From Planctomycetaceae bacterium (GTDB lineage Bacteria; Planctomycetota; Planctomycetia; Pirellulales; UBA1268), in assembly GCA_021300535.1 (NCBI GenBank), contig JAJTED010000030.1:1-57321 (forward strand): DNA of 57,321 nt. Direction: 5' to 3'. Below, piece by piece: positions 1 through 57,321 of this stretch. The position numbers and the translations under genes were made by a program. Each line of letters opens with the position of its first letter. Positions within the stretch are counted from its first letter, which is position 1. A model generated the notes under the pieces. The model was not told where the DNA came from and did no database searches. It worked only from the letters and a program-made list of their open reading frames with translations.

Positions 1-2
1 AG

Positions 3-566
3 AAAGGCCAGTGGATCGCCCGCGGCGGACTCGTGGCGCGGATCGCCGAACTCGACACCGTAGAGGTCGAGGTCCGCGTGCCGGAGATCTCCGTGGCCGG
101 CCTCGAGGCCGGCGTGGACGTGCGGCTCGAGTTCGACGCCGCCCCGCATCACACGTGGATCGGCCGCGTCGCGCGAATCGTGCCCCAGGCCGACGTGCTG
201 AGCCGCAGCTTTCCCGTGCAGATCGCGTTGGAAAACTCCGTCGTCGATGGTGCGCCGGTGCTGCGTGGCGGCATGCTGGCCCGCGCCTGGCTGCCTGTCG
301 GCCGATCGGAAAGCGTGACGGTCGTGCCAAAGGACGCGCTCGTGCTGGGTGGTTCCGCGCCGATGGTCTTCGTGGTCGATGGACAGAACCCCGTGGCGCC
401 GAGTTCGACCGGCACCGTCCGCGCGGTTCCGGTCGAACTCGGCGTCGCCGTCGGCGGCAACGTCGTGGTGCGCAGCGACCTCGCCGCCGGCTGCCTCGTG
501 GTGGTCCGTGGCAACGAGCGGCTACGGCCCGGGATGGCCGTGGCGTTCGAGCTGCCGCGAAACTGA
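3..566 (+). CDS. RND efflux periplasmic adaptor (HlyD/MFP family), 5' truncated
   Basis: This is the C-terminal part of a membrane-fusion (adaptor) protein that would link an inner-membrane RND pump to an outer-membrane channel. The reading frame is open to the left edge, so the N-terminus and the coiled-coil hairpin are missing. What remains reads as the beta-barrel and membrane-proximal domains: a segment with VEVRVPE and AGVDVRLEF, a proline-rich GGMLARAWLP turn, and VVPKDALV, which in this family precedes the last domain. It ends LRPGMAVAFEL, a typical adaptor C-terminus. The RND permease starts 24 bp downstream on the same strand, which supports the call. The substrate cannot be inferred. 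Confidence 0.85.
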   Translation, partial: KGQWIARGGLVARIAELDTVEVEVRVPEISVAGLEAGVDVRLEFDAAPHHTWIGRVARIVPQADVLSRSFPVQIALENSVVDGAPVLRGGMLARAWLPVGRSESVTVVPKDALVLGGSAPMVFVVDGQNPVAPSSTGTVRAVPVELGVAVGGNVVVRSDLAAGCLVVVRGNERLRPGMAVAFELPRN

Positions 567-590
567 ACGACCGGCACGGCAGGAACGGCC

Positions 591-3500
591 ATGAACCTGA
601 TCGCGGCCTGCGTCGCCAACCCGGTGAAAGTCGCCGTCGGCGTCTTGCTGCTGGCCCTGTTCGGCAGCCTCGCGTTGGTCGCCATGCCGGTGCAGCTGAC
701 CCCGGAGGTGGAGATTCCGACGATCACGGTGGAATCCCGCTGGCGCGGCGCCAGCCCGCAGGAGGTGGAGCGGGAACTGGTCCAGCCGCTCGAGGAGCAG
801 CTACGCAGCGTGGAAGGGCTCGTCAAGCTGTCCAGCGAGAGTGCCGACTCCAGCGGCTCGATCACGCTCGAGTTCGCCGTGGGCACCGACATGTCCCAGG
901 CCCTGGTGAAGGTGAACACGCGGGTGCAGCAGGTGCGCGACTGGCCGATCGATGCGGACCGGCCGGTGATCAAGACCGCCAACGTGAATGACCGTCCTGC
1001 CGCCTGGCTGATCCTCGGCCAGGCGCCGCCCGACCCGGACCGCCTGGCCGAGGCCAAGCGGCTGCATCCGGCGTTGGCCGCCGACCTCGACCGGGTGCTG
1101 CGGGCCCGATCCCCGAACCTCGCTCTCTACCGCATGCGGCGTCTGGTGGCCGCGCATCCGGAACTCGCCCCCTTCTGTCCGCTGGAACAGGAGGTCGAGT
1201 CGATGCGTCGCATGGCCGAGGACGAGGTCGAAGCCCGCCTCGAACGGATCGAGGGCGTCGCGACCGCCGACCTGGTGGGCGGCAGGGCCGACGAGTTGCA
1301 GGTCATCATCGATCCCCAGCGGCTGGCCGCCCGCGGACTGACGATCGAGGACCTCCGCATGGCGCTCGCCAACCAGAACCAGGACACCTCCGGGGGCGAC
1401 GTGTGGGAAGGAAAACGCCGGTACGTGATCCGCACGCTGGGCCAATTTCGTTCCCCCGCGCAGGTCGAGGGCGCGATCATCACGCGTCGCGACGGCAAGC
1501 CGGTCTACGTGCGCGACGTCGCCCAGGTCCGACTCGGCAAGAAAAAGCCCGACGGGCTCCTGCGCCGGTTCGGCACCAGCAACATCGGCATTCGCATCGC
1601 CCGTGAGCAGGGTGCGAACGTGCTCGAGATGATGCGCGGCGTGCGGGCGGTCACGGCCGACATCGACCGCGGTCTCCGGCCCCGCGGCCTGGCGCTCGAG
1701 CTCGTCTACGACGAGACGACCTACATCGACTCGGCGATCGGTCTCGTCCGCGACAACATCGTCGTCGGCGGCCTGCTGACGGTGATCACGCTGCTGGTGT
1801 TCCTGCGCAACGTCCGCTCGACGCTGGTCGTCGCCCTGGCGATCCCGATCAGCGTCGTGGGCACGTTCCTGGTGCTCGCGGCCGCCGGCCGGACGCTCAA
1901 CGTGATCAGCCTGGCCGGCATGGCCTTCGCGGTGGGCATGCTCGTGGACAACGCGGTGGTCGTGCTGGAGAACATCTACACCCGCTGGACAGCCGGCGAA
2001 GACGCCCGCACGGCAGCCATCCGGGGCAGCGGCGAGGTGTGGGGCGCGGTGCTGGCCAGCACGCTCACGACGGTGGCCGTCTTCCTGCCCGTGCTCTTCG
2101 TGCGCGAGGAGGCGGGGCAGTTGTTCGGCGACATCGCCCTGGCGATCAGCGCCGCCGTCTTCCTCTCGCTGGTGGTGTCGGTGCTCGTCGTCCCCATGGC
2201 CTCGGCCCTGCTCCTGCGGACCGCCCGGCGGCCCGATCCGACGGCGGCCCCTCCCCTCTCCGTCCGCCTCGGCCGCGGCTTCACCGCCGCGGTGCTCGGC
2301 ATCGACCGCTTCCTGCTCGCGACCCCGGCCCGGCAGTTCGGGGCGGCGACGGCGATCGTGGGTCTGGCGACCGCAGCGGCCTGGGCCCTGCTCCCCAAGG
2401 TCGAATACCTGCCCGACGGCAACCGCAACCTGGTGTTCGGCATCCTCCTGCCGCCCCCCGGCTACAACCTCGACGAGCTACTGCGGATGGGCGACCTGGT
2501 CGAGGATCGGCTGCTGCCCTACTGGGACGTCGATCCTGGCACGCCGGAAGCCGCGGCCCTCGACGCCCCGATTCTCGGCGACCTGTTCTTCACCGCGCGG
2601 GGCAAGAGCGTGTTCATCGGCGTCCGAGCGCTCGATCCCACGCAGGCGGCGCGGCTCGTGCCGCTCGTGAAGCGGGCTTCCACCGGGCTCCCGGGCACGT
2701 TCGCCATCGCCAAGCAGTCGAGCCTGTTCGAGAGCGGCATCGGCGCCGGCCGCACCGTGGACGTGGAGATCACCGGCCCCGACCTGGGCAAGCTCGTCCA
2801 GCTCGGCCTGCAGGTGATGGGGCGGCTGGCCGAAGCGACCCCGGGCAGCCAGAATCTGCCCAAGCCTTCGCTCGATCTGTCGAGCCCCGAGGTGCAGCTG
2901 GTGCCCCGACTCGAGCAGGCCGCCGACATGCGGCTCGACGCCCGCCAGCTCGGCTACATGGTCGATTGCCTCGTCGACGGCGGCTATGCGACCGACTACT
3001 TCCTCGACAGCGACCGCATCGACCTCGTGATCAAGGGGGAGGACCGATTCGTGCGCCGCACCCAGGACCTCCGCTCCCTGCCGGTCGTGACTCCGGGCGG
3101 GCAGCTCGTGCCGCTGGAGAGCGTGGCAGAGGTGCGGGAGTTCTCCAGCGGCCCCGAGCAAATCCTGCACCGCGAGCGGCAGCGGGCGATCACGGTCCAG
3201 GTGTCGCCACCGCCGCGGATGCCGCTGGAGGAAGCCCAGGAACGGATCCAGCAGATGGTGGTCGCGCCGCTGGTGGAGTCGGGCGCACTCGACGGCGGCT
3301 ACGCGATCACCCTCGGGGGCACGGCCGACAAGCTGCGGGCCACCTGGCGGGCGTTGTGGTTCAACCTCGTCCTCGCGGGCCTGATCACCTACCTGCTGAT
3401 GGCCGCGCTCTTCGAGTCGTGGTTCTATCCGGCGGTGATCATCGCCTCCGTGCCGCTCGGAGCCGCCGGTGGACTCGTCGGCCTGGCGGCGCTCAACCTC

Positions 3501-3950
3501 CTGGGCAGGCCGTTCGGCATCTTCCAGCCGCTCGACGTGCTCACCATGCTGGGCTTCGTGATCCTCATCGGCACGGTCGTCAACAATCCGATCCTGATCG
3601 TCGAGCGGGCCTTGCAACTGGTCCGCGACCACGGCGCCGCCCCGACCGAGGCCGTGCTCGAGGCGGTTCGCAGCCGCCTCCGGCCGATCTTCATGACCAC
3701 GCTCACCACCGTGCTCGGGCTGCTGCCGCTGGTGCTCTTTCCCGGCGCCGGCAGCGAGCTGTACCGGGGCCTCGGCGCCGTCCTCCTGGGTGGGCTGCTC
3801 TTCGCCACGCTGGTCACGCTCGTGCTCGTGCCCGCGCTGTTGGCGTTGTGCTTCCGCATCGTGCCGCCGCAGCGTCAGGCGACCCGCTCGGACTCCGCCG
3901 CCGCGGTCCCGAGCGACGCAGATGCCGCGCCGGTGGCCGCCGGCATGTAG
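591..3950 (+). CDS. RND efflux transporter permease (AcrB/CusA/HAE family)
   Basis: Inner-membrane proton-driven efflux pump of 1119 residues. The N-terminus matches the family (TM1, then PEVEIPTITVESRWRGASPQEVE). Central hydrophobic blocks around residues 385-545 and a C-terminal set around 920-1090 match the 12-helix plan. The phrase GMLVDNAVVVLENIY corresponds to the TM4 acidic proton-relay region. A segment at about residues 145-200 (from PPDPDRLAEAK to APFCPLEQE) is longer than usual for this part of the first periplasmic loop and looks like a lineage insertion. It forms a two-gene unit with the adaptor upstream. Its 3' end overlaps the convergent monooxygenase gene by 76 bp. Metal versus drug export cannot be decided from sequence alone. 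Confidence 0.92.
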   Translation: MNLIAACVANPVKVAVGVLLLALFGSLALVAMPVQLTPEVEIPTITVESRWRGASPQEVERELVQPLEEQLRSVEGLVKLSSESADSSGSITLEFAVGTDMSQALVKVNTRVQQVRDWPIDADRPVIKTANVNDRPAAWLILGQAPPDPDRLAEAKRLHPALAADLDRVLRARSPNLALYRMRRLVAAHPELAPFCPLEQEVESMRRMAEDEVEARLERIEGVATADLVGGRADELQVIIDPQRLAARGLTIEDLRMALANQNQDTSGGDVWEGKRRYVIRTLGQFRSPAQVEGAIITRRDGKPVYVRDVAQVRLGKKKPDGLLRRFGTSNIGIRIAREQGANVLEMMRGVRAVTADIDRGLRPRGLALELVYDETTYIDSAIGLVRDNIVVGGLLTVITLLVFLRNVRSTLVVALAIPISVVGTFLVLAAAGRTLNVISLAGMAFAVGMLVDNAVVVLENIYTRWTAGEDARTAAIRGSGEVWGAVLASTLTTVAVFLPVLFVREEAGQLFGDIALAISAAVFLSLVVSVLVVPMASALLLRTARRPDPTAAPPLSVRLGRGFTAAVLGIDRFLLATPARQFGAATAIVGLATAAAWALLPKVEYLPDGNRNLVFGILLPPPGYNLDELLRMGDLVEDRLLPYWDVDPGTPEAAALDAPILGDLFFTARGKSVFIGVRALDPTQAARLVPLVKRASTGLPGTFAIAKQSSLFESGIGAGRTVDVEITGPDLGKLVQLGLQVMGRLAEATPGSQNLPKPSLDLSSPEVQLVPRLEQAADMRLDARQLGYMVDCLVDGGYATDYFLDSDRIDLVIKGEDRFVRRTQDLRSLPVVTPGGQLVPLESVAEVREFSSGPEQILHRERQRAITVQVSPPPRMPLEEAQERIQQMVVAPLVESGALDGGYAITLGGTADKLRATWRALWFNLVLAGLITYLLMAALFESWFYPAVIIASVPLGAAGGLVGLAALNLLGRPFGIFQPLDVLTMLGFVILIGTVVNNPILIVERALQLVRDHGAAPTEAVLEAVRSRLRPIFMTTLTTVLGLLPLVLFPGAGSELYRGLGAVLLGGLLFATLVTLVLVPALLALCFRIVPPQRQATRSDSAAAVPSDADAAPVAAGM

Positions 3951-5470
3951 TCCGCGATCTCCGCGCGGCGCATCGCCAGCCAGTAGCCGGCGGAGAGGCC
4001 CGGCCAGAGGGCGGTGTTGCGGCCGTCGTCCGGTGCATACCAACTGGAGCACGGCAGCTGCCAGGCGCTGCCCGGCCGGCTCCGCCACACGGTCCGCTCG
4101 AACCGCTTCTGGAGTGCCTCGTTGTAGGCCCGCTGCACGTCGGCCCGCACCTCGACCTCCTCCAGCCGCCGCTCGTCGAGCCAGCGCAGGCACTGCAGCA
4201 CATACCGCACCTGGGCCTCGATCATGAACACGATCGAGTTGTGGCCGAGGCCGCTGTTGGGGCCGACGAGCAGGAAATGGTTCGGGTAGCCATGCACGGC
4301 GACCCCGCGGAAAGCCTCCGGGCCGCGCCGCCAATCGTCGGCCAGCGACCGCCCGCCGCGGCCCTGCACCCGCAGGCCCGCAGACGCATCGAAGGTCTTG
4401 AACCCGGTGCCGAAGATCAGCACGTCGCAGGGCCGCTCGACGCCGTCGGCCGTGACGAACGCATCCGGCCGCACCTCCGTGATCGGCGTCGTGACCAGCT
4501 CGACGTGGGGCCGCGCCATCGTGGCATAGAAGTCGTCCGAGAGCAGCATCCGCTTGCAGCCGAGCGTGTAGAAGGGATTGAGCTTGAGCCGCAGGTCCGG
4601 GTCGGCGATCACCCGCTCCTTGAACCGGGCCGACTGTTTCTGCCCGCGGCCCATCAGCTTGGGCTTGTAGGCGAGGCCGAGGGCGATCGCCTCGCGCCGC
4701 CAATACTGCACCGCCCGCCAGCCGCGCAGCAGCCCGGGGACCCACGCGAACAGGCTGCCGATCGCGACGGGCACGGGCCGGTCGCGCCGCGGCAGCACCC
4801 ACGGGGGCGTCCGTTGGTAGACCGTCAGCCGTTCCACATGCGGGGCAATCTCGGGGATGAACTGCACGGCGCTGGCGCCGGTGCCGATCACGGCCACCCG
4901 CCGCCCCGCGAGCTCCACGTCGTGCCGCCAGCGGGCCGAATGGAACGCCGCGCCGGCGAACCGCTCCAGGCCGGGCAGGTCGGGCACGGCCGGCACGTGA
5001 AGCGCGCCCACGGCCGAGACCACGACCCGGGCGGTGAACGAGCGGCCGTCGGCGGCCGTCAGCCGCCAGTGCCGTGCCGCCTCGTCCCAGACGAGCTCCG
5101 TGATCGGCGTCTCGAAGGCGATCCGGCGGTGCAGGCCGTGCCGCGTGGCGACGTCCTCCAGATAAGCGAGGATCTCCGGCTGCGGCGCGTAGGTCCGCGA
5201 CCAGCGCGGGTTCTGGGCGAACGAATAGGAATAAAGATGCGCCGGCACGTCGCATGCGCAGCCGGGATAGGTGTTGTCGCGCCACGTGCCACCAAGCCGC
5301 ACGGCCTTCTCGAAGACGACGAAGTCGTGGCGGCCGGCGGCCTGAAGCTTGATCGCCATGCACAGGCCGGCGAAGCCCGCGCCGAGAATGGCGACGTCGA
5401 CGTGGCCGCCGGGAGCGAGAGGCGGCTCGGCTGCGACGTTCGGACCGGTGACGGCAGCGGCGGAAGTCAT
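3875..5470 (-). CDS. Flavin-containing monooxygenase, Baeyer-Villiger type
   Basis: Class B flavoprotein monooxygenase (531 residues), expected to bind FAD and NADPH and to oxygenate a ketone or similar substrate. An N-terminal FAD Rossmann motif (GAGFAG) lies near residue 30, followed by GGTWRDNTYPGCACD. A second Rossmann motif (GTGASA) binds NADPH. Between them FAGAAFHSARWRHD fits the Baeyer-Villiger fingerprint FxGxxxHxxxW(P/D). FGTGFKTFDAS is also conserved. The ATG at 5470 was chosen because the nucleotide fold begins soon after it; the frame extends upstream without homology-like sequence. It lies 55 bp behind the aldehyde dehydrogenase and is probably the last gene of that operon. Its 3' end overlaps the RND pump gene by 76 bp. 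Confidence 0.88.
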   Translation of the reverse strand: MTSAAAVTGPNVAAEPPLAPGGHVDVAILGAGFAGLCMAIKLQAAGRHDFVVFEKAVRLGGTWRDNTYPGCACDVPAHLYSYSFAQNPRWSRTYAPQPEILAYLEDVATRHGLHRRIAFETPITELVWDEAARHWRLTAADGRSFTARVVVSAVGALHVPAVPDLPGLERFAGAAFHSARWRHDVELAGRRVAVIGTGASAVQFIPEIAPHVERLTVYQRTPPWVLPRRDRPVPVAIGSLFAWVPGLLRGWRAVQYWRREAIALGLAYKPKLMGRGQKQSARFKERVIADPDLRLKLNPFYTLGCKRMLLSDDFYATMARPHVELVTTPITEVRPDAFVTADGVERPCDVLIFGTGFKTFDASAGLRVQGRGGRSLADDWRRGPEAFRGVAVHGYPNHFLLVGPNSGLGHNSIVFMIEAQVRYVLQCLRWLDERRLEEVEVRADVQRAYNEALQKRFERTVWRSRPGSAWQLPCSSWYAPDDGRNTALWPGLSAGYWLAMRRAEIADYMPAATGAASASLGTAAAESERVA

Positions 5471-5525
5471 GCCGGCAGCGTGACGCGTGCGGCCCAGACC
5501 GGCAATCCCGGATTCGGCCGCCGCG

Positions 5526-7124
5526 TCACCCGCGGGTCCAGCCGCCATCGATGAACCGCCACGGCCGACCCGGGGGGGGCGGATCGCGGAGCACCTCCGG
5601 AAGCCGCGACTGCGACACGCCGTCGAAACAGACGCGGCGGGCGAACCGGAGGAGCGTCCACGGAAAGCCGACGGCCGAGAAGAATGGCGGTCCGGCCGAG
5701 GGCCACGGACCACCGTGCTGCATCGGCGGCACGACGGCCAGCCCCGTCGGCATGCGGTTCTCGATCACACGGCCGGCCCGGGCGGCGACCAAAGGCCCGA
5801 CCGCGGCCCAGGCCGCGTCGTCGGCGCCGCTACGGGCGAGGTAGACACTCGCTCCCAGCGCGCCACCGACATACGCGACCGCCCGGATCAGTTCCTCGAG
5901 CGACCCGCAGCGCACGAGCACGGTCGCATTGCCGAAGGCTTCGACGATCAGGCGTTCCGGATCGGCGACGAGCTCCGCGGCCGTCACCTCCAGCAGCGTC
6001 GGCCACTGCGTGCACGGCCCGCCGGCATCGACCGCGTCGGCCCCGTCGCCGCCGAGCAGCCGCGCCCCCGCGGCCCGCAGCCGGCCGAGCGCCGCGCGGA
6101 GCCGGTCACGGCCCGTCGGACCGAGGAGCACCTGGGCGCCGATCCCGTCGAAGGCGGTCACGGCTGCCGTCACAAACGCCTTGCCAGCCGCGTCGTCGAC
6201 GAAGAAGACCAGCCCTGGCTTCGTACAGAACTGCCCCGCCGACCCGGTCACGCTCGCGGTGAGTTCGCCGGCGATCGCGCCGCCGCGCTCGGCGAGCGCG
6301 CCCGGCAGGAGCACCACGGGGTTCACGCTGCCCATCTCCACCCAGATCACGCGGCCGGCGGCACTGGCCGCCGCGAACAACTTCTGCCCGGCCTCGCGGC
6401 CGCCGGTGAAGCCGGTGGCCCCGACCCGCGGATCGGCGACGAGCCGCTCACCGTCGGCCGGCGACAGTCCATGGAGCAGCTGCACCGTGGCCGGCGGCAG
6501 GCCAACCTCATGCACGGCCGCGTGCGCCTCGCGGGCCGTGAGCAGGGACACGGACGGACAGCCCGGGTGGGCCTTGGCGATCACGGGGTTGCCGGCCGCG
6601 ATGGCCGCGGCGAAGTCGCCGCCGGTCACGCCGCCGTAGGCGAGCGGGAAGTTGGCCGGCGGAAACACGACCACCGGCCCGAGGCCCACGGCCAGGGAGC
6701 GGATGTTCTTCGCCGTGTCGATCATCGCCATCCGCCAGGTCTGCTCGCGGCATGCCGCGGCGGCCTGCCGCAGCTGGTCGAGCGTCCGCGGCAGTTCCAT
6801 TTCGAGCAGCCGCGGGCGGATCGCCAGGCCCGATTCGGCATGCGCCGCGGCCACGATCTCGTCGGTCCGCGCGGCGAGCCGCGCGGCGTAGCGGTCCAAA
6901 AAAGCCGCGCTCGCCTCCACGGATAGCCGCGTCATCACCTCCGCGGCCGTCACCGCGGCGTCGAGGGCCGCATCGACGTCGGACCAGCCGCTCACCGGCC
7001 ACACCGCGTCGCGGACCGCGCCCGCGGTGGGATCGAAGGCCCGAAAAGAATCGACGGCGGCGGCCGGCCGCCAGGCTCCGTCGATCAGCACCGGCTGCAT
7101 GGTCGCGGACGGGTCCGTGTTCAT
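5526..7124 (-). CDS. Aldehyde dehydrogenase, NADP-dependent (alpha-ketoglutaric semialdehyde dehydrogenase-like)
   Basis: ALDH-superfamily enzyme (532 residues) that oxidises an aldehyde to a carboxylate. The catalytic Cys is in SAGQFCTKPG, the general-base Glu in IWVEMGSVNP, and the oxyanion Asn in FPPANFPLAYG. The EMGSVNP form of the Glu motif and the long C-terminus resemble the ketoglutarate semialdehyde dehydrogenase subgroup rather than classical ALDHs. The ATG at 7124 is preceded by GAGGA and shares ATGA with the stop of the TauE/SafE gene, so translation is probably coupled. With the monooxygenase downstream it suggests oxidative breakdown of a small organic compound. The substrate is unknown. 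Confidence 0.88.
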   Translation of the reverse strand: MNTDPSATMQPVLIDGAWRPAAAVDSFRAFDPTAGAVRDAVWPVSGWSDVDAALDAAVTAAEVMTRLSVEASAAFLDRYAARLAARTDEIVAAAHAESGLAIRPRLLEMELPRTLDQLRQAAAACREQTWRMAMIDTAKNIRSLAVGLGPVVVFPPANFPLAYGGVTGGDFAAAIAAGNPVIAKAHPGCPSVSLLTAREAHAAVHEVGLPPATVQLLHGLSPADGERLVADPRVGATGFTGGREAGQKLFAAASAAGRVIWVEMGSVNPVVLLPGALAERGGAIAGELTASVTGSAGQFCTKPGLVFFVDDAAGKAFVTAAVTAFDGIGAQVLLGPTGRDRLRAALGRLRAAGARLLGGDGADAVDAGGPCTQWPTLLEVTAAELVADPERLIVEAFGNATVLVRCGSLEELIRAVAYVGGALGASVYLARSGADDAAWAAVGPLVAARAGRVIENRMPTGLAVVPPMQHGGPWPSAGPPFFSAVGFPWTLLRFARRVCFDGVSQSRLPEVLRDPPPPGRPWRFIDGGWTRG

Positions 7125-7948
7125 GAAGCGATCCTCGCGGTGCCCCGCCACGACGAAGCCACCCCGGTCGGGGCCGGCGGCGTCAGGTAGGAGTCATAGG
7201 CCGTCTTGAGCACGAGGGCCGCGACCACCGCGACGAACACCACCCGCACGAAGGCCGCGCCATGCCGCAGGGCGAGCCGCGATCCGGCCCAACTGCCGGC
7301 GATGTTCGCCACGGCCATCGGCAGCGCGAGGCTCCACCACACGTTCCCGGTCCACGCGAACGTCGCCAACGCGCCGAGGTTCGTGGCCGCGTTGAGAATC
7401 TTGGCGGCGGCGACCGCATGCAGGAAGTCGAAGCCCAGCAGGCGGACGAAGAGGTGGATGAAAAAACTGCCCGTGCCCGGCCCGAAGAAGCCGTCGTACA
7501 GCCCGAGACCGGCCGCGATCGCGGTGCCGGCCGCGGCCTCAGCCCGCGGCGCGAGCCACGGCGCGTGCACCCGGCCCGCCTTGTGGTGGAGCACCGTGTG
7601 CACGAGCACCAGCCCGAGCATCACCGGCAGGAGCGGCCGCAGCCAGTCGCTGGAGACGATCGTCACGAGCCCGGCGCCGGCCAGCCCGCCGACAATCGCC
7701 GCCCCAATGGCCGGCCAGAGCATGCCCCACGGCAGACGGACGTGCCGGCCATACGACCCTGCCGCCTGGAGCGTGCCACAGACCATCGCCGCCTTGTTGG
7801 TGCCGAAGAGGGCGGCCGGCGGGGCCGCCGGGAACAAGCCGAGGAGGATGGGAACCGAGACGAGACCGCCACCGCCGGCGATCGAGTTGACGAAGCCCGC
7901 CGCGGCCGAGGCGACCGTCGCGACGACGAGGGGAATGTCGGGCGTCAT
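7121..7948 (-). CDS. TauE/SafE family sulfite/anion exporter
   Basis: Integral membrane protein of 275 residues with about seven or eight hydrophobic segments. The N-terminal half has the family signature GFVNSIAGGGGLVSVPILL with FGTNKAAM after it, and the second half repeats the pattern (GFFGPGTGSFF, NAATNLGAL). Members export sulfite, sulfoacetate or other organosulfur anions, or take them up. The ATG at 7948 was chosen because the hydrophobic domain begins at once; a longer frame upstream is the shadow of the small Cys-rich gene. Its TGA overlaps the ATG of the aldehyde dehydrogenase (ATGA). Co-transcription with a dehydrogenase and a monooxygenase hints at organosulfur metabolism, which is inference. 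Confidence 0.88.
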   Translation of the reverse strand: MTPDIPLVVATVASAAAGFVNSIAGGGGLVSVPILLGLFPAAPPAALFGTNKAAMVCGTLQAAGSYGRHVRLPWGMLWPAIGAAIVGGLAGAGLVTIVSSDWLRPLLPVMLGLVLVHTVLHHKAGRVHAPWLAPRAEAAAGTAIAAGLGLYDGFFGPGTGSFFIHLFVRLLGFDFLHAVAAAKILNAATNLGALATFAWTGNVWWSLALPMAVANIAGSWAGSRLALRHGAAFVRVVFVAVVAALVLKTAYDSYLTPPAPTGVASSWRGTARIAS

Positions 7949-7967
7949 GGGAAATCCGCGCTGCCAC

Positions 7968-8207
7968 TCACGGGCGGCGTGCCGCGGCCTCGTTCCACGG
8001 CTGCCATTCGCCGCACCAGTCGCGCTCGTCGGTGTGGGGCCAGAGCCCGACGTGGACGAGCTTGTCGTCGCGGATCGGCGGCAGCGCGGGGGGCATCCGC
8101 CGGCACCGGCCCCAGCCGGCCTCGTGGCCGACATCCTGGTCGGGCCGCCAAAACATGCAGGTGCCGCAAGCCTGATCCGGGTGCGGCCGCGAATGCGTGT
8201 CAATCAT
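7968..8207 (-). CDS. Small Cys-rich conserved-looking protein
   Basis: 79 residues, not assigned to a family. It begins with histidines and cysteines (QACGTCMFWRP, then GWGRCRRMPP) and has a second half with HTDERDWCGEW. The spacing CxxC, C, C with nearby His looks like a metal (zinc or Fe-S) binding miniprotein. Coding is supported by coherent residue composition and by its position 19 bp upstream of the TauE/SafE gene as the probable first gene of the operon. Overlapping frames look like shadows. Confidence 0.6.
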   Translation of the reverse strand: MIDTHSRPHPDQACGTCMFWRPDQDVGHEAGWGRCRRMPPALPPIRDDKLVHVGLWPHTDERDWCGEWQPWNEAAARRP

Positions 8208-8333
8208 GGCCGGCAGTCTACTCGGTCTTCACTTTTCCGGCGGCCATGCGTAGGGTTCCCGTACCGGATTCGCCGCCGCACGCGGCGGCAGGGCACAGGG
8301 GCACGACGCCGCACCACACAGGCGGCGATACCC

Positions 8334-8672
8334 ATGCTCAACCGCAGCGCCGTGGTCATCGGCCACGAGCCGGCCTTCTACGGCTGGCTGAAGACGGCGG
8401 GCGTCGCCGGCGACGCGATCGCCGCCCGGCGCGAGATCGCCGACAAGACCGTCTACCTGATCGCCGGCTGCCACTTTCCCGAGGAGATCGAGGAGGTCAT
8501 CGCCGACCTCTTCGAGGAGATCTTTCGCCGCGAACTCGCGGCCTGGCAGCCGGACGAGAAGCTGTGGCCCGACACCGCCGACTTCGACCTCTTCACCCGC
8601 TGGTTCACGGTCGAAGGCTTTTCCGTGGTGACGGATCTGGGCCGCGGTGCGATCGCCGACGAGACCGGGTGA
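8334..8672 (+). CDS. Hypothetical protein
   Basis: 112 residues and soluble. Starts MLNRSAVVIGHEPAFYGWLK and contains an acidic helix-rich stretch (CHFPEEIEEVIADLFEEIF) and a Trp-rich second half (AAWQPDEKLW, FTRWF). No family was recognised. The ATG at 8334 is the natural start because the upstream part of the frame is Arg/Pro-rich shadow sequence. It is divergent from the TauE operon, with a 126 bp gap that could hold both promoters. Coding likelihood is judged from amino-acid composition alone. Confidence 0.55.
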   Translation: MLNRSAVVIGHEPAFYGWLKTAGVAGDAIAARREIADKTVYLIAGCHFPEEIEEVIADLFEEIFRRELAAWQPDEKLWPDTADFDLFTRWFTVEGFSVVTDLGRGAIADETG

Positions 8673-8770
8673 GGCGGGTCAGCAGCAGCCCGCGTCGCCG
8701 GCACGGGCCGAAGGAACGGGCGACGGCTTCCGGTGCAGCGACGGAGATGTGCGAGTCCGCCGGGTTCCGT

Positions 8771-8998
8771 TCACAGCCCTTCCGCCCGCCACCGGGCTTC
8801 AACCATGTCAGCCATTTCCTTGGCCTGATCTTCCAGTTCCTCGAGCAGTTCCGCGTTCTCGTCGTCCTCGGCCCGGCGGGCGAGAAACAGCAGGTAGTTG
8901 GCCTCGTTCCGCCAGGCCTTGAGCCAGTCCGGGCGGGTCGAGACCGGGCGATGAATCAGGCTTTCGAGCCGCAGGAATTCGTCTCCGGAGAGGGTCAT
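8771..8998 (-). CDS. Small hypothetical acidic protein
   Basis: 75 residues from the ATG at 8998 (MTLSGDEFLRLE). The second half is a charged amphipathic helix (ARRAEDDENAELLEELEDQAKE), so it is probably all-alpha and soluble. No family recognised. It lies alone between two plus-strand genes. Confidence 0.5.
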   Translation of the reverse strand: MTLSGDEFLRLESLIHRPVSTRPDWLKAWRNEANYLLFLARRAEDDENAELLEELEDQAKEMADMVEARWRAEGL

Positions 8999-9319
8999 GA
9001 TCCCAGAGTGTAACCGTGTTCTTGGGCGATGCACCTCCGGTTGCCACGCGGGTGTGTTGGGATTCCGACGGCGACGTCGTGCGACCGTCCCGAAAACTCG
9101 CCACCGCCGCGGAAGGTGGCTCCACGAATCACCCTGACCGACCGCCCATTGATGGCTCGTCAGCCGCCGGTCCCTTGCTGAACTGCTGTCGACCGTCTTA
9201 TCCTTCGAACCGTCCTTGCCGCAGTCGTGTCGTGTCGCGTCAAGACCTGAACCCGATCGCCCGGCTCAGCCCCCGCGGCGGCCGGGCAGGGTCTTCCCCT
9301 TTCCTCTGCGAGCACAGCC
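8999..9319 (+). other. Intergenic stretch, no gene seen
   Basis: 321 bp between the small acidic protein and the phosphodiesterase. Open frames here are short and low-complexity in translation. It presumably holds the promoters of the two flanking divergent genes, but no convincing -35/-10 pair stands out. Confidence 0.4.
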
Positions 9320-10126
9320 GTGCGGATCGAACTGCTTCCATCGAGCGTCTCCGCCGGCGCCGACGCGCCGCAGTTTCTCTCGAGTTATCTCGTGAACGAC
9401 GCCGTCTGCATCGACGGTGGGTCGGTCGGCCTGCTCGCCGACGTCGATCGTCAGCGAGCCGTGCGGCATGTGTTTCTCACCCATGCTCATCTCGACCATG
9501 TCGCCAGCCTGCCGCTGTTCGTCGAGAACGTGTACGAGCCCGGGCCGGAGTGCGTCGAAATTCTCGGCTCCGCCGAGACGCTCGGCAGCATCCGCCGCGA
9601 TCTCTTCAACGACCGAATCTGGCCCGATTTCTTCCGGCTTTCGACGCCGCACGACGCCTTCCTGAGGGCGACGCCGCTCGCGCCGCTCAAGGCGGTCGAG
9701 CGGGCGGGACTGCGGATCACGCCGGTGCCCGTCACGCACTCCTGCGAGACGCTGGCGATGATCGTCGACGACGGCAGGTCGTGCGTGGCCTTCGCCGCCG
9801 ACACGGGCCCGACCGACCTCCTGTGGCATGAACTCGCCGCCCGGCCGACGCTGCGGGGTGTGTTCCTGGAGTGCAGTTTCCCCGACATGCTCGGAGACTT
9901 CGCGTCGCGCATCGGGCATCTTTGCCCGACCACGTTCGCCGCCCAGCGGGCCCGGCTGGCGGCCGACGTCCGCTGCTTCGCGATGCACCGCAAGGCCCGC
10001 CACGCCGCCACGATCGCCCGCGAGCTTGCGGCACTCGGCCTGCCCGGCGTGGAACTGGCTCGGCCGGGCGTGGTGTACGACCTCGAGCCGGACGGTCAGC
10101 CCGACCTCCGCCCGCGCAGGGCGTAG
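9320..10126 (+). CDS. Class II 3',5'-cyclic-nucleotide phosphodiesterase (metallo-beta-lactamase fold)
   Basis: 268 residues with a GTG start. Predicted to hydrolyse cAMP (or cGMP) to the 5'-nucleotide in a di-metal site. The class II PDE motif FLTHAHLDH is at about residue 55, followed by further metal-ligand candidates (PVTHSCETLA, FAADTGPTD, LECSFPD). Length and order match yeast PDE1-like and bacterial enzymes. Its 3' end overlaps by 31 bp the 3' end of a convergent adenylate cyclase, so cyclic-nucleotide making and breaking enzymes sit side by side. General MBL-fold hydrolase is the alternative, but PDE II is the closest pattern. Confidence 0.82.
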   Translation: MRIELLPSSVSAGADAPQFLSSYLVNDAVCIDGGSVGLLADVDRQRAVRHVFLTHAHLDHVASLPLFVENVYEPGPECVEILGSAETLGSIRRDLFNDRIWPDFFRLSTPHDAFLRATPLAPLKAVERAGLRITPVPVTHSCETLAMIVDDGRSCVAFAADTGPTDLLWHELAARPTLRGVFLECSFPDMLGDFASRIGHLCPTTFAAQRARLAADVRCFAMHRKARHAATIARELAALGLPGVELARPGVVYDLEPDGQPDLRPRRA

Positions 10127-11661
10127 CTCGTCACCGTCCCCCTGCCCTTGAGCTCCACGGCCACCGGATCACCGAACAGATAGTCGTCCTGCAGCCGCAC
10201 CCGCACCGCGTCGGTCACCTGAATCCCGTTCGGCTCGGCCACACCCTGGATCCGGGACGCGAGGTTCACGACATCGCCCCACAGGTCGTAGCTGTACTTC
10301 CGCCGCCCCACGATGCCGGCCACGACGGTGCCGGTGTGCATGCCGATCCGCAGCCGCAGGTCGAGCCCCGAGACCGCCGCACTCTCCGCGATCGCGGCCA
10401 ACGCCTCGACCGCGAACTCGGCCACCTGCTGGCAGTGGGTGGGGCTGCGGTCGGGCACGCCCCCCACCACCATGTAGCAGTCGCCGATCGTCTTGATCTT
10501 CTCGAGCCTGTGCCGTGCGGCCAACTCGTCGAACCGACCGAACACGTCGCTGAGCATGTCCACCAGCTGCCGTGGCGGGAGCCGCGTCGCCAGCTCCGTG
10601 AACCCGACGATGTCGGCGAACAGCACCGTGACCTCCGGAAACGTCTCGGCGATCGTCGACTCTCCGCGCTTGAGCCGGTCGGCGATGAGCACCGGGAGCA
10701 TGTTCTCCAGCAGCTTCTCCGAGCGGTCTCGCTCCTCGTCGAGCTCGGCGGCCCGGGCCTCGGCGGTCGCGGTCTGCATGCGGGCGGTGTCGAGGGCGGC
10801 CGAGAGCGCGTCGGCCATGCCGTCGATCGACTGGCCGAGCCGGCCGATCTCATCCGCACCGGTGATCCGGCTGCGGGCCGCGAGATCACCGGCTGCGACC
10901 CTGACTGCGGCTTCAACGATCCGGCGGCCCGGCGCGATGAACCGGCGGGAGAGCACCACGGCGAGCCCGCCGAACGTCGCGAGCATCAGGGCGGAGCTGA
11001 CGATCAGGAACCACATGAGAAAGTCCGACCAGTCGCTGATGGCCGCCAGTTCGCGGGCGGTGCGGTTCGCGAGCAGGTCGCGAAACCGGCCGATGGGCTG
11101 CATGATCCGCGCCTTCGCCGCGAAGTAGTCGGCGTCGTAAAGGGTGGCCGTGGCCCGCACCCGAGCCGCCTCGTCGCCGCGGTCGTCCACGGCCTTCATC
11201 GCGGCCGCCTCGATCCGCGCCAACTGGTCCGACTCGACCTTGGCGTCCTTGAGGAGAGCGTATTCCTCGATCGTGATTCCGGCGTCGATGAGCCGCTGCT
11301 CGAGCGACCTGGCACCCTCTGCGCTCATCGGCTCTTCCACGGCGCGGGTCACGACCTGGTCCCAGTAGCCGCTCTCGTAGCCTGGCGGTACCGCCCGCCG
11401 GCCGTCGCGGATATCGAGCACCTGGTCGAAGAACCGGCGAAACCGCGCGTCGCCCGTGGCGGCGTAGGCCCGCGCAAACCGCGTCAGGAGTTCGGAGGAC
11501 TGGAGCAACTCCTCGGCCAACCGGTCGCTGTGAAACCGGCGTTCCTGGGCTCGGGCGACGAGGGCGTCGGTGGCCTTGAGGCCGAACGCCGCCACCGTCA
11601 CCGCAGCCGCGATGACCGCGACGACCGCGAGCAGAACGACGATCAGACGGGAGACGCTCAT
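10096..11661 (-). CDS. Membrane adenylate cyclase, class III, with HAMP domain
   Basis: 521 residues. TM1 is at about 5-27, then an extracytoplasmic sensor-like helical region, TM2 at about 213-238, HAMP at about 239-291, a helical linker, and the cyclase catalytic domain at about 340-510. Metal-binding Asp350 (FADIVGFT) and Asp394 (KTIGD), the adenine-selecting pair of Lys (EKIK) and Asp459 (YDLWG), and transition-state residues Asn466 and Arg470 (VNLASR) are all present, so it should be active and ATP-specific. The start ATG overlaps the stop of the upstream acyl-CoA ligase-like gene (ATGA), implying coupled translation. Its 3' end overlaps the convergent phosphodiesterase. Confidence 0.93.
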   Translation of the reverse strand: MSVSRLIVVLLAVVAVIAAAVTVAAFGLKATDALVARAQERRFHSDRLAEELLQSSELLTRFARAYAATGDARFRRFFDQVLDIRDGRRAVPPGYESGYWDQVVTRAVEEPMSAEGARSLEQRLIDAGITIEEYALLKDAKVESDQLARIEAAAMKAVDDRGDEAARVRATATLYDADYFAAKARIMQPIGRFRDLLANRTARELAAISDWSDFLMWFLIVSSALMLATFGGLAVVLSRRFIAPGRRIVEAAVRVAAGDLAARSRITGADEIGRLGQSIDGMADALSAALDTARMQTATAEARAAELDEERDRSEKLLENMLPVLIADRLKRGESTIAETFPEVTVLFADIVGFTELATRLPPRQLVDMLSDVFGRFDELAARHRLEKIKTIGDCYMVVGGVPDRSPTHCQQVAEFAVEALAAIAESAAVSGLDLRLRIGMHTGTVVAGIVGRRKYSYDLWGDVVNLASRIQGVAEPNGIQVTDAVRVRLQDDYLFGDPVAVELKGRGTVTSYALRGRRSG

Positions 11662-13256
11662 CGGGTGCCGGGCCGGGATGGGGTGGGGCCGCCGTGCGGA
11701 GCCGCGTGCCCGCGAGCGGATCCCGCCGGCTCAGCGTCCGCATAGTCACGTGCGGCAGCCTGGAGGTAGTGGTTGAAGTCGGCATGAGACCGGGCCAGGT
11801 CGAGCACCCCTTTCCGGCGGAGGGCGTAGACCTCGACGTCGGTCAGGGCCCGGATCGTGGCGGCCCGGGGGACATCCCGGAGGATGGCCCCCGGCTGCAG
11901 GAGGACGTAGGCGTGTGGAGTCTCACCGCAGGCCGCGTCGGGAACACCGATCACGCAGGCTTCGCGGACTGCCGGGTGCTCGGCGATCGCCGCCTCCACC
12001 TCGAGCGGAGCGATCTTGTTCGCGAGGCCGTCCGCCATGCGGACGATCACGTCCTTTCGCCGCCCCACGAACCAGAGATAGCCGTCCTCGTCGAAGCGAC
12101 CCAGATCCCCGGTGTGAATCCAGCCTTTCTGCCAGGTCTTGCGGGTCATGGCCGACTCGTTCCAGTAGCCGTCCATGACCCCGGGCCCGCTGACCCGGAT
12201 TTCGCCGACCGTCCCGGTCGGCACGTCGGCACCGTGCTCGTCCACCACCGCCACGTTCACTCCGTGCACCGGCGGGCCGACCGACCCCGGCTTCTTGCGG
12301 CCGAAGGGGGGATTCATGGCATACGGCCCCGTCTCCGTGGAGCCACACTGCTCGGTGACGGCCACGCCAGTCAGTCGCTCGAACGATTTCAAGAGCCGGG
12401 GGGGAACACGGTCTCCGCCGGCCAGGCAGAGCCGGAGGTGGCCGAAATCGCAGGCCTTGAAGTCGGGGCTCGCCATCAGCAATGACAGGCCAGCGGGCGT
12501 GAGCGTCAGGAACGTCTTGGCAGGCGGCCGGCGGAGGGCGTCCACGAAGTTGCCGGCGGTGAACCTGCCGAGCAGGCTGACCCGACCGCCGACCCAGAGG
12601 GTGGGCAGCAACTGGCAGCGGAGCGCGAACGGCCGTGAGATGGATGACGCAATCAGCGCGACGTCGTCCGCGGTGAGCGTGACCCGCGCGAGGTACTTGT
12701 TGATGCCGGTGGACAGGGCCCCATGCGACAGCACGACCCCCTTGGGCCGGGCCGTCGTCCCCGAGGTGTAGATCATGACGGCCGGAGCGTCGTCGTGCGG
12801 AACCTCGGCGGGCAGCGTGCGTTCGGCCCCGAGCAGCGACGCGAACGGCCGCCGGCTCCCGGTCGGGGCCGCGGCCCCGACGACGACCACCCGGGGCATC
12901 GTTTCGAGGACGCCCGCCTCCTCGAGACCGGCAATGCGTTCGTGGTGGGCGATCAGAATCGCCGCGCCGCTGTGGCCGATCGCGTAGCCGATCTGCAGCG
13001 GGTGGTATTGGTAATCGAGCGGCACGACGACCAGCCGCATCCGGAAGCAGGCGAGGTAGCAGGCGACCGCCTCCAGGCCGTTCGGCAAGAGCAGGGCCAC
13101 CCGATCCCCTTCCTCGAGTCCGATGGCCGCCAGGCCCGAGGCCAGCCGCGACGCGAGCTGGTCGAGCTCCGCGGCCGTGGTCCACGATCCGTCGCACTCG
13201 AGGATCGGGCGGTCGGGGTCGGTCTCGACCGAACGATTCAGCAGGTGCTGCAGCAT
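11658..13256 (-). CDS. AMP-dependent acyl-CoA synthetase/ligase-like protein with unusual C-terminus
   Basis: ANL-superfamily adenylating enzyme (532 residues). It has the P-loop (YTSGTTARPKG), the STETGPY-type A5 region, and the WIHTGDLGRFDEDGYLWFVGR hinge region. Family members activate a carboxylate as acyl-AMP and pass it to CoA. The usual A10 motif with the catalytic Lys (PxTxxGK) is not visible. After LLQPGAILRD the sequence changes to TDVEVYALRRKG and a tail ending in low-complexity residues. It may therefore adenylate poorly or serve another role. The ATG at 13256 (MLQHLLNRS) fits the family start. Its stop overlaps the start of the adenylate cyclase, forming a two-gene operon. Confidence 0.85.
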   Translation of the reverse strand: MLQHLLNRSVETDPDRPILECDGSWTTAAELDQLASRLASGLAAIGLEEGDRVALLLPNGLEAVACYLACFRMRLVVVPLDYQYHPLQIGYAIGHSGAAILIAHHERIAGLEEAGVLETMPRVVVVGAAAPTGSRRPFASLLGAERTLPAEVPHDDAPAVMIYTSGTTARPKGVVLSHGALSTGINKYLARVTLTADDVALIASSISRPFALRCQLLPTLWVGGRVSLLGRFTAGNFVDALRRPPAKTFLTLTPAGLSLLMASPDFKACDFGHLRLCLAGGDRVPPRLLKSFERLTGVAVTEQCGSTETGPYAMNPPFGRKKPGSVGPPVHGVNVAVVDEHGADVPTGTVGEIRVSGPGVMDGYWNESAMTRKTWQKGWIHTGDLGRFDEDGYLWFVGRRKDVIVRMADGLANKIAPLEVEAAIAEHPAVREACVIGVPDAACGETPHAYVLLQPGAILRDVPRAATIRALTDVEVYALRRKGVLDLARSHADFNHYLQAAARDYADAEPAGSARGHAAPHGGPTPSRPGTR

Positions 13257-13383
13257 GAGGACGAGGGTCCTGGGTGTCGCGGAACGCGCAATCTTACGCG
13301 AAGGCCGCGGACTGCCTCCGGTATAGTGCAGCGACCGCCGCTGCCACAAGCAGCGGACGGCCCCAAGGAAAGCCCGCACCATC

Positions 13384-14643
13384 GTGGTCGCCGCGCCCAC
13401 CGTCGATCCATCCGCCACCGGCCGCCCGAAATCCGACACGGCCGGCCGCGAGGGCGTGATCCTGCTCGCGCTGGCGGCCCTCCATTTCATCGGGCTCGTG
13501 GACTTCATGATCGTCATGCCGTTGGGGCCACAGCTGCTGGCGGACCTCGGCATCGATGCCCGTCAGTTCAGCCGCGTCGTGTCGGCCTACACGCTCTCCG
13601 CCGGCATCGCCGGATTCCTCGCGGCGCCGTGGCTCGACCGCGTGCCACGGAAGACCGCCTACATCGTGTCGTCGCTCGGCCTGCTCGCGGGCACGGCGGC
13701 GTGCGGCCTCGCCTCCACTTCCCCGCGGCTGCTGGCCGCGCGGTGCGTGACCGGCGGCTTCGGCGGCGTCCATGGGGCGCTGGCCCTCGCGATCGTGGCC
13801 GACGCGTTTCCTCCCGCACGCCGCGGCCGCGCCACCGGCATGCTGATGTCGGCTTTCGCCGTTGCGTCGGTGGCGGGCGTGCCGCTCGGCATCGTGCTGG
13901 GCAGCAGATTTGGCTGGCAGGCGCCGTTCTTCACCCTGGCGGCACTCGGGCTGCCGCTCGTCGCCCTCGCCGCATGGGTGCTGCCCCCCGTGGACACGCC
14001 CGCGGAAGGCATCCGCCGGAACCCTTTCGCCCACCTGCTCGAAACGGTCGCGGCTCCCGCCCATCGCCGCGCCTTCGCCCTGATCGCGCTGCTCATGGTC
14101 GGCGCGTTTTCCGTCATCCCCTTCATCGGCACGGCGTTCGTGGCCAATGTGGGCGTGACCGAACGGCAGCTCCCGGCCGTGTTCATCGCCGGCGGACTGC
14201 TCGCGCTGGTGAGCACGCCACTCGTCGGCCGGCTCGTCGATCGCTACGGTGCCGGATCCGTGTTTCGCGGCATCGTGCCCGTGTCGGCCGCGATGATGGT
14301 GGTGCTGACGAATCTGCCCGCGGTGGGAATCGCCGTGGCGGCCCCGATGGCAGCCGTGCTGATGGCGGCCAACGCGAGCCGGATGGTGACGGCGATGGCG
14401 CTGATCATGTCGAGCATCGAGCCGCGGCGCCGTGGCAGTTTCATGTCGGTCAACTCGGCGGTGCAGCACGTCGCCAGCGGCCTGGGCACCACGCTCGGCG
14501 GCATGATCGTCGCGGGGGGCGCGGGCGAGCCGCTGCGGAATTTCGGGACCGTCGGCATGCTCGCCGCCGGTGCGACCATCGCGAGCCTGTGGCTCGCCGC
14601 CCGCATCCGGCCGCTGGACGAGCCTCCTCAGAGGTGGCGATGA
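13384..14643 (+). CDS. MFS transporter (DHA1-like)
   Basis: 419 residues with a GTG start and about 12 hydrophobic segments. FMIVMPLGPQL in TM1, then DRVPRKTAYIVSS as the loop 2-3 signature of the major facilitator superfamily, and GRLVDRYGAGSVFRG as its echo in the second half. A possible -10 box TATAGT lies at 13322, and AAGGA is 14 bp before the GTG. It is divergent from the acyl-CoA ligase-like gene. The substrate is unknown; drug or metabolite efflux is usual for this group. It ends 28 bp from the convergent FG-GAP protein gene. Confidence 0.85.
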   Translation: MVAAPTVDPSATGRPKSDTAGREGVILLALAALHFIGLVDFMIVMPLGPQLLADLGIDARQFSRVVSAYTLSAGIAGFLAAPWLDRVPRKTAYIVSSLGLLAGTAACGLASTSPRLLAARCVTGGFGGVHGALALAIVADAFPPARRGRATGMLMSAFAVASVAGVPLGIVLGSRFGWQAPFFTLAALGLPLVALAAWVLPPVDTPAEGIRRNPFAHLLETVAAPAHRRAFALIALLMVGAFSVIPFIGTAFVANVGVTERQLPAVFIAGGLLALVSTPLVGRLVDRYGAGSVFRGIVPVSAAMMVVLTNLPAVGIAVAAPMAAVLMAANASRMVTAMALIMSSIEPRRRGSFMSVNSAVQHVASGLGTTLGGMIVAGGAGEPLRNFGTVGMLAAGATIASLWLAARIRPLDEPPQRWR

Positions 14644-14671
14644 CTCAGGGCATGGGTCGGAGAGGGGAGGC

Positions 14672-17600
14672 TCAGCCGACGAACACTCCGCGTTTGTTAC
14701 CGCTGGTGAACCCGCGAATCTGCCCGTTCACGAGGGTCGACCGCAGCGTCCAGGGGTTGCCGCTGCCGTCGGCATACGCGAACAGTTGGATCGTCGGGCT
14801 CGTGCCGGGTCCCGACGCGACCAAGACCTGGCCGGCCCGGGCCGCCACGCGCACGCCGCCCTTGAAGGCCAAGCCGAGATTCCTGGTCGACACCAGCGCG
14901 CCCGTCAGGCCGTTGTAGATGCTCACGGTCGGCTTGTTGTCCAAGCCGACGACCACATCGGCCAGACCATCGCGGTTCATGTCGGCCGCGGCGACGTACA
15001 CGCCGTTGCCCCCGAGAACGGTGAAGGACCTCAGCAACGCCGCCTGCGGCTGCTGCAGCGGCACCGGCACGTTGCTCGCGGTCAGGAGCCGCCCGCTGAA
15101 GATCGAAACCCGTGCCGGGCCACCCGTGCCGCGGCCCACCACCACGTCGCCGTAGCCGTCGCCGTCGACATCGCCGCCGGCCACGCGAACGCCCGCCCGC
15201 ACCCCCGCCCCGAACGGCTGGAAGGATTGGAGCAGCGTGCCGCGGCGGCCGTTGTAGATCGTCACCTGGCTCTGCCGGTTACCGGCCGAACCCACGATCA
15301 CATCCGCGAAGCCGTCGCTGTTGACGTCGGCCGTGGCCACGAACACGCCGGGCCGAGCCGCCGGCCCCGTGACGCGGGCGACGACCGGAAACATCCTCGC
15401 CACCTGCCAGATCACCGAGTTCGTCCTGCCATCGACCACGATCACGGTGTCTCCCCCGCCGAGGCCGGCACCATAGACGTAGTCCACGACTCCGTCGGCG
15501 TTGATGTCGCCCGTGGCCGTCCGCCATTCCCCGAAGTAGTTCGGCAGGAGCTGGCCGGGCGCGGTCTTCACGCTGGGGATGACGTCCACGCCCGGATCAC
15601 GGAACTCGAGCACCGGCCGCGTGTTCACCCCCTCCCCGGAGACCGTGAAGATCGCCGGGTTGGTGGCCGACGCCGCCTGCGACACGGCCGGGTAGTCGAT
15701 CCGGTAGACGTGGCTCGTCGGTCCCGGCGCCACGTCCTCGGTGCGGAACCGAGTCTGCATGTCGCTGGCCCCCGTGCCGTCCACGTAGGAGGCGAACCGG
15801 GCGGTGAGATCCTCATCAGTCGCCAGCGCGAAGTTGGTGAACAATCCCGCCGAGGGCACGTTCCCGGTAGCGGTGGTGGTAAGCAGCGTCGTGCGGCCGG
15901 TCTGCAGGTCGCGGACGAACACGCCCCCCTTGAACGCCCTGTCGTAGACCCCCTGCACGAGGTTGTTGGCGGTGCTCGAGAACATCACGAACCGGCCGCT
16001 CTCGCTGATCGTGCTGAGCACGTCGCGGGCGCCGGCGGGGGTGGGCGATCCGAGCGTGGCCTTGTTGCCCGAGGCATTGGCGGAAAACCCGACTGAGACG
16101 AGCGACGTGGTGCCCGTGGCCGCGGCGGCCCAGTTGATCTTCCGGACCCAGAGGTTCGAGAAGCCGCCGAGGATGAAGTTCAGCGGCAGCGGCACCTGCG
16201 GCGGATTCTGCGTGAAGAGATAGGGCGCGGTGAAGCCGGGCTGGTAGAAGTTGTTGGCGGCCGTGTCGAACAGGAACGTCGAGCCATCGGCCGACATGCC
16301 GCCGAAGCTGGCGATCCGGTTCGTGTTGGCCAGGCCGTCGGGGGAGTTGACGAGCGCGGCCTTGCCGGTCGAGACGGCCGGGTTGGCCGAGGTGAACTGG
16401 AAGCCGTAGATGTCGAACGGGTTGGCCTGGTAGGTCGTCCAGTTCAGGCCGCCGCTTCCGCCGATGATCGAGACCGGCGCGAGATCCGCCGTCACGTTCG
16501 TCCAGCCCTGCACGAGGTTGCCGGCCGACGAGGTGAACGCGATCGTGCGGCCGTCGTTGCTGACGGAGTGGTTCTGCGAATCCCAAAACTCCGTCGGCGG
16601 AGCGCCGTCGAAGAACGGATCGACCGAGCCCTTGAAGAAGTCGGGCTGGGCGATGCCCGCCGCCTGCGTAGGGTCCTGCCAAAACCGGCTCACGAGCAGG
16701 TTCGTGCCCGAATCGACGTCGTTGGTGAACACGTCGAGCGAGAAATCGGAGTCGGTGGTACCCGCCACGATGTCGCCCGACTTCCGCCGCGTGCTGTAGA
16801 CCACGCGGTTGCCCGCCCCGCTGATCTGACTGAACATCGGCTCGAAGAGCTCCGCGAACTGGTTTCCGGCCACGGGCCCCTGATAGTTGCCGAGGGCAGC
16901 CTCGCTGTTGCTCGTGACGCTCACCGTTTTCGCCGACCACGGCCCGCCGCCACCGAAGCCGGTCGCAGCGGCGACGAAGCAGTCGAGCGTCCAGTCGACG
17001 TTCGTGCTTTCCTGATCGAGGATGAGCGGGTTCACCGTGTCGATCCAGCCGGCCGGAACGAAGCTGTCGTAGAGCACCCGCGTGCCGTCGTCGCTGATGC
17101 CCTTGTTGAGCGTGAGCGACTCGACGGCCTCCACAAACCCATGCCATTGCTGCGTGGGGGCGGGAAAGTACTCCTGGGCAAACACGCCGGCGGCCATCGG
17201 CTGCCCCACGATCGGCGTGGGCACGCCGGGCGGCGAGAGCGCCACGGCCTGCTGCTGGCCCTTCGCATTCAGGCGGCTGACCAGCGAGATGTTGTTGGCC
17301 GGATCGGCGTCGAGAGCCCGCCAGACGAACACGTCGACGGTGCCGTTCTGGAGGTTCTGCCAGGCCGGCGTTCCCGCGCCAGACTGGGGCGGGCGATAGG
17401 TCGCCTGGTCGTTGGCCAGCGGCACGGAGGCGTCGTATTCGTTGGCTGCGATGATCGAGTCGAAGACCACGCTCTGGCCGTCGGCGCTGAGGTCGGCCGT
17501 GAGGGGCTCGAACATCGGCCAGAGGCCGTATCCGGGCACGTACGTGGAGCCGGCGGGCCCGGCGAAGGCATAACCGGCCGACTGCACGACGCTCCCCGCC

Positions 17601-17956
17601 CGGTGGGTGACGAGCCTCGTGAGGCCTGCCTGGGTGTCGAGCCAGAACAGATTCGGGTTGGGCGACGGGATGGTCTGCTGGCCGGCGATCACGTTGGTGT
17701 CGGTGCTGGAGAACAGCACGTACCGCCCCATCTCGCACACGTCCACGAGCGTGGCACCCGCGGGAATGGGAAACTGGTCGTAGGCGGGCACGCTGCCCGA
17801 GGCGGCGCGAGCCGCCGCCAGATCGACGATCGTGGCCGCGAGATTGAGCCGCGCCTCGAGCCGTTCTGCGGACGCGAGCCGCCCGCGCCGCGCGGGACGG
17901 GTGGCGGCGCGGCGCGATGTGCGGGTGAGGAGCGAAAAGAGCTTCGAGGGTCGCAT
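14672..17956 (-). CDS. Large secreted LEPR-XLL-like protein with FG-GAP/VCBS repeats
   Basis: 1094 residues. The Arg-rich N-terminus is followed by RLEARLNLA, which fits the planctomycetal LEPR-XLL-type motif. The long middle resembles a beta-propeller of TolB/WD40-like character (repeated phrases such as ADLSADGQSVVFDS, SNDGRTIAFTSS, SESGRFVMFSST). The last ~250 residues carry calcium-binding FG-GAP repeats: DINADGVVDY, DVNSDGFADVIVG, DVDGDGYGDVVVG, DMNRDGLADVVVG. The likely location is the cell surface or outside. The ATG at 17956 (MRPSKLF) was preferred over upstream starts because the Arg-rich leader begins there. It lies 84 bp behind a second LEPR-XLL-like gene on the same strand. Confidence 0.8.
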   Translation of the reverse strand: MRPSKLFSLLTRTSRRAATRPARRGRLASAERLEARLNLAATIVDLAAARAASGSVPAYDQFPIPAGATLVDVCEMGRYVLFSSTDTNVIAGQQTIPSPNPNLFWLDTQAGLTRLVTHRAGSVVQSAGYAFAGPAGSTYVPGYGLWPMFEPLTADLSADGQSVVFDSIIAANEYDASVPLANDQATYRPPQSGAGTPAWQNLQNGTVDVFVWRALDADPANNISLVSRLNAKGQQQAVALSPPGVPTPIVGQPMAAGVFAQEYFPAPTQQWHGFVEAVESLTLNKGISDDGTRVLYDSFVPAGWIDTVNPLILDQESTNVDWTLDCFVAAATGFGGGGPWSAKTVSVTSNSEAALGNYQGPVAGNQFAELFEPMFSQISGAGNRVVYSTRRKSGDIVAGTTDSDFSLDVFTNDVDSGTNLLVSRFWQDPTQAAGIAQPDFFKGSVDPFFDGAPPTEFWDSQNHSVSNDGRTIAFTSSAGNLVQGWTNVTADLAPVSIIGGSGGLNWTTYQANPFDIYGFQFTSANPAVSTGKAALVNSPDGLANTNRIASFGGMSADGSTFLFDTAANNFYQPGFTAPYLFTQNPPQVPLPLNFILGGFSNLWVRKINWAAAATGTTSLVSVGFSANASGNKATLGSPTPAGARDVLSTISESGRFVMFSSTANNLVQGVYDRAFKGGVFVRDLQTGRTTLLTTTATGNVPSAGLFTNFALATDEDLTARFASYVDGTGASDMQTRFRTEDVAPGPTSHVYRIDYPAVSQAASATNPAIFTVSGEGVNTRPVLEFRDPGVDVIPSVKTAPGQLLPNYFGEWRTATGDINADGVVDYVYGAGLGGGDTVIVVDGRTNSVIWQVARMFPVVARVTGPAARPGVFVATADVNSDGFADVIVGSAGNRQSQVTIYNGRRGTLLQSFQPFGAGVRAGVRVAGGDVDGDGYGDVVVGRGTGGPARVSIFSGRLLTASNVPVPLQQPQAALLRSFTVLGGNGVYVAAADMNRDGLADVVVGLDNKPTVSIYNGLTGALVSTRNLGLAFKGGVRVAARAGQVLVASGPGTSPTIQLFAYADGSGNPWTLRSTLVNGQIRGFTSGNKRGVFVG

Positions 17957-18040
17957 CTGAGTCCTTTGCCAGGGTCGGGAAAGCAGGGTCGATGATTCAG
18001 GGTCGATGAAGACGGCGGCGGGGCGTCCGGCCACCAGAAG

Positions 18041-19795
18041 TCATGGAATCGAGAAGATCCGGGCCGGCCCGGTCACCAACGGGCCCTTGAAGGCATACCA
18101 CTCGCGGGCAAGCAGGGACGGCCGCGGCATGTCAGACGACTTCACGTCGATGCGGAGGTCGCCCGGGCTGTTGCCCCAGTAGCCGCGGATGTCGACCGTG
18201 GCCCCCTGGGCGATCCAGATTTGGACCGGCCCGGTGTCCACCTCAAAGTCGAAGATTTCACGATCGCGGGCCGTGCTGTTGGTCATGTCGATCTCGAGCC
18301 GGCCGCTGAGCTGCAGCAGGCTCGTGCTGAGGTTGAGCCCGTCCTCCACGGGAGCGAAGACCCGCACCGACTCCATCGCGATGCTCGCGTTGGTGAGATC
18401 GAAGCCGTCGTCGCCCGAGTGATTGACGGTCACCGTCCTGACCCTCCACTCCTGAAACACCGCGCCGACCACCGACACGGCGTCGATGTCGTCCCGCGTG
18501 TTGCCGTCACCGTCGCCGCCGCGCGGGTCCGTTCGACCCAGATAGTTGGCCGTGATGCTTTCGGCAACGAACGACCAACTGATCGACTGCCGGCGGAGGT
18601 TCTGGGATGACACGTTGTCTTTCGTCGCGGTCCGCGTGCCGCCGCAGAAGAAGACGCCGCCGTTGTTGGCCACCGCCACCGGCTGGTTGGCGTCATCGGC
18701 CGCCTGGAAGACGACGTTTTGCGCCCGGAGCGACGATCCCGCGTCGAAAATCAGGGCCCGGGCCGTGAGCAGCCGCCAGCGTCCTGCGCCGTTGCGGATC
18801 CGCACCTCGACGCCGTCTTCGATGGTCAGCGTCACGCCCCGCCGCACATGCACCTCGGCCGTGATCACGTAGATCGCGCCCGCGGAAAACGTCACGTCGC
18901 CGGTGAGGTCGCTCGACAGCTCGACGAACCCATTGACCGCAGGCGGGAGGACGAACGGCGGCAGCGACTGCACGACGGAAGCCTGAGCCGCGGGCGGCGG
19001 CACGATCGCCATTGGCGAAACCGAAGCGAACACCACGGGCGTCACCGCAATCGGGGCGACCACGGGTGGCGGGGCCAGGGTCACGCCCACGGAGATCGCC
19101 GACGGATTGGCCCCCACGCCACCGACGGCCCGGATCGCGGCGGCACGGCTGCCTGCCCGCACGGCGCCGGTCGAAAAGAGGAGCGTGACCGGCGTCTCGG
19201 GGCCGCCGTTCGGGGCGCCGACCTTTGTCGAGACGGCATACCACCCGGCCGCCGGCGCCCCGGCGGGCTGGCCGGCCACGGTGATCCGCGCCGCGACGCG
19301 GTTGGTGGCCGCTGCGGCCAGGGATAGCGCCGCAGCGTCGCTTGGCTGCGGCTGGCCGCCACGGATTGCGACCGTCTGGCCGCCGAGAGAAAGATCGATC
19401 CGGACGTTCGCCCGCGCGGGCATGAATGTCGGCGCCTGCCTGCCATTCCAATAGGTCAGGCCACCCGTGGCCTCGAGCCGCAGAGAAGTCGCGTCGGGGA
19501 GCGACGGCACGACGACGTCGACGGACGAGGTCCAGGCGCGATGCTTCGCCGTGAAGGCCGCGACGACGGCGGCGGACGAAGTCGTCAGTGCGGCGACCTG
19601 CCCAGGACGTGGCGGGGCAACAGCCGCGAGCAGCACCGGAGCAGGCCCATCGCCCAGGGGCGGCGGCGTCTCCGGCAGCACGGACGAGCTGGCGAGGTTG
19701 ACCCGCGACTCGAGCCGCTCCACGCCCATGCCGTTATCCGCGCGAAGTGATGAAGTCGCAGATAAGAGCCGCTGGCCGAACAGGATTTTGATCAT
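18041..19795 (-). CDS. LEPR-XLL-like secreted protein with parallel beta-helix-like region
   Basis: 584 residues. The leader (MIKILFGQRLLSA) is followed by RLESRVNLA, the same LExRxNLA motif as in the downstream neighbour. The middle is Ala/Pro/Val-rich. The C-terminal part (about 330-560) has short beta-strand patterns typical of right-handed beta-helices (GDVTFSAGAIYVI, GVTLTIEDGVEVRI, NVVFQAADD, SGDDGFDLTN, VEDGLNLSTS), as in right-handed-repeat proteins. Probably a surface protein. The ATG at 19795 was chosen because the leader starts there. No catalytic motif was recognised. It is probably co-transcribed with the FG-GAP protein downstream. Confidence 0.7.
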   Translation of the reverse strand: MIKILFGQRLLSATSSLRADNGMGVERLESRVNLASSSVLPETPPPLGDGPAPVLLAAVAPPRPGQVAALTTSSAAVVAAFTAKHRAWTSSVDVVVPSLPDATSLRLEATGGLTYWNGRQAPTFMPARANVRIDLSLGGQTVAIRGGQPQPSDAAALSLAAAATNRVAARITVAGQPAGAPAAGWYAVSTKVGAPNGGPETPVTLLFSTGAVRAGSRAAAIRAVGGVGANPSAISVGVTLAPPPVVAPIAVTPVVFASVSPMAIVPPPAAQASVVQSLPPFVLPPAVNGFVELSSDLTGDVTFSAGAIYVITAEVHVRRGVTLTIEDGVEVRIRNGAGRWRLLTARALIFDAGSSLRAQNVVFQAADDANQPVAVANNGGVFFCGGTRTATKDNVSSQNLRRQSISWSFVAESITANYLGRTDPRGGDGDGNTRDDIDAVSVVGAVFQEWRVRTVTVNHSGDDGFDLTNASIAMESVRVFAPVEDGLNLSTSLLQLSGRLEIDMTNSTARDREIFDFEVDTGPVQIWIAQGATVDIRGYWGNSPGDLRIDVKSSDMPRPSLLAREWYAFKGPLVTGPARIFSIP

Positions 19796-20165
19796 GCCCA
19801 ACCGCCTTCGCTCGAGACTACCGAGCCGCTCGTGACCAGTCAAACTTCGAGTTTTAACCCACGGGAGCCGGATTTCGGAATCTCCGGCGTTGGCTTGATC
19901 ACGTCGGCGGAGGCCAAGACGACGCCGCGACGAACCATCGGCATCGTGAACCCCAATCCTCTCCTGAGGCGACGGCACTGGGCGAAAAAATCGGGAATAA
20001 CTCCCCAGCAGACCAGGCGTCGCGGTTTGAGAGTTGCAGGTGAGCCCACCCGGGCGCGGTCAGCGACCTGAAAACGCGGGCGGAAGCGGCATTGATCAGG
20101 CTATCCTACGGGGGCCGGACTATGCTTTCGGGCTCCTCGCCCCTACCCACGACGATGCTGGCATC
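19796..20165 (+). other. Intergenic region between divergent genes
   Basis: 370 bp upstream of both the LEPR-XLL-like gene (minus) and the SDR gene (plus). It has a lower-GC patch with AAAAAATCGGGAATAACT near 19984. No gene is supported in it. The promoters of both genes should lie here, but no box pair is clear enough to call. Confidence 0.4.
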
Positions 20166-20960
20166 ATGCTGAAAGCCTACGCGGGTCAGTGGTGTCTTAT
20201 CACCGGGGCCTCCTCGGGCATCGGAGCCGAGTTTGCCCGGCAGTTGGCCGTCCGGGGAATGCATTGCGTGCTGGCGGCCCGACGGGAAGATCGCCTGCGG
20301 GCCTTGGCGCAGGAACTCGGGGCGGCCCACGGCACCCGCTGCGAGATCGTTTCCGCCGACCTGTCACAACCCCGTGCGGGTCGGGAACTGCTCGCCGAGG
20401 TGTCCCAGCGCGGCATCGCTGTGGAGCTGCTGGTCAACAACGCGGGGTTCGGGATGGTTTCGTCCCTGGATGAGACCGACGTCGCGCGGGCCCTGGAGTT
20501 GATCCAGGTCAATGTCGCGGGCCTGACCGAGCTGACGCTTCTGGCTGCGAAGGAGATGGCGCACCGCGGGCACGGCGGAATCATCAACATCGGATCGATC
20601 GTGTCGTTCCAGCCCGTGGGCTACATGGCGGTCTACGCGGCGAGCAAGGCGTACGTGCTGCATTTCAGCGAGGCGCTGTGGGCGGAGCTTCGGGCCCATG
20701 GCGTCACGGTCACGACCCTCTGCCCGGGAACGACGCGGACCGAGTTCTTCGACCAGTCTGGGGTTCCCGGATGGGCCGAGCGAAACCGCGGCCAGGATGT
20801 GACGTCGGTGGTCCGCACCGGACTGAAGGCCTTCGATTCCGGACGCCACTATGTGGTCTCGGGATGGACCAACTATCTCGTGTCGCTCGCCGTGCGGCTG
20901 GCCACGCGGGCCACGGTGGTCAAATCGAGCATGTCGGTCTTCCGCCCGCGGCGCCCGTGA
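20166..20960 (+). CDS. Short-chain dehydrogenase/reductase (SDR)
   Basis: 264 residues, classical SDR. Cofactor motif TGASSGIG is at residues ~14-21, NNAG at ~92, catalytic Ser in NIGSIVSF, and catalytic Tyr/Lys in YAASKAY. An Arg-rich stretch after beta-2 (AARREDRL) suggests NADPH. The C-terminus (FRPRRP) follows a hydrophobic helix, as in membrane-associated DltE/YqjQ-like SDRs. The ATG at 20166 places the Rossmann motif correctly. A diverged and truncated copy of the first ~157 bp of this gene occurs 4.1 kb downstream at 24342. Confidence 0.88.
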   Translation: MLKAYAGQWCLITGASSGIGAEFARQLAVRGMHCVLAARREDRLRALAQELGAAHGTRCEIVSADLSQPRAGRELLAEVSQRGIAVELLVNNAGFGMVSSLDETDVARALELIQVNVAGLTELTLLAAKEMAHRGHGGIINIGSIVSFQPVGYMAVYAASKAYVLHFSEALWAELRAHGVTVTTLCPGTTRTEFFDQSGVPGWAERNRGQDVTSVVRTGLKAFDSGRHYVVSGWTNYLVSLAVRLATRATVVKSSMSVFRPRRP

Positions 20961-21117
20961 TGCGGCTCGTCAGGCCAGGGCCGCCGGCACCGCCCCCGCC
21001 CGGAGCGTCACTCGCATCGTGTCGGTGCAGGCGTCGACGGTTGCGCCCGCCCGGACAGCCCAGTGGAAGCCCACGGCGCGGTGGCGCGACCGCGTGCCGC
21101 GGAAGACCGCCCCGCCT

Positions 21118-22776
21118 TCAGCCGACGGTCGAAACGACGTCGGCGAGATACCGCTCGAGATCCGGCCCCAGTCCGCCAGCCCGGATCGCCTCGTCCACCT
21201 GCGCTCGGAGGGCCTCGACGCACTCCGCCGGCGTGGCCTCGTCGGGCAGTCCGACGACCGCGTCGAGCGGGTTGTCGGTGTCACCAGAGAGAAACCGGAA
21301 CAGCTGGTTGATCGAGGCCAGGAGCGGACTGTTCGTGCGCGTGGCGGTGTCTTCCAGCAGCGTCCCGACCAGCTCGGCGTTCAGCGCCAGCCGCCGCTGA
21401 ACCTCCGCGGCCGTGGCGGCCCGGAAGCCCGACTCGTCCTTGAGCGATGCGAATCGTTCCGCATCGATCGCGAGCACGTCGAGACGACAGGCGGCCGTGG
21501 CCATGACGGTCGCGACCGCCGGCTGGCCGCGCCACATGCCGATCTCGCCGAGAACGGTGGGCGCGGCGAGCGTCGCGACCTGAACCGGCACGGGCGCGGC
21601 GGCGGTGGACCGCATCACCGCCAGCGGGGATGAAGCCGACAGCACGACGTACATCTCGCCCACCGTCTGTCCCTGCCGGATGAGCGCGTCGCCCGCGGCG
21701 AGGTCGATGTCGCGACGCTCGAACGGGCGGCCCGTGCCGTCGCCGCCGTCGAGCAAGTGGAGCAGGATGGCGCCGATGAGGCGGTCCGCGGTGAGGTCGG
21801 CGGGGGCGGCGCGGTAGGCGGCCTGCAACGCGGCCACGTCGGGCCGCCGCCGGATCGCGTCCCGCGCGGACGACCGGGTCCGAGGCTCCCAGATCGTCGG
21901 CGTGCGCACGAGCCGCGCATGCCAATCCACCCGCTGTTCCTCGAGCGCGGCGGGAATCTGTCCGCCCGGAAACAGCAGGTCGCGGGTCGGCGGATCGAAG
22001 TGCCGCGCCACGTGGCCGGCGACCGTGGTGTCGGCCATTGCCGCCGTCAACGGCACGATCCGCCGGGCGATCTCCTGGCCCATGCGCCGCACCCGCGGCG
22101 ACGGGGGCCGCTCCTCCAGGCGGCGCTCGTACGCGTCGCGAAACCGCTCGTGAGCGGCGAGATCGCGGGGCCCGCGGGCGAGGCCGGTGAGCCCGGCGAC
22201 CTGGTAGAGGATCGTGCACAACTCGGTGGCGATCAGCCGGCCGCGAGCGCCGTCCGGTCGCACGCCGCAGGCGGCGTAGCCCCGCCGGAGCGACTCGATG
22301 AACGCCGTCGCGACATAGGCGTAATCGGCCTCGTATCCGGGCAGCACGCGAACGCCCCCCGCGTCGCGTCGCACCACGCCCGCGACATGGTGCCGAAGGT
22401 TGACAAGCCCCACGAGTTCCTCGAGCGCGGTCGCGTCTCTCGAGAGCCGGAGCGCACCGCTGAAGAAGTCGCCCGTGCCGAAGATCCGCTCACCGGCGCG
22501 GAAGTGCCCCTCGTTGCGATACGACGTGGTCACGATCGAGCCGACCCGCAGCGACCCGTAGATGCCCCCCCAGGCGAAGCCGATCGCGTCGCGAAGATAG
22601 CGGCCGCGGTGGACGCGGAGGTTGCGCAGCGTGCAGAAGTGCCATGCCAGGCGACGCATGGCCGAGCGCCGCACGTCGTCCCAGTTCAGGGCGTCGAGCG
22701 GGGCGACGTCGCGGGACGAGACATAGGCCTCGAAGGTGCCCAGCGCGGCGCCGGCGGTGCGGGATGCTGTCGACAT
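21118..22776 (-). CDS. MpaB/DUF2236-like oxygenase-type protein with C-terminal cyclic-nucleotide-binding-like domain
   Basis: 552 residues. The N-terminal ~290 residues resemble the MpaB/latex-clearing (DUF2236) family: a helical domain with the His pair LRHHVAG (129-130), then GYEADYAYVATAFIES, a possible heme-protein signature. Residues ~335-450 form a CNB-like domain: RQGQTVGEMYVV, then GEIGMWRGQPAVATV, which matches the phosphate-binding cassette pattern. The Arg that normally contacts the cyclic phosphate (PRxAT) is replaced by Ala420. The ATG at 22776 was chosen; a GTG at 22848 is possible. With a cyclase and a phosphodiesterase 10 kb away a cAMP link is tempting, but the missing Arg weakens it. 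Heme binding is not shown. Confidence 0.6.
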   Translation of the reverse strand: MSTASRTAGAALGTFEAYVSSRDVAPLDALNWDDVRRSAMRRLAWHFCTLRNLRVHRGRYLRDAIGFAWGGIYGSLRVGSIVTTSYRNEGHFRAGERIFGTGDFFSGALRLSRDATALEELVGLVNLRHHVAGVVRRDAGGVRVLPGYEADYAYVATAFIESLRRGYAACGVRPDGARGRLIATELCTILYQVAGLTGLARGPRDLAAHERFRDAYERRLEERPPSPRVRRMGQEIARRIVPLTAAMADTTVAGHVARHFDPPTRDLLFPGGQIPAALEEQRVDWHARLVRTPTIWEPRTRSSARDAIRRRPDVAALQAAYRAAPADLTADRLIGAILLHLLDGGDGTGRPFERRDIDLAAGDALIRQGQTVGEMYVVLSASSPLAVMRSTAAAPVPVQVATLAAPTVLGEIGMWRGQPAVATVMATAACRLDVLAIDAERFASLKDESGFRAATAAEVQRRLALNAELVGTLLEDTATRTNSPLLASINQLFRFLSGDTDNPLDAVVGLPDEATPAECVEALRAQVDEAIRAGGLGPDLERYLADVVSTVG

Positions 22777-22960
22777 CGGCGCGGGGGCGGGCCGTGCTCC
22801 ACCGCGAACCTTCTCGGGAAAGACCCGAGCAACGAGGCTCGCAGGCACGGGAAAACGTAGCCCGGTCGATGGTTCCTCTGCAACCGGGGGCCGCTCGATC
22901 GCGGGCCGCTACGGCCACCGATCCGCGTCACGCGAGGGGAGAAAACCTGCGACCGCCGCG

Positions 22961-24223
22961 TCAGCTCAGGCGGCGGATGAGCCACCAGCCGACGGCCAGC
23001 TGCGCGATCAGCGCGAGGAGCCCGGACTGCGGGCTGCCCGTCGCCAGTTGCAGCCCGCCGAATGCGAGGCTCGCGGCGCAGCCCGAGAGCTTCGTGCCGA
23101 CCTGCAAGAGACCGAACGACACGCCAGCATGGCCGGGCGGGGCCAGCACGGCGACGGCCGCGCGCAGCAGGCTCTGAATGCCCCCGAGCACCAGCGCCAG
23201 CAGGACGGCGAGACCATAGAGTTGCTGCGTCGAGTTCACGAACCAGGCGACCACGAGCACGCCGATCCAGCCGCCGAAGCAGAGCACAGTGGCCGGCCTC
23301 CTGCCGAACCGCGTCGAGAGCCAGCCGACGATGATCGCGCCGGGCAGAGCCACCGCCTGCACGAGGAGCACGAGCCGCACGAGCGCGGGGCCGTCGAGGT
23401 CGAACCGCTGCAAGGCGAGACTCGAAAACTGCGCGATCGCCGTCTGCACGCCGCCGAGGGCGAGCATCGCACCGCCGAGGACTGCGGCGAACGCGCGGTC
23501 CGCGGAACCGGGCGCCGCGCGGCACAGGCTCGAGGCGAATGCACCGAGTTCGCGGCCGGGCGTGGCGGCATGCCGTGCGCCGCTGCCATGGTCGAATCGG
23601 GCGACGGCTGCCGGCACGGAGAACACGAGCCACCAGGCCGCCGTGACGGCGAAGGCGAGCCGGACGCCGCCCGCCTCGTCGAGACCGAGGCGGGCATGGG
23701 CGGTGAAGACGGCCGTGGCGATCACCAGCGCGATCGCGCCGCCCGCATAGCCGGCGGCGAAGCCGTAGGCGGAAAGCCGATCGGCATCCCGATCACCGGC
23801 GATGCGTCGCAGCAGGCTGCCGGTGAACACCTGCGCGACGTCGAACCCGACACATGCCGCGACGACCGCGGCCACGACGGCGATCCGGGCCTGGGGCGGC
23901 GCGGCTGCCAGCATGAGGAAGCCCCCGGCGCCCACGCAGGTGGCGATGATCAGCGCCCGCTGGTGGCCGTCACGGCGATCCGCCCAGGCGGCGACCCACG
24001 GCACCAGCACGGCCGACGCGAGCATCGCCGCCGCGAGCGTCCAGGCCCAGATGACCCCGGCCTCGACGCCCCACACATGCTTCGCGAACACCAGGTTCTC
24101 GACATAGGCCACGACGAGCGTGATCAGCACCGTTGAGAACGCGCTGGCGGCCCAGTCGAGCAGGATCCAGGCACGGCGGGCGAAGCGGCCGTGGCGTGAC
24201 AACGGAGGCGGTTGGTGGGTCAT
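22961..24223 (-). CDS. MFS transporter, UMF1/Atg22-like
   Basis: 420 residues, about 12 hydrophobic segments. The N-terminal [19 protein letters not shown] corresponds to the DWANSAY-type signature of the UMF1/Atg22 branch of the major facilitator superfamily. [11 protein letters not shown] is the loop 2-3 motif, and [10 protein letters not shown] its second-half counterpart. The ATG at 24223 begins just before the first hydrophobic segment. Members are thought to move amino acids or other small metabolites across the membrane; no substrate can be deduced. It lies 184 bp upstream of the MpaB-like gene on the same strand. Confidence 0.8.
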
Positions 24224-24341
24224 GCCGACGAATCCAGGCGGGACCGAAGTCCGGAAACGCCGCGGCGACCGCTGGCGGTCGGGCCGTCGGCAGGGCTCTG
24301 CTTCCGAGCTGCTCACCCAGGCCCACCGCGGGTCTCACATC

Positions 24342-24499
24342 GTGCTGAAAGCCTACGCGGGTCGCTGGTGTCTTGTCACCGGGGCCTCCTCGGCCATCGG
24401 AGCCGAGCTTGCCCGGCCGTTGGCCGCCCGGGGAATGCATGGCGGGCTGGTGGCCCGACGGGAAGATCGCCTGCGGGCATTTGGCACACGAACTCGGGG
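24342..24499 (+). pseudogene. Truncated, frameshifted duplicate of the SDR 5' end
   Basis: This stretch repeats the first ~157 bp of the SDR gene at 20166-20322. The translation from GTG 24342 reads [20 protein letters not shown], against LKAYAGQWCLITGASSGIGA in the intact copy, then EDRLRA. A one-base insertion after GCGGGC shifts the frame, and resemblance ends after GAACTCGGGG at 24499. Weaker similarity extends ~40 bp upstream of the start in both copies. The glycine-rich motif has lost a key Gly (SSAIGA). It ends just before the ankyrin acyltransferase gene, whose canonical start appears to be missing. Confidence 0.85.
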
Positions 24500-24792
24500 C
24501 CGTGATCGGCGGCAGAATCGTCGAGCGCATCGTTGGCCAGTGCCTCGAGAGCGCCGCTCAGGAGCCTGAGGCGCATCGCCTGCGCATGCCAAGCCAACGC
24601 TGGTGCGCGGCCGAGGCCGGATCCTGCCCGGCACCCGCTTGCCCGTGAGCCGCGGGCCAGCCTATCCTGCGACGGCGTCTCGGTCGCGAGAGATGGCCAC
24701 GCCCAGCGGATCTCGACGTCATTTCCACTGCACCGCATGCACCCGCCGTCGCATCGCGGCGCATCGATCTCGATGCCCTGCGGAGCTTCGCC

Positions 24793-26343
24793 ATGCTGCT
24801 GGGCGTCGCCCTGCATGCGGCGCTGAGCTTCGTGCCGTTTCCCTGGCCCGTGCGCGACACCGAGCGGAGCGACCTGCTGGTCCTGATCATCGGGGCCGTG
24901 CATGGCTTCCGGATGCCACTCTTCTTCCTGCTGAGCGGCTATTTCACGATGCTCGTCTTCAGCCGCCGCGGGCTGGCGAGCCTGCTCGAGCAGCGGTTCA
25001 CGCGGATTTTCCTGCCGCTGGTCATCGCCACCCTCACGATCGTGCCGCTCGACACGGCGATCGAGGGCCATGCCTTGCGAACGAACCGGCGTGATCCCGC
25101 CCTCGTCGCCATGCTCTCGGGCGACGAGGCGGCGGTGCGTCAGCGGCTTGCGTCACCCGGTGCGGCCGACCGCAAGGACGCCTTCTGGGGCCTCACGCCG
25201 CTTGCGTGGGCCACGATGCGCGGTGACCCAGGAATCGTGGCGGCCGTGCTCGACTCCGGCGGCGATCCCAGCGAACGGGATGGCGGCGGCAACACGCCGC
25301 TTCACCATGCCGCCTATTTTGGTCGGGACGCGTCGGCCAGGCTCCTGATCGATCGGGGGGCGGACTCGACCGCCACGAACACGGTCGGCCGGCTGCCGGC
25401 GGCGATGATGAGCCTTCCGGCCGATCTCGTCAGCGAACTCGCGCCCCTCTTCGACATGCATCCGGTCGGCGTCGACGAGGTTCTCGCCGGCCGCGAGCGG
25501 CTGGGTGCCCTCCTGCTCACGGGTCCGAATCCAGAGGGCACGCTCGGCGGGCCGCTCGACCGGGCGACGCTCGCCTGGTCCGCGATCCTGTCGGCGGAAT
25601 GGCTCCGGGTGCACGTCGGCTCATGGTCGTTGCACCTCGTGCAGACGAACGTCTTCCACCACCTCTGGTTCCTCTGGTTTCTCTGCTGGCTGGTCGCCGC
25701 CTTCGCGTTCCTCGCCGCGACGGGCCTCCTGCCGACGGGCCGCCACCGCTGGTGGCTGGTGGCGGTCTCGTGCGTGCCGCAACTCGTGATGGGCATGTCG
25801 ATGACAGCGGGCTACGGCCCCGACACATCGTTCGGGATTCTGCCACGGCCGCACGTGCTCGCCTTTTACGCCTGCTTCTACTTCTTCGGCATCGCGACCT
25901 TCGCCGCGGAGGGCCTCGACACACGACTCGGCCGTCACTGGAAGCTGCTGCTGCCGACTGCGGTCGCGCTGTTCGTGGTCGGCATCGCGACGATGCACGA
26001 CCGGCTGCTCGCCAGCGTGCTCCAGCCCGCCTACGCGTGGGCGATGTCACTGGGGCTGATCGGGCTGTTCACCCGGTTCTGTTCCCGGCCCAGCCCGCTC
26101 GTGTCGTGGCTGGCCGACGCCTCGTACTGGATGTACCTCGTGCACCCGCCGCTCGTGATGCTGGCGCAGATGATCGTCCGCTCGTGGCCCATGCCCGCAG
26201 ACCTGAAGTTTCTCGTCGTCATGGCGCTGGTGACGCCGGTGCTGCTGCTCAGCTACCGCTATGGCGTCCGCCACACGGCGATCGGCAGCCTGCTCAACGG
26301 CCCGCGCGGCGTCGCTCAGCACCGCACCAGGCCTGCGCGATAG
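24793..26343 (+). CDS. Membrane acyltransferase (acyltransferase 3/OpgC-like) with embedded ankyrin repeats; start uncertain
   Basis: 516 residues from the ATG at 24793. The first helices match the acyltransferase-3/OpgC family (LLGVALHAALSFVPF, HGFRMPLFFLLSGYF), followed by RRGLASLLEQRFTRIFLPL. At residues ~127-205 there are ankyrin-type repeats (WGLTPLAWATMRGDPGIVAAVLDSG; NTPLHHAAYFGRDASARLL), placed where a loop between membrane helices is expected. The membrane part resumes at ~270 (FHHLWFLWFLCWLV) and ends with YWMYLVHPPLVML, typical of the family. In-frame codons upstream encode RRIDLDALRSFA, the conserved N-terminal catalytic-region phrase, so the true protein begins earlier. No ATG, GTG or TTG exists in that frame between the stop at 24646 and 24793. 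An ATG at 24693 lies in another frame. Confidence 0.8.
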   Translation: MLLGVALHAALSFVPFPWPVRDTERSDLLVLIIGAVHGFRMPLFFLLSGYFTMLVFSRRGLASLLEQRFTRIFLPLVIATLTIVPLDTAIEGHALRTNRRDPALVAMLSGDEAAVRQRLASPGAADRKDAFWGLTPLAWATMRGDPGIVAAVLDSGGDPSERDGGGNTPLHHAAYFGRDASARLLIDRGADSTATNTVGRLPAAMMSLPADLVSELAPLFDMHPVGVDEVLAGRERLGALLLTGPNPEGTLGGPLDRATLAWSAILSAEWLRVHVGSWSLHLVQTNVFHHLWFLWFLCWLVAAFAFLAATGLLPTGRHRWWLVAVSCVPQLVMGMSMTAGYGPDTSFGILPRPHVLAFYACFYFFGIATFAAEGLDTRLGRHWKLLLPTAVALFVVGIATMHDRLLASVLQPAYAWAMSLGLIGLFTRFCSRPSPLVSWLADASYWMYLVHPPLVMLAQMIVRSWPMPADLKFLVVMALVTPVLLLSYRYGVRHTAIGSLLNGPRGVAQHRTRPAR

Positions 26344-26617
26344 AGCTTGTCGAACACTCAATGGCGGCCCACAGGGGCTGCGATCTCGCCACGAATCCGT
26401 CCGGTCGCGGGATCGCCCGACGGCGCATGAACGTCGATGCTGGACAGAACCTCGACTGGCGACCACGACGCCGGCTCGATGGCGGCGGTGCGTTGAACGC
26501 GGCGACCGGCCGACCTGGCCCCGCCACGATACATCCGGATCTGCCCCATTCAGTGCCGCGGCTACGTGGCGAAACGGCGGGCTGCCGACCTGCCCGCATC
26601 GAGCGCGGCTGAAACGC

Positions 26618-26662
26618 AAAAAACCCCCGCAAAGCCCGGCCGAGCCGGGACTTCGCAGGGGT
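26618..26662 (-). terminator. Rho-independent terminator of tRNA-Cys
   Basis: Read on the minus strand, a long GC-rich stem (CCCCTGCGAAG-type arm pairing with CTTTGCGGGGG, loop CTCGG) is followed by a run of T. It starts about 12 nt past the tRNA 3' end. Confidence 0.85.
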
Positions 26663-26673
26663 CTTCTGTTGAG

Positions 26674-26745
26674 AGGCTCCGGTCGGAGTCGAACCGACGA
26701 TGGCGGATTTGCAATCCGCTGCCTTAGCCACTTGGCTACGGAGCC
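26674..26745 (-). tRNA. tRNA-Cys (GCA)
   Basis: 72 nt. Acceptor stem GGCTCCG/CGGAGCC with discriminator U, D-arm with GCCAAGTGGC, anticodon loop ATTGCAAAT giving anticodon GCA, and T-arm GGTTCGACTCC. The discriminator U is the usual one for tRNA-Cys. The 3' CCA is not encoded. A strong terminator follows. Confidence 0.95.
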
Positions 26746-26763
26746 GGGTATGAATCGTCGTTT

Positions 26764-26793
26764 ACGCTACGGCAGGTTGGGCCGCCTGGTCAA
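26764..26793 (-). promoter_or_regulatory. Probable sigma-70 type promoter of tRNA-Cys
   Basis: On the minus strand TTGACC (-35), an 18-nt spacer and TAGCGT (-10), ending 18 nt before the mature tRNA 5' end. Confidence 0.5.
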
Positions 26794-26919
26794 GTTGCGC
26801 ACGTCGCGAAGACGCTGCCGGTCCTGCCGCGGATGGCGGTCCTACCGGGCACGCTAGGCATCGGCCAGCGGAGGCCCCGGGCTTCAATCCGTTCCTTCTC
26901 CGGCCGCCACGGCCGGCCT

Positions 26920-26949
26920 TTGGTCGGGGGCCGTCACTGCCGATATAGT
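26920..26949 (+). promoter_or_regulatory. Probable promoter of the gnd operon
   Basis: TTGGTC (-35), 18-nt spacer and TATAGT (-10), 72 nt before the gnd start codon. Divergent from the tRNA-Cys promoter. Confidence 0.5.
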
Positions 26950-27021
26950 CTGCGGCATCGCGCCACTCCCCCACCTTTTCATGCTGCGGCCGCCGGCCGC
27001 GGCCCCAGGAGCATCCCCCGA

Positions 27022-28467
27022 ATGACCCAGCAGGCGACGTGCGACATCGGACTGATCGGCCTGGCCGTGATGGGCGAAAACCTCGCCCTCAACATCGCCA
27101 GCCGCGGCTACTCGATCGCCGTCTACAACCGCACCACGAGCGTCACCGACGCCTTCACTTCCGGCCGCGGCAAACAACCCACCGTCGTCGGCTGCCATAC
27201 GCTCGCCGACCTCGTGGCCGCCCTGAAGCCGCCCCGCAAGGTGATGATGATGGTCAAGGCGGGCCCGGCCGTCGACGACCTCATCAAAACGCTGACCCCC
27301 CTGCTCACCAAGGGCGACGTGCTCATCGACGGCGGCAACACGCTGCCTTCCGACACCGATCGCCGCACCCGCGAGGTCGAGGCGGCGGGGCTGCTGTACA
27401 TCGGCACCGGAGTCTCCGGCGGCGAGGAGGGCGCGCTCAAGGGCCCGAGCCTGATGCCCGGCGGCTCGCCCGCCGCCTGGCCCCTCGTGAAGCCGATCTT
27501 CCAGGCCATCGCCGCCAAGGTCGGCCCCCAGGGCGACATCCCCTGCTGCGACTGGGTGGGCCCGCGCGGCGCCGGCAATTACGTGAAGATGGTGCACAAC
27601 GGCATCGAGTACGGCGACATGCAGTTGATCTGCGAGGCCTACTGGCTGCTCAAGCACGGCGCCGGCCTCACCAACCCCGAGCTCGCGCAGGTGTTCGCCG
27701 CCTGGAACCGGGGCGATCTCGACAGCTACCTGATCGAGATCACCCGCGACATCTTCACGGCCAAGGACCCGGACACGGGAGCCTTCCTCGTCGACCTGAT
27801 CCTCGACAAGGCCGGCGCCAAGGGCACCGGCAAGTGGATGAGCCAGCTGGCCCTCGACCTGGGCGTGCCGAGCACGCTGGTCACCGAGGCGGTCTACGCC
27901 CGCTGCCTGTCGGCGCTGAAGGACGCCCGCGTGCGGGCCAGTCAGGTGCTGCAGGGGCCCGACATGGCCAACCGCGGCGACAAGGCCGAGTTCGTCGAGC
28001 AGGTGCGGCAGGCGCTCTACGCGTCGAAGATCGCCAGCTACGCACAGGGCTTCGTGCAGCTCGCCGCCGCCGCCAAGGAGCAGGACTGGCCGCTCGACTA
28101 CGCCTCGATCGCCATGATGTGGCGCGGCGGCTGCATCATCCGCGCCCGGTTCCTGGATCGCATCGCCGCGGCCTACCGGGCGAAGCCCGATCTCGAGAAC
28201 CTGATGCTCGCCCCCTACTTCACCGACGCCCTCGCCAAGGCCCAGCAGGCGTGGCGGCACGTGGTCGCCACGGCGGCCACGATCGGGGTCCCCGTGCCGG
28301 CCTTCATGTCGGCCCTGGCCTACTATGACGGCTACCGGCATGCGAACCTGCCGGCCAACCTGCTCCAGGCCCAGCGTGACTACTTCGGCGCCCACACCTA
28401 CGAGCGGACCGACAAGCCGGGCACGTTCCACTCCGAATGGCTCGACCTCCGCAAGCCCGTGACCTGA
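27022..28467 (+). CDS. gnd: 6-phosphogluconate dehydrogenase, decarboxylating
   Basis: 481 residues, full length for the long-form enzyme. Converts 6-phosphogluconate and NADP to ribulose 5-phosphate, CO2 and NADPH in the pentose phosphate pathway. The NADP-binding motif GLAVMGENLALNIASRG starts at about residue 11, followed by YNRT, the substrate-site signatures GVSGGEEGA and GPSLMPGG, and the catalytic motif GAGNYVKMVHNGIEYGDMQ. The C-terminal arm has WRGGCIIRA and ends with tyrosine- and aspartate-rich YFGAHTYER, as in the family. The ATG at 27022 has AGGAG 10 nt upstream. It is first in a cluster with a broken SDR, zwf and dus. Confidence 0.96.
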   Translation: MTQQATCDIGLIGLAVMGENLALNIASRGYSIAVYNRTTSVTDAFTSGRGKQPTVVGCHTLADLVAALKPPRKVMMMVKAGPAVDDLIKTLTPLLTKGDVLIDGGNTLPSDTDRRTREVEAAGLLYIGTGVSGGEEGALKGPSLMPGGSPAAWPLVKPIFQAIAAKVGPQGDIPCCDWVGPRGAGNYVKMVHNGIEYGDMQLICEAYWLLKHGAGLTNPELAQVFAAWNRGDLDSYLIEITRDIFTAKDPDTGAFLVDLILDKAGAKGTGKWMSQLALDLGVPSTLVTEAVYARCLSALKDARVRASQVLQGPDMANRGDKAEFVEQVRQALYASKIASYAQGFVQLAAAAKEQDWPLDYASIAMMWRGGCIIRARFLDRIAAAYRAKPDLENLMLAPYFTDALAKAQQAWRHVVATAATIGVPVPAFMSALAYYDGYRHANLPANLLQAQRDYFGAHTYERTDKPGTFHSEWLDLRKPVT

Positions 28468-28480
28468 CAAGGAGCCCTTC

Positions 28481-29141
28481 ATGGCCGACGCGTTCCTGGA
28501 AAATCTGTTCAGCCTGAAGGGCCGCACGGCCGTGGTCGTGGGGGGCACGGGCGTGCTCGGCGGCGCCTTGGCCGATGGCCTCGCCGGCGCCGGCGCCTTC
28601 GTGGTCGTGGCCGGCCGCGGGGCCGACCGGGGCGCGGCCCGTGTCGACGCGATCCGCGCCGCCGGCGGCGACGGCACGTTCGTGAGCGTCGATGCCTGCG
28701 ACCGGGCGAGCGTCAAGTCGCTGCTCGACGCCACCGTCGCGGCCCGCGGCCGGGCCGACATCCTCGTCAACTGCGCCGGCGTCAACTCGGCGGTGCCCTA
28801 CTTCGACATCCCCGACGAAGACTTCGCGAAGATCATCGACACGAACCTCAAGAGCACGCACCTCGGCTGCCAGATCTTCGGGGCCCACATGGCGGCCCGC
28901 GGCGGCGGCGCGATCCTCAACATCGGCAGCGTGTCGGCCGACAAGCCGCTCTCGAAGGTCTTCATCTACTCGGCCTCGAAGGCTGCCGTGGTCAACTACA
29001 CGAAGAACGTGGCCCGCGAACTCGCCCCCCAGGGGGTCCGCGTGAACGTCCTCTGCCCCGGCTTCTTCCCCGCCGAGCAGAACCGCAAGATCCTCTCGCC
29101 CGAGCGGACTCGACGGCGGGTTCACCGGCATGAGCATTTGA
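28481..29141 (+). pseudogene. SDR oxidoreductase (mannonate/gluconate dehydrogenase-like), internal deletion and frameshift
   Basis: The first ~210 codons encode a good classical SDR: GGTGVLGG, NCAGVNS, catalytic NIGSVSAD and YSASKAAVVNYTK, then CPGFFPAEQNRK. It has an AAGGAG site and starts 13 bp after gnd. At about 29105 (after SPER) the family sequence breaks. The expected last residues (DGGFTGMSI, then stop) appear at 29112-29141 in a different frame. About 45-55 codons, a number not divisible by three, therefore seem to be missing. In the original frame there is no stop, and the frame runs on through the intergenic repeats straight into zwf. It is most like the SDRs annotated as D-mannonate oxidoreductase or gluconate 5-dehydrogenase; the exact substrate is unclear. 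Confidence 0.8.
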
Positions 29142-29190
29142 CCGCGGGGAAAACACCCGCATCCTGCCGGTTTTTGCTTGGCGGCTCGTG

Positions 29191-29261
29191 GCGCATACCT
29201 CCAGGTGTGCGCATGCGGGGCATGGTGCGCGGAACCGGTTTCGCAAGCCTGGAGGCTTGCG
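29191..29261 (+). repeat. Two palindromic hairpin repeats before zwf
   Basis: First hairpin: GCGCATACC, loop TCCA, GGTGTGCGC (one wobble pair). Second: CGCAAGCC, loop TGGA, GGCTTGCG, a perfect 8-bp stem. They sit in the 182 bp between the broken SDR and zwf. No T-tract follows, so they are not simple terminators. Confidence 0.65.
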
Positions 29262-29323
29262 CCACTGCCGCGGGCAGTGAACGCCCCGTGCGACAGACGG
29301 TACACTCCATACCCCTGCTATCT

Positions 29324-30784
29324 ATGCCACACACGATCGTGATCTTCGGGGCCTCAGGCGACCTCACGAGCCGCAAGCTCGTGCCGGCCCTCTACAACCT
29401 GACGCGGGCCGGGTCGCTGCCCCCCGACACGCGGATCGTCGGCTTCTCGCGCACGGTGATGAGCGACGCCGACTGGCGGGCGAGCCTCCACGAGACCACC
29501 GCGAAGCACGGCGACTGCGGCCCCCTCGACGCCGCCTCGTGGGACGCCTTCGCCGCCCACATCCACTACCAGCCGGGCGACATCGGCAAGGCGGAGGACT
29601 TCGGCCGGCTCGCGGCGCGGCTCGACCAGCTCGAGGCAGGCGAGCCTGCCACGCGGGTCTACTACCTCGCCACCGCGCCGCAGTTCTACGAGCCGGCGAT
29701 CACGGCGCTCGGCGCACACGGCATGGCCGACGAGGCCCGCGGCCCGCGGCGGATCGTCGTCGAGAAGCCGTTCGGCACCGACCTGGCCACGGCCCGTGAG
29801 CTCAACGCCCACCTGCACCGGGTGTTTCACGAGCACCAGGTGTTCCGCATCGACCACTACCTCGGCAAGGAGTCGGTGCAGAACATCCTCGCCCTGCGGT
29901 TTGCCAACACGATCTTCGAGCCGGTCTGGAACCGTCGGTACATCGACCATGTGCAGATCACGGTGGCCGAGGAGGTGCAGGTCGGCCGGCGCGGGTCGTA
30001 TTACGACACCGCCGGCGTGCTCCGCGACATGTTCCAGAACCACCTGCTACAGCTGCTCATGGTCACGGCCATGGAGGCGCCGGTGCGGTTCGAGGCGACC
30101 GCCGTGAGGAACGAGAAGGTCAAGGTTCTGGAGGCGATCCGGCCGCTCGACCTCGGCGAGGTCCCGGCCGCCGGCGTCCGCGGCCAATACCGCGGCTACC
30201 TCGACGAGCCGGGCGTGCCGCCGCACAGCCAGACGGCCACGTTCGGCGCCGTGCGGCTGGAGATCGACAACTGGCGCTGGCAGGGCGTGCCCTTCTACCT
30301 GCGCAGCGGCAAGGCGATGAGCTGCCGGACCACGCAGATCGTGATCGGCTTCCGCCAGCCGCCGCTGGAACTGTTCGCCGCCGGCCGACGGACGTTCCAC
30401 CGCGAGGCCAACCGGCTCGTGATCCAGATCCAGCCCGCCGAGGGCATCCAGCTGCACTTCCACACGAAGGTGCCCGGCGAGGGCATGCGGCTGCGGCTCA
30501 CCGACCTGGAGTTCAGCTACTCCCGCGAGTTCGCCGGCCGGCTGCCCGAGGCCTACGAGCCGCTGCTGCTCGACGTGCTCGACGGCGACGCTAGCCTCTT
30601 CGCCCGGGCCGACGAGGTGGAGAAGTCGTGGGAGATCATCGATCCCTTCGTGCGGGCCTGGAGCAGCGGTGGCATGCCGCCGATCGACGCCTACGAGCCG
30701 GGCGCGTGGGGCCCGCAGGCGAGCGTCGAGTGGATGGCGGCCCAGGGACGCACGTGGTTCGACATGTGCCCGGTGCTGACGTGA
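29324..30784 (+). CDS. zwf: Glucose-6-phosphate 1-dehydrogenase
   Basis: 486 residues. Oxidises glucose 6-phosphate to 6-phosphogluconolactone with NADP, the entry step of the oxidative pentose phosphate pathway. GASGDLTSRKL at the N-terminus binds the coenzyme, VEKPFGTDL is conserved, and the active-site signature RIDHYLGKESVQN is intact. The C-terminal beta-sheet domain is complete. The ATG at 29324 is the family start (MPHTIVIFGASG), but no Shine-Dalgarno is visible and the frame is open upstream into the SDR remnant. It may be leaderless, internally started, or made as a fusion. Its stop overlaps the GTG of dus. Confidence 0.95.
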   Translation: MPHTIVIFGASGDLTSRKLVPALYNLTRAGSLPPDTRIVGFSRTVMSDADWRASLHETTAKHGDCGPLDAASWDAFAAHIHYQPGDIGKAEDFGRLAARLDQLEAGEPATRVYYLATAPQFYEPAITALGAHGMADEARGPRRIVVEKPFGTDLATARELNAHLHRVFHEHQVFRIDHYLGKESVQNILALRFANTIFEPVWNRRYIDHVQITVAEEVQVGRRGSYYDTAGVLRDMFQNHLLQLLMVTAMEAPVRFEATAVRNEKVKVLEAIRPLDLGEVPAAGVRGQYRGYLDEPGVPPHSQTATFGAVRLEIDNWRWQGVPFYLRSGKAMSCRTTQIVIGFRQPPLELFAAGRRTFHREANRLVIQIQPAEGIQLHFHTKVPGEGMRLRLTDLEFSYSREFAGRLPEAYEPLLLDVLDGDASLFARADEVEKSWEIIDPFVRAWSSGGMPPIDAYEPGAWGPQASVEWMAAQGRTWFDMCPVLT

Positions 30785-31851
30785 ACGGAACCGCCGTGGC
30801 CCTGCGGGGCCCGACCATCGGCGGCGTGGCGTTGGCCTCACCGGTCGTGCAGGCCGCCCTCTCCGGCTACAGCGACCGGGCGATGCGGGTGCTCGCCCGT
30901 CGCCACGGCGCGGCCTATGCGCTCGGCGAGGTGCTGCTCGACCAGTTCGTGGCCACCGTGGGCACCAACCGCCGCAACCTCGCCCGGCTCGCCGTGGCGG
31001 CCGAGGAGCATCCCGTCGGCGGCCAGCTGATGGGCGCGAACCCCGACGACTTCCCGCCAGCCGCCCGGCGGCTCGTGGCAGAAGGCTACGACGTCATCGA
31101 CATCAACTTCGGCTGCCCCGTGAAGAAGGTCCTGGGCCGCTGCCGCGGCGGCTACCTGCTCTCGCAGCCGGCCACGGCCCTGGACATCGTGGCCCGGGTC
31201 CGCGACGCCGTGCCCCCGCACGTTCCCGTCACGCTCAAGATGCGCCGCGGCCTCGACGACTCGGCGGAAAGCCGTGACAACTTCTGGACGATCTTCGACG
31301 GCGCCTGCGGCCGCGGCGCGGCCGCGATCACCGTCCACGGCCGCACCGTGCAGCAGAAGTACGTCGGCCCGAGCGACTGGGAGTTTCTCGCGGCGGTGAA
31401 GCGGCACGCCGGCGACCGCATCGTCATCGGCTCCGGCGACCTGTTCTCCGCGGCGGCCTGCGTGGCGATGCTCGAGCGGACCGGCGTCGACGGCGTGAGC
31501 ATCGCCCGCGGCGCGATCGGCAACCCGTGGATCTTCCGCCAAACGCTCGCCCTGCTCGCCGGCCACCCCGTGCCCCCGCCCCCCACGATCCACGAGCAGC
31601 GGGAGGTGCTCCGCGAGCACTGGGCCCTGTCGATGGAACTCCACGGCGAAGCGGTGGCCGGCCGCAGCATGCGGAAGTTCGCCATCAAGTATGCCCGCGT
31701 GCATCCCGACCACCTGGCGGTCCGCGACGCCTTCATCGCCGTGAAGGTCAACGCCGACTGGCAGTCCGTCCTCGACCGTTTTTATGCGGCCGACGGTCCC
31801 GGCCGCGATCCCGCCGCCGACGTGAACGAGGTGACATCCTGCGAGGCATGA
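30781..31851 (+). CDS. tRNA-dihydrouridine synthase (Dus family)
   Basis: 356 residues, FMN- and NADPH-dependent reduction of uridines in tRNA D-loops. TIM-barrel with FMN-site phrase VQAALSGYSDRAMR near the start, QLMGANPDDF, and the catalytic Cys in INFGCPVKKV, followed by KMRRGLDDS and TVHGRTVQQKYVG. GSGDLFSAAA and ARGAIGNPWIF close the barrel. It resembles DusB. The GTG at 30781 overlaps the TGA of zwf (GTGA), so translation is coupled. It is one of two dus paralogues in this window (the other starts at 43505). Confidence 0.92.
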   Translation: MNGTAVALRGPTIGGVALASPVVQAALSGYSDRAMRVLARRHGAAYALGEVLLDQFVATVGTNRRNLARLAVAAEEHPVGGQLMGANPDDFPPAARRLVAEGYDVIDINFGCPVKKVLGRCRGGYLLSQPATALDIVARVRDAVPPHVPVTLKMRRGLDDSAESRDNFWTIFDGACGRGAAAITVHGRTVQQKYVGPSDWEFLAAVKRHAGDRIVIGSGDLFSAAACVAMLERTGVDGVSIARGAIGNPWIFRQTLALLAGHPVPPPPTIHEQREVLREHWALSMELHGEAVAGRSMRKFAIKYARVHPDHLAVRDAFIAVKVNADWQSVLDRFYAADGPGRDPAADVNEVTSCEA

Positions 31852-32067
31852 TGAGACCCCATCCCAAGCCTGTCGCCGATTCCTCATTCAACGAACAGGG
31901 AGGCGATGGGGTCGGCGGCATGTCGATGTGCGAGGCGCGAGCGACGGGATCGGTGCGAGGATCGCGAGCGTGCCGGCGCCCCGCCGCAGCGAGCGAACTG
32001 GTACCGTCCCGGAGCGAATCCGGTTACAACTCCTGACCGGAATCCAACGCCGAGGAACTCGCCCCGC

Positions 32068-32634
32068 ATGTCCACCCCCGAACTCCACGCCGTCGTCGTC
32101 TCCACGGCGCTCAAGCCCGGGAGCAAGACGCGAACCGCCGCCGACACGATCGCCGCCCGCCTCGCGGCCGAGGGCCTGTCCATCGACCTCGTCGATCTGG
32201 CCACGGAGCCGCTGCCCGGCTGCGACGGCTTCACCTGCTACCAGGACGAGCGGGTGCACGTCATGACCCGCCGCGTGCGGGCCGCCGACCTGATCGCGGT
32301 CTGCTTCCCGGTCTACAACTACCAGCCCAACGCGGCCGCCAAGAACTTCGTTGAGCTCACCAACGACGCCTGGAAGGACAAGGTCGTGACGTTCGTGGCC
32401 AACGCCGGCGGGGACCGCTCGTTCCTCGCCCCCCTGCCGCTGGCCAACGCGCTGATGGTGGACCACCGCTGCGTGATCGTGCCGCAGTTCCTCTACCTGC
32501 CGCCGGCCGCCTTCGACGCCGCGGGCAAGGTGGTGCTCGACGGCCTCACAGCCGAGGTCTTCGACCAGCAGATCGCCGCCGCGATCCGCCTGGCCCGCGC
32601 CTGGGCGTCACGCGGTCGGACTGACAATGCCTGA
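32068..32634 (+). CDS. NADPH-dependent FMN reductase-like flavoprotein
   Basis: 188 residues, flavodoxin-like fold. An early phosphate-binding loop (STALKPGSKTR) and the central PVYNYQPNAAAKNFVELT match the NAD(P)H-dependent FMN/quinone reductase family, and FVANAGGDRSF follows. Probably cytoplasmic and reduces free flavin or a quinone. The ATG at 32068 starts just before the first beta strand. It stands alone, followed by the repeat-rich region. Confidence 0.8.
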   Translation: MSTPELHAVVVSTALKPGSKTRTAADTIAARLAAEGLSIDLVDLATEPLPGCDGFTCYQDERVHVMTRRVRAADLIAVCFPVYNYQPNAAAKNFVELTNDAWKDKVVTFVANAGGDRSFLAPLPLANALMVDHRCVIVPQFLYLPPAAFDAAGKVVLDGLTAEVFDQQIAAAIRLARAWASRGRTDNA

Positions 32635-32646
32635 GGTCGGGCCCTC

Positions 32647-32717
32647 TGAAGCGGCGGTCTCCGACCGTCGTGCTTCGCGAGTCGGGAACGGGCGTAACTC
32701 GCACATCTCGCCCCGTC
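32647..32717 (-). repeat. D repeat (copy in minus orientation)
   Basis: Its reverse complement reads GAGATGTGCGAGTTACGCCCG and later GACGGTCGGAGACCGCCG. The same elements recur in plus orientation at 34011-34110, so these two copies bracket the A/B repeat array. In the middle, GTTCCCGAC here is replaced by its reverse complement GTCGGGAAC in the other copy. Between this and the first B unit (32718-32914) is AT-richer sequence with no gene. Confidence 0.65.
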
Positions 32718-32914
32718 GTTGAGCCAGTCTGCCTCTTGGGACTGGTGTTGCGTTCCGGTCTGTCGGGTTTGGCGGTTCCGTTCCTTGAAGCCGGAGGCGC
32801 GAGTTTTGCTGTTGCACGGAGGAGCTCAACAGAGCGGCGCCGCTGCAGGGATCCTGCAGCGAATCGTATTTTTGACCACCCGTACACAGGCGATCGGTCT
32901 CGTCACCGGTCCAA

Positions 32915-33286
32915 GAAGCCCCGGGTGGAAACCCGGGAGCGTGATGCACGCGAACCCGCGGCTTCGTGCCGTGGTTCGCTTGGCGGGCCGCCGCCCGCTT
33001 GGAATCAACCCGGCCCTCCAGGCCTGGCACCCGCACAAGAAGCCCCGGGTGGAAACCCGGGAGCATGATGCACGCGAACCCGCGGCATCGTGCCGCGGTT
33101 CGCTTGGCGGGCCGCCGCCCGCTCGGAGTCAACCCGGCCCTCCAGGCCTGGCATCCGCACAAAAAGCCCCGGGTGGAAACCCGGGGGCATGATGCACGCG
33201 AACCCGCGGCATCGTGCCGCGGTTCGCTTGGCGGGCCGCCGCCCGCTCGGAGTCAACCCGGCCCTCCAGGCCTGGCATCCGCACAA
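32915..33286 (+). repeat. B repeat, three tandem 124-bp units
   Basis: Units start at 32915, 33039 and 33163, each 124 bp and each beginning with GAAGCCCCGGGTGGAAACC (one unit begins AAAG). Each unit folds into four hairpins: CCCGGGT-GGAA-ACCCGGG, a long stem GCGAACCCGCGGC/GCCGCGGTTCGC, GCGGGC/GCCCGC, and GGCCC/GGGCC. Unit 1 has substitutions that keep most pairs. Long frames here are only the repeat read through. Confidence 0.9.
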
Positions 33287-33442
33287 GAAGCCCCGGGTGG
33301 AAACCCGGGGACTCCGGGTGTGAAAACCATCCCGCCGTCCATGCCGCATCGCGCAACGTGATTTCCCGGTTCAAACCCACATCGCATGGCACCCGGGATG
33401 AGATGCAACCCGGAGTCCCCCGGCTCCCGCCGGGGGCTTTTT
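33287..33442 (+). repeat. A repeat, copy 1 (156 bp, inverted ends)
   Basis: The left end GAAGCCCCGGGTGGAAACC through GGGGACTCCGGG is the imperfect inverse of the right end (CCCGGAGTCCCCC, then CGGCTCCCGCCGGGGGC with TTTTT). Each end is itself an 8-bp hairpin. The right hairpin plus T5 looks like a plus-strand terminator. Confidence 0.88.
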
Positions 33443-33464
33443 CTGCCGTTCGCGTGTGTCCCAA

Positions 33465-33585
33465 GAAGCCCCGGGTGGAAACCCGGGAGCATGATCCACG
33501 CGAACCCGCGGCATCGTGCGGTTCGCTTGGCGGGCCGCCGCCCGCTTGGAATCAACCCGGCCCTCCAGGCCTGGCACCCACACAA
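33465..33585 (+). repeat. B repeat, single 121-bp unit
   Basis: Same unit as at 32915 but 3 bp shorter, with the bases lost from the long stem (CGGCATCGTGCGGTTCGC). Confidence 0.88.
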
Positions 33586-33741
33586 GAAGCCCCGGGTGGA
33601 AACCCGGGGACTCCGGGTGTGAAAACCATCCCGCCGTCCATGCCGCATCACGCAACGCAATTTCCCGGTTCAAACCCACATCGCATGGCACCCGGGATGA
33701 GATGCAACCCGGTGTCCCCCGGCTCCCGCCGGGGGCTTTTT
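33586..33741 (+). repeat. A repeat, copy 2 (156 bp)
   Basis: Near-identical to copy 1 and exactly the same length. It differs at scattered positions (for example TCACGCAACGCAATTT against TCGCGCAACGTGATTT). The terminator-like right hairpin ends in TTTTT. Confidence 0.88.
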
Positions 33742-34010
33742 GTGCCGTTCGCGCATGTCAAGCCGAGCGCACGACTGGAGAACGCGCAACAACAAAAGCC
33801 GCGAGCCGAGGGAATGCGGATGGCCTCCCGTGGAGCGCCGCGGATTCCCTCATCTGACGATTCGGACTTCCCTGCAGCGGCGCCGGCGTGGCCGCCGCGG
33901 CCACCGCGTTGCTGGTTCCGAGGCGCTACACCTGTTTCATCTACCATCGCTGCATCCATGCAGCGGCTCGCGCCCAGGAAACCTATGGCGAAAACGACCG
34001 TTCCGTCGGC

Positions 34011-34110
34011 CGGGGCAAGCGAGATGTGCGCGTTACGCCCGTCGGGAACCCATTCGACGGTCGGAGACCGACGCTCCAGATTTGGTCGGAGACCGACGCT
34101 CCAGGCTCGT
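34011..34110 (+). repeat. D repeat (plus orientation, doubled core)
   Basis: GAGATGTGCGCGTTACGCCCG leads into two copies of GGTCGGAGACCGACGCTCCAG separated by ATTTG. It is the inverted partner of the D copy at 32647. The sequence from 33742 to 34010, between repeat A2 and this element, shows no supported gene. Confidence 0.65.
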
Positions 34111-34177
34111 AAGAAGCCGCCACCGCAGCCCGGCCTTTGGTTTGAAATCAAGATGCACGCGGCCTCCGTTTTGATGC

Positions 34178-34417
34178 ATGAGAACGACCGTCACCATTCG
34201 TGACGACCTCTCGCGACGGGCGAAGCAGCTGGCGCTGGCCCGCTCGTGCACGCTCAGTGCATTGGTGGAAGAATCCCTGCAGCAGGCGCTCGCCGGCCAG
34301 CAGGCTGGCGCCCGCCCGAAGCCGGGTCGGCCACCGACGTTCCGCGGCAGGGGATTGCAGCCGGGCGTCGATCTCGACAGCTCCGCAAGCCTGATCGAGA
34401 TCATGGAGGGCCGGTGA
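34178..34417 (+). CDS. VapB-type antitoxin (ribbon-helix-helix)
   Basis: 79 residues. N-terminal MRTTVTIRDDLSRRAKQLA is a ribbon-helix-helix DNA-binding segment, followed by TLSALVEESLQQAL. The C-terminal tail (LQPGVDLDSSASLIEIMEG) is the sort of flexible stretch that wraps the toxin. Its stop overlaps the GTG of a PIN-domain gene (GTGA), the usual vapBC arrangement. The partner toxin is broken, so this antitoxin is an orphan. Confidence 0.82.
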   Translation: MRTTVTIRDDLSRRAKQLALARSCTLSALVEESLQQALAGQQAGARPKPGRPPTFRGRGLQPGVDLDSSASLIEIMEGR

Positions 34418-34613
34418 TCCTGGTCGACGTCAACGTCCTCTTGTACGCCCATCGGGCCGATGCACGCGGCAATCTCGTCGGCGACGCGTACCATGCGGCG
34501 CTGGCCATCGAGACGGGGCGACGTGGATCACGACCGACCGCGACTATGCCCGCTTTCCAGGACTGAAGTTTCGCCATCCGCTCGGCGACGACGGCGGCTC
34601 CGCAGCGGGCTGA
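34414..34613 (+). pseudogene. VapC-type PIN toxin, internal deletion plus frameshift
   Basis: Starts VILVDVNVLLYAHRADA, the PIN-domain N-terminus with the first acidic residues. It then jumps to GNLVGDAYHAALAIETG, which belongs near the family's C-terminus, so ~70-80 codons containing the middle acidic residues are absent. After GAGACGGGG one base appears to be missing. In the shifted frame the text continues ATWITTDRDYARFPGLKF to the stop at 34613, a typical VapC end. The unshifted frame stops at 34566. The product cannot be a working ribonuclease. Confidence 0.85.
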
Positions 34614-34682
34614 CAGGCTGGCTGTTCGGAATGCCTGTCCGGACCGATGGTCGCGTTGCGACAGGGCACCGCGCGGCGTTCG

Positions 34683-35246
34683 TCACGGCCCCGCGGCGGC
34701 CGCCTGCGCCCACCAGGCCCGGAGCGTCTTCACGCCCGCCATGGCCTGTTCATGCTGCAGGGCGGCGGGCTGCATGTGCTTGGCATTCGATGCCATCGCC
34801 TCCCGCATGGCCTGGGCCTGTGCCCGCGGGTCGGAGCCCCGGATGGCCTCTGGGTTGCCGTCCGGGGGATAGAATGCCCGGTCGGGCAGCTTCGTGGCCA
34901 GCCAGATTCCCTCCTCGCCCTCCCGGAATCGATGCACACCTTTCGCCCCCCGATGGGTCGCGACCAACCGGATCGTCGCATCCTTCAGCATCTCGCCGAT
35001 CGTCGCATCCTTCAGCATGTCGCCCTTGAGCACCGCGGCGACCTCGACCACCACGACGTCGCTGTTGACGTCGAGCGGCTCGACGGACGCGACCTTGCCG
35101 CGAACGATCGCATCGGCCTTGCTCACCGCATCCCGCACAGGGATGGCCTCCCAACTCGTGGCCGAGGCTTCACCGGCCAGGGCGATCGCCGCCAGGATCA
35201 CGATCACGGCCCGGGCTCCGCGGGATGCGATGGTTTTGCTCGTCAT
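34683..35246 (-). CDS. Secreted hypothetical protein
   Basis: 187 residues with a probable signal peptide (positive start MTSKTIASRGAR, hydrophobic VIVILAAIALA, cleavage near ASATS). The mature part starts SWEAIPVRDAVSKADAIVRGKV, a pattern seen in exported proteins with an OB-like strand set. It contains a nine-residue direct repeat, GDMLKDATI then GEMLKDATI, encoded by a 27-bp tandem duplication near 35000. No enzymatic motif. The ATG at 35246 was chosen for the signal peptide. Confidence 0.65.
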   Translation of the reverse strand: MTSKTIASRGARAVIVILAAIALAGEASATSWEAIPVRDAVSKADAIVRGKVASVEPLDVNSDVVVVEVAAVLKGDMLKDATIGEMLKDATIRLVATHRGAKGVHRFREGEEGIWLATKLPDRAFYPPDGNPEAIRGSDPRAQAQAMREAMASNAKHMQPAALQHEQAMAGVKTLRAWWAQAAAAGP

Positions 35247-35352
35247 GCTGCTGCTCCTTTTTCGGTTGGCGGTTTCGTTCTTGGGCAAGCTCGCGTCACG
35301 GCCCGCGACGGGCCTGGCCGACGACACGGATATGACGACACGGAGATCATGC

Positions 35353-36444
35353 TCATTTGGGCCGCCCGCTCCGCTGCCGCTCTTCGAGCCACGCTGGGAT
35401 TATGAAGTCGTCGGTCTCGCTGCCGTCGGGCTCGGCGATGAACTCCAGCGTCGCGACGAGTGGGATCTCGACATCGCGCTTTTCGATCAGGGCGGAGAGC
35501 GTCTTGGGGGAGATTTTCTTGAGGCTGGGGAGCGAAAGTGGGCCTTTGCGCGTGGCGAGGGCTTTGGCAACGACGACGGAGTCGGGGGTGTCGAGGGTGG
35601 TGATCTTGGGGAGTTGCCCGTCCCATTTCGGGCTGGCAGCAAGCACCTTGGCGGTGGCGGCATCGAGGCTGGTCAGGCTCGGAAGGCGGCCGCTCCACCG
35701 TTTGGCAGCAGCGAGCGCGTTGGCGGTAGCAACGTCAAGCGTGTTCAGGCCGGAGAGCGACAGCAAGAAAGCGGCCGACTTGAACTCCGCGAGCGCCTGC
35801 GCCGTGTCGGCATCGAGCCTGGTCAGGCTGGGAAGTTGCCCGTCCCATTTCGGGTTGGCAGCAAGCACCTTGGCGGTGCGTGCGTCGAGCGCGGAGAGGC
35901 CGGCGAGGTTCAGGAACATGACATTCGCGAACCCCTTGGCCGTCTCGGCGTCGAGCGTGGTCAGGCCGTCGAGGTACAGACGGTGCTTGAACTTCGCGAG
36001 CGCCGTGGCCGTATCGGCATCGAGCGTCGTCAGGCCGCGGAGGAACAGGTAACCGCCCTTGAACTCCACGAGCGCCGTGGCCGTGTCGGCGTCAAGCGTG
36101 GTCAATCCGTCGAGAAGCAGCGGGCCTCTCGAATATCCCGCCAGTTCCTTGGCCGTCTCCTTGTCGATGGACTTCAGGCCATTCAGGGGCAGGCATCGGG
36201 ATTCCGTCACTCCGAAACCGGAACGGGGCCGCGGGTTGGCAGGGCTGTTTCCGCCGATCCCCACCGCCACACTCACCCCCGAAAACTCCGTCGCCAACTT
36301 CCGCGCCCGTTCCGGCGTCAGGCTCTCGATCTTGTTCGTGTCCGCAGGCAACTCGTCGGCACGCACGGGAGCGATGCCGAGCAGCATCCCAGACACGAAC
36401 AGGGCGACGGCTACCAGAAACAGATTCGACTTCGCGGTCGTCAT
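35353..36444 (-). CDS. Secreted leucine-rich-like repeat protein
   Basis: 363 residues. Signal peptide MTTAKSNLFLVAVALFVSGM, then TPERARKLATEF. From residue ~75 it consists of about ten repeats of ~20-24 residues with consensus LxLxGLTTLDADTATALAxF, resembling leucine-rich repeats with an alanine-rich helical side. Probably periplasmic or surface-bound and used for protein interaction; no function can be assigned. The ATG at 36444 gives the signal peptide. Just upstream lies a remnant of a paralogue's 3' end (36505-36570). Confidence 0.75.
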   Translation of the reverse strand: MTTAKSNLFLVAVALFVSGMLLGIAPVRADELPADTNKIESLTPERARKLATEFSGVSVAVGIGGNSPANPRPRSGFGVTESRCLPLNGLKSIDKETAKELAGYSRGPLLLDGLTTLDADTATALVEFKGGYLFLRGLTTLDADTATALAKFKHRLYLDGLTTLDAETAKGFANVMFLNLAGLSALDARTAKVLAANPKWDGQLPSLTRLDADTAQALAEFKSAAFLLSLSGLNTLDVATANALAAAKRWSGRLPSLTSLDAATAKVLAASPKWDGQLPKITTLDTPDSVVVAKALATRKGPLSLPSLKKISPKTLSALIEKRDVEIPLVATLEFIAEPDGSETDDFIIPAWLEERQRSGRPK

Positions 36445-36504
36445 TGTGGGTCTCGGTGCCAGAGGAAGGCGGGGTAAGACGGGTTCGCGGTGTTGGACGC
36501 CGCA

Positions 36505-36570
36505 AATCGATTCCAGCGTCTTGATGAGCGGGATCTCGACAGCGTGCTTTTCGATCAGCGTGACGGGGGC
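36505..36570 (-). pseudogene. 3' remnant of a paralogous repeat-protein gene
   Basis: Read on the minus strand this encodes TLIEKHAVEIPLIKTLESI, matching ALIEKRDVEIPLVATLEFI at the end of the adjacent gene. The DNA is about four-fifths identical over ~60 bp. Nothing else of the gene is seen upstream. Confidence 0.75.
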
Positions 36571-36740
36571 GACAAGCGCAAGCCCCACCCCAGGCAAAGG
36601 CCGGCGGCGCGTTCAAGGACGTAGAGGCGCGAAGCCCTGCAAAGGTTCCCGCGGCACCGAGGATTTCGCCAGACAGCCGGCCACGGATGCGTCTGACACG
36701 GGAAAAACATCGAAACCGGCAGCCTCCGCAGGAAGCCGGC

Positions 36741-36860
36741 CGCGGCGGTCTCTGACCGTCGTGCCCTGCCCCTGTAGCGGCGGTCGTGCCTCGCCTGTTG
36801 GGAACGCTTTCGGCGGTCAGAGACCGCCGCTCCAGATTTGGCCAGAGACCGCCGCTACAA
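36741..36860 (+). repeat. D repeat cluster overlapping the queG stop codon
   Basis: GCGGCGGTCTCTGACCGTCG, then GGCGGTCAGAGACCGCCGC and GGCCAGAGACCGCCGC. The arm CGGCGGTC-AGA-GACCGCCG is a perfect 8-bp hairpin. The last copy runs into the minus-strand gene queG and supplies its TAG stop. The rest of the 36445-36740 gap holds only the gene remnant. Confidence 0.7.
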
Positions 36861-37940
36861 GTCCTCGACGACGCCCGCAGCCTGCCATTGCGCGAGCGCC
36901 CATGCCGCCGCCTCGCGGACGGCCGGTTCCACGTCGGCGAGGGCTGCCGTCAGGGCTGGCAACGCCGCCGGGTCGGGCCGGTTGCCCAGCGCGATCGCCG
37001 CCGACCGCAGCAGGCCGCGCCGCTTGGCCCGCAGGAGCGGTGAGTCCTGGAAGCGGCGGCGAAATGCGGCCTCGTCCAACCCGAGCAGTTCCACGAGGTC
37101 GAGCGTGGTCATGCCGTCCTGCGGCTGGAACGCGGGTTCCGCCGACCCGGGCGCGTGCCGGTTCCACGGGCAGACCTCCTGGCAGACGTCGCAGCCGAAC
37201 ACCCAGTCGCCCATGCCGGCCCGCAGCGATGCGGGAACCGGCCCGTGGTCTTCGATCGTGAGCGTGCTGATGCACTTCGTCGCATCGAGCACCCGCGGCT
37301 CCACGAAGGCCCCGGTCGGGCAGGCGTCGAGGCAGGCCGTGCAGGTGCCGCAGTGGTCCGTCTCGAGCGGCACGTCGGCGGGCAGATCGAGATCGGTGAG
37401 CAGCGCCGTGAGGAAGAAGTAGCTCCCGGCACGCGGGTCGATGAGCATCGTGTTCTTGCCGATCCAGCCGAGACCGGCGAGCAGGCCGTAGTCGCGCTCG
37501 GCCAATGGCGCCGAATCGACCACACCGCGGGTGCGGCAGCCCGGCACGCGGGCCTCGAGCCAGGCCCCGAGCACGTTCGACCGCTCGCGCAGCAGGTCGT
37601 GGTAGTCGTCGCCGCGGGCGTAGCGGGCCACGCGGCCGCGGCCGGGCACGGACTCCGCGGGAGGATCGGCCGGGTAGTCCGTCGCCAACACGATCACGCT
37701 GCGGGCGCCCGCCAGCAGGTGCGCCGGATCGCTCCGCAGCGGTTCGTGCCGCGCAAGCCAATCCTGCATCACTCCGGCACGCCCCGCCGTCAGCCAGTGC
37801 CGAAACGCGTCGTGATGCGGCGGCGGCACGGCCGGGGCGATACCAACGCGGTAAAACCCGATCCGCGCCGCCTCGGCCCGCAAGGCGGCCGCAAGCGCGT
37901 GGACGTCGAGGCCGCTCATGGGACTGTCGGGCGTTGGCAT
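36855..37940 (-). CDS. queG: Epoxyqueuosine reductase
   Basis: 361 residues. Last step of queuosine synthesis: reduces epoxyqueuosine in tRNA to queuosine using cobalamin and two 4Fe-4S clusters. GWIGKNTMLIDPRAGS and the cluster motif CGTCTACLDACPTGA, plus CDVCQEVCPWN, carry the eight Cys ligands. ATDYP and RYARGDDYH are family positions. A C-terminal HEAT-like segment (AAIALGNRPDPAALPALTAAL) is present, as in many QueG. Start ATG at 37940; ATG at 37919 is also possible and neither has a clear ribosome site. The stop codon lies inside a D repeat. Confidence 0.93.
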   Translation of the reverse strand: MPTPDSPMSGLDVHALAAALRAEAARIGFYRVGIAPAVPPPHHDAFRHWLTAGRAGVMQDWLARHEPLRSDPAHLLAGARSVIVLATDYPADPPAESVPGRGRVARYARGDDYHDLLRERSNVLGAWLEARVPGCRTRGVVDSAPLAERDYGLLAGLGWIGKNTMLIDPRAGSYFFLTALLTDLDLPADVPLETDHCGTCTACLDACPTGAFVEPRVLDATKCISTLTIEDHGPVPASLRAGMGDWVFGCDVCQEVCPWNRHAPGSAEPAFQPQDGMTTLDLVELLGLDEAAFRRRFQDSPLLRAKRRGLLRSAAIALGNRPDPAALPALTAALADVEPAVREAAAWALAQWQAAGVVEDL

Positions 37941-38136
37941 CGGTCGCGGCCGGCGGGAGAACCTGGGCAAGGCGGGCTCGGACCGAAGCCGGACCGAGCA
38001 GGCGAGGCGGGGCGGGCGACGGGAACTGGTATGGACCCACCCGGTGGAGTCGCTATTGTCCCGGCCCGAACCGTCCCGGGCATTGTCTCCTCGGGCGCGG
38101 CGTTTCCCAAGACTCTTCCCTCGTGGAGTGCCTGCC

Positions 38137-38868
38137 GTGTCGACCTGTCATTTGTCCCGTCGCGACGCCACCCGCGCCGCGAACGTCGACCAGCACCTGG
38201 GCGCACACCGTTCGTATCTCTGCCTGGCGACCGCGGCACTCGCGGCCGCGGCACTCGTGGGCCTCGCCGGCTGCCAGACCGCGCGGGCCCCGACCACGGT
38301 CGCCCCACCGGCCACCGGGATGATCGGCCAGGCCGCTCCCTACGGCGTCATGCCGCAACAGATGGGCGCGGCCTATCCCGCCGCCCCGCCGATGCCCGGC
38401 CCCGCGACCCAGTGGCAAGCCTCGGCTCCGGCGGCCCCGGCTCCGAACACATGGTCGTGGGCGCAGCCGCAGCCGGCCGCGCCCGCGATGCCAACCGCAC
38501 CTCAAATGCCGAGCTCGCAGAGCATCGCCAACCAGGGCCAGCAATTCGGCAACCAGATGCAAGCCCAGGGGCAACAGTTCGCCAATCAGATGCAGAACTC
38601 GGCGAACCAGCAGTGGCAGCAGATGGCCAACCAGACGCAGCAGCAGGCCAACCAATACATGAATCAGGCCACGCAGCAGGCCAATCAGTACATGAACCAG
38701 GCGGGCCAGCAGGCCCAGCAGTATGTCAATGGCGCCCAGCAGCAGGTGACGGCCCAGATGCCGACCGGCCAGCCACCGGCCGCGAATGCGAGCTGGAATC
38801 CGTTCGCCACGCCGGCGACGTCGATGCCCCCGGCGCGGGCCACGCCCGCAGCCCCGCCGCGGTACTGA
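38137..38868 (+). CDS. Gln/Asn-rich lipoprotein
   Basis: 243 residues from GTG 38137, with GGAG 8 nt upstream. A positive leader is followed by a hydrophobic stretch ending LVGLAGC, a lipobox, so the mature protein would be lipid-anchored at Cys. Next comes a Pro/Ala linker and then a long Gln/Asn helix-like region with 11-residue repeats (QQANQYMNQAT, QQANQYMNQAG, QQAQQYVNGAQ). The 11-residue period suits a long amphipathic helix. C-terminus is Ala/Pro-rich. No family assigned. Confidence 0.65.
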   Translation: MSTCHLSRRDATRAANVDQHLGAHRSYLCLATAALAAAALVGLAGCQTARAPTTVAPPATGMIGQAAPYGVMPQQMGAAYPAAPPMPGPATQWQASAPAAPAPNTWSWAQPQPAAPAMPTAPQMPSSQSIANQGQQFGNQMQAQGQQFANQMQNSANQQWQQMANQTQQQANQYMNQATQQANQYMNQAGQQAQQYVNGAQQQVTAQMPTGQPPAANASWNPFATPATSMPPARATPAAPPRY

Positions 38869-38884
38869 CTTCACGGCTGTCGGG

Positions 38885-38983
38885 CCATCCATGGCCCCGA
38901 CAGCCTTGGCGAGGCGTGAGCAAGCTCACGACTCGCAGGCGGTCGCACCTCCGGGCGACCGTGGCCGCAGCACAGCTGCGGCG
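38885..38983 (+). repeat. C repeat, copy 1 (three-hairpin element)
   Basis: Begins CCATCCATGGCCCCGACAGC. Three hairpins: GCGAGGCGTGAGC-AA-GCTCACGACTCGC (one mismatch), CGGTCG-CACCTCCGGG-CGACCG, and GCCGCAGC-ACA-GCTGCGGC. Copy 2 lies 176 bp downstream. Confidence 0.85.
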
Positions 38984-39060
38984 TGCGATGGCTCGCCAGC
39001 CCGGCGAGCCTCGCGTAAGCCGAAGCAGGCCCGAAGGGATGCGCCGGCGCGAAAGCGAGC

Positions 39061-39159
39061 CCATCCATGGCCCCGACAGCCTTGGCGAGGCGTGAGCAAG
39101 CTCACGTCTCGCAGGCGGTCGCACCTCCGGGCGACCGTGGCCGCAGCACAGCTGCGGCG
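39061..39159 (+). repeat. C repeat, copy 2
   Basis: Same 99-bp sequence as copy 1 except T for A at the mismatched stem position (GCTCACGTCTCGC). The spacer 38984-39060 and the following 39160-39239 show no gene. Confidence 0.85.
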
Positions 39160-39239
39160 AGGAGGCACGCAGCGCGGCCTGCGGCCGCTGCGTGCCCGCC
39201 TGGCAGGCGGCCCGTTGAACCCGGAGTTCACAGGTCCAA

Positions 39240-39395
39240 GAAGCCCCGGGTGGCAACCCGGGGACACCGGGCATGGAGGCCATCCCGCCTTCCATGCCGC
39301 ACGACTACAGGCGCTTCCCAACTTCGAACCCGCATCGCATGACACCCGGCAAGGTGTGCGACCCGGAAGCCCCCGGCTTCCGCCGGGGGCTTTTT
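39240..39395 (+). repeat. A repeat, copy 3 (156 bp)
   Basis: Same length as copies 1 and 2 with more divergence inside (GACTACAGGCGCTTCCCAAC). Ends fold as before (CCCCGGGTGGCAACCCGGGG; CCCCGGCTTCCGCCGGGGGC then TTTTT). Confidence 0.88.
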
Positions 39396-39750
39396 GGGAG
39401 AGCGCTAGGCCCGGAGGGCCGGGTCGATCCACAGCGGGCGGAGGCCCGCCAAGCGAACCGCGGCACGATGCCGCGGGTTCGCGTGCATCATCCTCCCCGG
39501 CTTCCGCCGGGGGCTTTTTGGGAGAGCGCCAGGCCCGGAGGGCCGCGTTGACCCCAGCGGGCGCAGGCCCGCCAAGCGAACTGCGGCACGATGCCGCAGG
39601 TTCGCGTACATCATCCTACCCGGCTTCCGCCGGGGGCTTTTTGGGAGAGCGCTAGGCCCGGAGGGCCGGGTCGATCCCCAGCGGGCGGAGGCCCGCCAAG
39701 CGAACCGCGGCACGAGGCCGCGGGTTCGCGTGCATCATCCTACCCGGCCC
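39396..39750 (-). repeat. B repeat, two full units and one partial, minus orientation
   Basis: Units 39396-39520 and 39521-39642 plus a partial from 39643. On the plus strand each reads GGCCC-GGA-GGGCC, a GCGGGC/GCCCGC stem, the long stem, then CCGGCTTCCGCCGGGGGC with TTTTT. Between units the long stem changes from C with G to T with A (GCGAACCGCGGCA/TGCCGCGGGTTCGC against GCGAACTGCGGCA/TGCCGCAGGTTCGC), and the GCGGGC hairpin changes only its loop (GGAG, GCAG). The third unit lacks the terminal hairpin. No gene is seen in 39751-39837. Confidence 0.88.
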
Positions 39751-39837
39751 CACACCACGGCTTGGCCCGCGGCCGCAGCCAGGCGACAATCGCTGGATCC
39801 GGCCCCCCTTCCGCCCACACCGCTTGTAGTGCAACGC

Positions 39838-41772
39838 ATGTTCGATTGGCTCGGCAGCATCGCGCCCGGGAGGCGTCCGGCGATCACCGCCGCGACCTGG
39901 AGAGTCGTGCGCGAGATCGACACGCTCGCGGCCGAGATGGAAGCCCTCGACGACGTCGCGCTGAAACGTCTCGGCCGCTCGCTCTCCTACCGGGCCCGCT
40001 CCGGCGAGGCCGCCGACTCGTTGATCATCGAGAGTTTCGCCGCCACCCGTGAGGCCGGCCGACGGCGGCTCGGCATGCGGCACTATGACGTGCAGCTGCT
40101 CGCGGGCGTGGCCCTCGTCCACGGCGCGATCGTGGAGATGCAGACCGGCGAGGGCAAGACGCTCGTCGCCACGCTGCCGCTGGTGCTCTACGCCCTGGCC
40201 GGCAAGGGCGCCCACCTGGCGACGGTCAACGACTATCTGGCCCGCCGCGACGCGGAGTGGATGACGCCGATCTACGAAGCCCTCGGCCTGTCGGTGGGGA
40301 TCGTCGAGTCGCAGATGGACTTCGACGCGCGGCGGAAGGCCTACGCCTGCGACGTGACCTACGGCACGGCCAAGGAGTTCGGCTTCGACTTCCTCAAGGA
40401 CCGGCTCATCGGCCGCGAGCTCGCCGAGGGCCGCGGCGACCTGGGCGCGACGCTCACGGGTGCGGCGGCTGGCAGCGCAGCGAAGCTCCTGCAACGGCCC
40501 TACTGGTTCGCGCTCGTGGACGAGGCCGACAACGTGCTCATCGACGAGGCCCGCACGCCGCTGATCATCGCCTCGCCCCCCGGCGAGGCGCAGGCCGTGC
40601 AGCAGGCCGTGTTTCGCTTCGCCGCCCGGGCGGCCCGGGAACTCGAGGCCCGGGCCGACTTCGAGAAGGAAGTGCAGAAGCAAACCTGCGAACTCCTCGG
40701 CCGGGGACGGAGCCGCGTGCGGGCCCTCGACCGGCCGCCGGAGCTCGACTCCACGAGCCTGCTGGAGCTCTACGACGCCGTCGAGCGGGCGCTGCGGGCC
40801 CGCGAGTTCTTCACCCGCGACCGGCAGTACGTCGTCCGCGACGGCAAGATCGTGATCATCGACGAGTTCACCGGCCGGGCCGCCGAGGGACGCACCTGGC
40901 GTGACGGCCTGCACCAGGCGGTCGAGGCCCAGGAGGGGATCGAGATTACGGTGCCGTCGGGGCACGCCGCGCGGATCACGATCCAAGACCTGTTCGCCCG
41001 CTGGCCGCACCTCGCGGGCATGACCGGCACGATCGCCACCAGCGCCCGCGAACTGGCGCGAACGTACGACGTGGACGTGGCCGTGGTGCCGACCAACAAG
41101 CCCGCGATCCGCGAGCGGCTGCCGGCGGTCGTGTGCGGCGACTACCCGGAGAAACTGCACCGCATCATCGCCGACGTCGCCGCGATGCACGCCCTGGGCC
41201 GGCCGGTGCTGATCGGCACGCGGTCGATCGACAAGTCGGAAGACCTCTCCCGGCTGCTGGAGCAGGCCGGCCTGCGGCACGTCGTGCTCAACGCCCGACA
41301 CATCGACAAGGAGGCCGAGATCGTCGCCGCGGCGGGGCAGCTCGGGAAGATCACGGTCTCGACGAACATGGCCGGCCGCGGCACCGACATCAAGCTCGGC
41401 GAAGGCGTGAAGGAGCTCGGCGGTCTGCACGTCGTCTGCACCGAACTCCACGACTCGGCCCGCATCGACCGCCAGCTCGTGGGCCGCTGCGGCCGCCAAG
41501 GCGATCCCGGCACGTGGCGGCAGTTCCTGGCGCTTGACGACGACATCCTCGTGCAAGGCTTCGGGCCGAAGCGGGCCGCACGGATCGCCGCCGGCCTGAG
41601 GGGCCGACTGGGCGGGAGCACGGCGGGACTGGAACGGGTCTTCAAGCGGGCCCAGCAGCGGGTGGAAGCGCGGCATGTCCGCCAGCGGCGGCTGCTGGAA
41701 TATGTGGAGCGGCAGCGGGCGGAGGCCCACATCCAGATGAGCCAGGATCCGTATCTCGACGCCGCGAGCTGA
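39838..41772 (+). CDS. Short SecA-like preprotein translocase ATPase
   Basis: 644 residues against ~900 for housekeeping SecA. Nucleotide-binding fold 1 has Walker A QTGEGKTL (102-109), TVNDYLARRDAEWM, and the DEAD-type VDEADNVLIDEARTPLI near 228. The fold 2 motifs MTGTI, STNMAGRGTDIKLG and VGRCGRQGDPGT are intact, so ATP hydrolysis should work. An insert lies around 200-220. The protein stops soon after the start of the helical scaffold (RRLLEYVERQR). The helical wing, IRA1 and the C-terminal zinc/SecB tail are absent. It may be a SecA2-like accessory motor. The true secA is not in this window. No secY or pilin gene is adjacent. Confidence 0.88.
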   Translation: MFDWLGSIAPGRRPAITAATWRVVREIDTLAAEMEALDDVALKRLGRSLSYRARSGEAADSLIIESFAATREAGRRRLGMRHYDVQLLAGVALVHGAIVEMQTGEGKTLVATLPLVLYALAGKGAHLATVNDYLARRDAEWMTPIYEALGLSVGIVESQMDFDARRKAYACDVTYGTAKEFGFDFLKDRLIGRELAEGRGDLGATLTGAAAGSAAKLLQRPYWFALVDEADNVLIDEARTPLIIASPPGEAQAVQQAVFRFAARAARELEARADFEKEVQKQTCELLGRGRSRVRALDRPPELDSTSLLELYDAVERALRAREFFTRDRQYVVRDGKIVIIDEFTGRAAEGRTWRDGLHQAVEAQEGIEITVPSGHAARITIQDLFARWPHLAGMTGTIATSARELARTYDVDVAVVPTNKPAIRERLPAVVCGDYPEKLHRIIADVAAMHALGRPVLIGTRSIDKSEDLSRLLEQAGLRHVVLNARHIDKEAEIVAAAGQLGKITVSTNMAGRGTDIKLGEGVKELGGLHVVCTELHDSARIDRQLVGRCGRQGDPGTWRQFLALDDDILVQGFGPKRAARIAAGLRGRLGGSTAGLERVFKRAQQRVEARHVRQRRLLEYVERQRAEAHIQMSQDPYLDAAS

Positions 41773-41789
41773 CTTCAGCGCCTGCACGG

Positions 41790-41901
41790 CCATCCATGGC
41801 CCGAGCAGGCTTTTGCCCGGCTGGTCGCAGCCAACGTGCGACCAGCCGGGCAAGCGGCCGCACCTCCGGGCGGCCGTGGCCGCCGCGGACCGGTGGCGGC
41901 G
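41790..41901 (+). repeat. C repeat, copy 3 (diverged, same folding)
   Basis: Begins CCATCCATGG like copies 1 and 2. First hairpin is a perfect 17-bp stem (41813-41853, TTGCCCGGCTGGTCGCA with loop GCCAACG), a different sequence from the other copies. The second is CGGCCG-CACCTCCGGG-CGGCCG, a compensated change from CGGTCG/CGACCG. The third is GCCGCCGC/GTGGCGGC with one wobble. A D-like fragment (GCGGTCTCTGACCGTC) follows at 41913. Confidence 0.82.
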
Positions 41902-42130
41902 TGGCTCATTGTGTAGCGGTCTCTGACCGTCTTGCCCGGTTGCCGGGAAGCCCGAATCGGAAGATGAGCGAATACGCGTCCCTGCACTCAAAGCCACCCA
42001 CATGCCCTCGGCTCACGCCTTTTGATGGTGCGGGGGGTGGAACGGCAGGGCGTCGCCGCTGCAGGAATCCGCATGCGACCGTTGTTTTGCAAATCCTTTG
42101 AATTGGGAATCGGTCTCGTCGCCCATCCAA

Positions 42131-42285
42131 GAAGCCCCGGGTGGAAACCCGGGGACTCCGGGCATGAAAACCACCCCGCCGTCCATGCCGGATGACGGCA
42201 CACAATTCCCGGTTCAAACCCACAGCGCATGGCAACCGGGAAGGCATGCCACCCGGAGTCCCCCGGCTTCCGCCGGGGGCTTTTT
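42131..42285 (+). repeat. A repeat, copy 4 (155 bp)
   Basis: Ends as in the other copies, 1 bp shorter. The stretch 41960-42130 before it shares short phrases with the sequence before the B array at 32840-32912 (CCGCTGCAGGAATCC; CGGTCTCGTC), so the flanks are repeated too. Confidence 0.88.
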
Positions 42286-42408
42286 GTGTGAGCGCCAGGC
42301 CCGGAAGGCCGGGTTGAAACCAGCGGGCAAAGGCCCGCCAAGCGAACTGCGGCACGACGCCGCAGGTTCGCGTGAACCATGCTCCCCGGCTTCCGCCGGG
42401 GGCTTTTT
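42286..42408 (-). repeat. B repeat, one unit in minus orientation
   Basis: Hairpin loops and stems again vary together: GCGGGC-AAAG-GCCCGC and GCGAACTGCGGCA with CGCCGCAGGTTCGC. Ends with CCGGCTTCCGCCGGGGGC and TTTTT. A second unit begins at 42409 but breaks off before the gene at 42486. Confidence 0.85.
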
Positions 42409-42485
42409 GTGTGAGCGCCAGGCCCGGAGGGCACGGGTTGACTCAGCCCCCGCTCCCGTGTGAGCCTGTGATCCGAGGTCATGTG

Positions 42486-43508
42486 ATGGAAACGTTCCTG
42501 CGCGTCGCAACCATCGTCGTCGGGCTGGCACAGGCCGGCGCCGTGGAGCCGGCGGCCGACGGCACGCAATCGGTCGTCGTGCCCGCCGATCGACCGCCGC
42601 CAGCCACGGAGCCGTCCGTGCTCGTGCCGCAGCCACCGACGGCGAACCCACCGTCGCAACCGCCGCCGGCCGCTCCTCCCGCGGTACCGCAGGCTGGACT
42701 GGCCACCGACATGCTCGCCCAGGCGCTCGAGCCGCTCGCCGGCCGGCCCGGTGCCACCAATGGCACCGCGGCACTCTACGCCCGGCCCCTCCCGCTGCTC
42801 GAGGCGCTCGATCGCTCCGGCGACCGAGGCCGGCGGCTGTGGATCACGCAGGCCTACTGGAAGGTGGCCACGGCTTTCGCCGCCGTTCGCTGGGCGACCG
42901 AGGCGATCGAGCGGCTGGAGCTCGTCGCCCCCGGTGGCGACCCGCACGACCGTGCCACCCTCGACGTCGCCACGGCCGCCGCCCGCGCCGATCTCGCCGA
43001 TGCCCGGGCCCAGCTCGGCGCCGCGCAGCAGGAGCTCGTCGATCTCTCCAAGCTGCCCGTCACCGATCCACTGCCCTGGCCCGTCGATCGGCCGCTCGCG
43101 ATCCCCTATCAGACGCACTTCGAGGCGATCTTCGCGACGCGGCCGGCCACCGGTCGCGTGCGTGCCATCGCCCGCACATTGCCGGCCCGGCACGAGGCGC
43201 TCGAGGCCCGTGCCGCGGCCGTGCGGGCCGCCGAGAAGGCGGCGACGATGGCCGAGGCTGATCATGCCCAAGGCAAGCGGCCGATCGAGGCGGTGATCGC
43301 AGCCCATGCCGCGCTCGTGGGCCAGCAGCGAGAGTTTCTCCAGGCCACAAAGGCCTACAACCTCGACATCGCCGAGTATGCGATGGCCGCCGCCGATCTC
43401 TCCATTCCCGACGACCGCTTCGCGGCGATGCTCATCGGCGCCCCGATCCAGTGGCGACAGCCGCCCGCCACCGCGCCCGCAAACCCCGCCGCCCCGGCCA
43501 CGCCATGA
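42486..43508 (+). CDS. Exported helical protein, TolC/outer-membrane-efflux-like
   Basis: 340 residues. A weak signal-like N-terminus (METFLRVATIVVGLAQAGA) is followed by a Pro-rich linker (30-75). The rest is long Ala/Arg/Glu amphipathic helices: ALEPLAGRPG, YWKVATAFAAVRWATEAIE, ARADLADARAQLGAAQQELVD and RAAEKAATMAEADHAQGK. These resemble the coiled-coil halves of TolC-type proteins as often seen in planctomycetes, but the beta strands of a channel are not apparent. It may be a stand-alone periplasmic helical protein. Its stop overlaps the ATG of a dus gene (ATGA). Confidence 0.6.
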   Translation: METFLRVATIVVGLAQAGAVEPAADGTQSVVVPADRPPPATEPSVLVPQPPTANPPSQPPPAAPPAVPQAGLATDMLAQALEPLAGRPGATNGTAALYARPLPLLEALDRSGDRGRRLWITQAYWKVATAFAAVRWATEAIERLELVAPGGDPHDRATLDVATAAARADLADARAQLGAAQQELVDLSKLPVTDPLPWPVDRPLAIPYQTHFEAIFATRPATGRVRAIARTLPARHEALEARAAAVRAAEKAATMAEADHAQGKRPIEAVIAAHAALVGQQREFLQATKAYNLDIAEYAMAAADLSIPDDRFAAMLIGAPIQWRQPPATAPANPAAPATP

Positions 43509-44557
43509 CGCCCGAGACCGCCTCCGCGCCGATGCCGGCCGTCGCCCCGCTGGCCATCGGCTCGGTCGTCGTCGATCCGCCGATCCTCCAGGCGCCGATG
43601 GCGGGTTACACGAACTATGCCTATCGCCAGGTGGTCCGCGAGTTCGGCGGCGCGGGTCTGCTTGCCACGGAGATGATCGCGGCCCGCAGCGCGATCTGGC
43701 TGGAGACCAACCGTGGCGAGCATCCCGACCGGCTGTGGGGCGTGCGTGACGAGCCGCGGCCGCTCGCCGTGCAGATGTGGGACAACGACCCCGACAACCT
43801 GGCGGCCGTCGGCCGCCGCCTGGCACAGGACTTCCGCGTCAGCGTGGTGGATCTGAACTTCGGCTGCCCGGTGCGCCAGGTCACGGAAAAGGCGCACAGC
43901 GGCTCGTGGCTCCTGCGCGATCCCGACCGCGTGGGCACGATCGTGCGCCGCGTCGTCGAAGCCTGCGACGGCGTGCCGGTGACGGCGAAGATCCGCCTCG
44001 GCTGCTCCGACTCCTGCCGCACCGCCCTCGAGGTGGCGCAGCGGATCGAGGAGGCAGGGGCGTCGTGTCTTACGGTGCACGGCCGCGTGGCTGCCCAGTT
44101 CTTCACGGGCGCGGCCGACTGGGAGGCGATCGCGGCCGTGAAGCGGAGCGTCTCGCGGATGCCGGTGGTGGGCAACGGCGACATCGACTCCCCCGAAACG
44201 GCGGTCCGCCGCCTGCGCGAGACGGGCGTGGACGGCGTGATGATCGCCCGCGAGGCGCTTGCCCGGCCTTGGATCTTTGCCCAGGCGGCCGCGCTGCTCC
44301 GCGGCGCGGAGCCGCCCCCGGACCCCACGCTCGCCGAACAGCGGGAGATCGTGCTTCATCATTACGACCTCGTCTGCCGCCGCTTCGGCGCCGAGCAGGG
44401 CACGCTCCTGATGCGGAAGTTCGCCTGTTCCTACGCCCAGGGGCTGCCCGGAGCGCGTGATTTCCGGGGAAAAGTCTCGCGTGTCACCAGTCGCGAGGAG
44501 TTTTTGCAGGTCATGGACACATGCTTTCCGCGAGCAGCCACCCATTTTTCCGCATAG
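43505..44557 (+). CDS. tRNA-dihydrouridine synthase (second paralogue)
   Basis: 350 residues, same TIM-barrel flavoenzyme family as the gene at 30781. FMN-site phrase LQAPMAGYTNYAYR, then AVQMWDNDPDNLA, catalytic Cys in LNFGCPVRQVTEK, KIRLGCSDS, TVHGRVAAQFFTG, and GNGDIDSPE with ARPWIFAQAA. Sequence around the catalytic Cys differs from the first paralogue (VRQVTEKAHSGSW against VKKVLGRCRGGYL), so the two probably modify different tRNA positions. Start ATG overlaps the preceding stop. It precedes the suf cluster by 49 bp, where a separate promoter is visible. Confidence 0.9.
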   Translation: MTPETASAPMPAVAPLAIGSVVVDPPILQAPMAGYTNYAYRQVVREFGGAGLLATEMIAARSAIWLETNRGEHPDRLWGVRDEPRPLAVQMWDNDPDNLAAVGRRLAQDFRVSVVDLNFGCPVRQVTEKAHSGSWLLRDPDRVGTIVRRVVEACDGVPVTAKIRLGCSDSCRTALEVAQRIEEAGASCLTVHGRVAAQFFTGAADWEAIAAVKRSVSRMPVVGNGDIDSPETAVRRLRETGVDGVMIAREALARPWIFAQAAALLRGAEPPPDPTLAEQREIVLHHYDLVCRRFGAEQGTLLMRKFACSYAQGLPGARDFRGKVSRVTSREEFLQVMDTCFPRAATHFSA

Positions 44558-44561
44558 AGGG

Positions 44562-44589
44562 TTGTCAAAAGTCGGGCAGGCGCTACATT
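44562..44589 (+). promoter_or_regulatory. Probable promoter of the sufR-nuoB-suf cluster
   Basis: TTGTCA, 16-nt spacer, TACATT, ending 17 nt before the sufR start. A GGAAAGG ribosome site follows at 44596. Auto-repression by SufR at this site would fit known SufR behaviour, but no operator palindrome is evident. Confidence 0.55.
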
Positions 44590-44606
44590 TGGTGCGGAAA
44601 GGCAGA

Positions 44607-45296
44607 ATGATGAGTGCTCCCGGCAACCACGACCAGCGAACCACAGACGCAGCGGTGATCGAACTGCTGCGCGTCGATTCCGCCCTGGAAATCGGCGACT
44701 TGGCCGAGGCGTTGGGCGTCACGGCCACGGCCATCCGTCAGCGTCTCGACCGCCTGATGCGTTCCGGCCTCGTGGAGCGGAAGACGGTGGCCCGCCCCCG
44801 GGGCCGCCCGGCCCATGCCTACAGCCTCACCGCCGAAGGTCGCCGCTGTGGTGGCGACAACTTCCGCGACCTGGCGATGGTGCTGTGGCGGGAAGTGCGG
44901 AGCGTGCGGGAACCCGCTGTTCGGCAGGGCTTGCTGTCCCGCATCGGCTCCGCGATGGCGGACATTTACCGGCCGGAAGTTTCGGGTGAAAACGCCGCCG
45001 AGCGGCTGCGGTCGCTGGCGGATGTGATGCGGCGGCGGAACGTGTCCTGCGACGTTCAGGACGCCCCGGGAGACCTTGCCGTGCTCACGAGCTACTCCTG
45101 TCCCTATCCTGACCTCGCCGAACAGGATCGCTCGATCTGTGCCGCGGAGCGGCTCATGCTCCAGGATCTGGTCGGCAGCTCCGTGGCGTTGTCGGAATGC
45201 CGCCTCGACGGCAGCTCCTGCTGCCGGTTCACGGCGGGCTCCGGGGCAGCGTGCGGCGACGGTGCGGCGGCGGGCGAACCCACCGCAGGGACTTGA
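44607..45296 (+). CDS. sufR: SufR-like Fe-S sensing transcriptional regulator
   Basis: 229 residues. N-terminal winged-helix (residues ~12-75: LLRVDSALEIGDLAEALGVTATAIRQ-type helix-turn-helix, then RPRGRPAHAYSLT). The C-terminal half has the SufR Fe-S ligand set: Cys165 (SYSCPYPDL), Cys178 (SICAAE), Cys198 (SECRLDG) and Cys205/206. In cyanobacteria SufR with a cluster represses suf genes. It stands directly upstream of nuoB and sufCBD, fitting that role. The ATG at 44607 is followed by another ATG, either of which may start. Confidence 0.88.
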   Translation: MMSAPGNHDQRTTDAAVIELLRVDSALEIGDLAEALGVTATAIRQRLDRLMRSGLVERKTVARPRGRPAHAYSLTAEGRRCGGDNFRDLAMVLWREVRSVREPAVRQGLLSRIGSAMADIYRPEVSGENAAERLRSLADVMRRRNVSCDVQDAPGDLAVLTSYSCPYPDLAEQDRSICAAERLMLQDLVGSSVALSECRLDGSSCCRFTAGSGAACGDGAAAGEPTAGT

Positions 45297-45362
45297 AAAC
45301 AAACGGGTTACACCATCGAATGCCGGGCGGTTTCCCCCCGGATCGCCTCGGAGTTCACGACC

Positions 45363-45986
45363 ATGACACAGCCATCCCTGGCAGGAAAGCCCTGGATCGA
45401 AGGCCGGTTCGAGGAGAACCTCGTCCTCACCACGGTCGAGCAGGCGATCAACTGGGCCCGCCAGTCGAGCATCTGGCCGATGACGTTCGGCCTGGCCTGC
45501 TGCGCCATCGAGATGATGGCCGCCGGCGCCAGTCGCTACGACATGGACCGCTTCGGCGCCGGCGCCTTCCGGGCCACGCCGCGGCAGGCCGACCTGATGA
45601 TCGTGGCCGGCACGGTGACCTACAAAATGGCCAGCCGCGTCCGCCGGCTCTACAACCTGATGCCCGATCCGAAGTATGTGATCGCGATGGGCGCCTGCAC
45701 GACCGGCGGCGGTCCGTACTTCAAGTGGGGCTACCACGTCGTCAAGGGCGTCGATCTCGTCGTCCCGGTGGACGTCTACGTGCCCGGCTGCCCGCCGCGG
45801 CCGGAGAGCCTGCTCGAAGGCCTGATGCGGATCCAGGACAAGATCCTCGGCCAGCGGATCGCCAAGCAGAAGGGCGCCGCCGGCAAGGTGGCCGACGAAC
45901 TGCCGGTCCCGCACCACTCCGGCTACGTCGCCCCAGCCGTCGCCTCCGACACGCTCGTTTACGACCACCAGAAGGTCCAGGCCTGA
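45363..45986 (+). CDS. nuoB: NADH-quinone oxidoreductase subunit B-like (NuoB), orphan
   Basis: 207 residues. Subunit B carries the N2 4Fe-4S cluster next to the quinone site of complex I. The four ligand Cys are here: Cys46 and Cys47 ([10 protein letters not shown]), Cys112 (GACTTGGG) and Cys143 (VPGCPPRPE). [13 protein letters not shown] and GTVTYKMA are conserved. The Cys set is intact, so it could be a functional subunit. The other nuo genes are not next to it: it lies between sufR and sufC, with GGAG before the ATG. Either complex I genes are dispersed in this genome or this copy is expressed with Fe-S assembly for some reason. Confidence 0.92.
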
Positions 45987-46012
45987 CCCGTTCCTCCAAC
46001 CCCCGATCCGCC

Positions 46013-46867
46013 ATGCCTGCCCGCGACACGCTCGTCATCAAGAATCTCCACGTCTCGGTCGAAGGCCAGGAAATCCTCAAGGGGGTGAACCTCGAGATCG
46101 GCCGCGGCGAGGTGCATGCCCTGATGGGGCCCAACGGCTCGGGCAAGAGCACGCTCGGGTACGCGATCATGGGGCATCCGGGTTACGAGGTGACCGCCGG
46201 CTCGATCGAACTCGTCGCGGCCGACGGCTCCCGGCACGACCTGCTCGCGATGGAACCCGACCAGCGGGCTCGGGCCGGCGTGTTCCTCGCCTTCCAGCGG
46301 CCGATGTCGATTCCCGGCGTGCGGCTGGCCGATTTCCTCCGCCACGCCGTCACCAACGTGCGGAACCCCAACCGCAAGGAAGGCCAGGACCTGCTCCCGA
46401 TGAAGGAGTTCCGTGGCGAGCTCAAGGCCAAGATGGGTGAATTGTCGATGGATACCGACTTCGCCCGCCGCTACGTCAACGACGGCTTCTCCGGCGGCGA
46501 GATGAAGCGGGCCGAGATCCTCCAGCTCGCCATGCTGCGGCCGAAGTTCGCCGTCCTCGACGAGACCGACAGCGGCCTCGACGCCGACGCGGTGCGGCTG
46601 GCGAGCCAGAGCATCGCCCGCATCGGCGGCGCCGACATGGGGATTCTGATCATCACGCACCACGAACAACTGCTCGAGCACAACACGCCCCTCAAGACGC
46701 ACGTCATGCTCGGCGGCCGGATCGTGGAGTCGGGCGGGCCGGAGCTGGCCGTCGAACTGCACAAGCGGGGCTACGAGCGAATTCGCGCCGCCTATCCGGA
46801 GGCGGCCGCGGCCGAGCGGGAGATGGATGACCGCAAGACGGCGGCCCGCGAGCCGGTCACCGCCTGA
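46013..46867 (+). CDS. sufC: Fe-S cluster assembly ATPase SufC
   Basis: 284 residues, ABC-type ATPase of the SufBCD scaffold. Walker [10 protein letters not shown] is at about residue 38, signature [12 protein letters not shown], Walker [13 protein letters not shown], and switch His in [17 protein letters not shown]-like text (here [13 protein letters not shown]) is the Q-loop of the family. The tail (residues ~255-284, DRKTAAREP) is longer than usual. The gene begins 26 bp after nuoB and is followed 23 bp later by sufB, so these are co-transcribed. Confidence 0.96.
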
Positions 46868-46890
46868 TCCAGCACACAGGAGATCGCACC

Positions 46891-48303
46891 ATGTCCACCG
46901 GCCTCGACGATTCCGCGACACTCGCCCTCGGCGAAATCAACAAGTACGACTTCCGCACCGACTCCCCGGCGGTCTTCAAGGCCCGCAAGGGCCTCGACGC
47001 GACGATCGTCTCCCAGATCTCCGAGATGAAGCGCGAGCCGGCGTGGATGCGGGACTTCCGCCTCAAGTCGCTGGAGATCTTCGACTCCAAGCCGATGCCG
47101 CACTGGGGCGGCCACGTGGGTGTCGACTTCCAGGACATCTTCTACTACCTCAAGCCGGCCGAGCAGCAGGGCAAGACCTGGGAAGAGGTGCCTGACGCGA
47201 TCAAGCAGACCTTCGACCGCCTGGGCATCCCGGAGGCGGAGCGGAAGTTCCTCGCCGGCGTGAAGGCCCAGTTCGAGAGCGAAGTCGTCTACGGCTCGCT
47301 GCAGGAGGATCTCGCCAAGAAGGGCGTGATCTTCACCGACACCGACACCGCCGTCCGCGAGCACCCCGACCTGCTCCGCGAGTACTTCGGCACCATCATC
47401 CCACCCACCGACAACAAGTTCGCCGCCCTCAACTCGGCCGTCTGGTCGGGCGGCTCGTTCATCTACGTACCCAAGGGAGTGAAGATCGAGTTCCCGCTCC
47501 AGGCCTACTTCCGCATCAATGCCGAAAGCATGGGCCAGTTCGAGCGGACGCTGATCATCGTCGACGAGGGGGCCCAGGTGCACTACGTCGAGGGCTGCAC
47601 GGCCCCGATGTACTCCACCGAGAGCCTCCACTCGGCGGTCGTGGAGATCGTGGTCAAGCGGGGTGGCCGCTGCCGCTACACCACGATCCAGAACTGGGCG
47701 AACAACATCTACAACCTCGTCACCAAGCGGGCCATGGCCTACGGCGACGCGATGATGGAATGGATCGACGGCAACCTCGGCAGCCACCTGACGATGAAGT
47801 ACCCGGCCGTCTACATGATGGAGCCGGGGGCCCGCGGCGAGATCCTCTCGATCGCCTTCGCCTCCGCCGGCCAGCACCAGGATGCGGGCGCCAAGCTCGT
47901 GCATGCCGCCCCGCACACCAGCGGCCGGATCGTCTCCAAGAGCATCTCCAAGAACGGCGGCCGGGCCAGCTACCGCGGCCTGGTGAAGGTCGAGCCGGGC
48001 GCCCGGAAGAGCAAGTCGAGCGTCGTCTGCGACGCCCTGATCCTCGACGACAAGAGCCGCAGCGACACGTATCCCTACATCGAGATCGAGGAGCAGGACG
48101 TCTCCATCGGCCACGAGGCGAGCGTCTCGAAGATCGGCGAGGAGCAGCTCTTCTACCTCATGAGCCGCGGCCTCTCCGAGGCCGAGGCCAGCACGATGAT
48201 CGTGGGCGGGTTCATCGAGCCGCTCGTCAAGGAGCTGCCGATGGAATACGCCGTCGAGATGAACCGCCTCATCGAACTGCAGATGGAAGGTTCCGTGGGC
48301 TGA
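46891..48303 (+). CDS. sufB: Fe-S cluster assembly protein SufB
   Basis: 470 residues, normal length. Scaffold subunit on which clusters are built with SufC and SufD. Typical phrases: [16 protein letters not shown] near residue 45, [22 protein letters not shown] written here as one conserved core, [10 protein letters not shown] with the Cys used for sulfur transfer, and the C-terminal [21 protein letters not shown]-type region with the His at the SufB-SufD interface. ATG is preceded by AGGAG. No anomalies seen. Confidence 0.96.
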
Positions 48304-48337
48304 CGTCCCTCTCCTTTCGCCACCCCGCCTTCCCCCG

Positions 48338-49726
48338 ATGACCACAGCCACCGCTCCAGCCCCCGGCCTCACCTTCGACCGCACCGGTTTCGACGCCCTG
48401 CTCGCGGCCCATCCCGCCCCGGATTGGGTGACGGGCCGCCGCCGCGCAGCGCTCGAAGCCCTCGCGGCGCTCGGGCTGCCCGATCGCCGCAGCGAAAACT
48501 GGATGCGGACCGACCTGCGGATGTTCAAGCCGCAGGCCTGGGCGTTGCGAGCCGCACCGGCCGCGGCCGCAGCCATGCCCGAGGGCCTACTGGCGGCGGC
48601 GATCGCCGCGGGCGAGACGGCGGCGGATTTTTCCTTTGACGATGCCCCGCGGCCGGCGGCTGCGACACCGCTCGCGGGCCGATTCGCGTCGCTTGACGGG
48701 CACGTGCTCCGCGACGAAGTCGCCCCCGCTCTCGCCGCCCGCGGCGTCGTCTTCGGCGCCGCCGACCGCGTGCTCGCCGACCACGCCGCGGCCCTGGCGC
48801 CGCACTGGTTTTCCGTGATCGACGCGCAGAGCGACTGGTTCGCCGCCCTCCACGCCGCCTTCCACCGGGCCAGCGCCGTGCTCTACGTGCCGGCCGGCGT
48901 CCGGGTGACCGAGCCGCTTCACGTGCTGTCGGCGATCAGCGCCGGGGGTGTCGACACCTCACACGTGCTCGTCGTGCTCGGCGACGGCGCCGAGGCCACG
49001 CTGCTCACGGAAACCGCCGGCGGCGGACCGGCCGGCTCTGCCGGCGGCTTCCACTGCGGCGGCACCGAGATCGTCGTCGGCCGCGGCGCGTTCCTCCGCA
49101 TGGTGAACCTGCAAAACTGGAACACCGGCGTCTGGCATTTTGCACGGCAGAAGGCCGTGGTGCACGAGAACGGCCGCCTCCAATGGACGCTCGGCGCCCT
49201 CGGCAGCCGGGTCTCGCAGGTGGCCCAGGATGTGGCCCTCGCCGGCCGCGGTGCCGACGCCCAGGTGAACGGCGTGATGTTCACCGAGGGCCGCCAGCAC
49301 CTCGTCTACAACACGCTTCAGCACCACGAGGCCCCGGGCTGCAAGAGCGACCTGCTCTACAAGGGGGCGTTGCAAGACCGCAGCCGGCTCGTGTGGCGCG
49401 GCATGATCAAGGTCGACAAGGCCGCCCAGAAGACCGACGGTTACCAGCGGAACGACAACCTCATGCTCTCCACCGAGGCCCGGGCGGACTCGATCCCGGG
49501 CCTGGAGATCGAGGCCGACGACGTCCGCTGCACGCACGGCGCGACCAGCGGCCGGGTGGACGCCGAGCAGGTGTTCTACGCCCAGGCCCGCGGTCTGACG
49601 GCCGACGAGGCGGCGCGGCTGGTGGTGGCAGGCTTCTTCCAGCAGGTCTTCGACCGGATCACGATCCCGCCGGTGCGGGAGGCGCTCGCCCGGGCGGTCA
49701 CGAGCCGCATCCGGCGGATTGCCTAG
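48338..49726 (+). CDS. sufD: Fe-S cluster assembly protein SufD
   Basis: 462 residues. Pseudo-paralogue of SufB that forms the SufBC2D complex. N-terminal helical domain (RRRAALEALAALGLPDRRSENW, with the RSENW phrase typical of SufD), then the beta-helix core (LYVPAGVRVTEPLHVLS, LQNWNTGVW) and C-terminal DDVRCTHGATSGRVDAEQVFY, containing the His used in cluster formation. It starts 34 bp after sufB without a clear ribosome site. No cysteine desulfurase (sufS) or sufE/sufU follows. Confidence 0.95.
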   Translation: MTTATAPAPGLTFDRTGFDALLAAHPAPDWVTGRRRAALEALAALGLPDRRSENWMRTDLRMFKPQAWALRAAPAAAAAMPEGLLAAAIAAGETAADFSFDDAPRPAAATPLAGRFASLDGHVLRDEVAPALAARGVVFGAADRVLADHAAALAPHWFSVIDAQSDWFAALHAAFHRASAVLYVPAGVRVTEPLHVLSAISAGGVDTSHVLVVLGDGAEATLLTETAGGGPAGSAGGFHCGGTEIVVGRGAFLRMVNLQNWNTGVWHFARQKAVVHENGRLQWTLGALGSRVSQVAQDVALAGRGADAQVNGVMFTEGRQHLVYNTLQHHEAPGCKSDLLYKGALQDRSRLVWRGMIKVDKAAQKTDGYQRNDNLMLSTEARADSIPGLEIEADDVRCTHGATSGRVDAEQVFYAQARGLTADEAARLVVAGFFQQVFDRITIPPVREALARAVTSRIRRIA

Positions 49727-49765
49727 CTGTCCGTGGAAAAAGCCCGCCATGACCTTTTCCACTCC

Positions 49766-49803
49766 GTCGACCGCGGAAAACGCCGCGGGTTTCCCCGGTC
49801 GAC
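49766..49803 (+). other. Stem-loop between sufD and the Rieske-DUF59 gene
   Basis: GTCGACC and GGTCGAC close over an inner CCGCGG-AAAACG-CCGCGG stem; the two stems share two bases, so only one is full at a time. No T-tract. It could slow transcription or stabilise RNA. Confidence 0.4.
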
Positions 49804-49885
49804 GGCAGCCGCATCCTACGGCGGCACAATCTCTTGCCCCGGATGGGGCGGCGACAACTGACCAAAAACTCGTGAGGCAATTGCG

Positions 49886-50668
49886 ATGCACGAATTTCAG
49901 CGGGTGATCGACGTCGGCGAGGTGCCCGATCCGGGCAAGACGCTCGTCGAGGTCGAGGGGGAGATGGTGGCGGTGTTTCACGTCGACGGCCAGTTCTACG
50001 CGCTCGACGACGTCTGCACGCACGATGGCGGTCCGCTGGCCGACGGCGAGCTCCGTGACCACAAGATCGCCTGCCCGCGACATGGCGCGAAGTTCGACAT
50101 CCGCACCGGCGCCGCCCTCACCATGCCGGCCGTGAGGCCCACGCGATCCCACGAGGTGAAGGTCGAGGCCGGCGGCGTCTGGGTGCGGCTCCGGGATGCC
50201 GCGGCCGCGACCGGCCCGGCGGCCCATGCAGCGCCGGCTGCGACGTCGGGCACCGGTGTGGTGGCGGCCGGCCCGGCTCCCACCGCCGCGGCCGGTGCGA
50301 CCGCGCCGGCAGCCTCCGGCGCGGTCGAGGGGAGCCTCGCGTCGCTGCCACTCTCCGAGGAAGTGGTCCGCGAGATGCTCAAGGATGTCAAGGACCCCGA
50401 ACTGTTCGTGAACGTCGTCGACCTCGGTCTGATCTACGGGGTGACGCTCGCCGACGCCGCCGAGGCCGCGGGCAAGAAGCATGTGGCGATCGACATGACG
50501 ATGACGAGCCCGGCCTGCCCGGCGGGGCCGCAGCTGATCGGCGACGCGAAGCGGGTCGTCGGCGCGCGGCCGGATGTGTCAGCCGTGGAGGTGCGGATCG
50601 TGATGGATCCGCCCTGGACGCCCGACCGGATGACGGAAGCGGCGCGGGATCAGTTGGGGATTTTCTGA
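49886..50668 (+). CDS. Rieske 2Fe-2S ferredoxin fused to a DUF59/SufT-like (MIP18) domain
   Basis: 260 residues. Residues 1-105 are a Rieske-type ferredoxin with ligands Cys44-x-His46 and Cys63-x2-His66 (VCTHDGG, CPRHGAKFD), like bacterial dioxygenase ferredoxins. Residues ~106-150 are an Ala/Pro/Thr linker. Residues ~156-260 are a DUF59/MIP18 domain (VREMLKDVKDPEL, VVDLGLIYGV, with Cys211 in SPACPAG), the family of SufT/MIP18 that helps Fe-S maturation. Such domains normally occur as separate proteins. Position after sufD, with GAGG before the ATG, supports a role in Fe-S assembly or electron supply to it. Confidence 0.88.
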   Translation: MHEFQRVIDVGEVPDPGKTLVEVEGEMVAVFHVDGQFYALDDVCTHDGGPLADGELRDHKIACPRHGAKFDIRTGAALTMPAVRPTRSHEVKVEAGGVWVRLRDAAAATGPAAHAAPAATSGTGVVAAGPAPTAAAGATAPAASGAVEGSLASLPLSEEVVREMLKDVKDPELFVNVVDLGLIYGVTLADAAEAAGKKHVAIDMTMTSPACPAGPQLIGDAKRVVGARPDVSAVEVRIVMDPPWTPDRMTEAARDQLGIF

Positions 50669-50695
50669 CTGGAGCGCCTGCCGGGGGAGGCGCGT

Positions 50696-50880
50696 GCCGT
50701 CGTGCGGCATGGATAGCGGGGTGGTTTTCGTGCCCGGTGTCCCCGGGCTCCCGCCCGGGGCTTCTTGTGTCACGCCCGCCACGACCCCCAAAAAGCCCCC
50801 GGCGGAAGCCGGGAGACTCCGGGTCGCACACCTTCCCGCATGCCATGCAGTACCGGGCTGGCACCGGGAATCACGCAGCC
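50696..50880 (-). repeat. A-type repeat ends at an element junction, minus orientation
   Basis: Contains an inverse left half (GTGCGGCATGGATAGCGGGG, CCCCGGGCTCCCGCCCGGGG) followed, 23 bp on, by an inverse right half (AAAAAGCCCCCGGCGGAAGCC, GGGAGACTCCGGGT). The two terminal hairpins face each other as at the joint of two adjacent A elements, with the distal halves gone. It fills the space between two convergent genes. Confidence 0.7.
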
Positions 50881-50884
50881 GACA

Positions 50885-52198
50885 TCAGGGTGACGTGAGT
50901 CGGGCGTAGAGCTGAGCATGGGCGTCGGCCATGCAATCGGCGGCATGTCGCTGGCGGGCGAGCGCGTGGCCGCGGCCGCCGAGGGCGGCGGCGCGGACGG
51001 GGTCGGTGAGGAGTTCGCCGATCGCGCGGGCCAGGTCGGCGGGATCGCCGGGGCGGTGAAGCAGGCCGGCGGCTCGGGCGCCGTCTCCGTCACCCAGCAA
51101 CTCGGGGAACGTGCCGTGATCCGGGGCGACGACCGGCACGCCCGCCGCCATGGCCTCGATCACGGGCAAGCCCTTCGCCTCGGGATGCACCGTCGGCATC
51201 GCGAACACGTCCACGGAACCGAGCAGCGCGAGCTTCCCGGCGCGGTCCACCTGCCCGAGCCAGCGGTAGCGGTCTCCCACTCCCAGGCTCGTCGCCAGCC
51301 CCTCGCACTCCGCGATGTAGCCCCGCTCGGTGGCCACGGTCGCGCCCGCGGCCACGACCTCCACGTCGTGGTGGTCGGCGAGCATCGGCAGCGCCCGCAC
51401 GAGCACGTCGAGCCCCTTTTCCACACAGGCTCGGGCGAGATAGCCCACCACGAGCCGGCCGCCCCGCGCGTCTCGGCGGGCGACGAGATCGGGCGGCAGC
51501 GCAGGAAAGGAAGCCAGATCGCAGCCGTGCGGGATCACCTCGAGCCGCTCCGCCTTCAGGCCGATCCGCTCGGCCATGAATTCGGCATAAAAATGGTTCA
51601 AGGCCACGAACCGATCGACGTCGGCCGCCCGCTCGTGAAGCAGCCGCCAGATCTGCCCGCGATGCGGCTCCGGGATCTGGTCGATGAAGATGTCCTCTCC
51701 GGAGAGCGTGCAGACGACCCGGGCGCCGGTCGCCCGGCGGATCGCCCCGGCCAGGCCGATGAGCAGCGCGTTGGAGACATGGACGACGTCAGGCCGCACC
51801 TCGGCCGCCAGCCAGGCGGCGAGCTTCGCCACCTCCTTCCGCTGTCGGCCGGCCGCCCCCTGGAGCGTCGAAACCGTGAGCGGGCCGAGGTCCGCGGCCC
51901 GGGCGCCGCCGGTGCGGCTCGACAGCCATTCCAACAGCGGCCGTGAATCGAGGGCGGCATCGAGGAACCGCGGCGTGTGCCGAAACAGCGGCACATGCTC
52001 CTGCAGCCACACGTTCACGCCCCCCATCACCACCCGCCGCTCGGCGACATTCTCCTCGTCGGTTGTCGTGGGCACGTAGGCCGGCACGAGGATCGCATCG
52101 CACCCCCGCCCGCGAAGGGCCCGCACGAGGGTATTGTCGTGGAGGCACGACCCGCAGAGCCGCCCCCCTGCCCCGGCGGTGATGTGGACGATCTTCAT
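50885..52198 (-). CDS. Glycosyltransferase, family 4-like
   Basis: 437 residues, GT-B fold. N-terminal acceptor domain (KIVHITAGAGGRLCGSCLHDN, VHVSNALLIGLAG). The C-terminal donor domain has VVGYLARACVEKGLDVLVRAL, VDVFAMPTVHPEAKGLPVIEAMAAGVPVV and the Glu of the EAKGLPVIEA sugar-nucleotide site. A Cys-rich GRLCGSCL near the N-terminus is unusual. The ATG at 52198 gives the family start. It lies 22 bp behind mnmG in the same direction, so it is probably co-transcribed. Likely role: cell-envelope or other glycan synthesis; acceptor unknown. Confidence 0.85.
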   Translation of the reverse strand: MKIVHITAGAGGRLCGSCLHDNTLVRALRGRGCDAILVPAYVPTTTDEENVAERRVVMGGVNVWLQEHVPLFRHTPRFLDAALDSRPLLEWLSSRTGGARAADLGPLTVSTLQGAAGRQRKEVAKLAAWLAAEVRPDVVHVSNALLIGLAGAIRRATGARVVCTLSGEDIFIDQIPEPHRGQIWRLLHERAADVDRFVALNHFYAEFMAERIGLKAERLEVIPHGCDLASFPALPPDLVARRDARGGRLVVGYLARACVEKGLDVLVRALPMLADHHDVEVVAAGATVATERGYIAECEGLATSLGVGDRYRWLGQVDRAGKLALLGSVDVFAMPTVHPEAKGLPVIEAMAAGVPVVAPDHGTFPELLGDGDGARAAGLLHRPGDPADLARAIGELLTDPVRAAALGGRGHALARQRHAADCMADAHAQLYARLTSP

Positions 52199-52220
52199 GC
52201 CAGCAACTCCGGAGGCGTGA

Positions 52221-54056
52221 TCACTTCGTGCCCTCCAGGTGGAGGAGCACGAGCGCCAGATCGGCGGGCGTGATCCCGCGGACGCGGCCGGCCTGGCCGA
52301 GCGTCTGCGGGCGGATGCGGGCCAGTTGCTCGCGGGCCTCGGCCCGGAGATGCCGCACGCCGGCGTAGTCGAAGCCGGCGGGAATCGGCCGCTCGGCGTG
52401 CCTCCGCTGCCGCTCGATCCGCTCCCGGTCGAGGGCCACGTAGCCGGCGTAACGGATGTCGTGCTCGATCTGGGTCGCGACATCCGGCGAAACCGTCGCC
52501 AGCGCCGGCAGCCGCGCGACACAGTCGGCCCAGCCGACCTCGGGCCGCTTGAGCAGGTCGGCGAGCGTCACGCCCTCGACGCGGTGGGCCGCCAGCGTGG
52601 CGAGCGTCGCCTCGATCTCCGCGGTCTTGGCCGCGAGCCGTTCCACGCGGTGCGGATCGGCGAGCCCGATGGTGGCGGCCAGCGGCGTGAGGCGGCGGTC
52701 GGCGTTGTCGTGCCGCAGCGCGAGCCGGTGCTCGGCGCGGCTGGTGAACATCCGATAGGGCTCGTCCACGCCCCGGGTCACGAGGTCGTCAACGAGCACG
52801 CCGATGTAGGAGTCTTCCCGGGCGAGCACGAGCGGATCCCGACCGGCGGCCACCCGTGCCGCGTTCGCGCCGGCCAGCAGCCCCTGGGCGGCGGCCTCCT
52901 CGTAGCCCGTCGTGCCGTTGATCTGCCCGGCGCAGAACAGCCGGGCGATCCGCTTGCTCTCGAGCGTCGCGAACAGCTGGTCGGGCGGGCAGTAGTCGTA
53001 TTCGACCGCGTAGCCATAGCGCATGATCACGGCCCGCTCCAGGCCGGGCACCATCCGCACCATCGCGTCCTGCACGTCCCGCGGCAGGCTCGTGGAGATG
53101 CCGTTGACGTAGATCTCACGGGTGCGGCGGCCTTCCGGCTCGAGGAACAGCTGGTGGCTCTCCTTGTCGGCGAACCGCACGACCTTGTCCTCGATGCTCG
53201 GGCAATACCGCGGGCCACGCGACTCGATCTGCCCGGTGAACATCGGCGCCCGATGGAGATTGGCCCGGATCAGATCGTGAATCGCGGGGCTGGTCTTCGT
53301 GATCCAGCAGACCATCTGCTCCTGCTCGATCGCGGCGGTGAGAAATGAGAACGGCTGGGGCACGGCGTCGCCCACCTGCACGTCGAGCCGCGCGAAGTCG
53401 ATCGACGTGGCCGAGAGCCGGCAGGGCGTGCCGGTCTTGAAGCGGTCGAGCGCGATGCCGGCCCGCTGGAGCGCCCGGCTCACGCCCGAGGTGGTGCCTT
53501 CCCCCGCCCGACCGCCGTCGGTCTTGGCCTCGCCGGTGTGCATCACGGCCTGGAGAAACGTGCCGGTCGTGAGCACCACCGCCGCGGCGCGGTACTCGGC
53601 GTCGCCCCGCACCCGTACGCCCGCGATCCGCCAGGCGGGCTCGCCGGAATCGGCAGCGACCGGCTCGAGCAGCAGGTCGTCGACCGTCTCCTGCCGGAGA
53701 TCGAGCTGCGCCGTCTCCTCGACGAGCCGCTTCACCTCCATCTGGTAGAGCTTCTTGTCGGCCTGGGCGCGGGGCCCGTGCATCGCCGGTCCCTTGGAGC
53801 GATTGAGCACGCGAAACTGAATGCCCGTGGCGTCGATCGCCCGCCCCATCACGCCGCCGAGCGCGTCGACCTCGCGGACGAGCTGCGCCTTGCCGACGCC
53901 GCCGATCGCCGGGTTGCAGCTCATCTGGCCGACCGTGTCGCAATTGGTCGTGAGCAGGGCCGTGCGGGCCCCGAGCCGGGCCGCGGCGCAGGCCGCCTCG
54001 ACCCCGGCATGGCCGGCCCCGATCACGAGCACGTCGTAGTGGTAGGTGCAGCCCAT
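52221..54056 (-). CDS. mnmG: tRNA uridine-5-carboxymethylaminomethyl modification enzyme MnmG
   Basis: 611 residues, normal length. With MnmE it adds the carboxymethylaminomethyl group to wobble U34 of certain tRNAs, using FAD and 5,10-methylene-THF. FAD-binding GAGHAGVEAA is at residues ~13-22, followed by CNPAIGGVGKAQLVREVDALGG, the family signature 2, and SKGPAMHGPRAQADK. The C-terminal GidA-associated domain (FDYAGVRHLRAEAREQL, ARIRPQTLGQAGRVRGI) is complete. ATG at 54056 puts the fold at the start. MnmE is not adjacent. Confidence 0.95.
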   Translation of the reverse strand: MGCTYHYDVLVIGAGHAGVEAACAAARLGARTALLTTNCDTVGQMSCNPAIGGVGKAQLVREVDALGGVMGRAIDATGIQFRVLNRSKGPAMHGPRAQADKKLYQMEVKRLVEETAQLDLRQETVDDLLLEPVAADSGEPAWRIAGVRVRGDAEYRAAAVVLTTGTFLQAVMHTGEAKTDGGRAGEGTTSGVSRALQRAGIALDRFKTGTPCRLSATSIDFARLDVQVGDAVPQPFSFLTAAIEQEQMVCWITKTSPAIHDLIRANLHRAPMFTGQIESRGPRYCPSIEDKVVRFADKESHQLFLEPEGRRTREIYVNGISTSLPRDVQDAMVRMVPGLERAVIMRYGYAVEYDYCPPDQLFATLESKRIARLFCAGQINGTTGYEEAAAQGLLAGANAARVAAGRDPLVLAREDSYIGVLVDDLVTRGVDEPYRMFTSRAEHRLALRHDNADRRLTPLAATIGLADPHRVERLAAKTAEIEATLATLAAHRVEGVTLADLLKRPEVGWADCVARLPALATVSPDVATQIEHDIRYAGYVALDRERIERQRRHAERPIPAGFDYAGVRHLRAEAREQLARIRPQTLGQAGRVRGITPADLALVLLHLEGTK

Positions 54057-54282
54057 CGTTGCGGCAGGCAAACCTGGCGGGTTGGGCGGCCTGGCGGCCG
54101 CCGGCAGACTCTGCCCGATTGAATCATCCACCCCGTCCGACGCAAAGCGCACGCCGAGAGCCGGCGTCATGCCGCCGCCGCTGCCGGCCGAAAAACCCTG
54201 TCAGAGCGCACCCCCACTTCGGGTGGCTTGCGTATCTTTCGGTGGGGGGTTCGGTCGCACTCGGTCACGAAGGAGTTGTTCC

Positions 54283-55398
54283 ATGATAGCGGCATTGGGT
54301 GCCAGAGCGGCGGGAGTTCGCTCGGCCTGGCTGATGGCGGTGGCGGCGGTGGTGGTGGAAACGGCGTCATGCGCGACGGCGATTCGGGCCCAGGAGCCGG
54401 TCGTGCCGCCGCCGCTGCCGCAGTTCGCGCCCGACATCGACGTGCAAGAGGTGGCCTGGAGCGGCGGCCCGACCTTCCCGGCGCCGCTGTGGACCTCATA
54501 CGCCCTGACCGACGCGCTCTTTTGGGGCCGCGACAACCAGGCGAGCAACCGGCCGCTCGTCGTTTCAGAGGGCACGGGCCAGCCGCTCGTGACGGCCCGT
54601 GATCTGCAGTTTCCGTTCAGCGAGGGCGTGCGGGCCTTCTATGGCCAGCGGGCCCCGGACCGCGGTGGCTGGGAGATCGGCTACTTCGGCGTCTACGGCC
54701 AGTCGGCCACGCAGGTCGTGGCTGCCACGCCGCCCGACTATCTGCAGTTGCCCGGTTCCCTCGGCCCGAACCTCACGGCGGATGGCGAGCTGGCCACGCT
54801 CAAATACAACTCCGTCATCAACAGCGCGGAGTTCAACCTCTTCAGCACGTCCTATGACTGGCGGCCACCGACCGCCAGCTGGCTGACGGTCGACTGGCTG
54901 GTCGGGTTCCGCTACGTCGGCGTCGAGGAGCAGGCGCTGATCGCCACGGAGTGCTGCGTCGACGACGGCTCGTTCACCACGGTGCCCTACGGCGTGCGGA
55001 CGCGGAACAACCTCTTCGGCGCCCAGATCGGCAACCGCAGCCGTTGGACCTGGGAGAATTGGGCCTTCGAGGGCTGGGCCAAGGCCGGCCTGTTCGGCAA
55101 CGCCCAAAAGCAGATCCAGGATCCGCTCATCGACTACACGGGCTTCGCGGAGCGGCCCGGGGTGTCGGACACCGGCGGCCAGGTGAGCTTCGTGGGTGAC
55201 ATCAACACGTCGGTGATCTACCGGCTCACGGAGGTGTGGGGCATCCGTGCGGGCTACAACCTGATCTGGATCGACGGCCTGGCCCTCGCCCCCAACCAGT
55301 TCGACTTCTCCACCGATACAGGGGCGGGGAGTCGGCTGGCGTCGGGCGGTGGCATCTTCATGCACGGTGCCAATCTGGGCCTCGAGGCCCGCTGGTAG
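54283..55398 (+). CDS. BBP7-type outer-membrane beta-barrel protein
   Basis: 371 residues. AAGGAG at 54270 before ATG 54283. Signal peptide with a long hydrophobic segment (SAWLMAVAAVVVE) and a likely cut after AIRAQ. The mature protein has alternating hydrophobic beta strands typical of a barrel (VRAFYGQRAPDRGGWEIGYFG, VDWLVGFRYVGVEEQ, NAEFNLF-like NSAEFNLFST) and ends GANLGLEARW, with a C-terminal aromatic residue as outer-membrane proteins have. Pattern fits BBP7, expanded in Planctomycetes. The gap 54057-54282 upstream (divergent mnmG) holds no gene. Confidence 0.72.
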   Translation: MIAALGARAAGVRSAWLMAVAAVVVETASCATAIRAQEPVVPPPLPQFAPDIDVQEVAWSGGPTFPAPLWTSYALTDALFWGRDNQASNRPLVVSEGTGQPLVTARDLQFPFSEGVRAFYGQRAPDRGGWEIGYFGVYGQSATQVVAATPPDYLQLPGSLGPNLTADGELATLKYNSVINSAEFNLFSTSYDWRPPTASWLTVDWLVGFRYVGVEEQALIATECCVDDGSFTTVPYGVRTRNNLFGAQIGNRSRWTWENWAFEGWAKAGLFGNAQKQIQDPLIDYTGFAERPGVSDTGGQVSFVGDINTSVIYRLTEVWGIRAGYNLIWIDGLALAPNQFDFSTDTGAGSRLASGGGIFMHGANLGLEARW

Positions 55399-55404
55399 GA
55401 TTGC

Positions 55405-57321
55405 TTAACCCGGCACGCGCAACGTGATCGGCGCGATACGGAGCGGCGGGGCGAGGAGCGGCGAGCTGGTCAACTGGGAGACGATCCCGGTCGGCCGGGC
55501 ATACTGCCGCACGCCCCGCGCTCCGCCGCCGCCGTTGAGGCCCTTGACGCCGTACAGGTTGTCCACGATGCCGTCGCCGGTGAGGTCGAGGGCCGCCGCG
55601 AACGCGCGGGCATTCGTCTTCACGAAGGACGAGAACGCCGTCAGCCTCGACAGTTGGCCACCGGTCGCGCCGCTGTAGACCTCGACGATCGAGTTGCCGC
55701 CGACGCCTGCCCCCACGATCACGTCGTCGATGGCGTCGCCGTCCCACCGTGCGATGGAGAGCGTCACACCACCCCGGAAGCCCGGCGCGATCACGAAGGC
55801 ACCGCGGACGACCTTTGGCGTGACCGACACGTCCCAGATCCGCGTCCACGCCCGGATGCCGGCGTTGGTGCCAGTGACGATCTCCGCGACCCCGTCGGGA
55901 GCGGACGACGTCTTCACGCCGTTGAAGTAGGTGCCGAAGTCACCGGCTGCGACCATGGTGCCGTTGGCGTATGGGGCCGGGAAGGCACGGAACGACCGGA
56001 AGGCCGCGTTGGCCACGGGATCGCCGGCCCCCGGGGTGACGGCGAACACCCGCACCATCGGAATCCCCGTGGACATGCCGGCGATGATGTCGTTGTTGCC
56101 GTCGCCATCGACGTCGCCCACGGCCACCTCGACGCCGCCGCGGTAGGCGGTGCCGAAGGGAAACGTCCGGTACGCAGTGAGCTCCACGCCCTGCGGCGTG
56201 AACACGCGGATCTGGCCGATCCGATTGCGGCCCGGGGCCACGATGATCTCGGCGATGTCGTCGCCGTCCATGTCACCGCTGGTGACGCGGACGCCGCCGC
56301 GGAAGCCGGGCTCGTAGGCGAGGAACTGCGACAGGATCGTGCCCGTGATCGGGTCGACCAGCCGTACCCACGGGGCGATGCCGCAGCCGTCGTCGGTGCC
56401 GATGACGAGCGCGGCGACGTCAGCCGTGGGATTGATCGGACCGTCGTAGGCGCTCGTGAAGGTGTCCTCCGCCACCTCCTCGCCGATCGTCGCCGTGGCG
56501 GTATTCACGATGTCGCTCTTGAAATCGCTGGTCAGGGCGGTGATTGAAAACGTCGCCGTCCCATCCACGGCGAGGTTCATCAGCTTGTCGATGCCCGCCG
56601 TGCTGTCGGTGACGGAATCAGGGCTGCCGTCAGCGGTGCCGGAGCCGGTGCCCGTGTAGGTGACGGTCCAACTCCAGCTGACGACGCCGGCCGGCAATGC
56701 ATCGACCACGCTGACGCCCGACGCGAAACTCGGGCCATTGTTGGTGACGACCACCGTGAAGTTCAGCGGACCGCCGCCTTTGTACGTTTCGTCGCCTTCC
56801 TTCTTGACGTCGAGATCGACGCCGGTCGTCACCAACACGTCCGCATCATCCGTGGCAGGGCCAGCGGTGTCGCTCGTCACCGTCGCGACGTTCTTCTTCA
56901 GACCCGCGGGCACGTCCGAGCCGACCGTGTAGTACACCACCAGCTGAGTCGTCCCCTGCTTCAGCTTCCCGATGTCCCACGTGATCTGATTCGCACCCGG
57001 CAGCGGATACGACACCGACTGGCCAGGGTCCAACGGACCGTACCCCGTCGGCACGAACCCCTCCGGAAGCGTGTCCACCACCACCACGTTCTTCGCGTCG
57101 GACGGACCGCTGTTCGTCACCGTGATCGTGAACGCCCCACTCTCGCCAGCGTTCAGGCTCGTCGGATCCGCGACCTTATCGATCGTCAGCGGTGCCACGA
57201 ATAAGGGGCTGCTCTCGTCCTTGCCCGTCAACTTGTCTCCCTTGGGCGGCTGGGCATACACGAAGTTCACGAGGTCCACCGTCGCTGACGGCAAGGTTTG
57301 GGCCGTGAAGATGATCGTTAC
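55405..57321 (-). CDS. Surface protein with DUF11 and FG-GAP/VCBS repeats, 5' truncated
   Basis: The frame is open to the right edge (VTIIFTAQTLP before the first candidate start, TTG 57294), so the N-terminus is missing. At least 638 residues remain. Two DUF11-type (conserved repeat) domains come first: TIDKVADPTSLNAGESGAF with TITVTNSGPSDAKNVVV, and LDVKKEGDETYKGGGPLNF with TVVVTNNGPSFASGVSV. They are followed by FG-GAP repeats with DxDxDG calcium sites (GDMDGDDIAEII, GDVDGDGNNDIIAG, ARWDGDAIDDVIVG, LDLTGDGIVDNLYG). GGVRV and GGVEV turns match those of the 14672 protein. Probably adhesin-like or structural. It ends 6 bp from the BBP7 gene. Confidence 0.8.
   Translation of the reverse strand, partial: VTIIFTAQTLPSATVDLVNFVYAQPPKGDKLTGKDESSPLFVAPLTIDKVADPTSLNAGESGAFTITVTNSGPSDAKNVVVVDTLPEGFVPTGYGPLDPGQSVSYPLPGANQITWDIGKLKQGTTQLVVYYTVGSDVPAGLKKNVATVTSDTAGPATDDADVLVTTGVDLDVKKEGDETYKGGGPLNFTVVVTNNGPSFASGVSVVDALPAGVVSWSWTVTYTGTGSGTADGSPDSVTDSTAGIDKLMNLAVDGTATFSITALTSDFKSDIVNTATATIGEEVAEDTFTSAYDGPINPTADVAALVIGTDDGCGIAPWVRLVDPITGTILSQFLAYEPGFRGGVRVTSGDMDGDDIAEIIVAPGRNRIGQIRVFTPQGVELTAYRTFPFGTAYRGGVEVAVGDVDGDGNNDIIAGMSTGIPMVRVFAVTPGAGDPVANAAFRSFRAFPAPYANGTMVAAGDFGTYFNGVKTSSAPDGVAEIVTGTNAGIRAWTRIWDVSVTPKVVRGAFVIAPGFRGGVTLSIARWDGDAIDDVIVGAGVGGNSIVEVYSGATGGQLSRLTAFSSFVKTNARAFAAALDLTGDGIVDNLYGVKGLNGGGGARGVRQYARPTGIVSQLTSSPLLAPPLRIAPITLRVPG

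Follow-up and report, generated by a model that had tools for sequence, protein, structure and literature searches.

Abundant transposase-linked hairpin repeats and a hybrid repeat unit in a planctomycete genome

Repeat arrays in the window

The window, by which we mean the whole stretch of planctomycete DNA that was analysed (57,321 nt), contains arrays of two repeat units, A and B, each carrying a small hairpin that we call the REP. In the first array the REP hairpins start at 32912(-), 33036(-), 33160(-), 33284(-), 33417(+), 33462(-), 33583(-) and 33716(+), and the units follow in the order B B B A B A. Three B units on the minus strand come first, at 32912-33035 (REP 32912-32938, three-hairpin core 32944-33027), 33036-33159 (REP 33036-33062, core 33068-33151) and 33160-33283 (REP 33160-33186, core 33192-33275). 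They are followed by an A unit on the plus strand at 33284-33443, with its left REP at 33284-33310 (-) and its right REP at 33417-33443 (+), by a further minus-strand B unit at 33462-33582 (REP 33462-33488, core 33494-33574) and by a second plus-strand A unit at 33583-33742 (left REP 33583-33609 (-), right REP 33716-33742 (+)). A preliminary description of this DNA had recognized the alternating array, which is real, and had put unit B at 121-124 bp, in agreement with the spacing of 124, 124, 124 and 121 bp in this array. Its length of 156 bp for unit A omits the tail bases and is replaced here by 160 nt between the outer REP tails. Both ends of unit A are 8-bp hairpins and unit B folds into four hairpins, as had been proposed; the DNA folds of A and of the B units of the window beat those of shuffled sequences, with z between -3.9 and -5.0, the fold of A having been computed over 150 of its 160 nt.

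The same modules return in both orientations, again as first described. The region 39237-39735 holds, on the plus strand, an A unit at 39237-39396 (REPs 39237-39263 (-) and 39370-39396 (+)), B units at 39405-39520 (core 39405-39488, REP 39494-39520) and 39529-39643 (core 39529-39611, REP 39617-39643) and a last core at 39652-39735 that has no REP after it. Between 42128 and 42409 there is an A unit at 42128-42286 (+; REPs 42128-42154 (-) and 42260-42286 (+)) and a B unit at 42295-42409 (+; core 42295-42377, REP 42383-42409). At about 50691-50880, limits set by eye, two half-A pieces stand with their REP tails facing (REPs 50741-50767 (+) and 50789-50815 (-)). The gene upstream of this last repeat has an ortholog (at least 70% identity) in 18 of the 21 other genomes of the genus. 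The downstream gene was found beside that ortholog only in genome G018, where the gap holds another hairpin array. The upstream gene itself (49886-50668) encodes a 260-aa protein that combines Rieske and FeS_assembly_P domains.

Other repeats lie nearby. Another multi-hairpin repeat (families D13 and D14) occupies 38885-39159 and 41850-41905, as two copies 176 bp apart and one partial copy, and a similar design occurs in an intergenic array of G018 (L211). More repeated modules adjoin the arrays on both sides, at 32690-32915, 42020-42127 and 33740-34040; stretches resembling 32804-32915 or 42020-42127 were seen at 32 other loci in the fetched DNA of this genome, often adjoining a REP. Short GGTCGGAGACCGACGCTCCA-type hairpin repeats at 34036-34103 and 36792-36859 are 84% alike (family D15). 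Repeats of 46-88 nt at 66-78 bp spacing (35591-36192) fall within a called gene, which we take to encode a leucine-rich-repeat protein. The 767-aa open frame at 28481-30784 is an apparent fusion of a short-chain dehydrogenase (residues 16-222) with both glucose-6-phosphate dehydrogenase domains (287-759). A plasmid search with one window protein returned only distant flavin reductases.

Unit A and its transposase

The genome (G000) is a 4.01 Mb draft in 197 contigs, 86% complete, and our repeat counts are lower bounds because several contigs start or stop inside these repeats (C17, C55, C99, C125, C130 and C160, for example); several of the searches for copies also scored candidates up to a fixed limit. 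The REP consensus at both ends of unit A is the hairpin CCCCSGGYTYCCRCCSGGGGCTTYTTG, with left and right types that differ in a compensatory manner. Among 82 distinct 27-mers from the fetched DNA of this genome, the pair at positions 5/16 is G-C in 47 and C-G in 30, and the pair at 8/13 is C-G in 44 and T-A in 34. The genome contains 800 matches to the REP pattern (404 forward, 396 reverse) and none to a reversed-pattern control. The offset within inverted REP pairs is 133 bp in 74 of 96 pairs, and otherwise 131-135 bp (15 pairs) or 154-195 bp (seven).

A sample of 449 kb, composed of the window and of 20 stretches from contigs that had given hits, contains 87 REPs. The window accounts for 17 of these, and all 87 except one lie outside the genes called by a purpose-built gene caller. 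REPs are found there in ten of 29 convergent gaps, 12 of 133 tandem gaps and four of 44 divergent gaps, counting gaps of at least 20 bp. The preliminary description allowed that the repeats might also act as terminators. Both REP types have terminator-like scores; 17 such sites, most of them REPs, are present in 32700-42600, compared with 5.4 in shuffled sequences.

Paired changes were assessed in 33 of 89 A units, picked for diversity. The end hairpins are paired in 99% of cells and the foot stem in 88%, with double changes at three end-hairpin pairs (in 12, four and two sequences). The covariation score of 0.074 compares with 0.038 in shuffles, none of 500 reaching the observed value, and the six further pair types represent no excess (6.5 expected; 482 of 500 shuffles reach six). 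Pairing along the whole length of A was considered and set aside: none of the 35 pairs in an automatic consensus has a double change, whereas the end hairpins have some.

The preliminary description had envisaged a transposase gene carrying the same ends as the repeats, and such a gene exists. A single match to PF01797 (Y1, RAYT-like; 27 bits against a cut-off of 23) was found in the genome, on contig C177, in a 165-aa open frame (P0001) with the motifs HVH and YVAELQ. A REP and A pieces lie upstream of this gene and the right end of an A unit lies directly after its stop codon. Homologs are present in 22 of the 60 genomes searched, its own included. Y----Q occurs in all 23 rows of the transposase alignment and H-x-H in 22 of the 23, two rows sharing one contig (L052 = L023). 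No related solved structure was found at E 0.01. By its Y----Q motif P0001 appears to fit the published class 3 TnpA-Y1 group (PMC6006769), a placement made from motif and host.

The ten other transposase genes of the family each have, by eye, a repeated hairpin-like motif in their flanks; the motif is common to G005 and G016 and nearly so to G009 and G017. The G009/G017 flank hairpin has 342 copies in G009, 285 in G017 and 16 in G015, and none in the other 11 of 14 genomes, our own among them. Over 14 genomes the REP of G000 gives 800 matches at home, 110 in G028, 15 in G029, 12 in G009, 11 in G011, one each in G008, G017 and G018 and none in six. No homolog of the G000 transposase was found in G028 by the 60-genome search, despite its 110 REP matches, and a further PF01797 search did not cover this genome. 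A-like units also form 157-bp tandems in G028, which belongs to another genus (L003 and L015).

In this planctomycete genome, then, the repeats form a family of small hairpins that is linked to a transposase and very abundant. The REP/BIME-like reading offered at the outset is right for unit A because of its inverted doublets, fixed spacing and intergenic position, the flanks of the Y1 gene with the same ends, and the cognate pairing of gene-flank hairpin and abundant hairpin in two other species. Unit B is a hybrid and is treated below.

The foot 5' of the hairpin differs between the units. In the fetched DNA of this genome GGAG or GGTG precedes the hairpin in 180 of 189 A ends and in none of 65 B REPs, 52 of which have CATG, CATC or CATT in its place. 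Class 2 REPs have GT[AG]G as their canonical foot, and this is absent here, the foot being GGAG or GGTG.

REP systems are best known from Proteobacteria. Escherichia coli BIMEs are mosaic intergenic clusters of REPs in alternating orientation with short spacer elements. The arrays described here are likewise mosaic clusters between genes with REPs in alternating orientation, but in place of short spacers they carry the B core, a covarying structure of 83 nt.

The closest counterpart of A and its gene is the class 3 group of Y1 genes, which occurs mainly in Planctomycetes, has the Y----Q motif and lies between atypical hairpins whose copy number can be high, as with the roughly 600 copies in Solibacter (PMC6006769). 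Motif, planctomycete host and a gene set between atypical high-copy hairpins are all shared, so that A and its gene belong to an already known kind. The feet differ: the published class 3 foot is CnGA, and here GGAG or GGTG follows a C. CnGA is thus present in part of the copies only, since CGGA stands before the hairpin (CGGAGT) in 31 of the 87 REPs of the 449 kb sample and CGGT in 37. The opinion that the repeats represent no described family therefore stands for their sequence, within the open-licence PubMed Central literature, and not for their kind.

The REPINs and RAYTs of Pseudomonas fluorescens SBW25 are similar in their inverted REP doublets, fixed spacing, tandem clusters and a cognate transposase adjoining its own REPIN type, but have offsets of 71 bp (GI) and 110 bp (GII) in place of 133 bp and a GTAG-like foot that is not seen here, and we saw no counterpart of unit B there (PMC3116915). 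The nearest precedent for B is provided by the degenerate REPs of P. putida and P. fluorescens, which have been joined to unrelated stem-loops and multiplied (PMC3733652); these hybrids flank transposase genes, while in our genome the REP is joined to a three-hairpin element that has a family-wide distribution of its own.

Unit B and its three-hairpin core

A sequence alignment of 32 cores (23 from G000 and nine from nine other genomes), drawn from 45 diverse ones, gives three helices. The proportion of paired cells is 99% for hairpin 2, 88% for hairpin 3, in which eight of the 12 pairs show double changes, and 80% for hairpin 1, which has two subtypes offset by one column. The covariation score of 0.286 exceeds the 0.103 of shuffles (none of 500 reaching it) and those of the slid controls, which do not rise above 0.170; one of these controls matches the core structure in pairs with double changes (12) and has 29 further pair types against 28. 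A set of 49 distinct cores from relatives scores 0.482 against 0.130, in an alignment that was fitted to the model and is biased towards the structure. This set has few G-U pairs, as fits either an element that has to fold on each strand or repair within hairpins of DNA. No clear U-run is present in the core, so that a canonical terminator is unsupported. A known RNA family was ruled out at the Rfam gathering score, at which the window yields a tRNA only and four loci of relatives yield nothing; with E raised to 5 the best match in the array reaches 24.9 bits against a gathering score of 39. Neither the B core nor this REP was found described in the open-licence PubMed Central literature.

A model built from the 32 cores was run with strict filters over the best 76 candidates of each genome and found matches in 24 of 60 genomes: G000, 16 of the 21 other members of the genus, seven of 15 genomes from other genera of the family and none of the 23 genomes outside the family but within the order. 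Within the family, our own genome included, the core is thus present in 24 of 37. There are at least 76 matches in G000 and in G032, 71 in G028, 56 in G029, 24 in G018 and one to ten in the others. The inspected cores of relatives are without the REP of G000, which rules out B as a shortened A. Nor does the supposition that A and B are two modules of one system hold for B, whose core stands alone in related species. Short B-like core tandems with a species-specific period, again lacking this REP, occur in G011 (L202), G002 (L150), G018 (L144) and G033 (L200).

In relatives the core keeps close company with stop codons. Of 31 clusters, 30 have an adjacent gene 3' end (L190 does not), and 16 of these 30 lie within -8 to +3 nt of the stop codon, where random placement in the same gaps predicts 1.6 (none of 20,000 simulations). 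Nine stop-abutting cores show the stop codon, three bases and CAC (AAC once) before hairpin 3; six show the stop codon and two bases before hairpin 1, and one further core lies at -7. The six sense cores follow homologous genes (48-88% identity) in G003, G006 (two), G012, G017 and G033, presumably DUF1501-like, and three antisense cores follow one orthologous gene (88-98% identity) in G009, G027 and G036, which we assume to be topoisomerase VI-A-like. The 16 cases are not 16 independent events because these six homologous genes and the orthologous trio are among them. The place of the core at the stop codon is kept across genera. With its strong paired changes and this fixed place, the B core qualifies by itself as a candidate structured element.

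Unit B is a hybrid in which a REP is joined to this older three-hairpin element. In G000 65 of the 86 cores examined (16 of 25 and 70 of 81 matches, weak or cut ones being left out) carry a REP next to hairpin 3; the comparison used 48 of 55 matches in relatives, selected in the same way. In a comparison of 78 cores between loci, similarity is 94% for the 33 that carry a left-type REP. For the 30 with a right-type REP it is 86.0%, no higher than the 86.1% that they show to the left-type cores, which leaves the number of fusions uncertain. The nearest core at another locus has the same REP type for 27 of the 33 and 24 of the 30, respectively, and this suggests that fused units spread after they had formed, perhaps in two lines. 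Most B steps (47 of 55) are in arrays that also hold an A. Seven B arrays are without one; four of these lie at a contig end and one has an inverted REP pair at an offset of 154 bp. We infer that B travels with A.

Proposed mode of spread, alternatives and significance

The explanation we favour, with a probability of about 0.7, is that A is a REPIN spread by the Y1 transposase and that B, a hybrid of a REP and a separate three-hairpin element, is likely to be its passenger, with a core likely to act at mRNA 3' ends. A would be non-autonomous, a pair of inverted REP hairpins carried into intergenic gaps by a Y1 (HUH) transposase that is encoded once, elsewhere in the genome. The core, as a separate family-wide element often situated at stop codons, would have become joined to an A-type REP hairpin, and the fused units would then have formed direct tandem repeats and been dispersed, mostly beside an A unit. 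The B REPs are without the GGAG or GGTG foot of the A REPs, and for this reason we propose that B is probably a passenger of A, or is moved by recombination, and is not itself cut by the transposase. In either orientation the core would most likely act at mRNA 3' ends, by termination or by protection from 3' exonucleases. We advance more tentatively the stronger version, that the core is an undescribed, orientation-independent 3'-end element of the whole family, vertically inherited at stop codons, which the REP/transposase system captured and multiplied in G000. If true, a mobile repeat would be delivering a 3'-end module of the host to new sites at the ends of genes.

The most serious competitor, which we consider possible though doubtful, takes the core for a mobile repeat of another enzyme and its position at stop codons for a preference of insertion without function. 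The many copies in G000, G028, G029 and G032, their two orientations, the constant offset from the stop codon and the scarcity of G-U pairs, expected of DNA hairpins, would all agree with this. Cores were sought as the ends of another Y1 transposase, and that candidate was rejected: a search of 59 Y1 loci with the core model gave one clear match, about 200 bp upstream of the gene at locus L025 of G029, the other five being at E 0.008 or weaker, and none of the 59 has core-like ends as a pair. The place kept behind homologous genes in different genera also argues against an insertion preference.

It is unlikely, in our judgement, that the paired changes in the core reflect template-switch repair in DNA hairpins and not selection for function. 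The outer arms of hairpin 3 diverge yet stay paired, even inside one tandem pair of G032 (L182), and G-U intermediates are few, both of which speak for template switching; against it stand the conserved loops and linker, the three-hairpin layout fixed across genera and the placement of cores at stop codons.

A very improbable alternative is that A and B are MITEs of a single family, belonging to an ordinary DDE transposon, and that the Y1 gene lies near A pieces by coincidence. The inverted ends of A and the end hairpin common to A and B recall such elements, but the one Y1 gene lies between A pieces, and gene-flank and genome-wide hairpins are paired species by species.

The CsrB motif is GGA in hairpin loops. 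Many core loops contain GGA, and many relatives have CAGGATG in hairpin 3, yet we regard an RNA decoy for a CsrA-like protein as even less probable than a MITE, given that hairpin 3 of the G000 cores is mostly ACGAN and that stop-abutting cores are sense in six cases and antisense in nine or ten, so that many transcripts would carry the complement. That the first array, although tandem, is nothing beyond local tandem duplication can be dismissed, and the few copies and lack of covariation by which the preliminary description would have known such a duplication are not what we find: the 800 REP matches are genome-wide, copies lie on many contigs and the stems covary.

The findings matter in two respects. 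Firstly, related transposases, each with a flanking hairpin of its own, are present in several species of a single genus, and in three of the genomes this hairpin is abundant; the genus is natural material for work on the co-evolution of transposase and REP. Secondly, unit B shows how a REP can join an unrelated structured element and spread it, a possible route to altering many mRNA 3' ends together. The core may itself be new.
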